From Fidelibacterota bacterium (lineage in GTDB: Bacteria > Pseudomonadota > Alphaproteobacteria > Rhodospirillales > Rhodospirillaceae), in NCBI GenBank assembly GCA_947475895.1, contig CANJMF010000002.1, positions 62,001-126,000 of the forward strand: a DNA stretch of 64,000 bases, given 5' to 3'. Every line of letters starts with the position of its first letter. The first letter of the stretch is position 1. The notes under the pieces are model-generated. The model saw only the letters and a program-made list of their open reading frames with translations, was not told the origin of the DNA and did not search any database. Both the position numbers and the translations under genes were made by a program. Shown piece by piece: positions 1 through 64,000 of the stretch.

Positions 1-1151
1 TTCAGCTCTATCCGGCGGTTTTTCGCCCGCGAAGCGGGGTCGCTGCCAGGTTCAATGGGCTGATATTCGCCGAAACCGGCCGCCGCCAGGCGATCCGGGG
101 CGACGCCCTGAGCAATGAGGAACTTCACGACGGCAATGGCCCGCGTGGTCGAAAGCTCCCAATTGGTCCGTGTGCCCGCGATGGGCACATTGTCCGTGTG
201 ACCGTCCACGCGCAGAATCCAATGCACCTCGGGCGGAATATCCTTCGCCACGTCGAGCAGTGTGCGGGCGAGCTGGCTGAGCTGACGCTGGCCGTCGGCT
301 CCAAGCTCGGCCGAGCCTGATGCAAAGAGGACTTCCGACTGGAAGACAAAGCGGTCGCCCACGATGGTGACGCCGGGGCGCGCGCCGAGAATGTCGCGCA
401 GGCGGCCAAAGAACTCGGAACGATAGCGTTGCAGTTCCTGAACTTTTCCGGCGAGCGCGCGGTTCATGCGTTTGCCGAGATCGGAAATTTGCGCTTTCTG
501 TTCGGCGGTCAGTTTGTCGGAGGCATCCAACGTCGCACTTAAGCGCTCTAACTCTTTCTGCAAATCCTGAAGCTGCTGATTCATGAGCGCGGCTTGCGCT
601 TCGGATTCGATGCTGCGGCTTCGTTCACGCGCGATGTCGCCTTCGCTCCTGGCGACTTTGCTGCCGAGGTCGGTGACTTGTTTCTCCAAGCTGCCTTTGA
701 GCACTTCCAGCGCTTTGATGTTTTGCTGGAGGAGTGCGAGGTCTTGAATCTGCTTGGCGATTTGTTCGCGATCTTTCGCCGTGGCGGCGGCCGCCGCGGT
801 GGCTGTGTCCCTCAAAAGCGCGACTTCATTGCCGCGGGATTCGGATTCCGCCGTCTTCTCGGTGAGTTGTGTCGTCGGGGCCACGTTGGCGTCTTGCTGG
901 GCTTGCAGATCGGTGGTCAGGCGGCCGACGGTGACTTCAAGTTCGGCGCGCGCTTTGCGTTCCAGGCCCAGCATGTCGCCCAGCTGGGCGAGGGCTTGGT
1001 CGCGCAGATTGAGCGCTTGGCCCAGGAAGTATTGCCCGAGCACGAAGACCAGCAGCAGGAAGATAACGATGATGAGCATGGTCGACAGGGCGTCGACCCA
1101 GCCGGGCCAAATGTCGACCGTGCGGCGCGTGCGGCGGGCGTAAGCGGCCAT
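1..1151 (-). CDS. MotB/OmpA-like peptidoglycan-binding protein, C-terminus cut by window edge
   Basis: Read on the minus strand from an ATG at 1151, with no stop before base 1, so the C-terminus lies outside the window. A single transmembrane helix at about residues 20-42 follows a short basic N-terminus, then a long Gln/Glu/Lys-rich coiled coil (about 45-245), then an OmpA/MotB domain with the GHTDNVP signature near residues 316-323 and a later AKNRRIEL end. This is the build of an inner-membrane protein that reaches through the periplasm to peptidoglycan. The start is 7 bases beyond the stop of the MotA/TolQ-like gene at 1158-2357, so the two probably form one ion-channel-like complex. No flagellar genes are nearby, so I do not call it MotB of a flagellum; a TolR/ExbD-type or gliding/division role is equally possible. 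Confidence 0.85.
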   Translation of the reverse strand, partial: MAAYARRTRRTVDIWPGWVDALSTMLIIVIFLLLVFVLGQYFLGQALNLRDQALAQLGDMLGLERKARAELEVTVGRLTTDLQAQQDANVAPTTQLTEKTAESESRGNEVALLRDTATAAAAATAKDREQIAKQIQDLALLQQNIKALEVLKGSLEKQVTDLGSKVARSEGDIARERSRSIESEAQAALMNQQLQDLQKELERLSATLDASDKLTAEQKAQISDLGKRMNRALAGKVQELQRYRSEFFGRLRDILGARPGVTIVGDRFVFQSEVLFASGSAELGADGQRQLSQLARTLLDVAKDIPPEVHWILRVDGHTDNVPIAGTRTNWELSTTRAIAVVKFLIAQGVAPDRLAAAGFGEYQPIEPGSDPASRAKNRRIEL

Positions 1152-1157
1152 GCCGCG

Positions 1158-2357
1158 CTACTCGTCGCCGTTGGCGGTGTCGCGCGCCGCCACGGACGCG
1201 ACGGTTTTTGCGAGCAACTTGATCTCATTGCGAATTTCACGAACCGTTTCGTCGCGCCCCGAGACAACGGCTGTCGTCAACCGTCCCATGGCTGCGTCGA
1301 TGTTGCGGATGTGTCCGCGCGTTGCGTCGTCGATGCCGCCGCTGCCGGCGTCCGGTCCGGTGAAGGCCGTCGTCATATCGCCGATGCTGCGAATCAAGGG
1401 GGCGAGATCGCGTTGGCTCTCGGCCATGCGCAGAAGGATTTGTTGTTCCGCGCGCATTTGATCGGCGAGGATGGAAAGCTTGTTGTTCAGCTCGGCCAGT
1501 TGATCGTTTCCGGCCACGCGGCTTTGCTCGCTGCGGGCCATGATGTTTTGCAGTTCCTGCAAACTTTCGGCGGTCTGTTCGAGCAATGCCTCGGTGTAGG
1601 CGGAAACACCTTGCTCACCGTCGCCGGGACCCGTGCCTGAAGACAGGCGGGTGAGACCCGACAACCATTCTTCGAGGTCGTTGAAGAACGCGTTCTGTGC
1701 TTGTCCGGCTTGAAGGTCGAGAAATCCAAGCGCCAAAGAACCAGCAAGCCCGAATAGCGAGCACGAGAAGGCCGTGCCCATGCTGGAGAGTGGTGCTTCC
1801 AAGCCCGTCTTGAGTTTGTTGAACATGGCTGCGATGTCTTCGCCGCTGGCCGTCAGATTGCGGATAACGTCGCCGACGGCACTGACCGTGCCCAGCAATC
1901 CCCAGAACGTTCCAAGCAAACCGAGGAAGATGCAAAGACCAGTGAAGTAGCGCGACAGATCGCGGCTTTCTTCGAGGCGGGCGGAAATGCCGTCAAGCAA
2001 TGTGCGCAGGGCGGGCGCGCTTAAGGTGAAGCGCCCGCGGCCGCGCCGCTCGCCAAGCATCCGCGACATGGATGCGAGCAAACGCAATTTCGTGTCATCG
2101 GTTTGAGCGCGGAGTTCGCTGTCGGGCGACGCGTCGTTGTTGCGGAAATTCTCGATCCATTGCGCCTCGGGCGCCAGCATCAGCACTTGGCGAAAATTCA
2201 GCGCCACGCCGATGAGAATCACGGCGAGGATGGCGCCGTTCAACAGCGGGTTGACGAGAAAGATGCCGACCAATGTTTGCGCTATGAACGCGATCCCGAC
2301 GCCGATGACGACGAGAAAGAGAACCATGCGCGTGAGATAAGTTTTGGTATCGGTCAT
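1158..2357 (-). CDS. MotA/TolQ/ExbB-family proton channel-like protein
   Basis: The 399-residue product has hydrophobic helices at about 9-30 and 36-55, then two more at about 137-160 and 193-215 separated by the conserved-looking stretch GLLGTFWGLLGTVSAVG, which is typical of MotA/TolQ/ExbB proton channel subunits. The remaining C-terminal half is soluble and predicted helical. It is longer than TolQ (about 230 residues) and differs from flagellar MotA. The downstream gene, 6 bases away on the same strand, encodes the matching MotB/OmpA-like partner, and the upstream gene encodes another OmpA-like protein. Inference: a proton-motive-force-driven envelope complex distinct from the true TolQRA encoded at 18-20 kb. 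The substrate or process is unknown. Confidence 0.8.
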   Translation of the reverse strand: MTDTKTYLTRMVLFLVVIGVGIAFIAQTLVGIFLVNPLLNGAILAVILIGVALNFRQVLMLAPEAQWIENFRNNDASPDSELRAQTDDTKLRLLASMSRMLGERRGRGRFTLSAPALRTLLDGISARLEESRDLSRYFTGLCIFLGLLGTFWGLLGTVSAVGDVIRNLTASGEDIAAMFNKLKTGLEAPLSSMGTAFSCSLFGLAGSLALGFLDLQAGQAQNAFFNDLEEWLSGLTRLSSGTGPGDGEQGVSAYTEALLEQTAESLQELQNIMARSEQSRVAGNDQLAELNNKLSILADQMRAEQQILLRMAESQRDLAPLIRSIGDMTTAFTGPDAGSGGIDDATRGHIRNIDAAMGRLTTAVVSGRDETVREIRNEIKLLAKTVASVAARDTANGDE

Positions 2358-2468
2358 CGCGGTTTTTCCGGACGCACGCGGGCGTCAATGCGGCGCGTCA
2401 CTCTTCATCGATCTTGATTGCGGCAAAGCCAAGGTGCGCACGTGATGCGACCCTAGTTTTTGGCAGCC

Positions 2469-3776
2469 CTAGCGTTTTGTGGTGATGACGTCGACACGAT
2501 CGGGTTCGCCGCCACCGGATTGCTCACCCAACGCGCGCACTTCAATGCGGGTTGAGTCGACGCCGGCATTCAGAAGTTGCTTACGGACATTCACCGCGCG
2601 CTCGAGCGAAAGGCGGCGCGAACGGGCCACGCTTTTTTCCGCGTCGGACGCGAAGGCCAAGAGCTGCACGCGCAAGGTTGGATCTTTGTTCACGCGGGCG
2701 GCCATGCTTTTGAGCGTCGCCGAAGCGTCACCGGGAACGTCGGCGTTGCCGACCTTGAACGCGATTTTGTAATCGTCCGGCACGGCCGGTGGTGTTGGCG
2801 GCGCGGGCGGCAATGACGCGACTTGAGTCTCAGCCGCAGGTGCGACTGGTGCGGGCGCTCCGGTCAACGTTGCCGTTTGTCCGGTCGCTGTGGGCGCAGG
2901 CGGCGGCGTTAAAATCGACTTGGGCTGATTCACGGCCGGCGGAGCAGGCGGCTGGTTCAGCGCTTGTTGCTGCGGCGCTGGTGCGGGTGGCGCTACGGGT
3001 GCCGCGGGCTTCGCTACCGGAGCCGGGGCGACAGGCGGCGCAGCTGCGACGATTGGTTTTGGCGCAGCCTGAGGCGGCGCGGGCGGTGGCGCGATCGGAG
3101 GTGCAGCCGCGACAACTGGTTTCGGAGCCGCTGGAGGCGGAGCTGGCGGGACAAGGGCAGCAGGCTTCGCCGCCGGAGGAATCACAGCGGGTGTCGGCGC
3201 AGCGGCGACCTTCGGTGCGGGCGGCGGCGTGACCGGCGCGGGTTTGGGCGCGGCAACCACGGGAGCCGGCGGCGGCGCTACAGCGCGTGGCGGAGCCGGT
3301 GTCGGCACGGCGGCGGGCGGAAGGGCCGCCATCTTGGTTTCCGCAGGCTTTGCCGGCGGCGTTTCTTTTTTGATCGCGACCGTGGGTGTATCAGCCTTCC
3401 GGATGCCAGTTCTCTTGGGCATCGGCGGCGGTGCTAACTCGACCGGACGGGCATCGGCGCTCTGCACGCTTTTTGGCGGCGTGAGTTTGATGGCGGCCGG
3501 CAGGCGCAATTTGATGACGTTCGTGCCTTTCGGCAGGGCTTTTACGCCCTTCGGCGGGTGCAAGACGACAGGCGCGCGTGCGCCGTCGCCACTGGGGACG
3601 AGCAGCGCAGGTCCGCCTGCGCCAATTGCACCGTAATCAATGGAAACGCTGTTGCTGATCGCCGCATTGACCGGCCCACCCGCGAAGCTTGGCGTGGCGA
3701 GTGTCGCCAGCGCAATGACCGCGCCAAGCGGCATAAGCCAATAGCGTGTCGCATGCGTGCGCGTTTTAGTAGTCAC
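2469..3776 (-). CDS. Secreted Pro/Ala-rich protein with C-terminal OmpA-like domain
   Basis: I place the start at GTG 3776, preceded by a GAGGGG ribosome-binding site; an upstream in-frame start at 3836 would only add 20 residues ahead of the signal peptide. The signal peptide (basic start, hydrophobic core, cleavage near TPSFA-GG) is followed by an extremely proline/alanine-rich central region of roughly 200 residues, then a compact C-terminal domain of about 100 residues. In that domain the OmpA pattern is recognisable: ASD takes the place of GHTD, and LSLERAVNVRKQLL matches the NxxLSxxRA helix, so the Asp and Arg that hold peptidoglycan in the family are both present. The gene lies 111 bases upstream of the MotA/TolQ-like gene on the same strand. 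Probable periplasm-spanning envelope protein of the same system. Confidence 0.78.
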   Translation of the reverse strand: MTTKTRTHATRYWLMPLGAVIALATLATPSFAGGPVNAAISNSVSIDYGAIGAGGPALLVPSGDGARAPVVLHPPKGVKALPKGTNVIKLRLPAAIKLTPPKSVQSADARPVELAPPPMPKRTGIRKADTPTVAIKKETPPAKPAETKMAALPPAAVPTPAPPRAVAPPPAPVVAAPKPAPVTPPPAPKVAAAPTPAVIPPAAKPAALVPPAPPPAAPKPVVAAAPPIAPPPAPPQAAPKPIVAAAPPVAPAPVAKPAAPVAPPAPAPQQQALNQPPAPPAVNQPKSILTPPPAPTATGQTATLTGAPAPVAPAAETQVASLPPAPPTPPAVPDDYKIAFKVGNADVPGDASATLKSMAARVNKDPTLRVQLLAFASDAEKSVARSRRLSLERAVNVRKQLLNAGVDSTRIEVRALGEQSGGGEPDRVDVITTKR

Positions 3777-3960
3777 TTGCGCCCCTCTATCGCGGTCGAC
3801 GTGCAGCGCGTTTCTCGCACGTGCTCGCTTCCGCAAAGCCTTTGAATTCTTTTTGCTTTAAGCGTCTTCCCGTGCCGTAAAGGTACAACAGGGGGTCGGA
3901 CTGACACAACTGGCTAGTGTCGGCACGTTAAGAGCGCAAAAAATCAATTATCGCGGGTAT

Positions 3961-4752
3961 TTAGGCCTTGTTGAGCAGGTCCATGAGAGGGCGATGCAGG
4001 GTCGGGTTTGTCGCCAAGACGTCTTTCCCGGCCAAAACATCCTGCTTTCCGGCCAATGTCGTGACGTAACCGCCGGCTTCACGGACCAGCAAAATACCGG
4101 CTGCCATGTCCCAGGGCTGCAAACCCACTTCCCAATATCCGTCGTAACGCCCGGCCGCCACGTAGGCGAGATCGAGGGCGGCCGAACCCATGCGCCGCAC
4201 GCCGGATACTTTATCCATCACGGTTTCGAGCTGATTCAGAAACGGCTTGTGACCAGGGCGGCCGTGAAACGGAATTCCGGTCGCGAGCAGAGACTGCGTC
4301 AGATCGCTGCGCGACGACACGCGCAAACGGCGGTCGTTGAGGAAAGCGCCTTTGCCGCGCTCGGCGAAATACATCTCTTCGATGATCGGATTATAGACGA
4401 GGCCCGCGATGATCTCGCCGTTGTGCTCGAGCGCGATGGAGATCGCGACGTGCGGAATGCCGTGTAGAAAATTGGTGGTGCCATCGATGGGGTCGATAAT
4501 CCAGCGGTGCGCGGGATCGGCGCCTTCGATTGCGCCGCCTTCTTCGAGTAAAAACCCGAACTTGGGGCGGGCTTTCAACAACTCGTCGCGCAGCGTCTTT
4601 TCGACGCGCAAATCGGCGGCGGTGACGTAGTCGCTGGGGCCTTTGTGAGAGACTTGAAGCTGTTCGACTTCGCCGAAGTCACGCTTCATGGCGCGCGCCG
4701 CTTTACGCGCCGCGGCGGTCATCACTGTCCAGAGGGCCGAACTTGGCGCCAT
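3961..4752 (-). CDS. suhB: Inositol monophosphatase family protein
   Basis: The 263-residue protein has the full Mg-dependent phosphatase signature: the metal-binding pair EE at 70-71, the motif DPIDGTTNF at 87-95 and the C-terminal WDMAAG at 214-219. The family hydrolyses myo-inositol 1-phosphate; bacterial SuhB also acts with the Nus factors in rRNA transcription antitermination. Length and motif order are those of SuhB. It lies 22 bases after the efp stop on the same strand, so the two are probably co-transcribed. The physiological substrate cannot be told from sequence. Confidence 0.92.
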   Translation of the reverse strand: MAPSSALWTVMTAAARKAARAMKRDFGEVEQLQVSHKGPSDYVTAADLRVEKTLRDELLKARPKFGFLLEEGGAIEGADPAHRWIIDPIDGTTNFLHGIPHVAISIALEHNGEIIAGLVYNPIIEEMYFAERGKGAFLNDRRLRVSSRSDLTQSLLATGIPFHGRPGHKPFLNQLETVMDKVSGVRRMGSAALDLAYVAAGRYDGYWEVGLQPWDMAAGILLVREAGGYVTTLAGKQDVLAGKDVLATNPTLHRPLMDLLNKA

Positions 4753-4774
4753 CGGTTATGCCTTGCGGTGACGC

Positions 4775-5338
4775 TTATTTCGCCCGCTCGACGTAAGAGC
4801 AATCTTCCGTCGCCACGACAATGCGCGTGCCGGCTTCGATGAAGGGCGGGATCAGCACTTTCATGCCGTTCTCAAGAAGGCCCGGCTTGTAGGACGAGGC
4901 GGCCGTTTGGCCTTTGACGACCGGATCGGCTTCAGTGACCAACAACACGACGCTGGTGGGCAGGTTAATGCTGACGGGTTTGCCGTCGATGAAGTCGACG
5001 CTCACTTCCATGTTGTCTTGCAAGAAGCCGGCTTTTTCGCCAACGAGCTCGGCATTCAGGGCGAATTGGTCGAAATTTTCTTTGTCCATGAAGGTGAACA
5101 TGTCGCCTTCCTTGAACAGGTAGGTGCAGTCAATCTCGCGCACTTCCAAGCGCTCAACCGTATCGGCGGTGCGCCAGCGTCCGACGCTCTTGTTGCCGCC
5201 GGCGACGTCGCGCATATCGACGGTCATGAAGGCGCCGCCCTTACCGGGCTGAACAACCTGCGTATTCAGGATCGTCCATTGCTTGCCTTCGTGTTCGATG
5301 ACCATGCCTTTGCGGATGGAGTTGGCGGAAATCTTCAT
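4775..5338 (-). CDS. efp: Translation elongation factor P
   Basis: The 187-residue protein begins MKISANSIRKG at ATG 5338; an upstream in-frame extension exists but is not part of EF-P. EF-P binds ribosomes stalled at consecutive prolines and stimulates peptide bond formation. The tip loop reads QPGKGGAF, with Lys33 at the position that is beta-lysylated in E. coli (Lys34). The lysyltransferase gene epmA starts divergently 131 bases away, which supports modification of that lysine. Several proteins in this window (TolA, CpoB, the gene at 2469-3776) carry proline runs that would need EF-P. Followed by suhB. Confidence 0.95.
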   Translation of the reverse strand: MKISANSIRKGMVIEHEGKQWTILNTQVVQPGKGGAFMTVDMRDVAGGNKSVGRWRTADTVERLEVREIDCTYLFKEGDMFTFMDKENFDQFALNAELVGEKAGFLQDNMEVSVDFIDGKPVSINLPTSVVLLVTEADPVVKGQTAASSYKPGLLENGMKVLIPPFIEAGTRIVVATEDCSYVERAK

Positions 5339-5469
5339 GACGCGCGTCCGTTTCTGTATGTGCTGAGAGCTGCAGGGCCTGAAAGCCGCGGCGCTTGTAT
5401 CAGTTTGGCCTCTGTGAGGCAACGCCTGGCCACAGTTGCGGGGGCTCAAAAATAGGGCTTTAAGGGGCT

Positions 5470-6522
5470 ATGGCAGGTCGGTGGTGGAATCCGCAAACCC
5501 TCGCGCGCAAGCGCCCTTATCTCGACGCCCGACGGGCGGCGGTGAAAGCGACCCGCGCCTATTTTCAGGCCGAGGGCTTTACGGAGGTCGAAACCGCGGC
5601 CCTTCAGGTGTCGCCGGGGATCGAGCGCCATATCCGCCCCTTGGGTGTCCGGCTGGCCGATCCCATGGGCGAGGGGGTGAGCCAACGCTACCTGCATACG
5701 TCGCCCGAGTTCGCCATGAAGAAACTCCTCGCGGGCGGGCTGCCGAAGATTGTGCAGATGTGCCGCGCGTGGCGCGACGGCGAGCGAAGCCCGCTGCACC
5801 ACCCCGAATTCACGATGATCGAGTGGTACCGAACCGACGTCGATTACACGGCCTTGATGACGGATTGTGAAGCGCTGGTGCGCGGCGTTGCCAAGGCGGC
5901 CGAGCGCATGCTTCAGCAGGGCGAGCAATTACGGTGGCAGGGCAAGACCTGCGACCCCAATCAACCCTGCGAGCGTTTGACGGTGCAGGAGGCGTTCGTG
6001 CGTCATGTGCAGATTGATTTGTTGGCGACAACGGACGGAACGCTGGCACCGTCACCCGATCGCTTGAAAGATGCAGCCTCCGCGCGCGGGCTTCAGGTCA
6101 GCGCAAACGATACGTGGGAAGATACGTTCTTTCGCATCATGCTTGAGCGGATCGAACCAAATCTCGGCATTGGTGCGCCCACTGTTCTATGCGAGTACCC
6201 GGCCAACTTGGCAGCACTCGCGCGGCGCAAGCCGGGCGACCCCCGCGTTGCGGAACGGTTCGAGCTTTACGCCTGCGGCGTCGAGCTGGCCAACGCCTAT
6301 TCGGAACTCACCGATCCCGCCGAGCAGCGTGCGCGGTTCGAACACGACCGTACGCTGTTTGCGGCGCTGTATGGCTCAGCTCCGCCCATCGACGAGGATT
6401 TGCTGGCAGCCCTAGCGTCATTGCCGCCGTGTGCAGGGATTGCGTTGGGATTTGACCGGCTCGTGATGCTCGCAACCGGCGCCACGGACATCACCGATGT
6501 CCTATGGGCACCGGTGGTCTAG
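5470..6522 (+). CDS. epmA: EF-P lysine lysyltransferase EpmA (GenX/PoxA)
   Basis: The 350-residue protein is a class II lysyl-tRNA synthetase catalytic domain without the N-terminal anticodon-binding domain, exactly the EpmA architecture. Motif 2 is the arginine-containing block CRAWRDGERSPLHHPEF at 98-114 followed by TMIEWYR, and motif 3 is GIALGFDRLVM at 323-333. EpmA activates (R)-beta-lysine and attaches it to the tip lysine of EF-P. The gene is divergent from efp, its substrate. An AAGGGG ribosome-binding site precedes ATG 5470. EpmB (the lysine aminomutase) is not in this window. The gene converges with the SRPBCC gene, leaving only 2 bases between the stops. Confidence 0.93.
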   Translation: MAGRWWNPQTLARKRPYLDARRAAVKATRAYFQAEGFTEVETAALQVSPGIERHIRPLGVRLADPMGEGVSQRYLHTSPEFAMKKLLAGGLPKIVQMCRAWRDGERSPLHHPEFTMIEWYRTDVDYTALMTDCEALVRGVAKAAERMLQQGEQLRWQGKTCDPNQPCERLTVQEAFVRHVQIDLLATTDGTLAPSPDRLKDAASARGLQVSANDTWEDTFFRIMLERIEPNLGIGAPTVLCEYPANLAALARRKPGDPRVAERFELYACGVELANAYSELTDPAEQRARFEHDRTLFAALYGSAPPIDEDLLAALASLPPCAGIALGFDRLVMLATGATDITDVLWAPVV

Positions 6523-6524
6523 CC

Positions 6525-7028
6525 CTAGAGCGCCTTAACGTATTCAACGAGTTGTTCGAGCGCTTTGCCCCAGCCGTGCTCGAAGCCCATGTCCTCATGA
6601 GTCTTGCGGCCGAAGTCGTCGCGATGCTTCGCCATGGCAGTGTATTTTGTGCCGCGCTCATGGGGCGCGAGCATGATGATGCCGGTGAAGGGCAGATCTA
6701 GACAACCGTCCTCGATCTTGGCGGCCGGGCGAAAGCCGGGCAGCAAGGCATTGGTCCACGACAGGCGTTTGTTCTCGATGGTTTCGAGATAGCAGCCGAC
6801 GTTGGCCGGCATGTCTTTTCCTTCGGGCGAGCGCATCACCGTGTAGAAAAGGCCGCCCGGTCTAAGGTCGATCGTACATTCAACTGTCGTCCACGGTTTC
6901 GGACAGAACCACGGCATCAGGTGCTTGGGCTCCGTCCATGCTTTCCAAACAAGATTCGGCGGCACATCGACGATGCGTTCGAAGAACAGATCCAGTTTCG
7001 GATCGAAGTCGGCGGGGTAGTTCGTCAT
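6525..7028 (-). CDS. SRPBCC/AHSA1-family protein paired with ArsR regulator
   Basis: I start this at ATG 7028 (MTNYPADFDPKLDLFFER), which overlaps the TGA of the ArsR gene in an ATGA junction; 167 residues. The pattern ERIVDVPPNLVWKAWTEPKHLMPWFCP followed by ECTIDLRPGGLFYTVMRSPEG is the activator-of-Hsp90-ATPase-like branch of the SRPBCC (START-like) superfamily, small helix-grip proteins with a hydrophobic pocket. ArsR-AHSA1 pairs are common in bacteria; the ligand is rarely known. Translational coupling to the regulator implies the two are made together. Function beyond the fold is unknown. Confidence 0.85.
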   Translation of the reverse strand: MTNYPADFDPKLDLFFERIVDVPPNLVWKAWTEPKHLMPWFCPKPWTTVECTIDLRPGGLFYTVMRSPEGKDMPANVGCYLETIENKRLSWTNALLPGFRPAAKIEDGCLDLPFTGIIMLAPHERGTKYTAMAKHRDDFGRKTHEDMGFEHGWGKALEQLVEYVKAL

Positions 7029-7369
7029 TTGCTTTTCTCCTCGGCGTGTAAGGCGGTGACATAGGCGTCGAATTGATCGAGGCGCCGTTCCCAAATATTG
7101 CGCTGGTCGGCGATCCACTTTTCTAAATGCGAGAGCGGCTGGAGTTTGGCGCGGCAGGTGCGCACGCGGCCTTTTTTCGTGGAAGTCATAAGGCCGCTGT
7201 TTTCGAGCACCCGTAAATGCTGCACGAATGAGGGCAGGGCCATTTTAAAGGGTGCTGCCAGATCGCTCACGGTCGCCGGCCCTTTGCATAATTGCGCAAA
7301 AACCGCGCGCCGTGTGGGGTCGCCCAAAGCGTGAAGCACGTTTTCAATGGCCGGTGAATAGTTAGGCAT
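7025..7369 (-). CDS. ArsR-family winged-helix repressor
   Basis: Begun at ATG 7369 (MPNYSPAIENVLHALGDPTRR); 114 residues. The segment LGDPTRRAVFAQLCKGPATVSDLA, then a second helix around MALPSFVQHLRVLENSGLM, followed by a basic wing (TSTKKGRVRT), is the ArsR/SmtB helix-turn-helix. I see no ELCVC-type metal-binding motif, so it probably does not sense metals and belongs to the AHSA1-linked subgroup. Its start codon sits inside an inverted repeat, TTAGG-6-CCTAA (7362-7377), directly beside a -10-like hexamer, which suggests it represses itself and the downstream SRPBCC gene. Confidence 0.87.
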   Translation of the reverse strand: MPNYSPAIENVLHALGDPTRRAVFAQLCKGPATVSDLAAPFKMALPSFVQHLRVLENSGLMTSTKKGRVRTCRAKLQPLSHLEKWIADQRNIWERRLDQFDAYVTALHAEEKSK

Positions 7370-7403
7370 AAACCTAAGTATAATACGCGACCGCACGGGT
7401 CAA
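7362..7403 (-). promoter_or_regulatory. Promoter and palindromic operator of the ArsR/SRPBCC operon
   Basis: On the minus strand TTGACC (plus positions 7398-7403) and TATACT (7377-7382) are separated by 15 bases, a short but usable spacer. Immediately downstream, the perfect inverted repeat TTAGG-N6-CCTAA covers 7362-7377 and includes the ATG of arsR. The mRNA leader would be nearly absent. A palindrome over the transcription start is what ArsR autorepressors usually bind; the binding itself is inferred. Confidence 0.55.
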
Positions 7404-7484
7404 TGCGTAAAACGTAATGCGAACAAAACGTCCGCGAGTTCGTTGTTCATCCGACTGTGGATTTCAACCGCAAGGATACCGGGC

Positions 7485-7784
7485 ATGGGGAGCTTTGCTA
7501 AACCGAAGATGAGCAAACATCAGTTGTCGGAGCCTGAGCGCGCGGCGCTTCAGAAGCTCGACGAACTTATCGACGCCATGAATGTGGTGATTGAAGGCAA
7601 CGCCATTGCCAATGACGCCATGCTTGTGGACGACGTGACGCGGAGCATTTCACGCTTAAGCCGCACTATTCTCGTGGCGGCGGCCGCGCGCATGATGGAT
7701 CTGAAACTAGAGCCGGATGACGAAGCGACGCCAGTCGATATCACGCTCGTGACCCAACATCTTCCATCGCATCTTCCGCAGTAA
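7485..7784 (+). CDS. Small protein of unknown function
   Basis: The 99-residue product starts at ATG 7485, preceded at 8 bases by AAGGA; a second in-frame ATG lies at 7509, and an upstream start at 7443 has no ribosome-binding site. It is predicted to be helical with the acidic/hydrophobic stretch EPERAALQKLDELIDAM in the middle and no signal peptide, membrane segment or cysteine pair. The composition resembles its neighbours, so I take it as a genuine chromosomal gene. It converges with thiE, 2 bases apart. I do not recognise the family. Confidence 0.6.
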   Translation: MGSFAKPKMSKHQLSEPERAALQKLDELIDAMNVVIEGNAIANDAMLVDDVTRSISRLSRTILVAAAARMMDLKLEPDDEATPVDITLVTQHLPSHLPQ

Positions 7785-7786
7785 CC

Positions 7787-8431
7787 TTAGCTGCGCGCAA
7801 AGGCGGCGTTGAAGTCGCGAACGGCCGCTGCGGGGCCGGCAGCGTAATTCCAAATACCTGAACAAACGGCAATGAAATCGGCGCCCGCTTTTACAAGGGG
7901 CTCGCAGTTCTCGACTGTGATGCCGCCGATGGCGACGCAGGGCACGATTGTCATTTCGCTCCAGGCCTCGATGACTTCGATCTCGGGGTGCGCGGTCGTT
8001 TCTTTGGTTTGCGTGGGAAAGAACGCACCGAAGGCAACGTAGTCGGCACCCGCTTCGGCGAGGTCCATTGCCAGGTCGCGTGAATCCTTGCAGGTGACGC
8101 CGATGCTGGCGTCAGGGCCCATGATCCGGCGCGCCTCATCGTAGGGCATGTCTTCATGTCCGATATGCACGCCGTCGCAACCCAGCTCGTGCGCCAAGTC
8201 GGGGCGGTCGTTGAGGATGAAGGCCACATCGCGTTCATGGCAAACGGGCATGAGCGCGTTTACGGCGATGCGTATGACGTCGTCGGACACATTCTTCAGA
8301 CGCAATTGAACGCAAGCGACGTCGCCGCCCGATAGCGCTTCGCGCAAAGTCGCGGCGAAGGCCGTCGGGTCGGGAATCGTTTCAGGCGTGATGAGGTAGA
8401 GCCGGCAGGCCGTCCCTTGGGAATCAGCCAC
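7787..8431 (-). CDS. thiE: Thiamine-phosphate synthase
   Basis: The 214-residue TIM barrel carries the ThiE landmarks: VQLRLK at 41-46, ILNDRPDLA at 72-80, DGVHIGHED at 86-94 and the loop [13 protein letters not shown] at 131-143. It joins hydroxymethylpyrimidine diphosphate to the thiazole phosphate to give thiamine monophosphate. The start is a GTG at 8431, 5 bases after the aldolase stop on the same strand, so it is probably co-transcribed with that gene. A TenI-type paralogue is possible because the usual VQxRxK is slightly changed, but the phosphate-binding loops look intact. The pyrimidine kinase gene thiD lies separately at 29.7 kb. Confidence 0.85.
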
Positions 8432-8436
8432 GGCGA

Positions 8437-9366
8437 CTAATTCTTGCCTTTGTAGATATCGATCAAGTTGCCGAGCAGCTTCAGCGCATCGTCATAGGGG
8501 CGCTGGAAGGAGTTGCGGCCGATGATCGAACCGTTGCCGCCGCCATCGCGAATGGCGCGGGCGTCGTCGAACAGGCTGTCTTCGCCCTTTTTACCACCGC
8601 CGGAGAACACGACGATGCGGCGTCCGCCGAAGCAGCTTTGGACAACGTGCTGAACGCGTTGCGCCAGCGTGCCGCGCGGAATGTTGGTGGCGTCATAAAC
8701 CTTCTTCGCTTCGCCCTGATCGATGAAGTCGTTAGGCAGCTTCACTTTGATGATATGCGCGCCCATGAGGGCGGCCATGTGGGCGCCGTAAGCGATGACA
8801 TCGAGGCCCAGTTCGCCGTCTTTGGTCACGTACTTGCCGCGCGGATAGGACCACACGACGACGGCGAGGCCGGCATCTTTGGCTTCCGCGATGAGTTCGC
8901 GCAGGTCGTTCATCATGTCGTAGGAGGACTCGGACCCCGGATACATCGTGAACCCGATGGCCGAGCAGCCCAGGCGCAAGGCGTCTTGGACGGTGGCGGT
9001 AATGGCCTGGGTGGGGGCGTCTTTCTCACCATTCAGGGAGTTGGCGCTGTTCACTTTCAGGATCGTCGGAACGGCCCCGGCATAGCTGGACGCGCCGTCT
9101 TCGATCATGCCCAAGGGGGCGGCGAAGGCCGAGAGGCCGGCAGCGACGGCGAGCTGCCAGTGATAGTGCGGCTCGTAACCGGCGGGATTGGGGGCGAAGC
9201 TGCGCGCCGGGCCGTGTTCGAACCCTTGATCGACCGGCAGGATGACCAGTTTGCCGGTTCCGCCCAGTTGTCCGTGCATGAGGATGCGGGCGAGGTTGGT
9301 CTTCGTTCCGGGGTTGTCGCTTTCGTAAGCGGACAGGATGGCTTTAACCCGGGGCGTAATGGTCAT
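8437..9366 (-). CDS. Class I (DhnA/FbaB-type) fructose-bisphosphate aldolase
   Basis: The 309-residue protein starts [11 protein letters not shown] at ATG 9366 with AAGGA ten bases upstream; an in-frame extension to 9420 lacks support. It cleaves or forms fructose 1,6-bisphosphate by a Schiff-base mechanism. It belongs to the archaeal-type family: [13 protein letters not shown] at 41-53, the MYPG loop at 141-144, WSYPRGKY at 172-179 and HIIKVKLP at 204-211, which should contain the Schiff-base lysine. C-terminal [13 protein letters not shown] is the phosphate-binding region. The gene is followed closely by thiE. Confidence 0.9.
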
Positions 9367-9508
9367 GAATCGATCATCCTTCTCTGAGTGCTCTGCGTGG
9401 TTCGCGCGAGGGATATACAATGCAGGACAAAGAAGTACAGGGTGAAACGCTCAGGCTGTTTCGACTGAATCCACAGATCACTTTCGCGGCCTTCAAGTAG
9501 TACTGGAG

Positions 9509-9537
9509 TTGACGGGCTCGCGCGTCCTTTCTATGCT
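9509..9537 (+). promoter_or_regulatory. Sigma-70-type promoter for the DUF4164-zapA operon
   Basis: TTGACG at 9509-9514 and TATGCT at 9532-9537 with a 17-base spacer give one of the best housekeeping promoter matches in the window. It points to the DUF4164-like gene that starts at 9571. Confidence 0.65.
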
Positions 9538-9570
9538 TCATGCGTTGATTCAAAGAGGGCCGCTATTTCG

Positions 9571-9834
9571 TTGAAAGATATTGAGAATTATAACCTGCCG
9601 CGCCTCGGTGAAGCGCTGCGGCGTCTCGAGGGCGCGGTGACGCGTCTCGACGCGGCGGCGACCAATAACGCGCCAGCATCGTCTTTCGCGAAAAAGTCCG
9701 AAGAGGCGGAGCGCAAGCTCGCAGATCTCGGGCGCAGCCATGAGGCGCTCAAAGAAGCCGCCTCACACGTCGCAACGCGTCTCGATTTGGCCATTGGCAG
9801 GCTGTCGGCGTCCCTGGATCAGGCGGGGGATTAG
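9571..9834 (+). CDS. DUF4164-like coiled-coil protein upstream of zapA
   Basis: The 87-residue protein starts at TTG 9571, with a GAGGG ribosome-binding site about ten bases before it. It is almost entirely helical and charged, with heptad-like LxxLExAVTRLD and LADLGRSHEALKEA stretches. Short coiled-coil proteins of this kind (DUF4164) sit immediately before zapA in many alphaproteobacteria, and here only 3 bases separate the two genes. A role in division or in ZapA assembly is plausible from position only. Confidence 0.72.
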   Translation: MKDIENYNLPRLGEALRRLEGAVTRLDAAATNNAPASSFAKKSEEAERKLADLGRSHEALKEAASHVATRLDLAIGRLSASLDQAGD

Positions 9835-9837
9835 GGG

Positions 9838-10173
9838 GTGGGTCAAGTCTCGATCACCATTCGAGGGCGCGCCTATCAGATCGCCTGTGACGACGGTCAG
9901 GAGGCGCATCTCGCCCGCCTTGGCCGCTATCTCGACGAGCGCGCGGCCCAGATCGCGGGCACGTCGCGGCCGGCCGTCGGGGATCAGCTACTATTGGTGA
10001 TGCTGGCGCTGGTTGTGGCCGACGAACTGTCGGATACGGTGGCGGAAGCGGAGGCAACCAACTCGGCCGCAGCCAAATCCGCCCGCGCCGAGGCTGAAAA
10101 TAACGCCGTTGATGCAATTTCGGCGGTTGCCGAGCGCATTGAACGTATTGCCGCGCGCCTCGAAGGTACTTAA
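9838..10173 (+). CDS. zapA: Cell division protein ZapA
   Basis: The 111-residue product begins at GTG 9838 (MGQVSITIRGRAYQIACDDG). The N-terminal beta-hairpin, followed by EAHLARLGRYLDERA and a long C-terminal helix, is the ZapA fold: a dimeric or tetrameric protein that crosslinks FtsZ filaments in the Z-ring. The position ahead of a 6S RNA candidate and 5-formyl-THF cyclo-ligase is the proteobacterial arrangement. A run of G before the GTG serves as ribosome-binding site. Confidence 0.88.
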   Translation: MGQVSITIRGRAYQIACDDGQEAHLARLGRYLDERAAQIAGTSRPAVGDQLLLVMLALVVADELSDTVAEAEATNSAAAKSARAEAENNAVDAISAVAERIERIAARLEGT

Positions 10174-10207
10174 GTTCATTTGTGGAGCTGCTGGGCAGGT
10201 TAGGCCT

Positions 10208-10390
10208 TTGAACACCCAGGGGCGATAATCTTTGCTCGGGCGCTGTCACTCACTGGATCTTGGTTCAGTGATATGGTGCCCACTTTACACGTGGCCCATT
10301 GGGAGTCACGCAAGGCCGACGGCTTCGGCGGCTCCACTTTATTTGTTTTGTTCGCGTGCTTGTCTGGCGTCGATCTGGCTTGCTCTGGGG
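10208..10390 (+). ncRNA. ssrS: Candidate 6S RNA
   Basis: The 266-base gap between zapA and the cyclo-ligase gene has no open frame. In proteobacteria this place normally holds ssrS, the RNA that sequesters sigma-70 RNA polymerase. Visible pairings: GGGCGC (10238-10243) with GTGCCC (10275-10280) enclosing CACTG/CAGTG, a GC-rich hairpin around GCCGACGGCTTCGGCGGC at 10315-10332, and a possible outer CCCAG/CTGGG closing pair about 170 bases apart. GATAAT at 10224-10229 could be the -10, in which case the RNA starts later. The ends are approximate and I could not check the consensus. Confidence 0.5.
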
Positions 10391-10439
10391 AAATCCAAAC
10401 ATCCGTGACGTGCGCATCCCTTCTTAGGGCCGGACCGCT

Positions 10440-11072
10440 ATGACGGCGCCCCCATCCCCCTCCAGCTATACACCTGATTCAAAGGCGGTCTTGCGCCGCT
10501 TGGTGATGACGCGCCGCCGTGCGCTTCATGCGGAGAAGGGCGAGGCCGCTGCGGCGCTGGTCGCGCAACGTGTTGCGGAACAGATTCAAGCCGCCGGTAA
10601 AAGTATATCGGGCTATTGGCCAATCGGTGACGAACTCGACGCGCGCCCCACCCTGGAAGCTATTTCCGCGGCGGGCGGTGATGCCGCTTTACCTGTGGTG
10701 GCGGGGCAAGGACAGGTTCTGATTTTCCGAAGTTGGCAGATAGGCGAAGCGTTGGATCCGGGTCCGTTCGGCACGAAGCATCCCAGTCCCCGCGCATCTG
10801 TTGTAACGCCCGACATTCTGTTGCTGCCGCTGATCGCCTTCGACCAGACCGGCAACCGACTTGGTTACGGCGCGGGTTACTACGACCGCACGATCGTGGC
10901 GCTGCGCGCAGAACGAAAATTGATCGTGATTGGTCTCGCCTATGACGAGCAGGAGATCGAGGCCGTCCCTGCCGAAACGCACGATCAGCGCCTCGATGCC
11001 GTCGTCACCGATGCCCGCGCACTGTGGTTTAATTCGGCGGCACAATCGTTCGCCCAATCTCCGAAAAAGTAA
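10440..11072 (+). CDS. fau: 5-formyltetrahydrofolate cyclo-ligase
   Basis: The 210-residue protein has the family signature GNRLGYGAGYYDR at 138-150, the ATP and folate site, after a hydrophobic strand DILLLPLIAFD. It converts 5-formyl-THF to 5,10-methenyl-THF with ATP, keeping the inhibitory folate form low. In proteobacteria the gene (ygfA/fau) is classically linked to ssrS, as here. It is followed after 14 bases by the ymdB-like phosphoesterase on the same strand. Confidence 0.9.
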   Translation: MTAPPSPSSYTPDSKAVLRRLVMTRRRALHAEKGEAAAALVAQRVAEQIQAAGKSISGYWPIGDELDARPTLEAISAAGGDAALPVVAGQGQVLIFRSWQIGEALDPGPFGTKHPSPRASVVTPDILLLPLIAFDQTGNRLGYGAGYYDRTIVALRAERKLIVIGLAYDEQEIEAVPAETHDQRLDAVVTDARALWFNSAAQSFAQSPKK

Positions 11073-11086
11073 GGTAGAAGTCGTCC

Positions 11087-11899
11087 ATGCGACTTTTGTA
11101 CTGCGGCGACATCATGGGCCGCGCGGGACGCGACGCCGTCATCGCGCATATTCCCGACCTTCGGAAACGCTTAGCGCTCGACTTCGTCGTGGCGTGCGGC
11201 GAGAACGCGGCGCATGGCTACGGCATCACCGCGCTGATCTGCCAGCAACTGTATGACGCCGGTGTCGACGTCATCACGCTTGGCAATCATGCTTGGGATC
11301 AGCGCGAAATGATCAGTTTCATTCCGGCCGAACCGCGGTTGATCCGGCCCATCAATTACCCGCCGGAAACACCGGGACGGGGCTTCGGCCTTTACACCAC
11401 GGCCTCCGGACGGCGCGTGATCGTTGTGCAAGTCATCTGCCGTTTGTTCATGGATGCCATGGACGATCCGTTCCGCGCACTCGATGACTTGCTCACTCAG
11501 CATCCTTTGCGTGACGCCGCCGATGCGATCATCGTCGACGTTCATGGCGAAGCCAGCAGCGAGAAGGGTGCGCTTGGATTTTTGGCCGACGGCCGCGCGT
11601 CCATGGTGGTCGGCAGTCACAGCCATGTGCCGACGGCGGACACGCGCATTATGACCGGGGGCACGGCTTACCAGGCCGACGCCGGTATGTGCGGACCTTA
11701 TGATTCCGTGATCGGCATGAATAAGCACACAGCACTGAAGCGCTTCGTCACCAAAATGCCGACCGAGAAATTAGAACCGGCGGACGGCGAGGGGACCGTG
11801 TGCGGCCTGTTCGTCGTCACCGACGACGGCACGGGTCTTGCGGTGCGCGCCGAACCGGTGCGTATCGGCGGGATGTTGAAGCAGGCGATCCCGGAGTAA
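11087..11899 (+). CDS. YmdB-family metallophosphoesterase
   Basis: The 270-residue protein is a calcineurin-like phosphoesterase of the YmdB/TIGR00282 type. Metal ligands are visible in order: GDIMGR at 7-12, GENAA at 38-42, GNHAWD at 66-71, VDVHGEASSEK, and the late GSHSHVPTADTRI. Members hydrolyse 2',3'-cyclic nucleotides and the Bacillus protein affects biofilm and motility decisions. It follows fau closely, as in other alphaproteobacteria. Cytoplasmic; the natural substrate here is not shown. Confidence 0.88.
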   Translation: MRLLYCGDIMGRAGRDAVIAHIPDLRKRLALDFVVACGENAAHGYGITALICQQLYDAGVDVITLGNHAWDQREMISFIPAEPRLIRPINYPPETPGRGFGLYTTASGRRVIVVQVICRLFMDAMDDPFRALDDLLTQHPLRDAADAIIVDVHGEASSEKGALGFLADGRASMVVGSHSHVPTADTRIMTGGTAYQADAGMCGPYDSVIGMNKHTALKRFVTKMPTEKLEPADGEGTVCGLFVVTDDGTGLAVRAEPVRIGGMLKQAIPE

Positions 11900-11930
11900 A
11901 TCGCGGCGTTTTTCGTGTTGGAGAGAGGCA

Positions 11931-12320
11931 ATGCTTTCACACGTTTATCTCGGAACCAATGATTTCGTCCGCGCTTTGGAATTCTACTCCCGAGTCATGG
12001 GGGTATTGGGCCTGCCGCTAAAATTCTCGGATTCAGAAAAATCTTGGGCCGCGTGGAAGTCAGCCACGGCTGATCGACCTCTTTTTATTCTTGGCCGTCC
12101 GAGTAATGGCGAAGCAGCTCAGCCGGGAAATGGTCAAATGGTTGCACTGCTCGCGCCGAGCCGGACTAAAGTCGATCAATGCTACGAGGTTGCGATTGCG
12201 GACGGCGCGCGCTGCGAAGGCCCGCCGGGCTTACGACCCCAATATCATGCAAATTATTACGGCGCATACTTCCGAGATCCTGACGGCAATAAGCTATGCG
12301 TCTGCTGTCATGATCCGTGA
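11931..12320 (+). CDS. VOC-superfamily (glyoxalase/bleomycin-resistance fold) protein
   Basis: The 129-residue protein starts at ATG 11931 behind a strong GAGAGAGG ribosome-binding site. It has the two beta-alpha-beta-beta-beta modules of the vicinal-oxygen-chelate fold: HVYLGTNDFVRALEFYSRVMG at the start, with a candidate metal His4, and YYGAYFRDPDGNKLCVCCH near the end. The DPDGNKLCVCC ending is common in lactoylglutathione-lyase-like proteins of unknown substrate. It converges with the GNAT gene. Enzymatic activity is not predictable. Confidence 0.8.
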   Translation: MLSHVYLGTNDFVRALEFYSRVMGVLGLPLKFSDSEKSWAAWKSATADRPLFILGRPSNGEAAQPGNGQMVALLAPSRTKVDQCYEVAIADGARCEGPPGLRPQYHANYYGAYFRDPDGNKLCVCCHDP

Positions 12321-12329
12321 CCGACGAGC

Positions 12330-12824
12330 CTAAGCGCGCTTGCGGAAAAAACGCTGTTCGAAGACTTCTTCGCCCCATTGATTTCCGGGGCGCTCTTCCG
12401 CCAGTTTGAATCCATGAGTCTCGTAAAGATGCCGCGCGGCATCGAGGCCGCGGAAGGTCCAGAGGTGGACCTCGACTTCGCGGGCGTCGCAAAACGCCAG
12501 GGCTTCCGCGAGGAGCTTTTTCCCGATGCCGGTATGGCGGACCTGATCGTCGACGATAAACCAACGTAGATGCGCAAGGCCGGGACCTAAGTCTTCGCCG
12601 TCGATGACGAGGGTTCCGACGATGCGGTCGGCTTGCACAGCATACCAAAGGCGATTGCCGGGATTATCCATGCGGGGGCTGAACTCGGCCAAACCGCCGG
12701 CCACCACGGTTTCGAAGGCCCGGCCGAACCCGTGCGCTCGCGCATAAAAGGTGGCATGCATCTCGATGCAACGGGCGAAGACGTTGATCGCGTAGCCGCT
12801 TTCAATTCGGATGGGATCTGCCAT
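12330..12824 (-). CDS. GNAT-family N-acetyltransferase
   Basis: Start at ATG 12824 (MADPIRIESGYA) with AGGACG just upstream; 164 residues. The acetyl-CoA-binding motif A is seen as LRWFIVDDQVRHTGIGKKLLAEAL, where the R/QxxGxG/A loop reads RHTGIG, and is followed by a motif B-like ARHLYETHGFKL. It begins 8 bases after the ABC permease stop on the same strand and may be the last gene of that operon. The acceptor substrate is unknown. Confidence 0.85.
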   Translation of the reverse strand: MADPIRIESGYAINVFARCIEMHATFYARAHGFGRAFETVVAGGLAEFSPRMDNPGNRLWYAVQADRIVGTLVIDGEDLGPGLAHLRWFIVDDQVRHTGIGKKLLAEALAFCDAREVEVHLWTFRGLDAARHLYETHGFKLAEERPGNQWGEEVFEQRFFRKRA

Positions 12825-12832
12825 GCCGCGTC

Positions 12833-13594
12833 CTAGTTCTTCAACCGATATCCCGTCTTGAAGACCCAACTGACCGCCAGCAAGCACAGGGCGAAGAAGC
12901 CAAACGTCGCGGCAAGGCTTATGCCGACGCTGACGTCGGATTGCTCATAGAACGTCCAGCGAAAGCCGCTGATGAGATAGACCACGGGGTTGAACAAGGT
13001 CACCACGCGCCAGGCCGGCGGCAGCATGGATATCGAATAAAACGCGCCGCCCAGGAAGGTGAGGGGCGTGATGATCAGCATGGGAATGATCTGCATCTGC
13101 TCGAAGCTTTTTGACCATACGCCGATGAGAAAGCCAAACAGGCAGAATGTGGCCGACACCAAGACGAGGAACGCGACCATCAAGAAGGGGTGGATAATAT
13201 GGAGCGGCACAAACACGGACGCCGTCGCGAGCGTCACGAGGCCTAGGACAACCGATTTTGTTGCCGCCGCGCCCACATATCCAAGCACGGTTTCAAAGGC
13301 GGACATGGGCGCCGAAAGCAGCTCGTAAATGGTGCCGCTGTATTTGGGGAAAAAGATGCCGAAGGCGCCGTTGAAAATGCTTTCGGTGAAGATCGACAGC
13401 ATAATGAGCCCCGGCACGATGAACGCGGCGTAGGGCACGCCCTCGACCTCACTCATGCGCGAGCCGATGGCGGAGCCGAAGACCACGAAATACAGCGACG
13501 TGCTGATGACGGGAGTCAGAAGGCTTTGCATGATGGTGCGCATGAAGCGCGACATCTCGAAGCGATAGACGGCCCAAATTCCGTAATAGTTCAT
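12833..13594 (-). CDS. ABC-2 type transporter permease (YadH-like)
   Basis: The 253-residue protein starts [20 protein letters not shown] at ATG 13594, overlapping the ATPase stop by 4 bases (ATGA). Six hydrophobic helices and the ABC-2 signature region ([31 protein letters not shown], residues about 185-215) mark it as an export-type permease of the YadH/DrrB group. With the adjacent ATPase it should form a homodimeric-permease exporter in the inner membrane. The substrate is unknown; YadGH-like exporters are linked to lipid or drug export. Confidence 0.88.
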
Positions 13595-14532
13595 GGACGC
13601 TGCTCCTTGGCGTCGTCGTGCACGAGGCTTACGAAAATATCCTCGAGCGAGCTTTGCGTGGTGTTCAGATCTTTGAAGATGATTCCGAGGTCGCCCATGC
13701 GGCGGAGCAATGAGGCGATGCCTTTGCGTTCGGCGTGGGGATCGAAGGTGTATTCGAGTTCGTAGCCGCCGCTTTTCAGGCGCAGATGCCATTCCGCCAG
13801 TTCGTCGGGGATGGTCGTCAGCGCGTCTTGCAATTGCAGCGTCAGAACCTTTTTGCCCAGCTTTGCCATGAGCGCGGCTTTCTCTTCCACCAGGATCAGC
13901 TCGCCCTTGCTGATAACCCCAACCCGATCCGCCATTTCCTCGGCTTCTTCGATGTAATGGGTGGTCAGGATGACGGTGACGCCGGTCTCGCGCAGCCTGC
14001 GCACCAGGTGCCACATGTCGCGGCGCAGCTCCACGTCGACGCCGGCGGTGGGTTCGTCGAGGAATAGGATTTGCGGCTCGTGAACCAGGGCTTTGGCGAT
14101 CATCACCCGGCGCTTCATGCCGCCGGATAATTCCGCAATCTTGGCGTCGCGTTTGTCCCACAGGGACAGATCGCGCAGCACCTTCTCGATATAGGCGGGG
14201 TTGGGCGCGCGCCCGAACAGGCCACGGCTTAAGCGGCAGGTTGCTTGCACGGTTTCGAAGGCGTCGGTGTGGAGTTCCTGCGGCACCAGTCCAATCAACT
14301 TACACGTGACGCGATAATCGCTCTGGATATCGTGGCCGGCGGCGAGCACGGTGCCGGTGCTGGCCGTGACGATGCCGCAGACGATGTTGATGAGCGTGGT
14401 TTTGCCGGCGCCATTGGGGCCGAGAAGGGCGAAGATCTCGCCCTTGCGGATCTCAAGATCGACGGTCTTCAGCGCCTGATGGCCGGACGAATAGGTCTTC
14501 GAGAGACCTGAAATGGTAAGAATGGCGGTCAT
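13591..14532 (-). CDS. ABC transporter ATP-binding protein (YadG-like)
   Basis: I start at ATG 14532 ([14 protein letters not shown]); a GTG four codons upstream is possible. All ATPase motifs are present: Walker A GPNGAGKT at 38-45, signature LSGGM at 135-139, Walker B ILFLDEP at 155-161 and the switch His192 in [14 protein letters not shown]. The C-terminal extension of about 80 residues is typical of ABC-2 exporters. It is coupled to the permease gene by an ATGA overlap. Confidence 0.9.
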
Positions 14533-14668
14533 GGCGAGCCGCACGCTAACCGAAGTTCTGCAGCGACTCTAGGCGATTTTCACAATATTTGGTATAAAGC
14601 GTAGACTTTTCCGCTGCTTATAGTAACAGCCTGCTACGTTTTGCATTGATAAGGGGCGCGCGGCAGCC

Positions 14669-15415
14669 ATGGCCGGCCATTCACAATTTAAGAACATCAT
14701 GCACCGTAAAGGTGCCAAAGACGCCAAGCGCGCCAAGCTGTTCACCAAGCTCGCGCGTGAAATCACCGTGGCGGCCAAATTGGGCATGCCTGATCCGGCT
14801 TATAATGCGCGGCTGCGAACAGCCATTGCAGACGCTAAGGCTGAGAGCTTGCCGCGCGAAAACATCGAGCGCGCCATCAAGAAGGCGACGGGCGCCGATC
14901 AGGAAAACTACGAAGAGGTGCGCTACGAGGGCATGGGCCCCGGCGGCGTGGCTTTGATCGTGGAAGCGCTGACCAACAACCGCAATCGCACGGCGACGGA
15001 AGTGCGCACGGCGTTTGGCAAGCACGGCGGCACCATGGGTGCGACTGGGAGTGCCGCCCATAACTTCCAACGCATCGGCGCGATTCATTATGCGAAGACG
15101 GCCGGCAGCGACGACAAAGTTATGGAAGCCGCCATCGAAGCGGGCGCGGACGATGTGCAGTCGGGTGCTGGCGGGCACGACATCCTTTGCGCGCCCGATA
15201 GTTTGCATGCGGTTCAAAAAGCGCTTGAAGCGGCGCTTGGGCCCTCCGAGACAGCTAAGCTCGAATGGCGTCCGACCGTGACGGTCGATGTGTCGTTTGA
15301 GAAGGCGCAGGAGCTGATGGAACTCATTGAAGTTCTGGATGACGACGACGACGTGCAGCGCGTCATTGGTAATTACGAGATTTCCGAAGAGGTCATGGCG
15401 CGCCTTGGTGGCTAA
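14669..15415 (+). CDS. yebC: YebC/PmpR-family regulatory protein
   Basis: The 248-residue protein begins [20 protein letters not shown], the strongly conserved YebC start (usually GHSKW/GHSQF), and has [30 protein letters not shown]-type core sequence. YebC proteins have been described both as DNA-binding regulators and, more recently, as ribosome-associated factors that help translate proline-rich stretches. In many proteobacteria yebC lies directly before ruvC, as it does here with overlap or near overlap. Cytoplasmic. Confidence 0.93.
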
Positions 15416-15962
15416 GACATCACCCACACCAACCGCGACGGTCGTTCCGCTGGCCCTTCCGCGCGGTGTGCGCATTCTTGGCCTGGACCCGGGGCTGCGG
15501 CACACGGGCTGGGGCATCATCGAGGCCGAAGGTAATACGCTGCGCTATATCGCCAGTGGCGTGATCGAACCGAATGTTGATCTATCGCTGGCGGCGCGCC
15601 TCGAGATTTTATTTACGGGCGTGCAGAAAATCGTGGCGCTTCATACGCCGCACGAGTGCGCCATCGAAGATACCTTCGTGAATAAAAACCCCACTTCCAC
15701 TTTGAAGCTAGGCCATGCGCGCGCGGCCGCGATGTTAGGGCCGGCGACAGCGGGCTTGGCGGTGGCGGAATACAAACCGAACCTGGTGAAGAAATCGGTG
15801 GTGGGTGCGGGGCATGCCGATAAGACTCAAGTCGCTGCCATGATGCGAATTTTACTTCCAGGCTCCAATGCTGTGGCCGATGCGGCCGATGCGTTGGCTG
15901 TGGCTGTTTGTCATGCCCATCATCGCAACAGTCCGTTGCTCGCCATGAGCCGCGCCCGATGA
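15408..15962 (+). CDS. ruvC: Holliday junction endonuclease RuvC
   Basis: The frame carries [14 protein letters not shown] with the first catalytic Asp, [23 protein letters not shown] with the second acidic residue and the late [15 protein letters not shown] Asp pair. RuvC resolves Holliday junctions after RuvAB branch migration. The start is uncertain: GTG 15408 overlaps the end of yebC and would allow coupling (184 residues), while GTG 15468 gives 164 residues with Asp at position 7 as in E. coli but has no ribosome-binding site. The stop overlaps ruvA's ATG. Confidence 0.9.
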
Positions 15963-16570
15963 TCGCAAAACTGCGCGGCCGGTTGGACTCGTTGGGGGAA
16001 GATTGGGTCGTCGTGGACGTGGGCGGCGTTGGTTATCTGTTGTTCTGCGCGACACGCACGTTGTCGGCGCTGCCACCCATTGGTGAAGCGGTGGAACTCG
16101 CGGTGGAAACCCATGTGCGCGAAGATCACATCCACCTGTATGGATTCACGACGGCTGGCGAACGCGAGATGTTTCGCACTTTGACGACAGTGCAGGGCGT
16201 CGGCGCGAAAGTGGCCCTAGCCATTCAGTCGGCGTTGTCCGCGGAGCAGGTGAGCCAGGCCATCATGGCCGGTGATCAGAGCGCCTTCAAACGCGCGAGC
16301 GGTGTGGGGCCGAAGCTGGCCGCGCGCTTGGTCGTGGAGCTTAAAGATAAATTGCCGGCGCTGTCGACGCCGTTCATTGCGACCGCGACCGGCGGCAAAA
16401 AACCGCTGAAGGGCGATCCCGTGGAAGAGGCCGTCTCGGCGCTGGTGAATCTCGGCTACAGCCGCATGGATGCTTTTGGCGCGGTGACTCGCATTGCCGC
16501 AGCGGGAAACGTCGCGTTGAGCACGCTCATTCGCGATTCTTTGCGCGAACTCGGCAGCGCCAATGGCTGA
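15959..16570 (+). CDS. ruvA: Holliday junction branch-migration protein RuvA
   Basis: The 203-residue protein starts [27 protein letters not shown], the N-terminal OB fold of RuvA, with the acidic-pin strand region and two helix-hairpin-helix motifs ([12 protein letters not shown] and [18 protein letters not shown]) and the C-terminal RuvB-binding domain beginning at [13 protein letters not shown]. It tetramerises on four-way junctions and loads RuvB. ATG 15959 overlaps the ruvC TGA (ATGA). A longer upstream frame is only the overlap with ruvC. Confidence 0.95.
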
Positions 16571-17600
16571 GCGCACCATCTCGCCCATTCGCCAAGAGGA
16601 CGATGCCGACGCGTCGTTGCGCCCCAAGCGTCTTGCCGACTTCATCGGTCAGCGGAGCTTGTGTGAAAACTTGAGTGTCTTCGTGGCGGCCGCGCGCGAG
16701 CGCAAAGAACCGCTCGATCACGTCTTGCTGCACGGACCGCCGGGCCTCGGCAAAACGACGTTGGCTCAGATTGTTGCTCGTGAATTGGGCGTGGGGTTTC
16801 GCGCGACCTCCGGTCCCATGATCGCTAAGGCCGGCGATCTGGCGGCGATTTTAACCAATCTCGAAGCGAACGACGTTCTGTTCATCGACGAAATCCATCG
16901 CCTTAATCCCGCCATAGAGGAAGTGCTCTATCCGGCCATGGAAGACTTCCAGCTCGACCTCATTATCGGTGAGGGGCCTGCTGCAAGGTCTGTCCGCATT
17001 GAACTCCAACCGTTTACGCTCGTAGGTGCGACCACGCGCTCCGGCCTTCTCACAACGCCGCTCCGGGACCGGTTCGGGATTCCGCTGCGCCTGGAGTTTT
17101 ACGATCCGCCCGAGTTAGTGGAGATCGTGCGCCGTGGCGCGCGTGTGCTCGGGGTCGGCATCACGGAAGACGGCGCCTTGGAAATCGCGAAGCGTTCGCG
17201 CGGAACGCCGCGTGTCGCGGGGCGCTTGCTGAAGCGCGTGCGCGATTTTGCGTCGGTCGACAATGCGGGACAGGTGACGGCGACCATCGCCGATAACGCG
17301 CTGAAGCGCCTCAACGTCGATGCGCTCGGGTTAGATTCCATGGATCGGCGCTATATCATGTGTATCGCAGAGCATTACGCGGGCGGTCCCGTCGGTGTTG
17401 AAACGCTGGCCGCCGCTTTGGCGGAAGAGCGCGACACCATAGAAGACGTCATTGAGCCGTTTTTGATTCAGCGTGGGCTTATTCAGCGCACGCCGCGCGG
17501 ACGCGTGCTCTCGGATTCAGGTTACCGCCATCTCGGCCTCGCGGCACCACGGCGTGATCCGGCGCAATTCACTTTGCTCGATCGGGAGGACAACGCGTGA
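16563..17600 (+). CDS. ruvB: Holliday junction ATP-dependent helicase RuvB
   Basis: The 345-residue AAA+ motor shows Walker [10 protein letters not shown] at 58-66, Walker [10 protein letters not shown] at 105-113, and sensor/arginine-finger region [19 protein letters not shown], followed by a winged-helix C-terminus ([24 protein letters not shown]). It drives branch migration with RuvA. It overlaps ruvA by 8 bases, and its own TGA overlaps the GTG of ybgC, so ruvCAB-ybgC are translationally linked. Confidence 0.96.
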
Positions 17601-18052
17601 ACATGTCGCTTCCGACCACTGCTTTACCGCCGAGCGGCGTCTGGGACGGGCGGCGCCACCTGTTTCCGGTGCGCGTGTACTACGAGGACACAGACGCAGC
17701 CGGCATCGTTTATTACGCCAACTATTTCCGCTTTGTGGAACGTGCGCGCACGGAGATGTTGCGCACGCTCGGTATCGAATTAAGCGTCGCACCCGAAACC
17801 CTCGGCGTCATTTTCGTCGTCCACAGCGGAGAGATGCAGTATCGCCGTCCGGCAAAGCTCGATGACACGCTGACAGTGGAAACGGTGTTGTGCTTTCTGG
17901 GTGTGGCGTCGCTTGACGCGCGGCAAACGGTTCGTCGCGGCGACGATGAGATTTTTCAGTGCACATTGAAATTGGCTTCCATCGACGCGGCGGGAAAGTC
18001 GGCACGCATGCCGGAAGCGCTGCGCGCGAAGCTGGCGACTTTTGTAGAATAA
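17597..18052 (+). CDS. ybgC: Tol-Pal-associated acyl-CoA thioesterase YbgC
   Basis: The 151-residue hotdog-fold protein has the 4-hydroxybenzoyl-CoA thioesterase-type active-site stretch [19 protein letters not shown] at 28-46. Starts are GTG 17597 (GTGA overlap with ruvB) or ATG 17603. YbgC hydrolyses acyl-CoA thioesters and interacts with phospholipid synthesis enzymes; it is nearly always the first gene of tol-pal clusters. TolQ follows after 26 bases. Confidence 0.92.
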
Positions 18053-18078
18053 GACGTTCGTAAAACGGGGTAGTTGAG

Positions 18079-18816
18079 ATGGCTTTAGATCCAGAAGTAG
18101 CGACGACAGCCTTACAGGCGGGCGGTGCCATTCACGTATCGGCATGGTCACTGTTCCTTCAGGCCGACAACGTGGTCAAGTTCGTGATGGGCTTGTTGGT
18201 GCTGGCGTCGGTTTGGAGTTGGGCGATCATCTTCGATAAATCGCTACGCTTGCGCTCGCTGTTCAAGCAAGCCGAGCAGTTCGAAGAGAAGTTCTGGTCA
18301 GGCCAGTCGCTGGAGGACTTGTTCGAACGCATCGGCCAACGTCCGCGCGAACCTATGTCGTCGATCTTCGTCGCCGCCATGCGCGAGTGGCGCCGCACGG
18401 CGGGCAAGGGCGGCGTGCCTCCGACGGGCGCGACAGCAGCACTCGGCGAGCGCATCGACCGCGTTATGAAAATCAGCCTTGAGCGCGAAATGGATCACCT
18501 CAATCGCCGCATGATCTTTCTGGCCTCGACCGGTTCAGTCTCGCCGTTCTTAGGATTGTTCGGCACGGTGTGGGGGATCATGAATACGTTCACCTCCATC
18601 GGCGCATCGGCGGACACCAGCCTTGCGACCGTTGCCCCCGGTATCGCGGAAGCGTTGTTCGCGACGGCCTTGGGTCTGGTTGCCGCGATCCCGGCCGTGG
18701 TGGCGTACAACAAGATCTCAACCGACTTGTCGCGCTACGCCTTGCGCCTTGAAAACTTTGCCGGCGAATTCGGCGCGATCTTGTCGCGTCAGCTCGACAC
18801 GAAGAGAACGCCGTAA
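18079..18816 (+). CDS. tolQ: Tol-Pal system proton channel subunit TolQ
   Basis: The 245-residue inner-membrane protein has three hydrophobic helices at about 34-56, 150-175 and 190-215, with the conserved GSVSPFLGLFGTVWGIM region and the EALFATALGLVAAIPAVVAYN motif of the TolQ/ExbB/MotA family. With TolR it forms the proton channel that energises TolA during outer-membrane constriction. A GGGGTAGTTGAG leader provides the ribosome-binding site. It overlaps tolR by one base (TAATG). Confidence 0.95.
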   Translation: MALDPEVATTALQAGGAIHVSAWSLFLQADNVVKFVMGLLVLASVWSWAIIFDKSLRLRSLFKQAEQFEEKFWSGQSLEDLFERIGQRPREPMSSIFVAAMREWRRTAGKGGVPPTGATAALGERIDRVMKISLEREMDHLNRRMIFLASTGSVSPFLGLFGTVWGIMNTFTSIGASADTSLATVAPGIAEALFATALGLVAAIPAVVAYNKISTDLSRYALRLENFAGEFGAILSRQLDTKRTP

Positions 18817-19274
18817 TGGCAGCCTTCATCAAGCCATCCTCGGGCGCAAAGACCAGCCGGCGGGCATTCGCGCCCATGGCGGATATCAACATCACGCCCA
18901 TGGTGGACGTGATGTTGGTGTTGTTGGTGATCTTTATTGTCACCGCGCCGCTGCTGACGTCGGGCGTGAACGTGAAGCTGCCGCAAACGACAAAAACCCG
19001 CTCGCTGCCGCAAGACAACAAGGCGCTTACGCTATATGTCGAGAAAAACGGCAATCTCACACTGAATGAAGCCGCGCTCACGCTTGATGCATTGAGCGCG
19101 CGTTTGAAAGCAGTGCGCGAGGCGAATGCGGACGTACGCATTTATGTCAAAGGCGACACGGATGTTCCCTATGGAACGATGATGCAGGTGATGACGGAAG
19201 TGACTGCGGCGGGGATTACGCAAGTGGCCTTCGTCACGGAACCCGCAAAGAATACCGCGAAGCCGCGGCGCTAG
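18816..19274 (+). CDS. tolR: Tol-Pal system channel subunit TolR
   Basis: The 152-residue protein has a single transmembrane helix at about 27-47 carrying the essential proton-pathway aspartate, Asp31, in ITPMVDVMLVLLVIF, and a periplasmic ExbD/TolR domain. It works with TolQ. ATG 18816 overlaps the tolQ stop by one base and tolA follows after 9 bases. Confidence 0.95.
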   Translation: MAAFIKPSSGAKTSRRAFAPMADINITPMVDVMLVLLVIFIVTAPLLTSGVNVKLPQTTKTRSLPQDNKALTLYVEKNGNLTLNEAALTLDALSARLKAVREANADVRIYVKGDTDVPYGTMMQVMTEVTAAGITQVAFVTEPAKNTAKPRR

Positions 19275-19283
19275 AGGTTCGGT

Positions 19284-20093
19284 ATGGCTGCCACGTCACT
19301 GCGCGATTCGACCAATCAAGGCTATGTGCTGTCGTTCATGTTGCACGTGGGCGTGGTCGTATTGGCTGTGACCGGCTTACCGTTGCTGCACCGTGACCTG
19401 CCAACCGAAACGCCGCCGTTGATTGTCGATCTGGTGCCGATTGAGGAGGTGACTTCCGCGCCGCCTCCTGCCGCGGAGACCCCGACGCCCGATCCCATTC
19501 CGCTGACGCCCCCGGAGCCGCCGAAGCCTGTGCAGGCCGAAGCGCCGCCGGCGGATGCGATGCCGCCGCCGCCCACAAAAGAAGCCATTCCCGATAAGAA
19601 AGAAGAGAAGAAGCCGGAGCCGGTGAAGCCAACGCCGAAGCCGACGCCGCCGAAGAATAAGAAGGACGATATTTCCATGCTGCAGGACCTGCTCAAGGAC
19701 ATGCAGAAGAAAGCGCCTAAGGCCGCGCCCGCGCCCAGTTCGACTCAGCAGCAAAGTAACAATATCGCGCCCAATATCTCGGACCGCGCGAGCATGACCG
19801 AGCTGGATGCAATTCGCCGCCATATCGAAGACTGCTGGCGCATCGATCCGGGTAAAGAAGGGCTGGAAGGCCTGTCCGCCGACATTAAGGTTTTTATTAA
19901 TCCGGACGGTTCCGTGAAGACCGCGCAGATTGTCGATACGGCGCGTTATCTGACCGACTCAGCCTTTCGTACGTTTGCCACCTCGGCCCGTAACGCGGTG
20001 CTCGGTTGTGGCAACATCCCCATTTCTCCCCAGCGCTACGACCTGTTCAAAGAAATCACGATGACGTTCTCGCCCCAGGGCAGAATTAACTAA
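19284..20093 (+). CDS. tolA: Tol-Pal system periplasm-spanning protein TolA
   Basis: The 269-residue protein has one N-terminal transmembrane helix (about 15-36), a long proline/glutamate/lysine-rich stalk (about 55-170) and a C-terminal domain of about 95 residues beginning at TELDAIRRHIEDCWRID, which resembles the TolA/TonB C-terminal fold and ends with two cysteine-flanked strands. TolA couples the TolQR motor to TolB/Pal. The stalk is short and proline-rich compared with the alanine/lysine helix of E. coli TolA, a common alphaproteobacterial form. The polyproline runs make it a likely EF-P client. Confidence 0.9.
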   Translation: MAATSLRDSTNQGYVLSFMLHVGVVVLAVTGLPLLHRDLPTETPPLIVDLVPIEEVTSAPPPAAETPTPDPIPLTPPEPPKPVQAEAPPADAMPPPPTKEAIPDKKEEKKPEPVKPTPKPTPPKNKKDDISMLQDLLKDMQKKAPKAAPAPSSTQQQSNNIAPNISDRASMTELDAIRRHIEDCWRIDPGKEGLEGLSADIKVFINPDGSVKTAQIVDTARYLTDSAFRTFATSARNAVLGCGNIPISPQRYDLFKEITMTFSPQGRIN

Positions 20094-20187
20094 CGAAAAG
20101 CCGCTCTGCTTGAAATGATGACACGCCATCGCCACAATCCCGTTGCAAGTTGCAATCTGCCGTATCTCAAATAAACGGAATCGCCTG

Positions 20188-21525
20188 ATGCTGAATGCCC
20201 TGAAACGAATCCTCGCCGTGACGCTCGCCGTGGGCAGCTTGCTGACGATGAGTGCGCCGAGTAGGGCGGAAGTTCACATCGACATCACGCGCGGGCGAGT
20301 GGAACCCATGCCGATTGCGGTGCCGAATTTTGCCGGCGCTTCACCCGAGCTTCAGCAAGTCGGTCGCGACATCTCCGATGTCATTACGAAAGATCTTGAG
20401 CGTTCGGGACTTTTTCGTCCGCTCGATCAGAAAGGATTCCTGCAAGCGCTGACGTCCATGGACGTTCAACCGCGCTTCGCCGATTGGCGCACGATCAATG
20501 CGCAGATTCTCGTTCAAGGCGTCGTCGAAGCTTTGCCCAATGGACAGATTCGCATCTCCTTCCGCCCCTGGGACGTGTTTAGCGCTCAAGAAATCAAACC
20601 GCCCGGTGGAAAAGCGTACGGCATCGATCCGGCCAACTGGCGCCGCGTCGCACATATTATTGCCGACGAGATCTATACGGCGGCGACGGGTGAGACAGGC
20701 TATTTCGACACGCGCGTTGTTTACATCGCGGAAAGCGGACCCGCGCTCAATCGCATGAAGCGTTTGGCGATCATGGATCAAGACGGTGCAAATCATCGCT
20801 ATCTCACGGACGGGGCGAACCTTGTTCTGACGCCGCGATTCTCTCCGACCGCGCAAGAAATCACTTATCTTTCGTTCTTCAAGAACACGCCGCGCGTCTA
20901 TCTGTTCAATATCGACACGGGCCGTCAGGAAGTGCTGGGTGATTTCCCGGGCATGACCTATGCGCCGCGATTCTCGCCGGACGGCAATAAGGTGATTTTC
21001 GCCGCCGCTCTTAACGGCAACTCCGATATTTATGAAATGGATTTGCGTACGCGCAAAACCACGCGCCTGACCGACAATCCTTCCATAGATACGTCGCCGT
21101 CGTATTCACCGCGGGGCGATCAAATCACGTTCTCATCGGACCGTGGGGGTACGCAGCAGATTTATACGATGAATGCGGATGGCTCGAATCAGCAGCGAAT
21201 CAGTTTCGGCAAGGGCCGCTACGGTACGCCGGTGTGGTCGCCGCGCGGTGACTTCATCGCTTTCACCCTTTACGGCACCAGCGACGGTAACTTCTACGTG
21301 GGCGTAATGAAACCTGACGGCTCGGGCGAGCGTCGTCTGGCCCAAGGATTCGATGTGGAAGCGCCCACATGGGCCCCGAATGGCCGCGTCTTTATGTATT
21401 ACGCTCAGGCCGCCAACGGTGGCCGCGCGCGCCTCTTTTCAATCGATCTAACCGGTTACAATCAAAGAGAAATCGTTACGCCGCAGGATGCGTCCGACCC
21501 GGCGTGGTCACCCTTAATCCCGTAA
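20188..21525 (+). CDS. tolB: Tol-Pal system periplasmic beta-propeller protein TolB
   Basis: I start at ATG 20188, which gives a good signal peptide (MLNALKRILAVTL, cleavage after SRA); a TTG at 20143 in frame lies outside it. The 445-residue protein has the N-terminal domain with VPNFAG and the repeated propeller blades: PRFSPTAQEITYLSF, APRFSPDGNKVIFAA, SPSYSPRGDQITFSS and PVWSPRGDFIAFT. TolB binds Pal and TolA in the periplasm. A possible terminator follows 65 bases after the stop, so pal may have its own promoter. Confidence 0.95.
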   Translation: MLNALKRILAVTLAVGSLLTMSAPSRAEVHIDITRGRVEPMPIAVPNFAGASPELQQVGRDISDVITKDLERSGLFRPLDQKGFLQALTSMDVQPRFADWRTINAQILVQGVVEALPNGQIRISFRPWDVFSAQEIKPPGGKAYGIDPANWRRVAHIIADEIYTAATGETGYFDTRVVYIAESGPALNRMKRLAIMDQDGANHRYLTDGANLVLTPRFSPTAQEITYLSFFKNTPRVYLFNIDTGRQEVLGDFPGMTYAPRFSPDGNKVIFAAALNGNSDIYEMDLRTRKTTRLTDNPSIDTSPSYSPRGDQITFSSDRGGTQQIYTMNADGSNQQRISFGKGRYGTPVWSPRGDFIAFTLYGTSDGNFYVGVMKPDGSGERRLAQGFDVEAPTWAPNGRVFMYYAQAANGGRARLFSIDLTGYNQREIVTPQDASDPAWSPLIP

Positions 21526-21589
21526 ATTTTAGGGAAAAAGCCGGGAAGAGGACAGGGGGTAACGCAACCGAATTAAGTGTTGCGCGTTT

Positions 21590-21608
21590 GCTGCAGTGCA
21601 GCTTTTTT
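21590..21608 (+). terminator. Possible intrinsic terminator between tolB and pal
   Basis: GCTGC (21590-21594) pairs with GCAGC (21598-21602) across a three-base loop and is directly followed by six T (21603-21608). The stem is only 5 bp, so attenuation rather than full termination is likely. Confidence 0.5.
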
Positions 21609-21674
21609 GTAATATCTTCGCAAAACCCCTTATATTTGATGGCTGTAACAGGTATACGGGTGCCACTGAAGCTA

Positions 21675-21702
21675 TTGCTTCTTACGGTTTTGCTGGTAAA
21701 TA
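21675..21702 (+). promoter_or_regulatory. Possible pal promoter
   Basis: TTGCTT at 21675-21680 and TAAATA at 21697-21702 are 16 bases apart, 77 bases before the pal start and downstream of the candidate terminator. Moderate consensus match only. Confidence 0.35.
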
Positions 21703-21778
21703 GTGTGACGAACTTGCGTGCGGGTGCAACCTGGCTCGCGAAATCAACCCAATAAACTCAAGTCCTAGGGGAAAAAGA

Positions 21779-22279
21779 ATGAAGCTCCGATATCTCAGCG
21801 TGATCGCCGTTGCGGTGATGCTCGCTGCCTGCTCCACGAAAAAGACGGAGACTGGTGGCGGAGCTACGCCTGCTGCCTCTCCCCCGCCGGCCGCTGCTCC
21901 CGCGGCGCCGCGTGGTCCGGCTCCGGACTCGATCGAATACTTCAACACGGTCGTTGGCAACATGGTCAGCTTCGATTTCGACAAGTACGACTTGTCGGCG
22001 TCGGCTCAAGCCATCTTGAAAGGCCAAGCCGCTTGGTTGAACCAGTACCCGACCCGCACGCTGACCGTTGAAGGTCACTGTGACGAGCGCGGTACACGCG
22101 AATACAACCTGGGCCTCGGCGATCGCCGTTCTAACTCAGTGAAGCAGTTCCTGATCGCGCAAGGCGTTAACGCCGGTCGCGTCAAGACGATCTCGTACGG
22201 CAAAGAGCGTCCGCTGTGCGTTTCGTCGGACGAAGCTTGCTGGAGCAAGAACCGCCGCGGTAGCTCGGTCGTTCAGTAA
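21779..22279 (+). CDS. pal: Peptidoglycan-associated lipoprotein Pal
   Basis: The 166-residue lipoprotein has a lipobox LAAC at 15-18 (lipidated Cys18), a short Ala/Pro linker and an OmpA domain: SFDFDKYDLS, VEGHCDERGTREYNLGLGDRRS with the peptidoglycan-binding Asp/Arg pair, and the C-terminal cysteines of the alphaproteobacterial form. It anchors the outer membrane to peptidoglycan and interacts with TolB/TolA. A very strong terminator follows. Confidence 0.96.
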   Translation: MKLRYLSVIAVAVMLAACSTKKTETGGGATPAASPPPAAAPAAPRGPAPDSIEYFNTVVGNMVSFDFDKYDLSASAQAILKGQAAWLNQYPTRTLTVEGHCDERGTREYNLGLGDRRSNSVKQFLIAQGVNAGRVKTISYGKERPLCVSSDEACWSKNRRGSSVVQ

Positions 22280-22297
22280 TCGCTTTTACGTCACTGC

Positions 22298-22337
22298 CGA
22301 ATGGCTCCGGATAACCTCCGGAGCCATTCGTGTTTCT
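22298..22337 (+). terminator. Strong intrinsic terminator after pal
   Basis: A perfect 14-bp stem (22298-22311 with 22317-22330) and a five-base loop TAACC are followed by TGTTTCT. It lies 18 bases after the pal stop. Confidence 0.85.
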
Positions 22338-22465
22338 GGACCTTGGATTTTTAGGCCTCGGATTTAAAGTATCGCGCGACGCCTTATTCTTGCCGGTATC
22401 GTGCGCCAGCGTCATGCTGACCCGTCATTTACGTGGCCCTAGCTCTCACACACCGGATAAGCACG

Positions 22466-23656
22466 ATGAAGACACGTTCCGCCTTTCGCGCTGTTTGTCG
22501 TAAAACGCTGTTGAGCGCGTCCGCCGCTGTGGCGTTGTTCGCCGCCACGCCCGCGTTTGCGCAGACCGCTGCCGATTTGAACGCGCGCCTGGGCCGCGTT
22601 GAGCAAGATATCCAGCGTCTACGCGGACAGACACCGGGCGCCGCCGCGGTTCCTGCCACGCCCGCGCCCGACCAAACCGATTTGAGCAATCGCATTCTGG
22701 CGCTTGAACGCGCGGTCGAGCAGCTCACCGGTCTCGTGGAAGAAAGCCGCTTCAAAACCGAACGCATGTCGGGACAGCTCGACGTGATGACGGACGACAT
22801 CAGCTTGCGTTTGGCGACGGTCGAACAATCCCTCGGGATTACGCCAGCAGCTCCGCCGCCGCGCGTGAGTGCCCCAACCGCGCCGACACCAACCGCACCA
22901 CCGCGCGCCGCGTTACAAGGCGCAGCAAGTGGGCCGCCGGTTGCTCCGAATCTTGATCCCGACGCGCCGCTCTCAGCGCCGGTCGGTGTCGCGCCGCGCC
23001 AAAGTGCGCCCGCGCCATTATCCGTGCCTCCGCCGGCTGCTGCTGCGACGGCTCCCGCAGATGGCGGCGTTAACGGAGCAGGTCAGTTTGTGATGCGCAC
23101 CGATGCGGGAGGTAAGCCGCTCGCAGCCGACCCCCATGCGGCCGTCGCGCCGCCTCCGGTCGCAGTTCCGACGGGTCCGGCGCCTGTGCCGAAAGCAGCG
23201 CCCGCAGCCCCAGGACCGTCGTCCAATTCGTTGGCTTTGGCAGCGCCCACGGACGTGCGCTTGCCTGATGGCACACCGAAAGCGCAGTACGATTTTGCCT
23301 TCAATTATCTCAAGCAGAACGATTACCCGCGCGCGCAAGTGGCGTTGAAGTCGTTTCTCAAAGCGCATCCCAAAGATCCGCTCGCGGGAAATGCGCAATA
23401 CTGGCTGGGCGAGACTTATTATGTGCGTGGCGACTATCAACAAGCGGCCCAGGAATTCATGTCGGGGTATCAGAGCTATCCCAAGACTAATAAGGGACCG
23501 GACAATCTTCTGAAGCTTGGCATGTCGCTGGATAAGCTGAACCAGAAAGACGGCGCGTGCACGGCCTGGAGCCGAATCGCCAAGGATTATCCCGACGCCG
23601 ATGCCGCCGTTTTGAAATCGGCGAGCAGCGAACGTCAAAAACTGAAGTGCAAGTGA
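22466..23656 (+). CDS. cpoB: Tol-Pal-associated periplasmic protein CpoB (YbgF)
   Basis: Start at ATG 22466 (MKTRSAFRAVCRK); the signal peptide ends at TPAFA-Q. The 396-residue protein has an N-terminal coiled coil (DLNARLGRVEQDIQRLRGQ), a long Pro/Ala-rich linker, and C-terminal tetratricopeptide-like repeats beginning at QYDFAFNYLKQNDYPRAQ and continuing through LAGNAQYWLGETYYVRGDY, the YbgF/CpoB arrangement. CpoB coordinates peptidoglycan synthesis (PBP1B) with Tol-driven constriction. It overlaps the start of tilS by 4 bases. The linker is longer than in E. coli. Confidence 0.92.
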   Translation: MKTRSAFRAVCRKTLLSASAAVALFAATPAFAQTAADLNARLGRVEQDIQRLRGQTPGAAAVPATPAPDQTDLSNRILALERAVEQLTGLVEESRFKTERMSGQLDVMTDDISLRLATVEQSLGITPAAPPPRVSAPTAPTPTAPPRAALQGAASGPPVAPNLDPDAPLSAPVGVAPRQSAPAPLSVPPPAAAATAPADGGVNGAGQFVMRTDAGGKPLAADPHAAVAPPPVAVPTGPAPVPKAAPAAPGPSSNSLALAAPTDVRLPDGTPKAQYDFAFNYLKQNDYPRAQVALKSFLKAHPKDPLAGNAQYWLGETYYVRGDYQQAAQEFMSGYQSYPKTNKGPDNLLKLGMSLDKLNQKDGACTAWSRIAKDYPDADAAVLKSASSERQKLKCK

Positions 23657-24999
23657 GCTTGCAGCCGATTGCTGCCGCTGGCCGAAGCGCGTCTTCGGCG
23701 TTTGCATCTGCGATGGCCGCGTTTCGGTTGTCCCGTGATGCGAAAGTCGCGGTCGCTGTTTCCGGCGGTTCCGACAGCATGGCCCTGGCCCGTTTATTGG
23801 GTGCATGGGCAGGAGACAATGCGACAACGCTTCATGTTCTTACGGTAGACCACTGCCTTCGGGAGGCAGGGGCCGAAGAAGCAAAACAAGTCGCCGCTTG
23901 GTGCGCCGAAGCCGGCCTTTTGCACACAACGTTGCGTTGGGACGAGGGCGCCGCGTTGCGCGGCCAACCCCGCAGTTTTCAGAGCGAAGCGCGCGAAGCC
24001 CGCTATAAACTTCTGACCACCTGGTGCGCGGCGAACGCGTGCACGCATCTTTTTGTGGGGCACCATGCGGACGATCAGATCGAAACATTCCTGCTGCGCT
24101 TAAGCCGGGGCAGCGGCGTGGATGGTTTGGCGGCCATGGCGTCGGCGGTTGCGCGCGACGGCATTGTGATTGCGCGGCCGCTTTTGGGATTCTCAAAAGC
24201 CGAACTGACCGACTATTGCCGCGAGATCGGGCAGGGTTGGGTCGAAGATCCTTCCAACGAAAATACCGCCAGTGCCCGCGTCCGTTTTCGTCAGGCGCGT
24301 GGAATTCTCGCGCGCGAAGGCCTGACGGACGACCGCTTGTTGGCAACCATCGGCCATTTACAGCGCGCTCGCGCCGCCTTGGATCATGCCGTATGGGCGC
24401 TGTTGTCGTCGGCCTGCGTTTGGGACGAGCTTGGGGTTGCGACGCTGCATATTCGCAGTTTGGCATCAGCGCCCGACGAGATCGGCCTGCGCGCGCTCAG
24501 CCGTATTTTGATGGGCGCGAGCGGACAGGTTTATGGACCGCGATTCGAAGGGCTCGAACGCGTGTTTCACACTCTCAAATCCGGGCCGTGGCACGACGCC
24601 ACGCTGCACGGCGCGGTTCTGGAGCGTGACGGCGATGTGCTGCGCGTATTTCGCGAATCGGCCGCCATCGCATCGGCAATGGAATGTGATGGGGCCTCAT
24701 TCGTGTGGGATGGGCGCTTTCGGATCACATTGTCGTGTGTTGAAAATCAGGACCTGCCCACCGTGAGCGCGCTCACACCGGCGCTCTGGCGCGAGATCGC
24801 GGAGGGGGCGAAGGGCTCGCTTGCCGCTGCGGCACCGGCCCGCGTCCGCGCCACTTTGCCCGCGATTGTTGACCGGGAGGGCCTCCTGGCGGTTCCGCAT
24901 GCCGCTTATCTTCGCCCGAATGGGACCACTTTGAGCCTGGGCCGCGTTGATGTGGCTTGTATTTCCGCTGCACATACAATGTGTGGTGCGGAATTGTGA
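23653..24999 (+). CDS. tilS: tRNA(Ile)-lysidine synthetase TilS
   Basis: The start is GTG 23653, overlapping the cpoB TGA (GTGA); 448 residues. The ATP-binding P-loop SGGSDS is at 37-42, with HHADDQIETFLLRLSRGSG further on. TilS converts the wobble C of tRNA-Ile(CAU) into lysidine, switching its reading from AUG to AUA, and is essential. The N-terminal domain is complete; the C-terminal substrate-binding domain is less conserved but present. In alphaproteobacteria tilS sits between cpoB/ybgF and ftsH, as here. Confidence 0.92.
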   Translation: MSLQPIAAAGRSASSAFASAMAAFRLSRDAKVAVAVSGGSDSMALARLLGAWAGDNATTLHVLTVDHCLREAGAEEAKQVAAWCAEAGLLHTTLRWDEGAALRGQPRSFQSEAREARYKLLTTWCAANACTHLFVGHHADDQIETFLLRLSRGSGVDGLAAMASAVARDGIVIARPLLGFSKAELTDYCREIGQGWVEDPSNENTASARVRFRQARGILAREGLTDDRLLATIGHLQRARAALDHAVWALLSSACVWDELGVATLHIRSLASAPDEIGLRALSRILMGASGQVYGPRFEGLERVFHTLKSGPWHDATLHGAVLERDGDVLRVFRESAAIASAMECDGASFVWDGRFRITLSCVENQDLPTVSALTPALWREIAEGAKGSLAAAAPARVRATLPAIVDREGLLAVPHAAYLRPNGTTLSLGRVDVACISAAHTMCGAEL

Positions 25000-25041
25000 C
25001 ACCGTTGAAAGCATAATCATCACGCGAGAATCGCCATTTGC

Positions 25042-25069
25042 TTGCAACAAGCCTTTGGCGCACTATTTA
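25042..25069 (+). promoter_or_regulatory. Possible ftsH promoter
   Basis: TTGCAA at 25042-25047 and TATTTA at 25064-25069 are separated by 16 bases, 52 bases before the ftsH start, in the 121-base gap after tilS. Confidence 0.4.
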
Positions 25070-25120
25070 GAGAGACAGGCGTTGAAAAGACGCGTCTTCC
25101 CACTGGAGTAGGGGCTCGAA

Positions 25121-27040
25121 TTGAATATCAGCCGTAATCTGATGCTTTGGGCGATCATCTTGGTTTGTGTGGTTGCCTTGTTCAACCTCATCCAGGGAGC
25201 AGCGCCGCGTAGTTCCAGCCGCGAAATCGACTTCTCCGATTTCATGGCCTCGGTCGAGCGCACGGACGTTCAGAACGTCACCATTCAAGGCAACAACATC
25301 TCCGGCACCTTCAAGTCCGGCGGCGACTTTCGCACCTATGCGCCGGAAGATCCCGGCTTGGTGCCGAACTTGCGCGAGCACGGCGTGAATATCAAAGCCG
25401 TGCCCCGCAGCGACAACGAACTCTCTTTCTGGAGCGTCGTGATCTCGTGGTTCCCCATGCTGCTGCTCATCGGTGTGTGGATCTTCTTCATGCGCCAGAT
25501 GCAGTCCGGCGGCGGCAAGGCCATGGGCTTTGGTAAGTCTCGCGCCAAATTGCTGACGGAAAAGCAGGGCCGCGTCACGTTTGACGATGTGGCCGGCATT
25601 GAAGAAGCCAAACAAGAACTTGAAGAAATCGTCGAATTCCTGCGCGACCCGCAGAAGTTTCAACGTTTAGGGGGCAAGATCCCCAAGGGCGTGCTGCTCG
25701 TGGGCCCGCCGGGTACCGGTAAGACATTGCTCGCCCGTTCCATTGCCGGCGAAGCCAATGTGCCGTTCTTCACCATCTCGGGTTCCGACTTCGTCGAAAT
25801 GTTTGTCGGCGTCGGTGCGTCGCGTGTGCGCGACATGTTCGAGCAAGGCAAGAAGAACGCGCCCTGCATTATCTTCATCGACGAAATCGACGCTGTTGGC
25901 CGTCATCGCGGCGCCGGCCTTGGCGGCGGTAACGACGAACGCGAACAGACATTGAATCAATTGCTCGTCGAGATGGACGGCTTTGAAGCCAATGAGGGCG
26001 TGATTCTCATCGCGGCCACGAACCGTCCCGACGTTCTCGATCCCGCGCTGTTGCGTCCGGGCCGCTTCGACCGTCAGGTCGTGGTGCCGAACCCCGACAT
26101 CTTGGGTCGCGAGAAAATCCTACAGGTTCACAGCAAGAAGACCCCGCTGGGCACCGACGTGGATCTGAAGGTCATTGCGCGCGGCACGCCGGGTTTCTCG
26201 GGCGCCGATCTTGCCAACCTTGTGAACGAAGCGGCCTTGCTGGCCGCCCGCAAAGCCAAGCGCGTGCTGGGCATGCAGGAATTCGAGGAAGCCAAAGACA
26301 AAGTGCTGATGGGCGCGGAACGTCGCTCCATGGTCATGTCTGAAGATGAAAAGAAGCTGACCGCCTATCATGAAGGCGGTCACGCGCTGGTCATGCTGCA
26401 TGTGCCGAGCCACGAGCCACTGCATAAGGTTACGATCATTCCGCGCGGTCGCGCGCTGGGTGTCACCATGTGGCTGCCGGAACGCGACAAGTACAGTATG
26501 TCGAAAGACGAACTGCGCGCGCAGATCGCCAGCTTGTTCGGCGGCCGTGTGGCGGAAGAACTGGTGTTCGGCAGCGATAAGGTGACGACTGGCGCTTCGG
26601 ACGACATTCGCCGCGCCACCGACATGGCGCGCCGCATGGTCACCGAATACGGCTTCTCCGATAAACTCGGACCGCTGCGCTATACCGATAACCAGGGCGA
26701 AGTATTCCTGGGGCATTCGGTGACACAGCAAAAGAACGTCTCCGACGCCACCGCACGCGTGATCGACGAGGAAGTCCGCGCGTTCGTGGAAGCCGGCGAA
26801 GAGACCGCGCGGAAGATCATTGTCGAGCATCGCGATGCGCTCGAGATCATCGCGCAAGGCCTGCTCGAACATGAAACTTTGAGCCGCGAAGAGATCGAAG
26901 CGCTGTTGCGCGGCGAGAAGATCGACAAGAGCGAGCGTACGCCGCCCAAGCCCAAAGAACCGGGCCGTCGCTCCTCCGTGCCGTCCACAGGCCACTCGCC
27001 TGGGTTCGGCCAAGAGCCGACGCCGCAGCCAGGGGCGTAG
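25121..27040 (+). CDS. ftsH: ATP-dependent zinc metalloprotease FtsH
   Basis: The 639-residue protein starts at TTG 25121 (read as Met: [10 protein letters not shown]), with AGGGG 8 bases upstream. Helices at about 8-25 and 104-124 flank the periplasmic domain; the AAA module has Walker A GPPGTGKT at 195-202 and Walker [10 protein letters not shown] at 250-258; the protease site is HEGGH at 417-421. It degrades membrane and short-lived cytoplasmic proteins, including LpxC and sigma-32 in related bacteria. A strong terminator follows. Confidence 0.97.
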
Positions 27041-27057
27041 GTCTAAAACTCTCTAGT

Positions 27058-27092
27058 AAAACGGCCCTGTCTTAAAGCAGGGCCGTTTTTAT
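27058..27092 (+). terminator. Intrinsic terminator after ftsH
   Basis: AAAACGGCCCTG (27058-27069) pairs with CAGGGCCGTTTT (27078-27089) across an eight-base loop and runs into a T-rich tail TTATTT. A 12-bp stem of this kind is a clear terminator. Confidence 0.9.
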
Positions 27093-27100
27093 TTCCGCCA

Positions 27101-27130
27101 CGTCATCCTCGGGCTTGACCCGAGGACCCA
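27101..27130. repeat. REP-like palindromic element (CTCGGG core)
   Basis: The stretch beginning GTCATCC contains an 8-bp stem, TCCTCGGG (27106-27113) with CCCGAGGA (27119-27126), loop CTTGA, then CCCA. The GTCATnC...CCA frame recurs at 29.66 and 29.7 kb with another core, so it looks like an intergenic repeat family, not part of the ftsH terminator just upstream. Confidence 0.6.
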
Positions 27131-27154
27131 GGGTTAGACAATGCGCTGCCTTTA

Positions 27155-28171
27155 ATGATGAATGACGGAGCAAGTTTGAATCTCACCCCGCGCGCTTTTC
27201 TGTCCGGCCATGCGGCGCGTGATGCTGTTGGTGCGGGGTTGGCCGTGCCGTTTCTCGGTGGGCCGCGTGCGTTCACCATGGTTGAGACGGACATGCAGAT
27301 GCGGCCCGCACGATCGTTTGCGGCCGAGGATCTGGCAGCCTTCGCGCAACCGCTCGTACCGTTTTGCGGAATCGCGGTGACGCGTCCCATATTGATGGGC
27401 GTGCTCAACGTTACACCCGATAGCTTTTCCGACGGCGGACGGTTTCATAAACCTGAAAACGCGCTTGCCCATGCGGCCATGCTGATCGATGCGGGCGCGG
27501 CCATCATCGATGTGGGCGGTGAATCAACGCGCCCAGGCGCGACGCCGGTGGATGAGGATGAGGAAATCGCCCGCATCGTTCCTGTGGTTCGGGCCTTAGC
27601 GGAGCGCGGACTCTGCGTTTCCATCGATACACGCCATACGAAGGTCATGCAGGCGGCGCTCGAAGCCGGCGCGCGGATCGTTAACGACATCGCCGCCCTC
27701 ACGGCACCGGGTGCTATCGAGGTCGTGGCGAAGGCGGAGGCCCACGTCATGCTCATGCACATGCAGGGCACGCCGCAAACCATGCAGATCAAGCCGACTT
27801 ATGAGTGGGCACCCGGCGATGTTTATACGTTTCTGTCCGAACGCGTTGCTGCCTGCGTGGCAGCCGAAATCCCTAAAGACCGCATCGCCATCGATCCGGG
27901 ACTAGGGTTCGGCAAAACCGACGAACATAATCTTCAGATTCTCGATCATCTGGCCATGTTTCATGGCTTGGGGTGCGTCTTGGCCGTCGGCGCTTCGCGC
28001 AAAGGATTCATCGGCCGTATGACGGGCGAGGCGGAGGCGGGAAATCGCGTGACCGGCTCCGTGGCGGCGGCCCTGTACGCGGCCGGCCAGGGCGCACAGA
28101 TCTTGCGGGTCCACGACGTGGCCGAAACGCGCCAGGCATTGGCGGTTTGGGCTGAAATCAATGGCTTCTAA
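27155..28171 (+). CDS. folP: Dihydropteroate synthase with N-terminal extension
   Basis: The 338-residue protein carries the two DHPS signatures: GVLNVTPDSFSDGG at 82-95 (pterin site) and GGESTRPGA at 121-129, plus the FGKTDEHN and GASRKGFIG loops. It condenses p-aminobenzoate with 6-hydroxymethyl-dihydropterin diphosphate and is the sulfonamide target. About 75 residues precede the TIM barrel; the segment SLNLTPRAFLSG...AVPFLGGPRAFTMVE is of a type seen before DHPS in other alphaproteobacteria, so I keep it. The start (27155 or 27158) lacks a clear ribosome-binding site. Confidence 0.92.
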   Translation: MMNDGASLNLTPRAFLSGHAARDAVGAGLAVPFLGGPRAFTMVETDMQMRPARSFAAEDLAAFAQPLVPFCGIAVTRPILMGVLNVTPDSFSDGGRFHKPENALAHAAMLIDAGAAIIDVGGESTRPGATPVDEDEEIARIVPVVRALAERGLCVSIDTRHTKVMQAALEAGARIVNDIAALTAPGAIEVVAKAEAHVMLMHMQGTPQTMQIKPTYEWAPGDVYTFLSERVAACVAAEIPKDRIAIDPGLGFGKTDEHNLQILDHLAMFHGLGCVLAVGASRKGFIGRMTGEAEAGNRVTGSVAAALYAAGQGAQILRVHDVAETRQALAVWAEINGF

Positions 28172-28292
28172 AGACTTTTTCAGCAGCCTTGCACGCGCGG
28201 GGCGTATATCCTTTTAAATATTCGTCGGAACCGCGCGCACGTCGCGGACGTTCTGATACAACTTGGGACGTAGGCGATAGGGGCTGTTTCTG

Positions 28293-29651
28293 ATGGCGAC
28301 ACGTAAACTTTTCGGTACCGATGGTGTGCGCGGGCGCGCAAACGTTGAGCCCATGACCGCGGAAACGGTCATGAAGATCGGCATCGCGGCGGGCAAGCAC
28401 TTCACCCGAGGCGATCGCCGCCATACCGTGGTCATCGGCAAGGACACGCGTTTGTCCGGCTACATGCTCGAGCCAGCGCTCGCGGCGGGCTTCGTGTCGG
28501 TGGGGATGGATGTCATTCTTGTGGGACCTATCCCGACGCCGGGCATCGCCATGCTGACGCGCGCCATGCGCTGCGATCTGGGCGTAATGATTTCAGCCTC
28601 ACACAATCCGTTTTACGATAACGGCATCAAATTATTCGGGCCCGACGGTTACAAACTCTCCGACGCCATCGAAGAGCAGATCGAAACATCATTGGGCAAC
28701 GGCCTCGAGCACGCCCGCGTTGCGTCTGAACAGTTAGGCCGCGCAAAACGTCTTGAAGATGCCGGCGGACGCTATATCGAATACGCCAAGAACACATTCC
28801 CGCGCGGGCTGCGTCTCGATGGTCTCAAAATCGTGGTCGATTGCGCCAATGGCGCTGCCTACAAAGTTGCGCCCACCGTGTTTTGGGAACTGGGCGCTGA
28901 AGTTGTGTCGGTTGGCGTTCAGCCCGATGGCTTCAACATCAATCAATCGTGCGGTTCACTGCACCCCGAAAAGCTGTGTGAGATGGTGACGCAACACCGC
29001 GCGCACATCGGCCTGGCGCTCGACGGTGACGCCGACCGCGTGCTGTTTTGCGACGAACATGGGCGCATGGTCGACGGCGACCAAGTGTTGGCCTTGATCG
29101 CTAACTATTGGAAGAAGACCAATCAGCTCGACGGCGGCACGGTTGTCGCCACCATTATGAGCAACCTGGGGCTCGAGCGGTATTTGCGTGCGCACGGGCT
29201 CAATCTTTCCCGGACCAAAGTCGGTGACCGTTACGTGGTCGAGGAAATGCGCCAGAAGGGTTTCAATCTCGGTGGCGAGCAGTCTGGCCATATCATCATG
29301 GGCCAACATGCGACCACGGGGGACGGCACGATCGCGGCCCTTCAGGTTCTGGCGGCGCTCGTTGAAAGCGGCAAACCTGCCAGCGAAACCTTGCGCCTGT
29401 TCCGCCCGGTTCCGCAGCTATTGCAGAACGTAAAACTTAGTGCCGGCACCAATGCCGAAGAAGTGCTGGAACTTCAGATCGTTCAGCAAGCCATCGCGGC
29501 CAGCGAAAAGCGCCTGAGCGGGCGGGGACGCCTGGTGATCCGCAAATCCGGCACCGAGCCATTAATCCGCATCATGGCGGAAGGCGATGACGCACAGGAA
29601 GTGAACGCCATCGTCGCCGACCTCGTCGCCACAATCACCAAAGCGGCTTAA
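28293..29651 (+). CDS. glmM: Phosphoglucosamine mutase
   Basis: The 452-residue alpha-D-phosphohexomutase begins [14 protein letters not shown] and has the phosphoserine loop [12 protein letters not shown] at 100-111 (Ser103), the metal-binding loop DGDADR near 241-246 and the C-terminal phosphate-binding [15 protein letters not shown]. It converts glucosamine 6-phosphate to glucosamine 1-phosphate for UDP-GlcNAc, peptidoglycan and lipid A. The ftsH-folP-glmM order is widespread in proteobacteria. Confidence 0.96.
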
Positions 29652-29656
29652 CTCAG

Positions 29657-29682
29657 TCGTCATTCCGGCGTAAGCCGGAATC
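29657..29682. repeat. REP-like palindrome, first of an inverted pair
   Basis: TTCCGGC (29663-29669) pairs with GCCGGAA (29674-29680) across GTAA, inside the frame GTCATTCCGG...CCGGAATCCAT. It starts 5 bases after the glmM stop and could act as a transcript-end hairpin. Confidence 0.65.
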
Positions 29683-29711
29683 CATCTTTAAGAAAGCTCA
29701 TTTATTTACAC

Positions 29712-29740
29712 CATGGACCCCGGCTTACGCCGGGGTGACA
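29712..29740. repeat. REP-like palindrome, second of an inverted pair
   Basis: CCCCGGC (29718-29724) pairs with GCCGGGG (29729-29735) across TTAC. Read on the minus strand it starts GTCACCCCGGCGTAAGCC, the inverted counterpart of the element at 29.66 kb, giving a BIME-like pair 8 bases before the thiD ATG. Confidence 0.65.
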
Positions 29741-29747
29741 ATAAGAG

Positions 29748-30548
29748 ATGACTGCACGCGTTCTCATCATTGCAGGTTCCGATTCCGGCGGCGGCGCTGG
29801 GATTCAGGCCGACATCAAAACGGTTATCGCGCTTGGTGGTTACGCCATGACAGCGGTGACCGCGATTACGGTGCAGAACACGCTTGGCGTTTCGGCGGTT
29901 CATGACATTCCATTGGATATTGTCGCGGGGCAGATCACAGCCGTGTTAGATGACATCGGCGCGGATGTGATCAAAACGGGCATGCTGTCGTCGGCGGCCA
30001 TTGTCGAAACCGTCGCCGCGACTTTGCAGGGGAATAAGATTCCGCGCGTTGTCGATCCGGTGATGCGCGCGAAAGGCGGTCACGCGCTTTTGGCCGATGA
30101 CGCGGCCGCGGCTTTGAAACGACACCTCATTCCGGGCGCAGCGCTCATTACACCCAATCTTCCAGAAGCCGAAGCGCTGACTGGACGCACCATCGCGACG
30201 ATCAGCGACATGAACGCGGCAATTCCAGACTTGCTGCAACTCGGCGCGCAAGCCGTGTTGCTCAAGGGCGGGCATCTTACGGGCGAGCGTCTTGTGGATA
30301 TGCTCATCACGCCCAAAGACGTCATGCGTTTCGAAGACGAACGGATCGACACCACATCCACACATGGCACGGGCTGCACCCTTGCGTCCGCCATTGCAAC
30401 GGGCCTTGCCCAAGGCCTGTCACTCCGCGAGGCGGTCTCCCGTGCCAGGGCTTACGTGCGCGAAGCCATGCGCACGGCTCCGAAAATCGGCAAGGGGCAT
30501 GGTCCCTTGAATCACGGGCACACAGTCACAACGTTTCGACCCACCTAA
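29748..30548 (+). CDS. thiD: Hydroxymethylpyrimidine/phosphomethylpyrimidine kinase
   Basis: The 266-residue ribokinase-fold protein has AGSDSGGGAGIQADIKT at 9-25, KGGHL, and the C-terminal anion-hole stretch HGTGCTLASAIATGLA. ThiD phosphorylates HMP and HMP-P to give the pyrimidine substrate of ThiE, whose gene is at 7.8 kb. It starts at ATG 29748, right after a REP-like pair, so its transcription may be separate from glmM. It converges with, and overlaps by 4 bases, the GT61 gene. Confidence 0.93.
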   Translation: MTARVLIIAGSDSGGGAGIQADIKTVIALGGYAMTAVTAITVQNTLGVSAVHDIPLDIVAGQITAVLDDIGADVIKTGMLSSAAIVETVAATLQGNKIPRVVDPVMRAKGGHALLADDAAAALKRHLIPGAALITPNLPEAEALTGRTIATISDMNAAIPDLLQLGAQAVLLKGGHLTGERLVDMLITPKDVMRFEDERIDTTSTHGTGCTLASAIATGLAQGLSLREAVSRARAYVREAMRTAPKIGKGHGPLNHGHTVTTFRPT

Positions 30549-32017
30549 CTGTCGGCGCGCGCGATGGCGGCTTCGATCCGCCGGCGCAGCTCGGCGCAAT
30601 CGACGATCATGTCCCGGTCTTTGCGGTAATGCTGCTTCACTGCTTGTGGTGCTTCGAGGCAAACCAAAAATTGATGGCGGGTGCCGAGGAAGTGGCAGAT
30701 AGGGCCTATGGCAGGATCTTGCGCGATGTCCCAAATCAATTCGATCACCTCGGCCTTCGCGGGCACGCCGTAAACAGCCAGCAATTCAGTGCCGTGAGCG
30801 GCGACGATGATCTTCGCATTGCGGAGGAGGTCGTGTTCCTCGGCCAACGTTAGTTTCGATAGGTCGATATGTTCGAAACCGAAGGCCCGCAATGTGGCAT
30901 TCACTTCGTCGCGGTTTGCGGGCAGGCGCGTACCGGCGCCGCGTTCGAAGAAAAACCGGCGATGTGGCTTTGGCGATTGCGCTGCGCGTGTTCCGAGATG
31001 CTTTCGCAGAAAGCCGATCGCACTCGGGTTAGGCCGCACGTACGATCCGATCTGCGCCACGATGACATTGCGAAATTGATAGCGCTTTCCCAGATCGCAA
31101 TTGATGACGCGGTCGTCCGTAATGCCAAAAAGGCGCATCAAATCGCGATGCTTGCGCGGCAGTTCGGTCGCAACCACGATCTTTAAATCGGGACGGTCCA
31201 GCAATTCCAAGGCCTGAAGGCGCGGCAGAAAATCCACGAGCCAATGGCCATAGTGAAAGTCGGCGGGAGTCGAGAGAAACAAAACGTCGGCATCGATGTG
31301 CGTGACAGCGTCGGCCCAAGGGTGGGCGACAACGTTGAGGTCTTCCAGATAACAAGGCGGGTAAGTGGACGGCAAATAGTGCAAATCGTTGTAGCCGCTG
31401 TCGGCGATGACAATGCGGTTCTGTGTGACTACGTAGTCCCATCCCATGACAAACGATCCGTTGGGAACCGCCGCAATGGTGATGGGGTCGGTCGTGTAGT
31501 CCCAGAGGCTCGATGTTTGCGCCTGCATGTCGATGAAAATAGGCGTCGGCGGCAATGTGCTGAGGATGTTCACATCGGGCAACGGCAACGCGTCCAGACG
31601 GCCCACTGCGGAAATGGCGATGCGCTCAAAGTCTCCGCTCAGGGGATGCCGTCGGCGGTAGAGCGTGTCGGCGGCTCGTTCATCACCTGCCGCTATTGCC
31701 GCCAGCAACATGAAGTCGAGGCGGTTGCCGGGGGCCGCGTAGTCCGCTTCGTTGAGGCCGCGCTGCGCGGTGTAATCGATCGTGGCGGCAAAGCGCTTTT
31801 GCGCGCGCGGACGCTTGCCGCAGGCGGTCAGTGAGACACACAAGATCATGAGCATATGCGAGAGATCGCCAATGGGCACACCGCCCTCGATGGCCCGGCG
31901 CGCAAAGTCGGCGGCGGCGGGCCAATCCTTTTGAGCGTAAGCGTCTCGGCTAAGCAGACGGAAATCGTCCAAGGCGAAGTTCCATCGCGAAAAGGGGCGG
32001 GGCGCAATCCTTAGCAC
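30545..32017 (-). CDS. GT61 (DUF563)-family glycosyltransferase
   Basis: The 490-residue protein has a helical N-terminal third (about 1-130) of TPR-like character, then the GT61/DUF563 region: DFHYGHWLVDFLPRLQAL near 254-271, VVATELPRKH, the FFERG strand, and IIVAAHGTELLAVYGVP close to the C-terminus, which is the hallmark AHGAxL motif with Thr/Glu. Such proteins transfer xylose, GlcNAc or other sugars onto capsule or surface glycans; the donor is unknown. It stands alone, between thiD and the serC leader, with no polysaccharide cluster nearby. No membrane helix or signal peptide is visible. Confidence 0.78.
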   Translation of the reverse strand: MLRIAPRPFSRWNFALDDFRLLSRDAYAQKDWPAAADFARRAIEGGVPIGDLSHMLMILCVSLTACGKRPRAQKRFAATIDYTAQRGLNEADYAAPGNRLDFMLLAAIAAGDERAADTLYRRRHPLSGDFERIAISAVGRLDALPLPDVNILSTLPPTPIFIDMQAQTSSLWDYTTDPITIAAVPNGSFVMGWDYVVTQNRIVIADSGYNDLHYLPSTYPPCYLEDLNVVAHPWADAVTHIDADVLFLSTPADFHYGHWLVDFLPRLQALELLDRPDLKIVVATELPRKHRDLMRLFGITDDRVINCDLGKRYQFRNVIVAQIGSYVRPNPSAIGFLRKHLGTRAAQSPKPHRRFFFERGAGTRLPANRDEVNATLRAFGFEHIDLSKLTLAEEHDLLRNAKIIVAAHGTELLAVYGVPAKAEVIELIWDIAQDPAIGPICHFLGTRHQFLVCLEAPQAVKQHYRKDRDMIVDCAELRRRIEAAIARADS

Positions 32018-32039
32018 GCTGCATCGCGGTGCGAAAATA

Positions 32040-32143
32040 GGCCCTGTCTCGCCGATTGACGCCTCCTTAGCACCTCCATAGACTTTGCGGCCTTCGCGGG
32101 GGGATCCCCGCGATTTTTGTTAGCACCTGGGAGGGTCTCGACC
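32040..32143 (+). promoter_or_regulatory. serC leader, candidate cis-regulatory RNA
   Basis: The leader of serC holds a perfect terminator hairpin (32094-32118) and, upstream, a pyrimidine-rich GCCTCCTTAGCACCTCC segment (32061-32077) complementary to the GGGAGGG around the ribosome-binding site (32129-32135). The alphaproteobacterial serC motif is an established class of RNA found before serC-serA operons and built around a terminator; this leader has the right position and organisation. No consensus alignment was possible. Confidence 0.5.
32094..32118 (+). terminator. Leader terminator hairpin upstream of serC
   Basis: TCGCGGGG (32094-32101) pairs perfectly with CCCCGCGA (32106-32113), loop GGAT, followed by five T (32114-32118). 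It ends 25 bases before the serC ATG, so it must be bypassed for serC expression and is best read as an attenuator; some transcripts would stop here. Confidence 0.8.
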
Positions 32144-33274
32144 ATGGCAAGCAGCCCCAAGCCGACCGTAAAACCGGCACGCACGCACTTCTCGTCGGGA
32201 CCTTGCGCCAAGCGTCCGGGATGGACCCTCGATGCCCTGAAGGGCGCGCTTGTGGGGCGCTCGCACCGTGCCAAGCAACCGAAGGCGCGGATCAAAGCCG
32301 TCATCGATAAGACCCGCAGCGTGCTCGGTGTTCCCGTCGACTATAAAATTGCGATTGTCCCGGCCTCGGACACGGGCGCCGTGGAAATGATCCTCTGGCA
32401 CACCTTGGGCGCGCGGCCGGTGGACGTTTTGGCCTGGGAAAGTTTCGGCGAAGGTTGGGTCACCGACATCGTGAAGCAACTGAAGCTCAAAGACGTGCGG
32501 ACCCTCAAAGCCGATTACGGCAAGTTGCCTGATCTTTCCCAAGTGAACTTCGACAGCGACGTGGTGTTCACCTGGAACGGCACCACCTCGGGCGTGCGCG
32601 TTCCCAACGGTAATTGGATTCCGGCCGACCGTAAGGGGCTCACGATCTGCGATGCCACCTCGGCCGTGTTCGCCATGGACATGCCCTGGGACAAGCTCGA
32701 TGTGGTCACATACTCCTGGCAGAAAGTCTTGGGCGGTGAGGCGCAGCACGGAATGCTGATCCTTTCGCCGCGCGCCGTGGAACGCCTGGAGAGCTATACG
32801 CCGCCGTGGCCCATGCCGAAAATTTTCCGTCTCACCAAAGGCGGAAAGCTTGAAGTCGGCATTTTCGAAGGCGATACGATCAACACCGTTTCGATGCTGT
32901 GCGTTGAAGATGCGCTCGACGGTTTGACGTGGGCCGAGGGCGTCGGCGGATTAAAAGCGCTGATCGCGCGTTCGGAAGCCAATCTGAAGGCGCTCAGCGG
33001 CTGGGTCGCCAATAAAAACTGGGTCACGTTCTTGGCGGAATCGCCCGACATTCGTTCGTGCACGTCCATCTGCCTCGCCATGAAGGACGCCGAAGTGGCG
33101 AAGAAGATGGTGGCACTGCTGGACGCCGAGGGTGTCGCCCAAGATATCGGCGCTTATCGCGACGCGCCGCCGGGGTTGCGCATTTGGGGCGGAGCAACGG
33201 TGGATACGGCCGATCTGGAAAAGTTGTTGCCGTGGCTTGAGTGGGCCCACAACGAAGTTCAAAGCGCCGCCTAG
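32144..33274 (+). CDS. serC: Phosphoserine aminotransferase
   Basis: The 376-residue fold-type I aminotransferase starts at ATG 32144 behind [21 protein letters not shown] contains the PLP lysine (Lys194), and [12 protein letters not shown] is the N-terminal substrate loop. It is the alphaproteobacterial form of SerC (SWQK rather than AQKN). It converts 3-phosphohydroxypyruvate to phosphoserine; serA, the preceding enzyme of the pathway, lies 1 kb downstream. Expression is probably controlled by the leader hairpin upstream. Confidence 0.95.
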
Positions 33275-33292
33275 TTTCGCCGTTATCCGCGA

Positions 33293-34225
33293 ATGAATCA
33301 GCCAGCGCCCCAAACGCATGACGACCGCGCCGGCGTAATTTACGCCGTGTGCGCCTATGCGGCGTGGGGCGTGCTGCCGGTTTACTGGCGAATCTTCCGT
33401 GATGTTCCGCCACTGGAATTAACGGCCCATCGTCTCCTTTGGTGCGCGCCCTTTGCGGCCATTGTGACGCTGTTGCGCGGTCACATGGGACGGACGCTCG
33501 CCGCTGCGTGCATTCCACGGGTGACGGCGACGTTACTGCTGACCAGTGTACTTATTTCCTGCAACTGGCTCACCTATCTTCATGCCATCGAAACCGACCA
33601 GCTCATCGAAGCCAGTCTCGGTTACTACATTACGCCTTTAGTTTCGTTCGCATTGGGCTTTGTATTTTTCGGCGAAAGAATGTCGCGGATTCGCGTGGCG
33701 GGCATCGCGCTTGGGGTCATTGCGCTCGCGTCTCAGGTCGCGGTGATCGGGCATTTCCCGTGGATCGCGCTAACCCTCGCATTTTCGTTCGGGCTCTACG
33801 GTTTCTTCCGCAAGCGCGCGCCGGTGGAAGGGCTCGACGGGTTGCTGATTGAATCAGCGCTTTTGTTTCCGATTGTTTTGGGCCTTGTCGCGTGGTGGAC
33901 GTCTACCGGGCAGGGAGTCTACCGAAGCGGTAACTTGGACCTCACGCGCCACGGCCTTTTGGTTTTGTCGGGACCGATTACCGCAATTCCGCTCGCGCTG
34001 TTTGCCGCCGGTGCACGGCGTATCCGCATGAGTACCATGGGGTTTCTGCAATACCTGGCGCCGTCGATTACGCTGACCTTGGCCGTGTTCGGATTCGGTG
34101 AATCATTCTCGACCGCCGATACAATTACGTTTGTCTGTGTGTGGGCCGCTCTCGCCGTCGTGGCGCTTGAGGGTCGTTTCAAAGCATCGCCTCCTGCGGG
34201 CGATGCCGCAAAGCTGGAGAGATAA
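33293..34225 (+). CDS. rarD: RarD-type EamA/DMT-family transporter
   Basis: The 310-residue protein has ten predicted membrane helices and the RarD-family hallmarks: AWGVLPVYWRIFRDVPPLELTAHR near the start, SLGYYITPLVSFALGFVFFGERMS in the middle and MGFLQYLAPSITLTLAVFGFGE toward the end. Members are drug/metabolite transporters; E. coli RarD is chloramphenicol-sensitivity related by name, not by proof. The gene sits between serC and serA, 18 bases after serC, so an amino-acid (serine-pathway) exporter role is a reasonable hypothesis. Confidence 0.85.
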   Translation: MNQPAPQTHDDRAGVIYAVCAYAAWGVLPVYWRIFRDVPPLELTAHRLLWCAPFAAIVTLLRGHMGRTLAAACIPRVTATLLLTSVLISCNWLTYLHAIETDQLIEASLGYYITPLVSFALGFVFFGERMSRIRVAGIALGVIALASQVAVIGHFPWIALTLAFSFGLYGFFRKRAPVEGLDGLLIESALLFPIVLGLVAWWTSTGQGVYRSGNLDLTRHGLLVLSGPITAIPLALFAAGARRIRMSTMGFLQYLAPSITLTLAVFGFGESFSTADTITFVCVWAALAVVALEGRFKASPPAGDAAKLER

Positions 34226-34261
34226 GTGTTGAGATAGTTTTCATTTAGGGGGGGAGCGCGC

Positions 34262-35848
34262 GTGTCGAAACCGAAGGTTCTGATCAGCGATAAGTTGAGC
34301 CCGGCGGCCATTGAGATTTTCAAGGCCCGGGGTATTGAAGCCGACGTAAAGACCAGCCTTACGCCGCAGGAGCTGCTGGCGATCATCAAGGATTATGACG
34401 GCCTCGCGATCCGCTCGAATACAAAAGTGACGGCCGAAGTTCTGGCCGCTGCCCCCAGATTGAAAGTTGTCGGACGTGCCGGTATCGGCGTCGATAACGT
34501 CGACACACCTGCCGCGACCGCGCGCGGTGTGGTGGTTATGAACACGCCGTTCGGAAACACCATCACCACCGCCGAACATGCCATTTCCATGATGATGGCG
34601 CTCGCGCGTCAAATCCCCAGCGCCAATGCGTCGACCCACGCCGGAAAGTGGGAGAAGTCCAAATTCATGGGTGTGGAGTTGTACGGCAAGACGCTGGGGC
34701 TCATCGGCTGCGGCAATATAGGCTCCATCGTTGCCGACCGTGCTTTGGGCTTGAAGATGAAAGTGCTCGCGTACGATCCCTATCTCTCCGAGCAACGCGC
34801 GCGCGATCTCGGTGTTGAGAAAGCGGAACTGGAAGCCATCTGGCCGCGCGCCGATTTCATCACGGTGCATACGCCGCTAACCGAGCAGACCCGCAATATC
34901 ATCGACGCCAAAGCCATTGCGAAAATGAAAAAGGGCGTGCGCATCATTAATTGCGCGCGCGGCGGCTTGGTGGTCGAAGCCGATCTGAAAGCGGGCCTTG
35001 AAAGCGGGCATGTAGCAGGTGCGGCCCTTGATGTGTTCGAGGAAGAGCCCGCGAAAGCGAATCCATTGTTTGGCATGGAAAATTTGGTGTGCACGCCGCA
35101 CTTGGGTGCATCGACCAACGAAGCGCAAGAGAACGTGGCACTGCAGATTGCGGAACAAATCTCCGACTATCTTTTGAGCGGTGCGGTGACCAACGCGCTC
35201 AACATGGCCTCGGTGTCGGCGGAAGATGCGCCGAAGCTGAAGCCGTATATGAAGCTGGCCGAGGAGCTTGGTTCGTTCGCGGCTCAAATTCTCCAATCAG
35301 GCTTGAAGTCGGTGACAGTCGAGTATTCCGGTCATGTGGCCACATTGAACACGCGCCCGCTTACGGCGATTGTGTTGAAGGGGCTTTTAAGTCCGCTGAT
35401 GGAGAGCGTGAACATGGTAAACGCGCCTGCCATTGCCCGCGAGCGCGACATCAAAATTACCGAGATCAAGCATGATGATAATGCGTTCTACCAAACGCTG
35501 ATCAAGCTCACCGTCGGCACCGATCAAGGGACGTCCAGTGTTTCGGGGACGTTGTTCGGTGCAAGCTTGCCGCGCCTTGTTGACGTCAACGATATCCATA
35601 TTGAGGCCGAGGTCGGCGCGCATATGCTCTACGTCATCAATACCGATAAGCCGGGGTTCATCGGCGCGCTCGGAACAACGCTTGGCCTGGCCGGCGTGAA
35701 CATCGCCTCGTTCCATCTGGGGCGAACGAAAAGCGGCGGCACCGCCATAGCCCTTCTTCAACTCGATCAGCACGTGGATGAAAACTTGCTGGGCAAGGTG
35801 AAGGCACTACCGCACGTGCGCGAGGCCCGCAGCTTGGCCTTTGCGTAA
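34262..35848 (+). CDS. serA: D-3-phosphoglycerate dehydrogenase
   Basis: The 528-residue protein starts at GTG 34262 after a G-rich ribosome-binding site. The NAD-binding loop GCGNIG is at 149-154, the conserved arginine in INCARGG, and the catalytic histidine in TPHLGAST. After the dehydrogenase core come the ASB intervening domain and a C-terminal ACT domain (about 455-528, IEAEVGAHMLYVINTDKPGFIG), the long type I form that can be inhibited by serine. It makes 3-phosphohydroxypyruvate for SerC. Confidence 0.96.
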   Translation: MSKPKVLISDKLSPAAIEIFKARGIEADVKTSLTPQELLAIIKDYDGLAIRSNTKVTAEVLAAAPRLKVVGRAGIGVDNVDTPAATARGVVVMNTPFGNTITTAEHAISMMMALARQIPSANASTHAGKWEKSKFMGVELYGKTLGLIGCGNIGSIVADRALGLKMKVLAYDPYLSEQRARDLGVEKAELEAIWPRADFITVHTPLTEQTRNIIDAKAIAKMKKGVRIINCARGGLVVEADLKAGLESGHVAGAALDVFEEEPAKANPLFGMENLVCTPHLGASTNEAQENVALQIAEQISDYLLSGAVTNALNMASVSAEDAPKLKPYMKLAEELGSFAAQILQSGLKSVTVEYSGHVATLNTRPLTAIVLKGLLSPLMESVNMVNAPAIARERDIKITEIKHDDNAFYQTLIKLTVGTDQGTSSVSGTLFGASLPRLVDVNDIHIEAEVGAHMLYVINTDKPGFIGALGTTLGLAGVNIASFHLGRTKSGGTAIALLQLDQHVDENLLGKVKALPHVREARSLAFA

Positions 35849-36189
35849 GCCAACTGGCGGCACGGGTCCGAATCTCAGGTCTGAAAAGTAGACGCGGGCA
35901 AGCCGTGCGAACACGCGACGCATGGTCAGCATGTACAGCAGCGTGACGCGTAGCGCGTCACCATCTATTGGCCCCCCCGCCAACGAACCTGCTTGCCCGC
36001 CCCCATACGACGCCGCCACAGGGCACCAACCCCCACCAACATCCGGAAAGTCCCGTTTTCAGGATGGAGCTTTCCCCAGTTTATTAATATTATTAATCAG
36101 CGCCCTAGAGGAAAGGTTGTTGCCTCGGGACGGCCAGCGTATAACCGCGCGGCTGAATTTCCCGGATATTTAAACGAGCCGGCCAAGTC
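35849..36189. other. 341-base intergenic region between serA and hisZ
   Basis: No credible open frame. A perfect hairpin GTGACGCG-TAG-CGCGTCAC (35943-35961) lies 95 bases after the serA stop but lacks a T-run, so it is either a weak transcript end or a structured RNA. A C-rich stretch follows (35980-36040), then an AT-rich block with ATTAAT repeated (36084-36098), the likeliest place for the hisZ promoter, though no good -35/-10 pair stands out. Confidence 0.5.
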
Positions 36190-37326
36190 ATGAGCGAGAC
36201 GTCTCGAACGCTGCTGCCCGAAGGGCTGCGCGATGTGCTGCCGCCCGATGCGGGCTTTGAATCCGACGTGGTCGAGCGCTTGAAAAGGCAGTTCGCCGCC
36301 AATGGCTATGCCTTGGTCCAGCCGCCCTTGGTGGAGTTCGAGGATTCGCTGTTGTCGGGCGTCGGCACGGCCCTGTCGTCGCGCATCTTTCGCATGTTGG
36401 ACCCGGTGTCGCATAAGACCCTCGGTGTTCGCGCCGACATCACCACCCAAACCGCTCGTATCGCCGCGACACGCCTCGCTGCCAACCCGCGCCCCTTGCG
36501 ACTGGGGTACGCCGGGCAGGTTTTGCGGGTGAAGGGCTCGCAGCTTGAGCCGGAGCGTCAGTTTACCCAGGCGGGTATTGAGCTTATTGGCGCCGAATCC
36601 GGTGCGGCCGACGTCGAGGTCATCTTGGTGATCGCCGAAGCTTTGGCGGCCTTGGGTGTTGAGGGCGTGAGCGTCGATCTCGCCCTTCCGACGCTCGTTC
36701 CTGCGATTCTGGCTGCGCAAGCACCCGCGAATACGGAACGTTTGCGTGCGGCACTTGATCATAAAGATGTCGCCGAAATCAAAGCCGCCGGCGGTGTCGC
36801 CGCGGCCACGCTGACGACTTTGGTGGAAGCCTCGGGCTCTTATGCTGAAGCCGCCGCGCGGATTTCAAAATTGATGCTGCCGCCGGCCGCGAAAGCTGAG
36901 TGGCAAAAGCTGGTGGATGTGGCCGACGCCGTGCGCGCGGCAGCGCCTGCTTTAACGCTCACGGTCGATGCGGTCGAAAACCGCGGCTTCGAATATCACA
37001 CCGGCATCACGTTCTCGGTGTTCGCGCGCAATTCGCAGCGCGAGCTGGGCAGGGGTGGGCGCTATCGTCTGACCCACGGTCATGGCGGGGAAGCCGCAAC
37101 CGGCGCGACGCTGTTGGTCGATGCGCTTTTGAGCGCGGTTCCGCGTGGTCAAAGCGCGAAACGGTTGTTCGCACCTGTTGCGACAGAGCGCGCGGCGATC
37201 CTGGCCTGGCAGGAGAAGGGCTGGTGCGTGGTCGCGGGGCTTGCGAAAACCAATGAAGATAAAGCTGAAGCGCGGCGGCTGGAATGCAGCCACGTGCTCC
37301 TTGGAAATGAGGCGAAGGAAATCTAA
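36190..37326 (+). CDS. hisZ: ATP phosphoribosyltransferase regulatory subunit HisZ
   Basis: The 378-residue protein resembles the histidyl-tRNA synthetase catalytic domain: [47 protein letters not shown] and [14 protein letters not shown] are HisRS-like motif 1/2 segments, and [14 protein letters not shown] with GRGGRY is motif 3. There is no anticodon-binding domain, so it is HisZ, the partner that activates short-form HisG. No hisG is in this window. It overlaps the purA start by one base (TAATG), the usual alphaproteobacterial hisZ-purA pair. Confidence 0.92.
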
Positions 37327-38615
37327 TGGCGAACGTCGCGGTAGTCGGCTCGCAATGGGGCGACGAAGGAAAAGGTAAGATTGTTGACTGGCTCTCGGAA
37401 CGCGCCGACTTGGTCGTGCGCTTTCAAGGCGGTCACAATGCCGGCCATACCCTGGTCATCGGCAGTCAGACCTACAAGTTGTCGCTGCTGCCGTCGGGTG
37501 TCGTACGCGGCAAGCCGTCGATTATCGGCAACGGCGTGGTTGTCGATCCGTGGGCGCTGTTGGATGAAATCAAGCGCATCGGCGACCAAGGCATCAAGAT
37601 CACGCCAGACCTCCTCAAGCTTGCGGACAACGCGCCGCTGATTTTGCCTTTGCATCGCCGCCTCGACCAGGCGCGCGAAAGCGCTGCGGGTGCCGGCCAG
37701 ATCGGCACGACAGGACGCGGCATTGGTCCCGCCTATGAAGATAAAGTCGCGCGCCGTGCGATCCGCGTCTGCGATCTTGCCGAGGAAAGCAACATTGTCG
37801 CCAAGGTCCAGCGCATGCTGGTGCACCACAACGCGCTGTGCCGCGGCATGGGCCTCGAAGAGTTCAATGAAGCCGAACTCATCGCCCAAATCATGGAAAT
37901 CGCGCCCAAGATTCTTCCGTTCGCAGCGCCTGTCTGGGAAATTCTCGATAAGGCGCGCCGCGATGGTTCGCGCGTTTTGTTCGAAGGCGCGCAGGGCGCC
38001 ATGCTCGATGTGGATCACGGCACCTATCCGTTCGTCACGTCCTCGAACACGGTCTCCGGCACAGCCGCGTCCGGTTCGGGCATTGGTCCAGGATCGGTGG
38101 GCTATGTGTTGGGAATCACGAAGGCCTACACCACGCGCGTGGGATCAGGCCCATTCCCGACCGAATTGACCGACGCCACCGGGCAGCTTTTGGGCGAGCG
38201 CGGTCATGAATTCGGCACCGTCACGGGACGTAAGCGTCGCTGCGGCTGGTTCGATGCGGTCATGGTCCGCCAGGCTGTGAAGGTCGGCGGTATTCACGGA
38301 ATCGCGCTGACCAAGCTCGACGTGCTCGACGCGCTACCCGAGATCAAGGTGTGCGTGGGCTACGACCTGAAAGGCGAGCGCATGAACCGCTTTCCGTCGT
38401 CCATGTCGGGGCAGGCGGCTGTCACGCCCATCTATGAAACCATGCCGGGGTGGCAGACCTCGACCCGTGGCGCCCGTAGCTGGGCGCAACTGCCCGCCGA
38501 GGCCGTGAAGTACGTCCGCCGGATCGAGGAACTGATCGAAGCGCCCGTGGCCCTGTTATCCACAAGCCCAGAGCGCGACGACACGATTTTGGTCCGCGAC
38601 CCCTTCCTCGGTTAG
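37326..38615 (+). CDS. purA: Adenylosuccinate synthetase
   Basis: The 429-residue protein has the GTP-binding loop GDEGKGK at 12-18, the QGGHNAGHT motif, [14 protein letters not shown] and the C-terminal substrate loop. It joins IMP and aspartate with GTP in AMP synthesis. It is translationally linked to hisZ. A long inverted repeat follows 27 bases after the stop. Confidence 0.97.
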
Positions 38616-38642
38616 ATGGCCGCCTATCGCAGTGGTTTTGAG

Positions 38643-38670
38643 GGGTTTGTTAAAGGTTAACAAACCCTTT
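38643..38670 (+). terminator. Terminator-like inverted repeat after purA
   Basis: GGGTTTGTTAA (38643-38653) and TTAACAAACCC (38657-38667) form a perfect 11-bp stem with an AGG loop, followed by only TTT. It can end purA transcripts, but the short T-run also allows an operator role for the gene that starts at 38756. Confidence 0.6.
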
Positions 38671-38677
38671 AAACGCG

Positions 38678-38712
38678 TTGCGTTCCAAGGGGCTGTTCGT
38701 TACACTGCGAAC
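38678..38712 (+). promoter_or_regulatory. Promoter with overlapping palindrome for the kinase-like gene
   Basis: TTGCGT (38678-38683) and TACACT (38701-38706) are exactly 17 bases apart. A palindrome GTTCG-N8-CGAAC (38695-38712) covers the -10, so a regulator binding it would block RNA polymerase. The start codon is 44 bases further on. Confidence 0.5.
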
Positions 38713-38755
38713 GAGATCGGCAGAAGCCGGTTACAACTTTTAGGACTGTCGCGCC

Positions 38756-40903
38756 ATGGCCGAAGCGGCTGCGGACCTCAGACCATCGCCAGAACCTGTG
38801 CGTCCGGCTCCTAAGCCGGTGCTGGCAGGGGTTCCTGCTGCCGATCCTCCGGCGGCGGATACGACGGAGCCGGCACCAGCCGCGGCTCCGCAGCCTACGC
38901 CTGGCAGCGGTGGCTCTTTCATTGTCGTCCGCGACCGTTTCACGATTTTCTGTGACCGACCGATTCCGTCGCTCGATATGCCGAACGCGCTCGCGTTTGA
39001 AGTCGCTGATCGAAAGCAGGAAGGCCGTCCGCTTTACGCCTTGGTGTGCAAGCCCGAGATGCCGGCGCGCATCAGCGTTATGCGCGCGCTTAAGGGCCTC
39101 GAAATTCCGGCCGTGCTGCACATGGTCGATTGGGGTGTCGCCGAATGGCCGCCGGTCGATCGTAAGTGCGTGATCGTTATTTACCACCGGCCTTTGGGTG
39201 GCCGCGTGATGGAGTCTATGTCCGGGCAATTCAAGCGCATTCCCGATCACTTGTTTGCGCGCTCGGTCATCAAGCCCATCGCCGACGGTCTTGTGGAACT
39301 CGGCCAGAAGGGCATCGCGCATCGCGCGATCCGTCCCGACAATTTGTATTACATGGACGAACAGCGCACCAAGATGGTGCTGGGTGATTGCGTTACGGCG
39401 GTTCCCGGCAACGATCAGCCGGTCGTCCTCGAGACAATTGAATCCGGTTCGTGCACGCCTTCGGCGCGCGGTAGCGGAACCTATGCCGACGATATGTATG
39501 CCTTCGGCGCCAGCGTTTTGATGCTCGCGATCGGGCGCAATCCGATGCAAGGCGTTCCGGATATCGAAATTATCCGTCGCAAGATTCAAACGGGTTCATA
39601 CGGCGCGCTCGTGGGCGATGAGCGCATGCCTGTATCACTGATCGAATGTTTGCGCGGCATGCTCACCGACGACCCCGATCAGCGTTGGGCAGCAACCAAC
39701 ATCGATCTTTGGCTGAACGGAAAGCGCCTGACGCCGATTCAAGCGAAAGGCGAGTCCCAGGCCCAGCGTCCCTTCCGGTTCGCCGAGCAAGAATTCCACT
39801 CTATTCGCCCGCTGAGCTACGCCATGTACCAGCATTGGGACAAAGCGTCGCAAGTCATCAACGACGGCTCGTTGGAAGTTTGGATTCGCCGCGGCCATGA
39901 ACTTAACGATCTTGCCGACGGCATTGCGACCGCGATCAAAAGCACGGGCGCCATGGCCGGCAATAAAGCAGACGCCGACGACGTCATCGTCGCGCGCGTT
40001 CTCATGATGCTCGATCAGCGCATGCCTATCAGGTGGCGCGACTTTCGCGTTTTTGTCGAAGGCTTCGGTCAAGCGCTTGCGGTTGCCATGCTGCGCAAGC
40101 AAAAGCTGCAACCCTTTACCGACTTTATCAATCGCGAACTGTGGCGTCACTGGGTTCTGGCGCAGACCAAACATCTTCCGGACAATCAGCAATACGAAAA
40201 CGTCTTTAAAGATTTGAAGAACTATCTGCGCGATCCGAATTCCGGCGCCGGAATCGAACGCTGTGTTTATGAGTTGAACGAGTGGCAGCCGTGCATGAGT
40301 CCGCTCATCGAGGCGCAATACGTGATGGAAGTGAAGGGCGTGTTGCCGGCGCTTGAGTCGGTATCGAAAACCGCCAACACAAAGCTGTGGCCTGTTGATC
40401 GCCATGTCGCCGCCTTCTTGCGCGCGCGCTACGCCAAAGGGACCGGCACGCAAATCGATTCCATGAATGACTCTCGGCCCGACCGCGCAACGATCGGTAT
40501 GCTGAGCGTGCTGGCTATTGTGCAGCGGCGCTTAGGCCCTGAACTTTTGCATGGCCTCGCCATGTGGGTCGGCGGGCTCATGTGGCCGGTCATCAACAGC
40601 TATCAAAATCGCAACAAGAGCAAAGAGCTGGAAAAAGAAATTCCGAAGCTCATTCGCAAAGGCAGCTTGGCCGAATTGTTCATCTACCTCGACAATCCCG
40701 AAGAGCGCCAAAAGGATGCCGAGGGATTTGCGTGGGCGAAGGCGGAATACGCGGCAGCGGAAAAGCAGATTTACGATCTCGAACACGGTCAGATGGATCG
40801 CCAGGATTCGGCTATTAAAACGGGGCGTCAGGCCGGAACGGTGGTGGCCACCGTAATCATGTTCCTGACCATTCTCGTAACGCTCGTGGCGAAGCTGCTG
40901 TGA
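38756..40903 (+). CDS. Membrane-anchored protein-kinase-like protein, probable pseudokinase
   Basis: The 715-residue protein opens with a Pro/Ala-rich stretch (1-50). A kinase-like region follows: LVCKPEMPAR carrying a possible beta-3 lysine (Lys99), HRAIRPDNLYY at 189-199 in place of HRDxKxxN, LGDC at 209-212 in place of the DFG loop, and DDMYAFGASVLMLAIGRNP near 245-263 as helix F. The catalytic Asp of HRD is Ala191, so phosphotransfer is doubtful. Beyond about 340 comes a large helical region I do not recognise, rich in charged residues, and a single C-terminal transmembrane helix at about 690-712 (tail anchor). The next gene, 7 bases later, encodes a membrane protein. Function unknown; an allosteric or scaffold role is inferred. 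Confidence 0.75.
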   Translation: MAEAAADLRPSPEPVRPAPKPVLAGVPAADPPAADTTEPAPAAAPQPTPGSGGSFIVVRDRFTIFCDRPIPSLDMPNALAFEVADRKQEGRPLYALVCKPEMPARISVMRALKGLEIPAVLHMVDWGVAEWPPVDRKCVIVIYHRPLGGRVMESMSGQFKRIPDHLFARSVIKPIADGLVELGQKGIAHRAIRPDNLYYMDEQRTKMVLGDCVTAVPGNDQPVVLETIESGSCTPSARGSGTYADDMYAFGASVLMLAIGRNPMQGVPDIEIIRRKIQTGSYGALVGDERMPVSLIECLRGMLTDDPDQRWAATNIDLWLNGKRLTPIQAKGESQAQRPFRFAEQEFHSIRPLSYAMYQHWDKASQVINDGSLEVWIRRGHELNDLADGIATAIKSTGAMAGNKADADDVIVARVLMMLDQRMPIRWRDFRVFVEGFGQALAVAMLRKQKLQPFTDFINRELWRHWVLAQTKHLPDNQQYENVFKDLKNYLRDPNSGAGIERCVYELNEWQPCMSPLIEAQYVMEVKGVLPALESVSKTANTKLWPVDRHVAAFLRARYAKGTGTQIDSMNDSRPDRATIGMLSVLAIVQRRLGPELLHGLAMWVGGLMWPVINSYQNRNKSKELEKEIPKLIRKGSLAELFIYLDNPEERQKDAEGFAWAKAEYAAAEKQIYDLEHGQMDRQDSAIKTGRQAGTVVATVIMFLTILVTLVAKLL

Positions 40904-40910
40904 AATCGCC

Positions 40911-41429
40911 ATGAACAAAAGCCGCCTGTTCCTTTACGCGATCATCGCCATCCCCATCGGTCTCTTGATGATCCCGACAATGATCGTGCTCATGGTTGCG
41001 ATGATTCCGACTGGCGTTGCGTTCCTGATGGAGCGCGGCAAAGGCTATTACGGGGGCTTGACGGTGGGCGCCATGAATCTCGCCGGAACGTCGCCCTATC
41101 TCGCCGATCTTTGGTTCAAGGGGCATAACATTCCTGCCGCCGTTGGAATCATTACCAACGTATTCGCTTGGATGATGTTTTATGGCGCGGCACTTTTCGG
41201 CTGGGCTATTTATTCCACGACCCCGTCGATTGTCAGTGCATTCATGACCATGACGGCGGGCAACCGCATCACGGGCATGCGCGCGCAGCAGCGTGAACTG
41301 GTTCAGAAGTGGGGACCCGATGTTGAGTCGGTTTATGAACCCGACAAAGGCGCTAACGAGAACAATGAGAGCAGCCAAACATCAACGGCCGCGAAAATGG
41401 CGAAGGCCGCCGGCAACGGTAAGCACTAA
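40911..41429 (+). CDS. Small membrane protein paired with the kinase-like protein
   Basis: The 172-residue protein has hydrophobic helices at about 5-37 (two closely packed), 76-101 and perhaps 42-62, and a hydrophilic, disordered-looking C-terminal tail rich in Asn, Ser and Lys (about 130-172). It starts 7 bases after the kinase-like gene and must be co-transcribed. I do not recognise the family. Inference: the membrane partner of the tail-anchored kinase-like protein. It converges with rluD, 4 bases apart. Confidence 0.7.
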   Translation: MNKSRLFLYAIIAIPIGLLMIPTMIVLMVAMIPTGVAFLMERGKGYYGGLTVGAMNLAGTSPYLADLWFKGHNIPAAVGIITNVFAWMMFYGAALFGWAIYSTTPSIVSAFMTMTAGNRITGMRAQQRELVQKWGPDVESVYEPDKGANENNESSQTSTAAKMAKAAGNGKH

Positions 41430-41433
41430 CGCA

Positions 41434-42393
41434 CTAAATTCCGCTGAGCACTTCGTATAAGTACGCAAAGTCTTCGGGTAGCTCGCTTTCAAAACGTAAC
41501 CGATTCCCCGTCACGGGATGCGTGAACCCCAGCGTCGAGGCATGCAGGGCTTGGCGCGGGAACCCTTTCAAAAGTTTTCCGGTTTCCGGCGCGAGGCCCA
41601 GCACCGAGCGCGGCCCGCCATAAGTGCGGTCGCCGATTAACGGATGGCCGATGCTGGTCATGTGCACGCGGATTTGGTGCGTGCGCCCGGTTTTGAGGCG
41701 GCACTGAATGTGCGCCGCCGTCTTCCCGAATGTATCGATCGTTTCGAAATGGGTCTCGGCGAATTTTCCGCCTGGGACGAGCGCCATCTTCTTGCGGTTA
41801 TGCCGGCTGCGGCCAATAGCGCCGCGAATGAAACCAAATTTTGGATTGGGCAGTCCCCACACCAGCGCGTCATAGGTGCGCTCGATGGAATGATCGGCGA
41901 ATTGCGCGCTGAGACCCGTGTGGGCAGGTTCGGTTTTTGCAACGACCAGCAACCCACTTGTGTCTTTATCGATGCGATGAACGATGCCGGGACGTTTGAC
42001 ACCGCCGATTCCGCGCAAGCTTTCACCGCAGTGTGCGAGCAGCGCATTGACCAAGGTGTTATCGGGATTGCCGGCGGCCGGATGAACGACAAGGCCTACG
42101 GGTTTGTTGATGACGATGAGGTCGTCATCTTCGTAGATCACGTCAAGGTCCATGGCCTGAGGCAGCGGCGTCGCTTCCTCAGCCGGAGGAACGTGCACCG
42201 CGACAACTTGTCCTGCTTTTACCTTGGCGGCGGGATCGGTTTGCGCCTTATCATTCAAGGCAACCGCGCCGTCCTCGATCAGCGCTTTCAGACGCGAACG
42301 TGATAACGCAGGCAACGCTCCCGCCAGCCACTTATCGAGGCGTTGGCCGGTGGCTTCTGGGGGAACGGTGAGGGATGTGTCGTCGGTGTTCAT
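41434..42393 (-). CDS. rluD: RluA-family 23S rRNA pseudouridine synthase (RluD-like)
   Basis: The 319-residue protein has an N-terminal S4 RNA-binding domain (GQRLDKWLAGALPALSRSRLK, about 16-36, and beyond) and the pseudouridine synthase active site HRIDKDTSGLLVVAKT at 139-154, with catalytic Asp142. Full length and S4 domain point to RluD, which makes pseudouridines 1911, 1915 and 1917 in helix 69 of 23S rRNA. In many alphaproteobacteria rluD neighbours rpoH; here rpoH is absent and an unknown gene lies upstream. Confidence 0.9.
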   Translation of the reverse strand: MNTDDTSLTVPPEATGQRLDKWLAGALPALSRSRLKALIEDGAVALNDKAQTDPAAKVKAGQVVAVHVPPAEEATPLPQAMDLDVIYEDDDLIVINKPVGLVVHPAAGNPDNTLVNALLAHCGESLRGIGGVKRPGIVHRIDKDTSGLLVVAKTEPAHTGLSAQFADHSIERTYDALVWGLPNPKFGFIRGAIGRSRHNRKKMALVPGGKFAETHFETIDTFGKTAAHIQCRLKTGRTHQIRVHMTSIGHPLIGDRTYGGPRSVLGLAPETGKLLKGFPRQALHASTLGFTHPVTGNRLRFESELPEDFAYLYEVLSGI

Positions 42394-42459
42394 TCGCCGG
42401 CATTCTCGACGTTACGCGCCTAGAATGACAGCGAAAGAATTGAACCTCGGGATTACTTG

Positions 42460-43140
42460 CTAGAACGCGACAGCGCGGCGCGGTTGACGGCGGCGCATGG
42501 GGATGACGTTTGGCATATCGGCAACGGTCATCATGTCGGCGGCAGCAATTGGCACGGCGTTCGCTTTTAGAGAGAGCGAATACTTCTTGCGGTAAGTGTT
42601 CCACCAATCCGGCACACCGAGCGCTAACGGCTCCCCGAGCGTATGGCGGTACAAGGCTTCAGTCATGAGATGTTCGGTTGCTTCAACCTTGTCGATGCCG
42701 ATACGCTGCAAAATGGCTTTCACGACCTGATCATAGGGCATCTTTTGTTGATCGAGGCTCATCATCGTTTCAACGCGACCAACGATAAAGAAGACAAGGT
42801 CTGAAACGACGCGATCTTTTCGTCCGGCGGCGACATCGACTTGTTCGCCGATCTGGCTCAGAAGTTCCGAGGCTTCTTCAGGTGTGAACAGTTGGCGGAC
42901 CTTCGCCGCTTCAAGGGCAACGACGCCTGCGAAGTAATAATCGTCCAAAGGGTGCACATCGAGCACACCGCGACGGGTCTCCGCGTCGATGGGGCAGCCT
43001 TCAATCCCTTCCGCCAAAGTCGCGTGCCAACGTGGGAACGTCCGTTTGGCGACGGTGGCCATTTCGCTCAGAAACCGCTCGACGGCCTTATGTGCGGTGA
43101 ACACCGGCTTGGCCGTTTGGGTAAGTGAGGACGCGTGCAT
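42460..43140 (-). CDS. Hypothetical protein, unrecognised
   Basis: I begin at ATG 43140 (MHASSLTQTAKPVFTAHK), 226 residues; a longer frame reaches 43212 without a better start. The product is predicted soluble and helical, with LSEMATVAKRTFPRWHATLAEG, DYYFAGVVALEAAKVRQLFTPEEASELL and a late WWNTYRKKYSLSLKANA. There is no signal peptide and no metal motif; the C-terminal tail is basic (MRRRQPRRAVAF). It is divergent from the next unknown gene. Its codon usage looks typical of the window. No function assigned. Confidence 0.6.
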   Translation of the reverse strand: MHASSLTQTAKPVFTAHKAVERFLSEMATVAKRTFPRWHATLAEGIEGCPIDAETRRGVLDVHPLDDYYFAGVVALEAAKVRQLFTPEEASELLSQIGEQVDVAAGRKDRVVSDLVFFIVGRVETMMSLDQQKMPYDQVVKAILQRIGIDKVEATEHLMTEALYRHTLGEPLALGVPDWWNTYRKKYSLSLKANAVPIAAADMMTVADMPNVIPMRRRQPRRAVAF

Positions 43141-43283
43141 TGCAACACCATATGTTGTGGTTGTTCTTGTTCTGAGAACGCATAGTGCGTGTGGGGCGTT
43201 GCATGACGGCATCGTTAGGCCGGAAAAACCCTTATTTATCAGATAGTTGTATAAAAACGTCTATATACGCCCATTACGAGAAT

Positions 43284-43310
43284 TTGACGCAAGTCCTTGA
43301 AACGTATAAT
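43284..43310 (+). promoter_or_regulatory. Promoter-like pair in the AT-rich gap at 43.2-43.3 kb
   Basis: TTGACG (43284-43289) and a perfect TATAAT (43305-43310) stand 15 bases apart in a distinctly AT-rich stretch (43230-43320). They are 25 bases before ATG 43335, which favours that start for the downstream gene. Confidence 0.45.
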
Positions 43311-43334
43311 GATTTAGCAGATAAATTCGTCAAC

Positions 43335-44009
43335 ATGCGGTATGGGGCAGCGGTGACCGATCCAGGACGACGTCATCCCGACTTGATCTTGGTTCAGGTC
43401 TTCAAGGCCGAAGGGTTCGGGTTTACCTACCTTTCGCCGGAGGATTTCGATCTGGCCGCCGACCACGTCATGCTTCCGTCGCTGCAATACGCTAAAGCCG
43501 ACGCGAACGATCCCGAAGCGCGCCGCGAATTGGCCTACGATTTTTTGTGGCGCTATTTCAACAAACCCCAAGGCAAAAGTTATTTCCGCGACAACGTGCG
43601 TTGGATCGTGGCTGCGGCCGCGCGCGAAAAATTCCTCGACGAGGCGGCCGCTGGGAAGATGCCGCGCGTGATCGAGGTTTCGCGTAAGCCCAGTGATGGC
43701 GGTATCGTCATTCGCGACGCGCGCGAATATCTCGAACATCCCGGCTATCCGCTCGCCCTTGTTGTCGGCAAGCCGCAGCATGGCGGCGGAGAAGCAAAGT
43801 TCTATGAAAGCCGCGAAGCCTACGAAGCGGCTGCGCAAGCAAAGCCCTCGCAGGAATCATGGCTGCCGCAAATTGTTTATCGCCTTTACCAGGCGACACC
43901 ATCGGTGGTCATGGGGATCCCGACGCCGGGGGAAAAGGGACAGATGTCTGTCGAATGCCGCGCGCTGAGTTTTGGTCGCCCGGCAAAGCTGGTCGACCGG
44001 GCAAAGTAA
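43335..44009 (+). CDS. Hypothetical protein, unrecognised
   Basis: Started at ATG 43335 (MRYGAAVTDPGRRHPDLILV), 224 residues; the frame is open back to GTG 43185 and ATG 43203, but that part is AT-rich and holds a promoter-like pair, so I consider it non-coding. The protein is hydrophilic and looks soluble, with FGFTYLSPEDFDLAADHVMLPSLQY and ELAYDFLWRYFNKPQGKSYF. I recognise no family. It ends directly against the next convergent gene (44010). Start uncertain. Confidence 0.58.
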   Translation: MRYGAAVTDPGRRHPDLILVQVFKAEGFGFTYLSPEDFDLAADHVMLPSLQYAKADANDPEARRELAYDFLWRYFNKPQGKSYFRDNVRWIVAAAAREKFLDEAAAGKMPRVIEVSRKPSDGGIVIRDAREYLEHPGYPLALVVGKPQHGGGEAKFYESREAYEAAAQAKPSQESWLPQIVYRLYQATPSVVMGIPTPGEKGQMSVECRALSFGRPAKLVDRAK

Positions 44010-44423
44010 CTACTCGAGCGCCACCCGCGCGCGGATATCGGAAGCCGCCGCATCTTTCGCCAAAACCAGTTTAATGATGCGCGCGTCGAAGGTCTCGTCC
44101 TCGCCATTGGCAATGACATGATCGAAGCGGGCCTGGCGCGCTTCACGCACCGCCGGTCCCCACATCGCTTCCGTTTCCGGCGCACCAAGGACGCAAAAGG
44201 AAATGAGCGCGGCGGCATCGCGCATGGTGCGGTCGATATCGCCGCCCATTTCCAGGGCCCACTTGTAAACGGCATAGCGCATGCCGTCGTCGATGTACTT
44301 TGGATTTACTTCCAGTTCGACCAGTGTGCGGTCGAAGAGTTGTAAAGCCGAGCGCCGTTGGCTGCCGCCGAAAATATCGGAAAGTCCGAACACCATGCCC
44401 CACGCAATTTCTGCTGATTTCAC
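44010..44423 (-). CDS. Hypothetical protein, unrecognised
   Basis: The 137-residue product is acidic and helical: GMVFGLSDIFGGSQRRSALQLF, IDDGMRYAVYKWALEMGGDIDRTM, and DHVIANGEDETFDARII. It has no signal peptide or membrane helix; the two cysteines do not form a motif. It shares no bases with its convergent neighbour at 43335-44009 and starts 39 bases before the divergent small gene at 44463. Family not recognised. Confidence 0.6.
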   Translation of the reverse strand: MKSAEIAWGMVFGLSDIFGGSQRRSALQLFDRTLVELEVNPKYIDDGMRYAVYKWALEMGGDIDRTMRDAAALISFCVLGAPETEAMWGPAVREARQARFDHVIANGEDETFDARIIKLVLAKDAAASDIRARVALE

Positions 44424-44462
44424 CTAAGATAAGGTCAGGCTTTCGAAGATGCGAGGTTTCAC

Positions 44463-44666
44463 ATGGCGAAATCGCCACCGCCCAAACAATCGTCCGAAGC
44501 ACCGCGTTTGCCGCCGGCGCAAGTCTGCGGCAAGTGCGAGGCCGAATTCAGTTGGGAGCCGAGCAATCCGGCCGTGAAAGGCTCGCCCTTGATCGCGCGC
44601 CTCTCCAAGCCTTCAGGCGAATGCGATTGCGGCTACGGCAGCTTGCCGCCCGCACTCGATTTCTAG
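44463..44666 (+). CDS. Small Cys-rich protein, possible zinc ribbon
   Basis: A 67-residue product with GAGG 8 bases upstream of ATG 44463. Cysteines occur as CGKC (22-25) and CDC (54-56), so two knuckles about 30 residues apart could hold one zinc, with EFSWEPSNP between them. The N-terminus is basic and proline-rich. It overlaps the end of the convergent dehydrogenase gene by 4 bases. Likely a small nucleic-acid or protein adaptor, but that is only an inference. Confidence 0.6.
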   Translation: MAKSPPPKQSSEAPRLPPAQVCGKCEAEFSWEPSNPAVKGSPLIARLSKPSGECDCGYGSLPPALDF

Positions 44667-45928
44667 GGGCGGCTAAAGCGATCCAGACCCAATCCTTCGA
44701 GATCGATCTCGGGCGTACGCCCAGCGATGAGATCGGCGATCACTTGGCCAGAGCCGCAGGCCATGGTCCAGCCCAATGTGCCGTGGCCGGTATTGAGGAA
44801 TAAATTTTCGTAGGGCGTAGCGCCCAGGATCGGCACAGAATCTGGCGTCGCGGGACGTAGACCGCACCAGGGGCTTAAATTCTGATAGGACGCAGCGTCG
44901 GGAAATAAGCTCGCAGCGTTGCGCCTCAAAGGTTCGACGCGCACGGGATTGATGGACAAATCCCAGCCGGCAAGCTCGGCGGTTCCTGCCACGCGCATCT
45001 TATTCCCCAATCGCGAGAACACCATGAACGCGCTCTCGTCGGTGATGCTGATGGTCGGCGCAGCACTGGGGTTTTCGATCTCGACGCTGATCGAATAACC
45101 CTTCGCCGGATAAATCGGGAGGAACAGATTCAAATCCGCAGCAAGGCGCGGGCTGTAACTGCCGAGCGCCACAACGACGGCGTCGCAGCTTTCTTCGCCA
45201 CGGTCTGTAATGACGCGTGTAATGCGCCCGTTCTGCGCTTCGAGCTTTTTAATGGTCACGCCGAAATCGAACGTCGCGCCGTGCTCAATCGCCAATTTAG
45301 AAATCTCGATGCTAAAGCGATGCGCGTCGCCGCTCTCATCTTCGGGACTCAATAGTCCGCCCACCAAATCGGTTTTGGCTGCGTGTTCGAGCGCCGCGTC
45401 CACACCCACGCACTCTTGTGGTGAAAGAATATCCTGCGGCAGGCCGAGCTGTTGGAGTTTCGCCGCCGTTGTGCGGCCTTCCTCAAACGATTCGGCGTTG
45501 CGGTAGATGTGCAAGATGCCCGACGTGACCTGATCGTATTGAATGTTGGTGCGCTGACGCACGGCTTTCAGCACCGCGCGGCTATACAGCGCGATTCGCA
45601 ACGTGCGATCCATATTCACATGCTCGCGCGTAGACGTGCAGTTGCGCAGAAACTTGAGACCCCACGACCAAAGTGAGGGATCGTACCGCCATGGCTTGAA
45701 CAACAATGGTGCGTCCGGCTTAAACATCCACAGGAAGGCTTGCTTCGGCACGCCCGGTCCGGCCCACGGTTTTGCGTGGCAGGCGGAAATCTGTGCGCCG
45801 TTGGCGAAACTCGTTTCCATACCGGGACGCGGCTCACGGTCGAGCACCGTGACGCTGTGACCGTCACGTGCCAGGAAGTACGCCGTGGTTGCGCCGACAA
45901 CACCGGCGCCAAGGACTAGGACTTTCAT
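44663..45928 (-). CDS. dadA: D-amino-acid dehydrogenase (DadA-like)
   Basis: The 421-residue flavoprotein starts MKVLVLGAGVVGATTAYFLA at ATG 45928, the FAD-binding Rossmann loop GAGVVG at 7-12, with the typical ETSFANGAQISACHAKPW segment and the C-terminal GHGTLGWTMACGSG. It belongs to the D-amino-acid dehydrogenase small-subunit family, which oxidises D-alanine and other D-amino acids to keto acids with electrons passed to the quinone pool. No alanine racemase is adjacent. The start has no good ribosome-binding site. Confidence 0.88.
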   Translation of the reverse strand: MKVLVLGAGVVGATTAYFLARDGHSVTVLDREPRPGMETSFANGAQISACHAKPWAGPGVPKQAFLWMFKPDAPLLFKPWRYDPSLWSWGLKFLRNCTSTREHVNMDRTLRIALYSRAVLKAVRQRTNIQYDQVTSGILHIYRNAESFEEGRTTAAKLQQLGLPQDILSPQECVGVDAALEHAAKTDLVGGLLSPEDESGDAHRFSIEISKLAIEHGATFDFGVTIKKLEAQNGRITRVITDRGEESCDAVVVALGSYSPRLAADLNLFLPIYPAKGYSISVEIENPSAAPTISITDESAFMVFSRLGNKMRVAGTAELAGWDLSINPVRVEPLRRNAASLFPDAASYQNLSPWCGLRPATPDSVPILGATPYENLFLNTGHGTLGWTMACGSGQVIADLIAGRTPEIDLEGLGLDRFSRP

Positions 45929-45973
45929 GTCATCAAGGTATAGTCGAAGACGCAGCGATGCCAGACGGAGACA

Positions 45974-47455
45974 ATGGTAACAAACACCACCATACCATCG
46001 ACCCACGCGGTTCTCACGGCCGATGAAATGTACGCGGCCGATCGCGCGGCGGCGGATTCGGGCATCGACCCTTTGGATTTGATGGAGGCCGCTGGGAAAG
46101 GCGTCGCCGACGTTATCCGCGCCAAGTGGCAGCGGCGCGACGTGGTGGTGCTTTGCGGACCCGGAAATAACGGCGGCGACGGCTTCGTCATTGCGCGCCT
46201 GTTGGCCGGAGATGGGTGGACTGTGCGCCTTGCACTCCTCGGCTCCGAAGCGGACTTGCGTGGCGATGCGGCGGCGAATGCCATGCGTTGGCGTACGATC
46301 GGTCGGATCGAGGCGTTGACGGTTGAGATTCTCGACGGTGCGGCGCTTGTGGTGGATGCTTTGTTCGGCGCGGGTCTTTCCCGCGAGATCACCGGTATTG
46401 CCCGCACGCTCATTGAACGCATCAACGCTGAAAAGCTTACCTGCGTCGCTGTCGATGTGCCGAGCGGTGTGGCTGGTGATACGGGAGAAGTTCTTGGCGC
46501 CGCGCCGCAGTGCGCCGCGACGGTGACGTTTTTTCGCCGTAAGCCCGCGCACCTGCTGTATCCCGGTCGCGGATTGTGCGGCGAGGTTACGGTTGTCGAT
46601 ATCGGCATTCCTTCCGCAGTTCTCGAGAAGACCGCACCGCGTACGGCCCATAATTCCCCGGGCCTATGGACTCTCCGCACGCCTCACTGGAGCGACCACA
46701 AATATGCACGCGGTTCGGCGCTGATTGTCGGCGGCGGTCAAATCACAGGCGCCTCGCGGCTGGCCGCGCGTGCCGCACGCCGGGCAGGGGCAGGGCTGCT
46801 GACATTGGCTGTTCCACCGGCGGCGCTCGCAATTTACGCCGCGTCTGAGCCGGGATGTTTTGTTGAACCCATGGCAAGCACGGCCGATCTCGACCGGATC
46901 TTGTCGGACCCACGGCGCAACGGTGTGCTGATCGGCCCCGGTGTCGGCGTGGGCACCGATACGTGCATGTATGTTCGCCGCATCCTGGCGACCGAGAAGG
47001 CCGTCGTTCTGGATGCCGACGCCATCACCAGCTTTCGCGACGATCCTGCGACGTTGTTCTCGGCAATGAGGCGCAGGTCCGCGCCCGTGGTCATGACTCC
47101 GCATGAAGGCGAGTTCGGGCGCCTCTTCAAAGTTTCTGGCTCAAAACTGGCCCGCGCCCGCGCAGCCGCCACCGAAAGCGGCGCAATTATTATCCTGAAG
47201 GGTTCCGACACCGTGGTCGCCGCGCCCGATGGGAGGGCCTCCATCGCCGACAACGCTCCGCCGTGGCTGGCCACGGGCGGAACCGGCGATGTTCTCGCGG
47301 GTTTAGCCCTGGGACTCCTCGTCCAGGGGTTGTCGCCTTGGGATGCCGCAAATGCCGCGGTTTGGCTTGTGGGCGCTCTCGGGACCCTTTTAGGCCCCGG
47401 ATTGCTCGCCGAGGACCTCCCCGAGGCGCTCCCCAAGGTCCTGAAATCACTTTAG
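45974..47455 (+). CDS. nnr: Bifunctional NAD(P)H-hydrate epimerase/dehydratase
   Basis: The 493-residue fusion repairs hydrated NADH and NADPH. The N-terminal YjeF epimerase part has VVLCGPGNNGGDGFVIARLL at 58-77; the C-terminal ribokinase-like dehydratase part has HKYARGSALIVGGG and the loop WLATGGTGDVLAGL near 428-441. The ATG at 45974 follows a GGAGACA ribosome-binding site. It is divergent from dadA with only 45 bases between them, and tRNA-Leu lies 136 bases downstream. Confidence 0.93.
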   Translation: MVTNTTIPSTHAVLTADEMYAADRAAADSGIDPLDLMEAAGKGVADVIRAKWQRRDVVVLCGPGNNGGDGFVIARLLAGDGWTVRLALLGSEADLRGDAAANAMRWRTIGRIEALTVEILDGAALVVDALFGAGLSREITGIARTLIERINAEKLTCVAVDVPSGVAGDTGEVLGAAPQCAATVTFFRRKPAHLLYPGRGLCGEVTVVDIGIPSAVLEKTAPRTAHNSPGLWTLRTPHWSDHKYARGSALIVGGGQITGASRLAARAARRAGAGLLTLAVPPAALAIYAASEPGCFVEPMASTADLDRILSDPRRNGVLIGPGVGVGTDTCMYVRRILATEKAVVLDADAITSFRDDPATLFSAMRRRSAPVVMTPHEGEFGRLFKVSGSKLARARAAATESGAIIILKGSDTVVAAPDGRASIADNAPPWLATGGTGDVLAGLALGLLVQGLSPWDAANAAVWLVGALGTLLGPGLLAEDLPEALPKVLKSL

Positions 47456-47591
47456 TTAGCCTCAGGACCGCTGGAAGGGCCGAGAGGGCTTGATCCCGGC
47501 GAAGGTTCTTGGCTATTTACCGCATCCTTTTCAGGGTGTGCGCTACGCCATACCCCGGCAAAGGACCAAGTTGCTTCCCGCGGGGCCATCA

Positions 47592-47678
47592 GCGGGTGTG
47601 GTGGAACTGGTAGACGCGCTGGGTTTAGGTCCCAGTGTCCGTAAGGACGTGGGGGTTCAAGTCCCTCCACCCGCACCA
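47592..47678 (+). tRNA. tRNA-Leu (TAG anticodon)
   Basis: An 87-base cloverleaf: acceptor GCGGGTG with CACCCGC, D-arm GTGGAACTGGTAGACGCG, anticodon stem CTGGG/CCCAG around loop TTTAGGT (anticodon TAG), a long variable arm (TGTCCGTAAGGACGT), T-arm GTTCAAG and encoded CCA. Class II shape and the variable arm fit Leu. The gap from 47456 to 47780 holds nothing else clear. Confidence 0.95.
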
Positions 47679-47780
47679 ACGGCGACCCCAGGATTGCCGC
47701 CCTTATGAAGGTGCGGTGCGCGAAATGGAGAGACGCCGACCTTCGGCGAACGGCGAATTTAAAATAGGACGACGAGAGCT

Positions 47781-49184
47781 ATGCAAGTCATCGATAAAAG
47801 CAGCGACGGATTGAAGCGTTCGTTCAACGTCGTCATCAACGCGGACACCATCGAAGCAAAAATTTCGAGCCGCTTGAACGAAGTTGGCCAACAGGTGCGC
47901 CTGCCGGGCTTCCGTCCGGGCAAGGTTCCCATGAACCTGTTGAAGCAGCGCTTCGGTGAAGCTGTGCGCGGCGAAGTGCTGGAACGCACGATCGATGAAT
48001 CGACCCAAGCCGCACTCACGCAAAAAGCCGTGAAGCCTGCGATGCAGCCCAAGGTCGAAGTAGTGAAGGGCGCCGAAGAAGGTCAGGATCTCGAATTCAG
48101 CGTTCAATTCGAAGTGCTGCCGGAAATCGATGCAACCGACTTCACCAAACTCGAACTGACTCGGCAAAAAGCGACCGTCGACGAGAAAGATTACAATGAA
48201 GCAGTTGAGCGCTTCCTCAAAGGCCGCCGCACGCTTGAAAAGACCGACGAAGTCCGTCCCGCGAAAGCCGGCGACGCGCTCCAAGTCGATTTCATCGGCC
48301 GCATGAACGGCGAAACCTTCGACGGCGGCTCCATGAACGATGCCGTCCTCGAAATCGGTTCGGGTCAGTTTATCCCCGGATTTGAAGAGCAGCTTATCGG
48401 CGCGAAGGTCGGCGACACCGTTGTCGTCAGCGTGAACTTCCCCGCCAATTACCCGAATGCGCCCGAACTCGCCGGTAAGCCCGCCGAGTTTGAAGTGAAG
48501 GTGAAAGAACTTCGCGTCGTCACCCTGCCCGAAATGACCGAAGACTTCGCCAAATCGATCGGCGACGCGAGCCTTCAGGCTCTACAGGACCGTCTGCGTT
48601 TCGATTTGCAAGAAAACTATGACCGCGCCGGCCGCATGAAGGTGAAGCGCGTTCTTCTCGACAAATTGGCCGAAACCTACAAATTCCAGGTTCCCGAAGG
48701 TCTCGTGGACGTGGAATTCGGCGCTATCTGGCGCCAGATGGAACAGGTGATGAAGAGTGGCCAGCTCGACGACGACGAAAAGGACAAGTCTGAAGACGAA
48801 CTGCGCAAGGAATACCGCGAGATCGCCGAGCGCCGCGTGCGTTTGGGCCTGCTCCTGTCCGACGTCGGCCAAAAGAATAACGTCACGGTCACTCAGGACG
48901 ATCTGCGCAAAGCCTTGACCCTGGAAGCCCGTATGTATCCGGGACAAGAAATGGCGGTGGTGGAATACTACCAACGCAATCCTCAGGCGATGGAAGCGCT
49001 CCGCGCCCCCATTTTTGAGGAGAAGGTCGTCGATCACATCCTGTCGCAGGCGAAAATCACCGATGAACCCGTGTCGGCCGAAGAGATCATGCGCGATCCC
49101 GACGTCGATGACGAAGACGCCACTTCGACAGAAACTGCGGCGGAAAAGAAGAAGCCCGCCAAAAAGGCAAAGGCAGCGAAGTAG
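47781..49184 (+). CDS. tig: Trigger factor
   Basis: The 467-residue ribosome-bound chaperone has the ribosome-docking signature GFRPGKVP at 43-50, a central FKBP-type peptidyl-prolyl isomerase domain (DFIGRMNGETFDGGS near 172-187) and a helical C-terminal chaperone domain with a Lys-rich tail. Gene order tig-clpP-clpX-lon is the bacterial protein quality-control cluster. A hairpin lies between it and clpP. Confidence 0.96.
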   Translation: MQVIDKSSDGLKRSFNVVINADTIEAKISSRLNEVGQQVRLPGFRPGKVPMNLLKQRFGEAVRGEVLERTIDESTQAALTQKAVKPAMQPKVEVVKGAEEGQDLEFSVQFEVLPEIDATDFTKLELTRQKATVDEKDYNEAVERFLKGRRTLEKTDEVRPAKAGDALQVDFIGRMNGETFDGGSMNDAVLEIGSGQFIPGFEEQLIGAKVGDTVVVSVNFPANYPNAPELAGKPAEFEVKVKELRVVTLPEMTEDFAKSIGDASLQALQDRLRFDLQENYDRAGRMKVKRVLLDKLAETYKFQVPEGLVDVEFGAIWRQMEQVMKSGQLDDDEKDKSEDELRKEYREIAERRVRLGLLLSDVGQKNNVTVTQDDLRKALTLEARMYPGQEMAVVEYYQRNPQAMEALRAPIFEEKVVDHILSQAKITDEPVSAEEIMRDPDVDDEDATSTETAAEKKKPAKKAKAAK

Positions 49185-49212
49185 TTAATGCCTTTTGGTT
49201 AATGCATTTTTT

Positions 49213-49241
49213 CGGGGGCGCCTGCTTGCAGTGCGCCCCCG
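49213..49241 (+). terminator. Hairpin between tig and clpP
   Basis: CGGGGGCGC (49213-49221) pairs with GCGCCCCCG (49233-49241), with an inner CTGC/GCAG extension (49222-49231), giving a very GC-rich stem 29 bases after the tig stop. There is no T-run downstream on the plus strand, only ATTGCTT, so termination may be partial or Rho-assisted. Confidence 0.5.
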
Positions 49242-49315
49242 ATTGCTTATGTTAGCTCTCTGAATATTTCTCTGGCCAGCGCGCGGCCGTTTCCTTTTTC
49301 CGTGTCGGGTGAAGC

Positions 49316-49978
49316 ATGACTGAGTTTTATGGCAACCTGGTTCCTATGGTGGTCGAGCAGACCAGCCGTGGCGAGCGCGCGTACGACATTTATTCGCTGC
49401 TGCTTAAGCAGCGCGTCATTTTCTTGACGGGCGCCGTCAACGATCAGGTTGCATCTTTGATTTGCGCGCAGCTCTTGTTCCTTGAGTCGGATAATCCGAA
49501 TAAGGACATTTCGTTTTACATCAACTCGCCGGGCGGCGTGGTGACGGCGGGTCTCGCGATCTACGACACCATGAAATACATCCGCTGCGATGTTTCCACG
49601 CTTTGCATCGGGCAGGCGGCTTCCATGGGCTCGCTGCTATTGTGCGCCGGTACCAAGGGCAAGCGCTATGCACTGCCGAATTCGCGCATCATGATCCATC
49701 AGCCTTCGGGCGGCTTCCAAGGCCAAGCAGCGGATATCGAAATCCAAGCGCGTGAAATCTTAAGTCTGCGCGAACGCCTGAATCAGATTTACGTCGACCA
49801 CACCGGCCAGACGCTGAAACAGATCGAAAAGGCCATGGATCGCGATAACTTCATGAGCGCCGACGACGCCAAGACGTTCGGTTTGGTCGATAACGTGATC
49901 AAGGATCGCCCGAAAACGCCGGACAAAGACGCGGGATCATCCACGACGGGTCCGACGGCGGTGAAGCCAAGCGCGTAA
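49316..49978 (+). CDS. clpP: ATP-dependent Clp protease proteolytic subunit
   Basis: The 220-residue serine protease shows the catalytic triad: Ser103 in GQAASMGS, His128 in IMIHQPSGG and Asp177 in MDRDNFMS. Two heptamers form the chamber that ClpX feeds. The C-terminal extension of about 20 residues, rich in Thr/Lys/Pro, is a small addition to the core. A palindromic hairpin follows before clpX. Confidence 0.97.
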
Positions 49979-50040
49979 CGTCTGACTGGTATTAGCGTTG
50001 ATTTTCGCGCTTTTGCCACGATATCAGCGACCGGGGCCGG

Positions 50041-50061
50041 CCTATGCGTGGTGCGCATAGG
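50041..50061. repeat. Palindromic hairpin between clpP and clpX
   Basis: CCTATGCG (50041-50048) pairs with CGCATAGG (50054-50061) across TGGTG. Perfect 8-bp stem, 63 bases after the clpP stop and without a T-run. The 279-base gap otherwise has no open frame and may carry the clpX promoter. Confidence 0.5.
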
Positions 50062-50257
50062 TGGACGCGAATCGCGTGAAACCCTATTCAATACAGCGTG
50101 TTCCGGGGGAAATATGTGGTGAATCCACGACCGGAGCGTTATTGGAAAGAGGGCTTCGCCGTTGTGTCAGCTGGAAAGGCTCGGTTAACATACGAAACAT
50201 AGTATTAGTCCTGGTGGACCGGCCCACGACATTGCCGGCCCCCCAGTGGAGATGGGA

Positions 50258-51523
50258 ATGACCAAAGCTTCGGGCGGCGATTCCAAGAACACCCTGTACT
50301 GCTCCTTCTGCGGCAAGAGCCAGCATGAGGTTCGCAAGCTTATCGCAGGGCCGACCGTATTCATCTGCGATGAATGCGTCGAACTCTGCATGGACATCAT
50401 CCGCGAAGAGAACAAGACCAACTTGGTCAAGTCGCGGGAAGGCGTCCCCACGCCGCGCGACATTCTCAAAGTGCTCGATGACTATGTGATCGGCCAGGAC
50501 CACGCCAAGCGCGTGCTGTCGGTGGCGGTGCATAACCATTACAAGCGTCTCTCGGCGACCACGAAAAACGCCGAAGTCGAAATTTCGAAATCCAACATTC
50601 TCCTCGTTGGCCCCACGGGCTGCGGCAAGACGCTGCTCGCGCAAACGCTTGCGCGCATTCTTGACGTCCCGTTCACCATGGCCGATGCGACCACGTTGAC
50701 CGAAGCCGGCTACGTCGGCGAAGACGTGGAGAACATCATTCTGAAATTGCTGCAGGCCGCCGACTACAATGTCGAGCGCGCGCAACGCGGCATCGTCTAC
50801 ATCGACGAAATCGATAAAATCAGCCGCAAGTCCGATAACCCGTCGATCACGCGCGATGTGTCGGGCGAGGGCGTGCAGCAGGCGTTGTTGAAGATCATGG
50901 AAGGCACCGTTGCCTCCGTGCCCCCGCAGGGTGGCCGCAAGCATCCTCAGCAAGAGTTCCTGCAAGTCGATACGACCAACATCTTGTTTATCTGCGGCGG
51001 CGCTTTCGCGGGTCTCGAGAAGATCATTGCGCAGCGCGGTCGCGGTACCGCAATTGGCTTCGGTGCCGACGTGCGGTCAGCGGACGAGCGTCAGACCGGT
51101 GCTATCCTGCGCGACGTCGAACCGGAAGACCTTTTGAAATACGGCCTGATCCCCGAGTTCGTCGGTCGCTTGCCCATTTTGGCGACCCTGGAAGACTTGG
51201 ACGAGCCGGCCCTGGTCGACATTCTGACGCGCCCCAAAAATGCACTGGCGAAGCAGTATCAGCGCCTGTTCGACATGGAAAACGTGCAGCTGTCCTTCAC
51301 CGAGGACGCCTTGCGCGTTGTAGCCAAGAAGGCCATTGCCCGCAAAACCGGCGCGCGCGGCTTGCGCTCAATCATGGAAAGCATCTTGCTCGACACCATG
51401 TTTGATCTGCCTGGCCTTGAGGGCGTCGAAGAAATCGTCGTGAACGGCGAAGTGTCGGAGCAGCGTGCAAAACCGCTCTATATCTACGCCGACCGCCGCG
51501 GCGAAGTCCCAACCACGGCCTAA
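50258..51523 (+). CDS. clpX: ATP-dependent Clp protease ATP-binding subunit ClpX
   Basis: I start at ATG 50258 ([15 protein letters not shown]) behind GGAGATGGGA, not at GTG 50246. The 421-residue unfoldase has the zinc-binding domain (Cys15, Cys18, Cys37, Cys40), Walker A GPTGCGKT at 118-125, Walker B VYIDEIDK and the [24 protein letters not shown] pore region. It selects and unfolds substrates for ClpP. Confidence 0.97.
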
Positions 51524-51664
51524 ACTTGCGGTTCAAAAGTTGTCCACAGGCGCACCGGCAGATTGTTTGGCGCCGGTGTGTTGACGTGACCCATTTTCAC
51601 TTTGACCGATCTCAATTTCTTCGGCTTGGGACTATGCTAGGAATAGCAAGTTCCCAAGCGGGCG

Positions 51665-51692
51665 CTTGATCCTGCGTTGCAGCGCCTTATCT
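51665..51692 (+). promoter_or_regulatory. Heat-shock (sigma-32-like) promoter upstream of lon
   Basis: CTTGATC (51665-51671) and CCTTATCT (51685-51692), 13 bases apart, fit the RpoH pattern CTTGNNN-N11-16-CCYYATNT. They lie 125 bases before the lon start, in the 293-base gap after clpX, which has no open frame. lon is a classic member of the RpoH regulon. Confidence 0.5.
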
Positions 51693-51816
51693 TCTAATAC
51701 GCTAGGGTGGGGTTATCGACCCCAACTGATAGTGGCGGCAACCGCGCTATCGATAGGACCGTTCTTGGTCTAGGGTGTTCTGGCCAGCTCAGTTTTTGGC
51801 CTGAAAGAGGTGTTCA

Positions 51817-54228
51817 GTGGATACTGAAAAAGGTCAATTGTTTCCGGTCCTACCGCTAAGGGACATCGTCGTTTTCCCGCACATGATCGTGCCGTTGTTC
51901 GTGGGCCGGGAAAAGTCCGTGCGCGCGCTCGAAGACGTAATGGCCGACGATAAGCAAATTCTCTTGGTCGCACAAAAAGACGCCTCGCAGGACGAGCCGG
52001 GCTCCAAGGATATTTATGATGTCGGTACGGTTTCGACCGTGCTGCAGCTGTTGAAGCTTCCCGATGGCACCGTGAAGGTGTTGGTCGAAGGCGGACAACG
52101 TGCGCGCATAACCGGCTACAAAGAGAATGATTCTTTCTTCGAAGCCTACGCCGAGTTCCTCGATGAGCCGAAGGAAGAAGACAAAGAACTGGAAGCGCTG
52201 GCGCGTTCGGTCGTGTCTCAGTTCGAGCAGTACATCAAGCTCAACAAGAAAATTCCGCCGGAAGTGCTGGTCTCGGTCAATCAAATCGAGAACCCGTCGA
52301 AGCTTGCCGATACGGTGGCCTCGCATCTCACGCTGAAGATCGCGGAGAAGCAAGAGCTGTTGGAAGTGAAGAACGTCTCAGAGCGGTTGGAGCGCGTCTA
52401 TGGATTCATGGAATCCGAGATCAGCGTTCTGCAAGTCGAGAAGCGTATCCGGAACCGCGTGAAGCGGCAGATGGAGAAGACGCAGCGCGAGTACTACCTC
52501 AATGAGCAGATGAAGGCGATCCAGCGCGAGCTGGGCGAAAACGAGGAAGGCCGCGACGAGACCGCCGAATACGAAGACAAGATCAAGAAGCTCAAGATGA
52601 GCAAAGAGGCGCGCGAGAAAGCCCTCAGCGAACTCAAGAAGCTCAAGAACATGAGCCCCATGTCGGCCGAAGCGACGGTAGTACGCAACTATCTCGATTG
52701 GTTGACCGGGATTCCGTGGAAGAAAAAATCGCGTGTGGCCATCGATTTAAAAACGGCCAAGGCGCAGCTCGATAAGGACCACGAGGGTCTCGAGAAGGTC
52801 AAAGAACGCATCATCGAATATTTGGCCGTGCAAAGCCGCACGAAGAAGGTCAAAGGCCCGATCTTGTGTCTCGTTGGTCCGCCGGGTGTCGGTAAGACGT
52901 CGCTCGGTCGTTCGATCGCGACATCGACTGGCCGCGCATTTGTGCGCGTCTCGTTGGGCGGCGTGCGCGACGAAGCCGAAATCCGCGGTCACCGCCGTAC
53001 CTACATCGGCTCACTACCGGGCAAGATCATCCAGGGCTTGAAGAAAGCGAAGACATCAAATCCGCTCTTCTTGCTCGACGAAATCGACAAGCTCGGCAAC
53101 GATTGGCGTGGCGATCCGTCGTCGGCGTTGCTCGAAGTGCTCGACCCCGAGCAGAACTCCACCTTTCAGGATCACTATCTGGAGGTTGATTACGATCTGT
53201 CGGACGTGTTGTTCGTTACTACGGCCAACAGCCTGCGTATGCCGCAGCCGCTGCTCGACCGCATGGAAGTCATTCGTCTCTCCGGCTACACCGAAGACGA
53301 GAAGGTGGCCATTGCTAAGCGCCACCTGATACCCAAGCAATTCGGCGCACACGGTTTGAAAAAAACCGAGTGGAGCGTGTCGGATGACGCGCTGCGCGAT
53401 CTGTGCCGCTACTACACGCGCGAGGCCGGCGTGCGTAATCTCGAACGTGAACTCGCGAACCTTGCCCGCAAAGCGACCAAAGAGATCATTCTGCGCAAGC
53501 TGTCGAAGGTCACCGTCACGCGCAAGAACCTCAAGAAGTTCGCGGGCGTACAGAAATACCGCTTCGGCGAAGCCGAGCGCGAGGATCTGGTGGGCGTTGT
53601 CACCGGTCTGGCTTGGACCGAAGTCGGCGGCGAGTTGTTGTCGATCGAAGCGGTTGTCATGCCCGGCAAAGGTGCGGTCACCTACACCGGTAAACTCGGC
53701 GATGTGATGAAAGAGTCGATCCAAGCCGCGCGGTCTTATGTTCGCAGCCGCGCGCGTGTGTTCGGCATCAAGCTGAAGGTGTTCGAGAAGAATGATATCC
53801 ACGTACACGTGCCGGAAGGTGCGACTCCGAAGGATGGCCCCTCGGCCGGTGTCGCCATGTGTACCGCGATCGTGTCGGCACTGACCGGAATCCCGGTGCG
53901 CAAAGATGTCGCCATGACCGGCGAAATCAGCTTGCGCGGCCGTGTATTGCCCATTGGCGGCTTGAAAGAAAAACTACTCGCGGCCTTGCGTGGCGGCCTC
54001 ACGACCGTACTCATCCCGAAAGACAACGAGAAGGATCTGGAAGAGTTGCCGGACAATGTGAAGCGCGCGCTGACCATCGTTCCGGTGACGACGGTTGATG
54101 AAGTTCTGGAGAAGGCGCTGACCAAAGCGTTGGTGCCGATCCTGAAGGACGACGCCGAAGAAGACACACGGCCCACCGCCCCGAAGGCGGACGCGGAGCC
54201 GGAAGAAGAGCCGCTGATCACGCACTAA
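51817..54228 (+). CDS. lon: ATP-dependent Lon protease
   Basis: The 803-residue protease starts at GTG 51817 preceded by AGAGGTG. It has the N-terminal Lon domain, a long coiled-coil linker, Walker A GPPGVGKT at 354-361, and the catalytic Ser676 ([12 protein letters not shown]) with Lys719 ([10 protein letters not shown]). It removes damaged and short-lived proteins. A heat-shock-type promoter and a terminator flank it. The C-terminal tail after about 775 is short and acidic. Confidence 0.97.
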
Positions 54229-54253
54229 CTCGGCGCGACTTAGTACAAAGACT

Positions 54254-54288
54254 CGGCGGGCATTTGTGAAAGCAAGGGCCCGCCGGTT
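54254..54288 (+). terminator. Hairpin after lon
   Basis: CGGCGGGC (54254-54261) pairs with GCCCGCCG (54278-54285) with a 16-base loop, followed by GTTGC. It lies 25 bases after the lon stop. The weak T content suggests partial termination. The gap 54229-54557 otherwise holds the hup promoter and no open frame. Confidence 0.55.
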
Positions 54289-54405
54289 GCTTTCGGACGA
54301 GCAACATTGGTGCGTGCGCGCACCCATAACGCGCAATCACGCTCGGTCCGTGTCAATTATCCCCATAAAACGCCCAAAACCCACGAAAAATAGGCTTTTA
54401 ACGCA

Positions 54406-54435
54406 TTGACGCGCGCAAAAACGCCCGCCTACACT
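54406..54435 (+). promoter_or_regulatory. Sigma-70-type promoter of the HU gene
   Basis: TTGACG (54406-54411) and TACACT (54430-54435) are separated by 18 bases, 122 bases before the HU start. Confidence 0.55.
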
Positions 54436-54557
54436 TTACGGGTTCAGCCGAAGTTGGCGGACATGCATGACGGTGCGGCGCGTTATTCAGGACGCCGACC
54501 GGTCAGGGGTCCGCGGCTGTCGCAAGTTTCAATCCATTACATTTTAGGGGTTCATAG

Positions 54558-54833
54558 ATGAACAAGAACGATTTGGTCGCCGAGTTATCGGATTCCACCG
54601 GGCTGACCAAGGCCGATGCAACGAAAGCCGTGGACGGCGTACTTGATTGCATCACCAACGCACTCAAGAAAGGCGACGAAGTGCGCCTGGTCGGCTTCGG
54701 CACCTTTGCCGTCGCTTCACGCGCTGCCAGCACGGGCCGCAATCCGCGCACGGGTGAAGCCATCGCGATCCAGGCTTCCAAGCGCCCAAAATTTTCGGCC
54801 GGCAAAGCCTTGAAAGACGCCGTTAACCGCTAA
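54558..54833 (+). CDS. hup: DNA-binding protein HU
   Basis: The 91-residue protein starts MNKNDLVAELSDSTGLTKADATKAVDG and has the flexible DNA-binding arm ending RNPRTGE (about 61-67) and C-terminal SKRPKFSAGKALKDAVNR. It bends DNA and shapes the nucleoid. The order lon-hup is widespread in proteobacteria. Both promoter and terminator are seen. Confidence 0.96.
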   Translation: MNKNDLVAELSDSTGLTKADATKAVDGVLDCITNALKKGDEVRLVGFGTFAVASRAASTGRNPRTGEAIAIQASKRPKFSAGKALKDAVNR

Positions 54834-54847
54834 TTCTCCGTGAAACT

Positions 54848-54885
54848 AAAGGCCTCGGCCGCCGTTGTGTGGCCGAGGCCTTTTT
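54848..54885 (+). terminator. Intrinsic terminator after hup
   Basis: AAAGGCCTCGGCC (54848-54860) pairs with GGCCGAGGCCTTT (54871-54883), loop of 10 bases, and ends in TTTTTATT. A very strong stem, 15 bases after the stop. Confidence 0.9.
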
Positions 54886-54898
54886 ATTACGGGGTAGA

Positions 54899-55729
54899 AT
54901 GCGCACGGCTGATCTGGACACAATCAACACGGCCACCGTGCGGCAAATTGCGTCGGGAGAAGAGGGCGCCATACCCTTCTACGGCTTCGTGGACGTGGAT
55001 TTCCTTAAGTGCCCGGCGTTTGTCATGTTCACGAACGCCGATTGCTCCGTCGTCAATGAGATCCTTACGCACGGCGAATTTGAGCCCGGCTCACTCCGCC
55101 TCTGGCTAGAATTGTGCCGGACCGCGACCTGCGCCTTTGATATCGGCTCCTATACCGGAATTTTTGCATTGGCGGCTGCGTCCGCGCGACCCGACTTGCC
55201 TGTCCATGCGTTCGAACCGAACCCCTTCACATGCGCCCGAATGCGCATAAACAAATGCGCAAACGCTGCCTGGAACATCACCGACTATCATTTGGCGCTA
55301 GGTGCTGAAACCGAGCTGAGAAAGCTACGCTGGCGAATGAAGGGCGGGCGAGGCCTTCCCTCCAATGCGACGCTTGGAATCATTGACCTTGATCGAAAGG
55401 AGCAGGAGACCTCGATCGTTCAAGTGTCTCCCTTGCTTGAAGCATTAGTCCCGACGGGTTTTGGATCGCATCCGGTCATGAAGATCGATGTTGAAGGCGC
55501 CGAAGCGCTGGTCTTTGAAGGTTTGCGCGCGATCTTGCCGCAGCTCCCCGACATCATTTTAGAAACATTCGACGCCGGCGCATGTGCTTATATTAGCGCT
55601 CTTTTGGAGCCGTACGGTTACCGCTACGCGATTGTTCATGAGGCAACTGGCGCCCTAGAACCATGCGCGCAATTACGCCCAAGCGACCCGGCGGGTCGCG
55701 ACCGCAACCACTTTCTTACAGCCCATTAG
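54899..55729 (+). CDS. FkbM-family methyltransferase
   Basis: Start at ATG 54899 (MRTADLDTINTATV) with GGGG upstream; 276 residues. The SAM-binding loop is CAFDIGSYTGIFALAAA near 87-104, followed by VHAFEPNP, and the FkbM-typical late block MKIDVEGAEALVFEGL near 198-213. Such enzymes methylate hydroxyls of sugars or natural products. It begins only 14 bases after the hup terminator with no visible promoter of its own, so it may depend on read-through. The substrate is unknown. Confidence 0.82.
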   Translation: MRTADLDTINTATVRQIASGEEGAIPFYGFVDVDFLKCPAFVMFTNADCSVVNEILTHGEFEPGSLRLWLELCRTATCAFDIGSYTGIFALAAASARPDLPVHAFEPNPFTCARMRINKCANAAWNITDYHLALGAETELRKLRWRMKGGRGLPSNATLGIIDLDRKEQETSIVQVSPLLEALVPTGFGSHPVMKIDVEGAEALVFEGLRAILPQLPDIILETFDAGACAYISALLEPYGYRYAIVHEATGALEPCAQLRPSDPAGRDRNHFLTAH

Positions 55730-55776
55730 CCATGGCGCTTTTCTTTTATACGCAGGCCCTCTATTAGCTGACCTGT

Positions 55777-55852
55777 GGGCGATTAGCTCAGCTGGTAGAG
55801 CGCTTGCTTTACACGCAAGATGTCGGCGGTTCGAACCCGTCATCGCCCACCA
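55777..55852 (+). tRNA. tRNA-Val (TAC anticodon)
   Basis: A 76-base cloverleaf: GGGCGAT with ATCGCCC, D-arm GCTCAGCTGGTAGAGC, anticodon stem CTTGC/GCAAG around loop TTTACAC (anticodon TAC), T-arm GGTTCGAACC and encoded CCA. Confidence 0.96.
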
Positions 55853-55890
55853 ACCTTCGCTCGCGCGCTTTTGCACCCTTGATCTCACTT

Positions 55891-57375
55891 TTAGCTGGCA
55901 CCGGGTTTAGATCGCACGTTGCGGGGCCGTGCTGCAGCGTTCCGTCCGGCGCAAATTGCGATCCGTGACACGGACAATCCCAACATTCTTCCGCCGGGTT
56001 CCAGGCAACCGGACAACCCCATATGCGGGCACTTGGCGCAGCGCTCGATGAGGGCGTTATCCTTCATCCGATACACCGCGATCTTTTCACCGCCGCGCAC
56101 GATGACGGCGCCTGAACCTGGGGGAATATCGGCAATCCGCGTTACATGTTTCGGACGCTTCGCCGGTGCGTGCTCCAGTTTACGTTCGGGTTCCTTGGCG
56201 CGACGGCCGGGATTGAAGACTGACGTGCACGGGTTCGATCGCTTCTGGAGTGCGTCTAGAATCATGGACGCGCCGATGGTGCTGTTGATGATGCCCTGGC
56301 CCGAATCGCCCGCGATAACGAACACGTTTTTATCTTTGCCCGGCAGATGACCGAGAAAGGGAAGGGAGTCGGCGCTTTGCACGACCTGGCCCGACCAGCG
56401 CCACGTCACGGGGCCCAGCGCTGGAAAGTGTTTTCGTCCCCATTTTTCCAGCCGGGAAAAGCGTGCTTCCATATCAGCTGCTTTGCCGGTTTTGTGGTCT
56501 TCGCCCCCGAGCAGCAGAATATCGCGCGCGCCGTCCGGCTGAATGCGCGCGTAGTGGTAGGGAACCTCGGTATCAAAAATTAGGGCGTCGGGCGCGGCCC
56601 CGCGCGGGATGTGTCCGCCAATCACATAGCTGCGGAAGACCGACTGCTTCTTGATCAGATGCTTATCGTTCAGTGGGAAGTTCGTGGCGGCGACTAAAGC
56701 GCGGGCCTTGATCACGTGCCCACCTTCGACCTCAAGGTGCGCGGCGCGACCACCGGTCATGCTCGTGACGCGCCCGGTCACAATGATCCCGCCGAGCCGT
56801 TCAATGCAGGCGATCAAGCCCTTCAGATATTTGAGGGGGTGAAAGCGGGCTTGGCGCGGAAAGCGCAGGGCTGGGCCTGTAAAAAATTCTTGAAGCCTGT
56901 CCCGATCGAGTTCCACGTCTAAGAACCCGGCTTTATGGGCGGCGGTGCGTTCCCGCTTGAGCAAAGCTTCGGTGCCGCCCTTTCCTAGAACGAGAAACCC
57001 GTCGACGCGCGCAAAGTCGCACGCGATGCCCTCGGCGCTTTGAATAGCCTCGATGCGGTCGATGGCTTGGCGTTGCTCCCCAGCCGCCAGCCGTGCCGCA
57101 TTGTCGCCGCGGCGCCGGGCAATGGTGGCCCAATGGTCGTCGGCTATCGCTGTAATGTGCGCGCTTGAACGGCTTGTCATGCCGCCGCCGGGCGGGCCCA
57201 TATCGATCAACGCGACCGTGATCCCGGCTTTCGCGAGCAAATAGGCGGTCGTTACGCCGGCGATGCCGGCCCCGGCAATGGCGACATCGACTTTTAAATC
57301 ATGGGTTAGCTCAGGCGCACTTTTGGGCAGCTCCGCCATCCAGACGGAACGTGTGCGCTGATCGCTCGAATTCAT
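55891..57375 (-). CDS. FAD-dependent oxidoreductase with frameshifted C-terminal Rieske domain
   Basis: Started at ATG 57375 (MNSSDQRTRSVWMAELPKS) with an AGGGAG ribosome-binding site. An FAD Rossmann loop GAGIAG at 35-40 and a DAO-type fold occupy about 400 residues, then a Rieske domain begins (CAKCPHMG). The frame then goes wrong: the four-G run (plus 56017-56020, CCCC) has one base too many, and in the +1 frame the domain continues as CPVAWNPAEECWDCPCHGSQF, DGTLQHGPATC. As written the protein ends at 55891 in a shuffled tail; the corrected frame runs to 55809, into tRNA-Val. Resembles the Bacillus YhfW type (DAO plus Rieske). A sequencing error or a recent loss are both possible. Confidence 0.75.
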   Translation of the reverse strand: MNSSDQRTRSVWMAELPKSAPELTHDLKVDVAIAGAGIAGVTTAYLLAKAGITVALIDMGPPGGGMTSRSSAHITAIADDHWATIARRRGDNAARLAAGEQRQAIDRIEAIQSAEGIACDFARVDGFLVLGKGGTEALLKRERTAAHKAGFLDVELDRDRLQEFFTGPALRFPRQARFHPLKYLKGLIACIERLGGIIVTGRVTSMTGGRAAHLEVEGGHVIKARALVAATNFPLNDKHLIKKQSVFRSYVIGGHIPRGAAPDALIFDTEVPYHYARIQPDGARDILLLGGEDHKTGKAADMEARFSRLEKWGRKHFPALGPVTWRWSGQVVQSADSLPFLGHLPGKDKNVFVIAGDSGQGIINSTIGASMILDALQKRSNPCTSVFNPGRRAKEPERKLEHAPAKRPKHVTRIADIPPGSGAVIVRGGEKIAVYRMKDNALIERCAKCPHMGLSGCLEPGGRMLGLSVSRIAICAGRNAAARPRNVRSKPGAS

Positions 57376-57709
57376 GAAAAGCTCCCTTTCGGAGAAGAAG
57401 CCGATCCCTGGAAGCTTTGTTCCTACAGCGAACAGTTGTGCGCTCCTTGCCGTGCATTGCAAAAGCTGGCCGCCTTAACACGGGCGAAGCGGCAAAAAAC
57501 ATTTGCCTGTCAATGGGCTTAGGGGCAATGAGTCGGCTTGACTTCAACTGCTCGCGCCGTTTAGATCAGCCCAGATTTGGCGAGTGGGACGGGGGTTCGC
57601 GTCAATCTTAATATCCCACTTGCATGCGACGCCGTAACACGTTGCAAAGTCATAATAAAAGAGAACCGCTTGTGGTCTCACGGGGGGCGGTTCCGAGGCG
57701 TGGTGGCCG
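57376..57709. other. 334-base gap between the oxidoreductase and nuoA, with the nuo promoter
   Basis: Divergent gap with no credible open frame. TTGACT (57538-57543) and TTAGAT (57561-57566), 17 bases apart, are the best promoter pair toward nuoA. A T/A-rich stretch lies around 57645-57665 just before the operon. The minus-strand gene's own promoter must also lie here but is not clear. Confidence 0.4.
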
Positions 57710-58075
57710 ATGGAGATTTTGCTACAAGAGTATTTGCCGATTCTGATTTTCATCGGCATTGCCTTCGGCCTTGCGCTGGTCATCGTGATTGCATCGCTGA
57801 TCGCCGGGCCGAGCCGGCCCGATCCCGAGAAGACATCGGCGTACGAATGCGGCTTTGAAGCCTTCGACGACGCCCGCACGCGCTTCGACGTGCGCTTTTA
57901 TCTCGTGTCCATCCTGTTCATCATCTTCGACCTCGAAGTTGCGTTCTTGTTCCCGTGGGCTGTCAGCCTGGGCAAGATCGGCGTCTTCGGGTTCTGGTCG
58001 ATGATGGTGTTCCTGGGCGTGCTTACCATCGGCTTTATCTACGAATGGAAGAAGGGGGCTCTGGAATGGGAATAA
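57710..58075 (+). CDS. nuoA: NADH-quinone oxidoreductase subunit A
   Basis: The 121-residue subunit has three transmembrane helices (about 8-30, 64-86, 90-112), the conserved [27 protein letters not shown] loop between the first two, and a WKKGALEW end. It belongs to the membrane arm of complex I. It overlaps nuoB by 10 bases. Confidence 0.95.
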
Positions 58076-58599
58076 CCGTTCCTCCCGCCGTCGCTAATCC
58101 CGGCGACGCTCAGGTTCTCGCCCGTGTGGCCGAGGAGCTGCAGAACAAGGGCTTCCTGCTGACCTCACTCGACGCCTTGGCGAACTGGGGCCGCACCGGC
58201 TCCTTGTGGCCCATGACGTTCGGTCTGGCTTGCTGCGCCGTCGAAATGATGCACGTCGCCATGGCGCGCTACGATTTCGACCGTTTCGGCCTCGTGTTCC
58301 GCCCGTCGCCGCGCCAGTCCGACGTGATGATCGTCGCCGGCACGCTGTGCAACAAAATGGCGCCCGCCCTGCGCAAGGTCTACGACCAGATGCCCGAGCC
58401 GCGCTACGTGATCTCCATGGGCAGCTGCGCCAACGGCGGCGGCTATTACCACTATTCCTATTCCGTCGTGCGCGGCTGCGATCGCATCGTGCCGGTGGAC
58501 ATCTATGTTCCCGGCTGTCCGCCGACGGCCGAAGCGCTGCTGTACGGCATCATGCAGCTGCAGAAGAAAATCCGCCGCGTTGGCACCATTGATCGTTAG
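58066..58599 (+). CDS. nuoB: NADH-quinone oxidoreductase subunit B
   Basis: ATG 58066, 177 residues. The cysteines of iron-sulfur cluster N2 are visible: Cys56-Cys57 ([10 protein letters not shown]), Cys121 (MGSCANGGG) and Cys151 ([15 protein letters not shown]). N2 passes electrons to quinone. Start is inside nuoA (10-base overlap); a longer upstream frame is not part of the protein. Confidence 0.97.
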
Positions 58600-58605
58600 A
58601 CCCGT

Positions 58606-59238
58606 ATGACCACGACCAACGACCAGCTTGCTTCTTGCCTAACCGCCGTCACCGCGGCTTTGGGCTCTATGGGAACCGCGCAGGCACTGCCCGTCGCGGG
58701 CGTCATCGTGCATACGACGCGCGACAACATCATTAACGTCCTCACGGCATTGCGCGACGCACCCGCTTGCCAGTTCACGCAGATCATCGACGTCTGCGGC
58801 GCCGACTACCCTGAGCGCCTGGAGCGTTTCGACGTCGTATATCATCTGCTCAGCATGAACTTGAACTTGCGTGTACGCGTGAAAATCACCGCGACTGAGT
58901 CCACGCCGGTTCCCAGCATCACCGACCTTCACCCGTGCGCCAATTGGCTCGAGCGCGAAGTGTGGGACATGTACGGCGTTTACTTCACCGGTCATCCCGA
59001 TCTGCGCCGCATCCTCACCGACTACGGTTTCGACGGTCATCCGCTGCGCAAAGATTTCCCGCTCACCGGCTATGTGGAGATGCGCTACGACGAAGAACAA
59101 AAGCGCGTGGTCTACGAGCCCGTGAAGCTGCCGCAGGATTTCCGCACCTTCGACTTCTTGTCACCGTGGGAAGGCATGCCGCGCGTGCTGCCGGGCGACG
59201 AGAAAGCCGTGCCACCCGCTAAGCAGGGTGGGGCATAA
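58606..59238 (+). CDS. nuoC: NADH-quinone oxidoreductase subunit C
   Basis: The 210-residue 30-kDa-type subunit has [20 protein letters not shown] and the signature [40 protein letters not shown]. Kept separate from nuoD, unlike the fused NuoCD of enterobacteria. nuoD starts one base after its stop. Confidence 0.96.
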
Positions 59239-59239
59239 C

Positions 59240-60436
59240 ATGAGCGAGACCACCACACGCTCCGCCGGCGAAATCGAAAATTACACCATCAACTTCGGCC
59301 CGCAGCATCCGGCCGCGCACGGCGTGTTGCGCCTGGTGCTCGAGATGGACGGCGAAGTAATCGACCGCGTTGATCCGCACATTGGTTTGCTTCATCGCGG
59401 CACCGAAAAGCTGATCGAGTACAAAACCTATCTCCAGGCGATCCCGTACTTCGACCGCCTCGATTACGTCTCGCCCATGAATCAGGAGCAGACGTTCGCC
59501 ATCGCCATCGAGCGCTTGCTCGGCGTGACACCGCCGCCGCGCGCGCAATGCATTCGCGTTCTGTTCGGCGAGTTGACCCGCATCCTCAACCACATCATGA
59601 ACATCGCGTCCTATGCCATGGACGTGGGCGCCATGACGCCGTTTCTGTGGACCTTCGAGGAACGCGAAAAGATCATGGGCTTCTACGACGAAGTCTGCGG
59701 CGCGCGCATGCACGCCAACTACATCCGTCCGGGCGGCGTGAACCAGGATCTTCCGCCGGGCCTCACGGATCGCATCGCCATGTGGGCCGAAGGCTATCCC
59801 AAGATCATCGACGATCTGGAAGCCTTGCTCACCGATAACCGCATCTTCAAGCAGCGCACAGTCGACATCGGAATCGTCAGCAAAGAGCAGGCGATTGCGT
59901 GGGGCTTCACCGGTCCCAACATCCGCGCGTCGGGCCTCGCCTGGGATTTGCGCAAGTCGCAGCCCTACGATGGCTACGAGAATTACGAATTCGATATTCC
60001 CATCGGCAAGCACGGCGATTGCTACGACCGCTATCTCGTGCGCGTCGAGGAAATGCGCCAGTCGGTGAAGATCATCAACCAGTGCCTCTCGAAAATGCCT
60101 TCAGGTCCCGTGCGCGTGAATGACCGCAAGGTCATGGCCCCGCCGCGCGGCGAAATGAAGACGTCCATGGAAGCGCTCATCCACCACTTCAAGCTCTACA
60201 CCGAAGGTTTCAAAGTGCCGGAAGGCGAAGTCTATGCCTGCACCGAAGCGCCCAAGGGCGAGTTCGGCGTCTACTTGGTGTCCGACGGCACCAACAAACC
60301 CTATCGCTGTCGCATCCGCGCCCCAGGGTTCGTGCACCTGGAAGGCATGGACGCCATGTTGCGCGGTCACATGCTGGCCGACGTGCCTGCAGTGTTGGGC
60401 TCCATCGATATTGTGTTCGGTGAGGTGGACCGATGA
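59240..60436 (+). CDS. nuoD: NADH-quinone oxidoreductase subunit D
   Basis: Started at ATG 59240 ([28 protein letters not shown]); 398 residues. It is the 49-kDa subunit, with [14 protein letters not shown], the [16 protein letters not shown]-type helix and the conserved [11 protein letters not shown] region. It forms the quinone-binding pocket with NuoB. ATGA overlap with nuoE. Confidence 0.97.
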
Positions 60437-61131
60437 GCGTTCGTAAACTCGCCGAGAAACAGCCCGCGACGTTTGTATTCAACGACGAGATGCTCGCGCG
60501 CGCCAAGCGCATCATCGCCAAGTATCCGGCAGGCCGTCAGGCCTCGGCCGTGATTCCGCTGCTCGATCTCGCGCAGCGTCAGGAAGGCTGGGTGACGCGT
60601 CCCGCTATTGAAGTCATCGGGCAGATGCTCGACATGGCCACGATCCGCGTGCTCGAAGTCGCAACCTTCTACACCATGTTCAATCTGTCGCCGGTCGGTA
60701 AGGCGCATGTGCAGATTTGCACGTCGTTGTCGTGCGAATTGCGCGGCGTCGGCGAGGTGGTTCGTGCCTGCAAAGAAAAACTCGGCATCGGCATGGGCGA
60801 AGTCTCCGCCGACGGTAAATACAGCTTGGGCGAATTGGAGTGCGCCGGTGCGTGCGTGAATGCGCCCGTGTTCCAGATCGGCGACGACTATTACGAAGAC
60901 GCCGACTACGCCAACACAAGCAAGGTTCTCGACGCTTTAAAGAGCGGCGGCACGCTGCCGAAGCCCGGCTCGCTCACGGGCCGCGACAACGCCGCACCCA
61001 AAGGCTCGCCACTCACGCTCGTGGACGATCCGACACAACCTATTCCAAAGCAGGACTTCGCCGTAGCGAAGGCCGCATTCGAAAAAGCAAAAGCCGAGGC
61101 GGCCGCTAAAGCCGCCGCGCCGAAGGCGTAA
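60433..61131 (+). CDS. nuoE: NADH-quinone oxidoreductase subunit E
   Basis: 232 residues. Cluster N1a cysteines: Cys96 and Cys101 ([12 protein letters not shown]), Cys137 and Cys141 ([11 protein letters not shown]). The last 60 residues form a Lys/Ala/Pro-rich tail beyond the thioredoxin-like core, common in alphaproteobacteria. It is the 24-kDa subunit that docks on NuoF. Confidence 0.95.
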
Positions 61132-61143
61132 GGGAAACGACCG

Positions 61144-62436
61144 ATGCTTGCCGATAAGGACCGCATCTTCACCAATCTCTACGGACGCCACGACTGGCGG
61201 CTGAAGGGCGCACGCGCGCGCGGTGATTGGGACGGCACCAAAGAAATCCTCGCCATGGGCGGCGACTGGATCATCGACGAGATGAAGCGTTCCGGTCTGC
61301 GTGGCCGTGGCGGCGCGGGATTCCCGACCGGCCTTAAGTGGTCGTTCATGCCCAAGGCTGAATCGGAGCGTCCGCACTATCTCGTCGTCAACGCCGACGA
61401 GGGCGAACCCGGCACCTGCAAAGACCGCGACATGCTGCGCTTCGATCCGCACAAGCTGATCGAAGGCTGCCTCATCGCCAGCTTCGCCATGAAGGCGCAT
61501 GCTTGCTACATCTACATTCGCGGCGAGTTTTATAACGAAGCCTCCAACCTTCAGGTCGCTATCGACGAAGCCTACGAAGCGGGCCTCGTCGGCGATAACG
61601 CCTGCGGTTCGGGCTGGAAGTTCGACATCTATCTGCATCGCGGCGCCGGTGCTTACATCTGCGGCGAAGAAACCGCGCTCATCGAAAGCCTCGAAGGCAA
61701 CAAAGGCCAGCCGCGCTTGAAGCCGCCGTTCCCGGCCGGCGTCGGCCTCTACGGCTGCCCGACCACCGTAAACAACGTCGAGAGTATCGCGGTCGCACCC
61801 ACCATCTTGCGTCGCGGCGCTTCGTGGTTCTCCAGCTTCGGCCGCCCGAACAACACGGGCACGAAAGTTTTCTGCATCTCCGGCCACGTCAACAATCCGT
61901 GCAATGTCGAAGACGCCATGAGCATTCCTTTGAAGGAACTCATCGAGAAGCATTGCGGCGGCGTGCGTGGCGGCTGGGACAATCTTTTGGGAATCATTCC
62001 CGGTGGTGCATCGGTTCCGGTGCTTCCCAAATCCATTTGCGACACCGTGCTCATGGACTTCGACGCGCTGCGTGACGTGAAGTCGGGCCTTGGCACCGCG
62101 GCCGTCATGGTCATGGACAAATCGACCGACATCGTCGCGGCGATCTCGCGCCTGTCAGCCTTCTACAAACATGAAAGCTGCGGCCAGTGCACGCCATGCC
62201 GTGAAGGCACCGGTTGGCTCGCGCGCGTCATGAAGCGCATGGTCAAAGGCGATGCGACCCTGGGCGAAATCGATACGCTCGAACAAGTCACCTATCAGAT
62301 CGAAGGTCACACCATCTGCGCGCTGGGCGACGCGGCTGCGTGGCCCGTGCAAGGCTTGATCCGCCACTTCCGGCCCGAGCTGGAAAAGCGCATCGCGGCT
62401 TACCGCGATAAAAAAGTTCACGAGAAGGCAGCTTAG
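61144..62436 (+). CDS. nuoF: NADH-quinone oxidoreductase subunit F
   Basis: 430 residues. The NADH/FMN region includes [13 protein letters not shown] and the [14 protein letters not shown] loop; the [4Fe-4S] cluster N3 ligands are Cys346, Cys349 and Cys352 in [12 protein letters not shown] and Cys392 in [10 protein letters not shown]. It is the NADH-oxidising subunit. nuoG starts 2 bases after its stop. Confidence 0.97.
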
Positions 62437-62438
62437 TC

Positions 62439-64000
62439 ATGCCCAAACTCACCATCGACGGCATTGCGGTCGAAGTCCCCGCCAACACCACCATCCTGCA
62501 AGCGGCAGAATCGGTGGGCGTGGAAATTCCGCGCTTTTGCTACCACGACCGCCTCAGCATCGCCGGCAACTGCCGCATGTGCTTGGTCGATGTGGAGAAG
62601 TCGCCGAAGCCCGTCGCGTCATGTGCGATGCCGGTGGGCGAGGGCATGGTTGTTCACACCAAATCCGAGCGCGCCAACAAAGCGCGCGGCGGCGTCATGG
62701 AGTTCTTGCTTATCAACCACCCGCTCGATTGCCCCATCTGCGATCAAGGCGGCGAGTGCGATCTGCAAGACCAAGCCATGGCCTATGGCGCCGACCGCGG
62801 CCGCTATAACGAGAACAAGCGCGCGGTGCGCGACAAGTACATGGGTCCCATCGTCTCCACGACCATGACCCGCTGCATTCACTGCACGCGCTGCGTCCGC
62901 TTCGTCACCGAAGTGGCGGGCGTGCCCGAGTTGGGTGCCACCGGTCGCGGCGAAGACATGGAGATCACTTCCTATCTCGAGAAAGCGCTGACCTCGGAGT
63001 TGTCCGGCAACGTGGTCGACCTGTGCCCCGTAGGCGCGCTCACCAGCAAGCCCTACGCCTACGCCGCGCGTCCGTGGGAATTGCGCAAAACAGAATCCAT
63101 CGACGTGTTCGATGCTGTCGGCACAAACATTCGCCTCGATGCGCGCGACCGTCAGGTCATGCGCGTGTTGCCGCGTATTCACGAAGACATCAACGAAGAA
63201 TGGCTGGCCGATAAAAGTCGTCACGCCATCGATGGCCTGCAGTACCAGCGCCTCGATCAACCGTTCGTGCGCAAGAACGGCAAACTGCAGCCCGCCACCT
63301 GGAACGAAGCCTTTACCGCCATCGCTTCGAAAGTGAAGGGCCTCGCGGGTTCCAAGATCGCCGCACTCGCGGGCGATCTCGTGGACTGTGAATCCATGCT
63401 GGCCTTGAAAGACCTCATGGCCGCCCTGGGTTCCACCAGCATCGATTGCCGCCAAGACGGCGCGGCGCTCGATCCCTCGGTGCGCGCCTCATACATCTTC
63501 AACACCACCATCGCCGGTATCGAACAGGCCGACGCGCTGCTGATCCTGGGTTCCAATCCGCGCACGGAAGCGCCGATCTTGAATGCGCGTATCCGCAAGC
63601 GTTTCGCGCATGGATTGCCCGTTGCCGTCATCGGCACCGAAACCGATTTCTCCTACAAGGTCGAACACCTCGGCAATCACGCCGATCTCATTTCCAAGAT
63701 CGCCGACGGCGGCCATCCGTTCGCAACCGTGCTGAAAAACGCCAAGAAGCCAATGATCATCGTCGGCATGGGCGCGCTCGCGCGTTCCGACGGTGCCGCC
63801 ATTCTCGCCGCTGCGCGCCAAGCCGCCGAAACCTGCGGCATGATCAAAGACGGCTGGAACGGTTTCAACGTTCTGCACACGGCAGCCGCGCGCGTCGGCG
63901 GCCTCGATCTCGGCTTCGTGCCGGGGATGAGCGGCAAGAACACGCGCGGCATCATGGAAGGCGCGGGCAAGGGCGACATCGAAGTCGTCTATCTGCTGGG
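62439..64000 (+). CDS. nuoG: NADH-quinone oxidoreductase subunit G, N-terminal part
   Basis: Runs off the right edge after 520 complete codons. The N-terminal [2Fe-2S] cysteines are Cys34, Cys45, Cys48 and Cys62; next is His94/Cys98/Cys101/Cys107 (HPLDCPICDQGGEC) of N5 and CIHCTRC (146-152) of N4, followed by the molybdopterin-oxidoreductase-like domain. It is the 75-kDa subunit that carries electrons from NuoF/E toward NuoI/B. Confidence 0.97.
   Translation, partial: MPKLTIDGIAVEVPANTTILQAAESVGVEIPRFCYHDRLSIAGNCRMCLVDVEKSPKPVASCAMPVGEGMVVHTKSERANKARGGVMEFLLINHPLDCPICDQGGECDLQDQAMAYGADRGRYNENKRAVRDKYMGPIVSTTMTRCIHCTRCVRFVTEVAGVPELGATGRGEDMEITSYLEKALTSELSGNVVDLCPVGALTSKPYAYAARPWELRKTESIDVFDAVGTNIRLDARDRQVMRVLPRIHEDINEEWLADKSRHAIDGLQYQRLDQPFVRKNGKLQPATWNEAFTAIASKVKGLAGSKIAALAGDLVDCESMLALKDLMAALGSTSIDCRQDGAALDPSVRASYIFNTTIAGIEQADALLILGSNPRTEAPILNARIRKRFAHGLPVAVIGTETDFSYKVEHLGNHADLISKIADGGHPFATVLKNAKKPMIIVGMGALARSDGAAILAAARQAAETCGMIKDGWNGFNVLHTAAARVGGLDLGFVPGMSGKNTRGIMEGAGKGDIEVVYLL

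Follow-up and report, generated by a model that had tools for sequence, protein, structure and literature searches.

Described bacterial pseudokinases and related kinases

The described proteins closest to the gene pair reported here are bacterial kinases and pseudokinases, characterized below after PMC12599244. The DLHK kinases of Proteobacteria are linked to helicases, have lost the VAIK lysine and carry an HRxxRP-type loop with an arginine (PMC12599244, Table 1 and section 13). They retain the HRD aspartate, are described there without membrane regions, are commonly but not universally joined to helicase/DNA2-type domains, and have been modelled with ATP held by arginines (PMC12599244). In Mycobacterium, the pseudokinase domain of MviN (MurJ), designated ActPs3, is fused to a flippase and docks FhaA upon phosphorylation by PknB, while EssB/YukC of type VIIb secretion is a transmembrane pseudokinase that acts as an assembly scaffold (PMC12599244, section 4 for the latter). 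Two further types are the GLW pseudokinases of Proteobacteria, which have a C-terminal transmembrane region, no VAIK lysine and GLW at the HRD site, and CP1, which is described without a transmembrane region (PMC12599244).

Layout of the gene pair

Within the window (the 64,000-nucleotide stretch of DNA analysed here), two genes, K and M, lie 7 bases apart on the plus strand. A sequence-only reading had taken them for a two-gene membrane unit, and the unit is real. Its features and those immediately upstream are as follows.

38643..38667, no strand assigned: inverted repeat in the purA-K intergenic stretch, with 11-nt arms and a 3-nt loop, absent in relatives
38677..38706, plus strand: promoter-like hexamers GTTGCG / TACACT preceding gene K, from comparative evidence, partly common to relatives
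38756..40903, plus strand: gene K, a 715-aa tail-anchored pseudokinase-like protein (reading frame, fold model, relatives)
38912..39730, plus strand: pseudokinase domain of K with the kinase fold, spanning roughly residues 53-325 (model and structure comparison)
39320..39343, plus strand: HRAIRPDN catalytic-loop motif of K, with Ala191 replacing the catalytic Asp (alignment)
39383..39391, plus strand: Gly210-Asp211-Cys212 of K, at the place of DFG (alignment)
39767..40060, plus strand: post-kinase module of K, about residues 338-435 (profile comparison)
40196..40705, plus strand: helical region of K without a recognised relative, residues 481-650 (model, profile searches)
40835..40897, plus strand: tail anchor of K, a membrane helix at its C-terminus covering residues 694-714 (sequence and prediction)
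40911..41429, plus strand: gene M, a 172-aa membrane partner, starting 7 bases past the K stop codon

K is thus built of a kinase fold, a helical region and a C-terminal membrane helix, the last present in 147 of 158 K sequences and followed by a median of only 3 residues. This helix separates K from CP1 as described and is shared with the GLW pseudokinases, as is the loss of the VAIK lysine. Compared with the published account of EssB, K has about 320 more helical residues, ends almost directly after its membrane helix (the same 3 residues) and has M as a partner. An alignment of M relatives shows invariant residues in the predicted membrane segments (Asn56, Trp68, Gly97, Pro33, Pro105), and the best PDB match to M reaches only E 0.56, with none below 0.5. 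No paper on the pair was found in the open-licence PMC literature, and the sequence-only reading named no described system of this build; K may already carry a family label in the kinase atlas behind PMC12599244.

The promoter scan upstream of K gave no consensus match. Among 18 aligned upstream regions, a GTTGyg / TAcaaT-like pair recurs in many but not all rows, as does a GGCAGAA element downstream of it. The terminator-like repeat and the palindrome over the -10 are absent from these 18 regions and were rejected as a regulatory signature. Of the signals that had been proposed to bound the unit, the promoter is therefore partly conserved, and the repeat and palindrome are specific to the window. 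The words "regulated" and "signalling" that the sequence-only reading attached to the pair are not supported, given this specificity and a genome in which no Hanks-type kinase other than K was found beyond UbiB.

A kinase fold that has lost its catalytic residues

A structure model and its comparison with solved structures give K a bilobal kinase fold, and the closest solved folds among the matches listed are the kinases WNK1 and WNK3; EssB is absent among those matches. The K protein of the window misses the curated PF00069 cut-off (20.8 bits versus 31.7), which some of its relatives reach. The alignment on which the following counts are based was reduced from 238 matches to 158 non-redundant sequences by removing duplicates and frames shorter than 400 aa. 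The HRD aspartate is present in none of the 157 K sequences covering the site, where alanine is commonest (100), followed by serine (24), asparagine (11), glycine (10), arginine (3), glutamine, threonine and cysteine (2 each) and glutamate, lysine and methionine (1 each). Two divergent members, inspected by eye, read HRR and HRA, and an Azospirillum member reads HGA. The loss of the aspartate seen in the window is accordingly a trait of the family, no orthologue with an intact HRD occurs among the 157, and the earlier proposal of a scaffold rather than an active kinase is supported.

Other catalytic elements are lost as well. The VAIK lysine is found in 1 of 156 sequences, the position in register with Ala95 being valine or isoleucine in 132 of 156, and the commonest residues at the site of the glycine-rich loop are P-x-L-D-x-P-x-A. 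An active Ser/Thr kinase was rejected on the counts for the HRD aspartate (0/157) and the VAIK lysine (1/156). A lysine relocated as in WNK was also rejected, since the beta-2 position is Ala80 in 154 of 156 sequences, with no conserved lysine; Ala80 is assigned to this position by simple spacing, after the arrangement in WNK. K therefore combines a kinase fold with family-wide loss of catalytic motifs, as is characteristic of bacterial pseudokinases.

What remains of the site is strongly conserved, with His189 (153/157), Arg193 (147/157), Asn196 (153/157), Gly210 (153/157) and Arg105 (153/156) each kept in 94-98% of K sequences and Asp246 in all 157. The arginine of HRD is kept in 135 of 157. 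Position 211 is aspartate in 108 and glutamate in 38, one or the other thus occurring in 146 of 157, and the residue preceding Asn196 is threonine in 68 and aspartate in 61 of 157, so that no acid is conserved there. The loss of the catalytic residues together with the retention of His189, Arg193, Asn196, Gly210 and Arg105 indicates that the former catalytic loop is constrained without catalysis. Judged from the alignment, this constraint fits a structural or ligand-binding role for K and would be compatible with other chemistry too. The retention of Asn196 and of Asp/Glu211 also fits nucleotide chemistry, an observation that runs against a pure scaffold.

The same residues place K relative to the described families as defined in PMC12599244. 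K resembles DLHK in its HRxxRP-type loop, in the loss of the VAIK lysine (1/156) and in its catalytic-loop arginine (Arg193, 147/157), which would correspond to DLHK Arg231. It differs from the GLW pseudokinases in keeping histidine (153/157) and arginine (135/157) at the HRD site, and from the MviN domain, whose motifs are described as all degraded, in keeping Asn196 (153/157) and Asp211 (108/157).

The region behind the kinase fold

Conservation is not confined to the kinase fold. Behind it, Tyr505 (158/158), Trp376 (157/158), Glu501 (155/158) and Asp548 (152/155) are near-invariant, as are Arg502 and His550, and the conserved segments of residues 481-650 include GxGxER..Y, DRH, Q590 and W604. 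Columns conserved to at least 95% number 16 in residues 53-325 and 13 in residues 330-650, and this spread over both parts of K suggests that the working part of the protein may lie outside the kinase fold. Searches of residues 330-650 against Pfam, NCBIfam and PDB sequences gave only chance-level matches, such as one to TIGR03886 with an E-value of 0.0034 that a single K member out of 34 showed. Kinase chains fill the structure matches listed for K, in which residues 330-650 were compared as part of the whole protein.

The K profile matches three kinases of other Proteobacteria in alignments that extend past the kinase fold. One of them, L266 (907 aa), carries both HRD and DFG. L267 and L268 exceed 2,000 aa and have the motifs AVLT, HRDLRP and GFG and AAA helicase-type domains, for which they are taken here as DLHK-type in the published sense. 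In profile comparisons, K 330-480 scored 36.5 and 35.5 (88 and 89 columns) against the post-kinase stretches of L267 and L268 and 29.3 (108 columns) against that of L266, compared with a maximum of 18.2 for 200 random segments and with 0 of 40 shuffles each. Two other stretches of L266 were not outstanding against K 330-480 (2/40 and 6/40 shuffles), and the module profile of K alone recovers these three kinases weakly by hmmsearch (E 0.048, 2.3 and 5.4). Because the scores lie above all controls, residues of about 338-435 can be regarded as a module that accompanies kinases and is distantly related to the stretches in these three proteins, where Pfam has no curated name for it. Residues 481-650 have so far found no match. 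An internal duplication (333-420 versus 419-500; 29 columns, probability 2%, E 0.024) is not claimed, and four other segment pairs of the C-terminal region showed no internal similarity. The C-terminal region that had been called unrecognised thus divides in two, its first roughly 100 residues being related to the kinase-linked module and residues 481-650 still lacking a relative. The hit to a known family that would have told against the earlier reading thus appeared in part: library searches stayed at chance level, and those first residues matched the module found behind DLHK-type and other bacterial kinases.

By sequence, DLHK-type kinases appear to be the nearest named kin of K. The post-kinase module that K shares with the DLHK-type L267 and L268 is not in the published definition of DLHK, and in comparison with that definition K lacks the HRD aspartate, is tail-anchored, has the unmatched residues 481-650, is paired with M and shows no helicase/DNA2-type Pfam match. 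A DLHK-like kinase lineage, or one neighbouring it, probably gave rise to K by losing the aspartate and gaining the tail anchor. The DLHK-type relatives keep the HRD aspartate, a further observation against a pure scaffold.

Distribution and co-inheritance of K and M

In a draw of 192 alphaproteobacterial genomes (K at E <=1e-10, M at E <=1e-3), K and M were each found in 67, and the two genome lists are identical (Fisher 2e-53, a value that is not a true probability because the genomes are related). The search of the pair across the class that the sequence-only reading had suggested thus returned the two genes together, and M without K occurs in none of the 192 genomes, although stray copies of M exist in pair-bearing genomes. 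Searches of 61 genomes, that of the window and its relatives, detected K in 53 of them and M in 50. In a draw of 299 genomes across the phylum, all full-length matches to K and M were alphaproteobacterial, with the C-terminal region of K in 11 genomes and M in 9. In the other two of these 11 genomes, G502 and G518, an iterated profile showed a divergent M adjoining K (E 1.9e-23 and 2.8e-12).

Linkage is nearly as strict. Every one of the 69 fetched K loci contains M, which directly follows K in 67 of them, the exceptions being an interrupted K (L069) and an M open frame that begins inside K (L132). These 69 loci come from 67 genomes, G168 and G208 giving two each, and the set omits a K paralogue without M (L078) and fragments or loci without K (L079, L080, L092-L094); incomplete or interrupted loci (L020, L021, L069) were omitted from one analysis. 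Across 64 named loci, some of them sharing a genome, K and M are separated by a median of 4 bases and overlap in 13 cases; this set leaves out L155, L157-L159, L162, L170, L203 and L211. M is absent nearby at nine named loci, of which eight have K at full length and one has a shortened frame. In all nine genomes M lies elsewhere, and the 1.5 kb fetched to either side of it contains no K; G246 retains both genes unlinked. Since unlinked genomes still keep both K and M, adjacency is not the sole reason for their co-occurrence. The pair is duplicated in tandem at L131, extra K copies without a recognised M alongside occur at L078, L230, L232 and L233, and in two genomes three further M copies stand away from K, from which it follows that the copies are not always one to one. 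Distances of K and M across 37 loci correlate at r 0.61, versus 0.21 for K-PurA and 0.27 for M-PurA (partial correlation 0.58, 0/999 permutations), which lends minor support to shared inheritance; the low K-PurA correlation may reflect noisy distances.

Named holders of K include Novispirillum, Caenispirillum, Roseospira, Rhodospira, Pararhodospirillum, Haematospirillum, Telmatospirillum, Magnetospirillum, Paramagnetospirillum, Oleispirillum and Terasakiella, and the pair is kept in genomes of 1.4-2 Mb. K is also present on five Azospirillum plasmid records, in two of which it is labelled "serine/threonine protein kinase"; in A. ramasamyi, K has this label, and the next gene, a "hypothetical protein", matches the M profile at 9.6e-52. 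By inspection, recurrent neighbours are purA-like (37 of 69 loci) and hisZ-like (29) genes and, on the opposite strand, rluD-like (31) and rpoH-like (27) genes. The neighbourhood is one of housekeeping genes without a functional clue.

Kinase network, defence and phage checks

In the genome of the window (100% complete), a PF00069 search at E <=10 returned K (7.7e-5), UbiB (0.0055) and a ParE-like protein (0.37), the last a false match, and PP2C_2 gave no match at E <=1. The UbiB protein is identified by its KFGQ and HADMHPGN motifs. Across the 67 K-M genomes, a PF00069 match other than K (E <=1e-6) was found in 26 and in none of the remaining 41. A defence system was rejected, as the PADLOC matches (MkoA at 1.9e-9, PD-T4-6, mad6) and two NCBIfam matches (MAD6, LanL) lie at the level of the kinase domain only, and a phage origin was rejected with no PHROG match at E <=0.01.

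Interpretation and alternatives

We class K-M as a new family within a known kind, the bacterial pseudokinases, in which the membrane partner is unusually strict. We lean towards the view that the pair forms an obligate scaffold in the inner membrane that arose from a DLHK-like kinase and whose pseudokinase is structural or senses a ligand, on the basis of the fold prediction, the catalytic loss, the tail anchor, co-inheritance, adjacency and the lack of another Hanks-type match in the genome beyond UbiB and the false one. K would be a cytoplasmic pseudokinase with helical domains, fixed in the membrane by its tail helix, with helices in and beside the membrane binding M, and M would be the membrane subunit, with its N-terminus and long C-terminal helix in the cytoplasm. 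With the aspartate, lysine and glycine-rich loop lost family-wide, K would make no phosphotransfer; its kinase fold would instead have been retained to bind proteins, and its pseudokinase and helical domains would face the cytoplasm as a docking platform. The pocket of Arg105, Arg193, Asn196 and Asp/Glu211 probably holds an anionic ligand or nucleotide, which may switch the conformation of the complex. Functionally, EssB/YukC and the MviN domain would offer the nearest parallels to such a pair, as membrane pseudokinases with a scaffold role.

An unlikely but reasoned alternative is that K is an enzyme with non-kinase chemistry, acting on M or at the membrane from the degraded pocket or from the GxGxER/DRH part. 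Retention of the kinase metal-site pair (Asn196 in 153 and Asp/Glu211 in 146 of 157) and of two near-invariant arginines would suit this, as would the near-invariance of Glu501, Arg502, Tyr505, Asp548 and His550, and precedents exist in SelO, which AMPylates, and SidJ, which glutamylates (PMC12599244, section 4), as well as in the arginine-held ATP modelled for DLHK, the kin of the module (same source). K nevertheless has no conserved lysine or glycine-rich loop for holding ATP and no conserved acid before Asn196 (T 68, D 61 of 157), and it has no Pfam match above chance to SelO or another enzyme family; SelO was not matched in NCBIfam either. A rather improbable possibility is that M is a transporter or lipid-handling protein with K as its cytoplasmic regulator, as MviN is with its flippase. 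The invariant in-membrane residues of M would suit such a protein, and a pseudokinase with a membrane partner is the plan of MviN, which K resembles in being a bacterial pseudokinase in a membrane setting that would regulate rather than catalyse (PMC12599244). Against it stand the small size of M (172 aa), its few membrane segments and the lack of a fold match at E <0.5; K is also a separate protein with no MurJ-type flippase Pfam match, and the described regulation of MviN requires phosphorylation by an active kinase, whereas UbiB is the sole other kinase-like protein found in the genome of K.

It is very doubtful that K-M serves a conventional Hanks kinase/PP2C network as an adaptor that depends on phosphorylation. 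A PF00069 match besides K in 26 of the 67 genomes, some perhaps UbiB, speaks for such a network, but the genome of the window has only K, UbiB and the false ParE match, with no PP2C_2, and the 41 genomes without another match at E 1e-6 contradict a general role of this MviN-like kind. Least credible of all would be a decaying kinase relic linked to M by chance: several catalytic motifs are indeed lost, yet K is conserved at full length with near-invariant positions, a pattern of constraint that contradicts a relic, and it is kept even in the 1.4-2 Mb genomes and in the same genome list as M.

A broader picture, which we offer tentatively and regard as possible rather than probable, is that of an ancient membrane machine of Alphaproteobacteria whose strictly kept structural subunit is a dead kinase of DLHK-like derivation, with its own domain at residues 481-650 and possibly a non-kinase ligand or chemistry in the arginine-lined pocket. 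If this is true, K-M, being kept in small genomes and in genomes where no other Hanks kinase is detected, would belong to the core of the envelope, recorded by automatic annotation as a "serine/threonine protein kinase" and a "hypothetical protein". The former label is probably misleading for the whole K family. The pair is a clean case in which to ask what purpose a kinase fold serves without kinase signalling, and, with a single co-inherited partner, it offers a well-defined target for experiments.

Sequence context of the K-M pair

The putative promoter of the gene for K, the tail-anchored pseudokinase-like protein, is followed by a short element that lies downstream of the putative -10 and ahead of K, and that recurs in many same-genus relatives (upstream regions L002-L017). 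This element may be a transcript-start or leader element. Beyond M, the membrane partner of K, the window continues with a gene on the opposite strand.

38717-38726: GGCAGAA element, recurring in upstream regions of same-genus relatives
41434-42393 (-): rluD-type gene, directly after M

An rpoH-type gene on the opposite strand, found in 27 of 69 related loci and occupying the second place after K in 25 of those 27, is absent from the K-M locus of the window.

Additional copies of K and M

Copy number varies among relatives. At locus L131 the whole pair is duplicated in tandem (K, M, K, M). Two genomes of one genus (G072 and G186) each carry four M genes versus a single K. The extra M copies of G072 (L227-L229) have no K within the 12 kb fetched, and one of them adjoins what appears by inspection to be a two-component-like pair; the lone M of G246 (L237/L262) directly follows a gene that resembles ychF by inspection. 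Divergent second K copies with no recognised M adjoining occur at L078, L230, L232 and L233, of which L230 is surrounded by TPR-like proteins and L232, which stands alone as the second K in G175, has prs-, rplY- and pth-like genes nearby (names by inspection). The second K copy at L235 has its own M and adjoins a TPR-like protein.

A related kinase with an intact HRD motif

A kinase with the HRD motif intact was found outside the Alphaproteobacteria.

L266, 991-3711 (-): kinase, HRD intact

By inspection, several repeats of an LA..L / W-type module stand behind its kinase domain, and hydrophobic stretches lie close to the protein end. L266 could serve as a model of K's ancestor.
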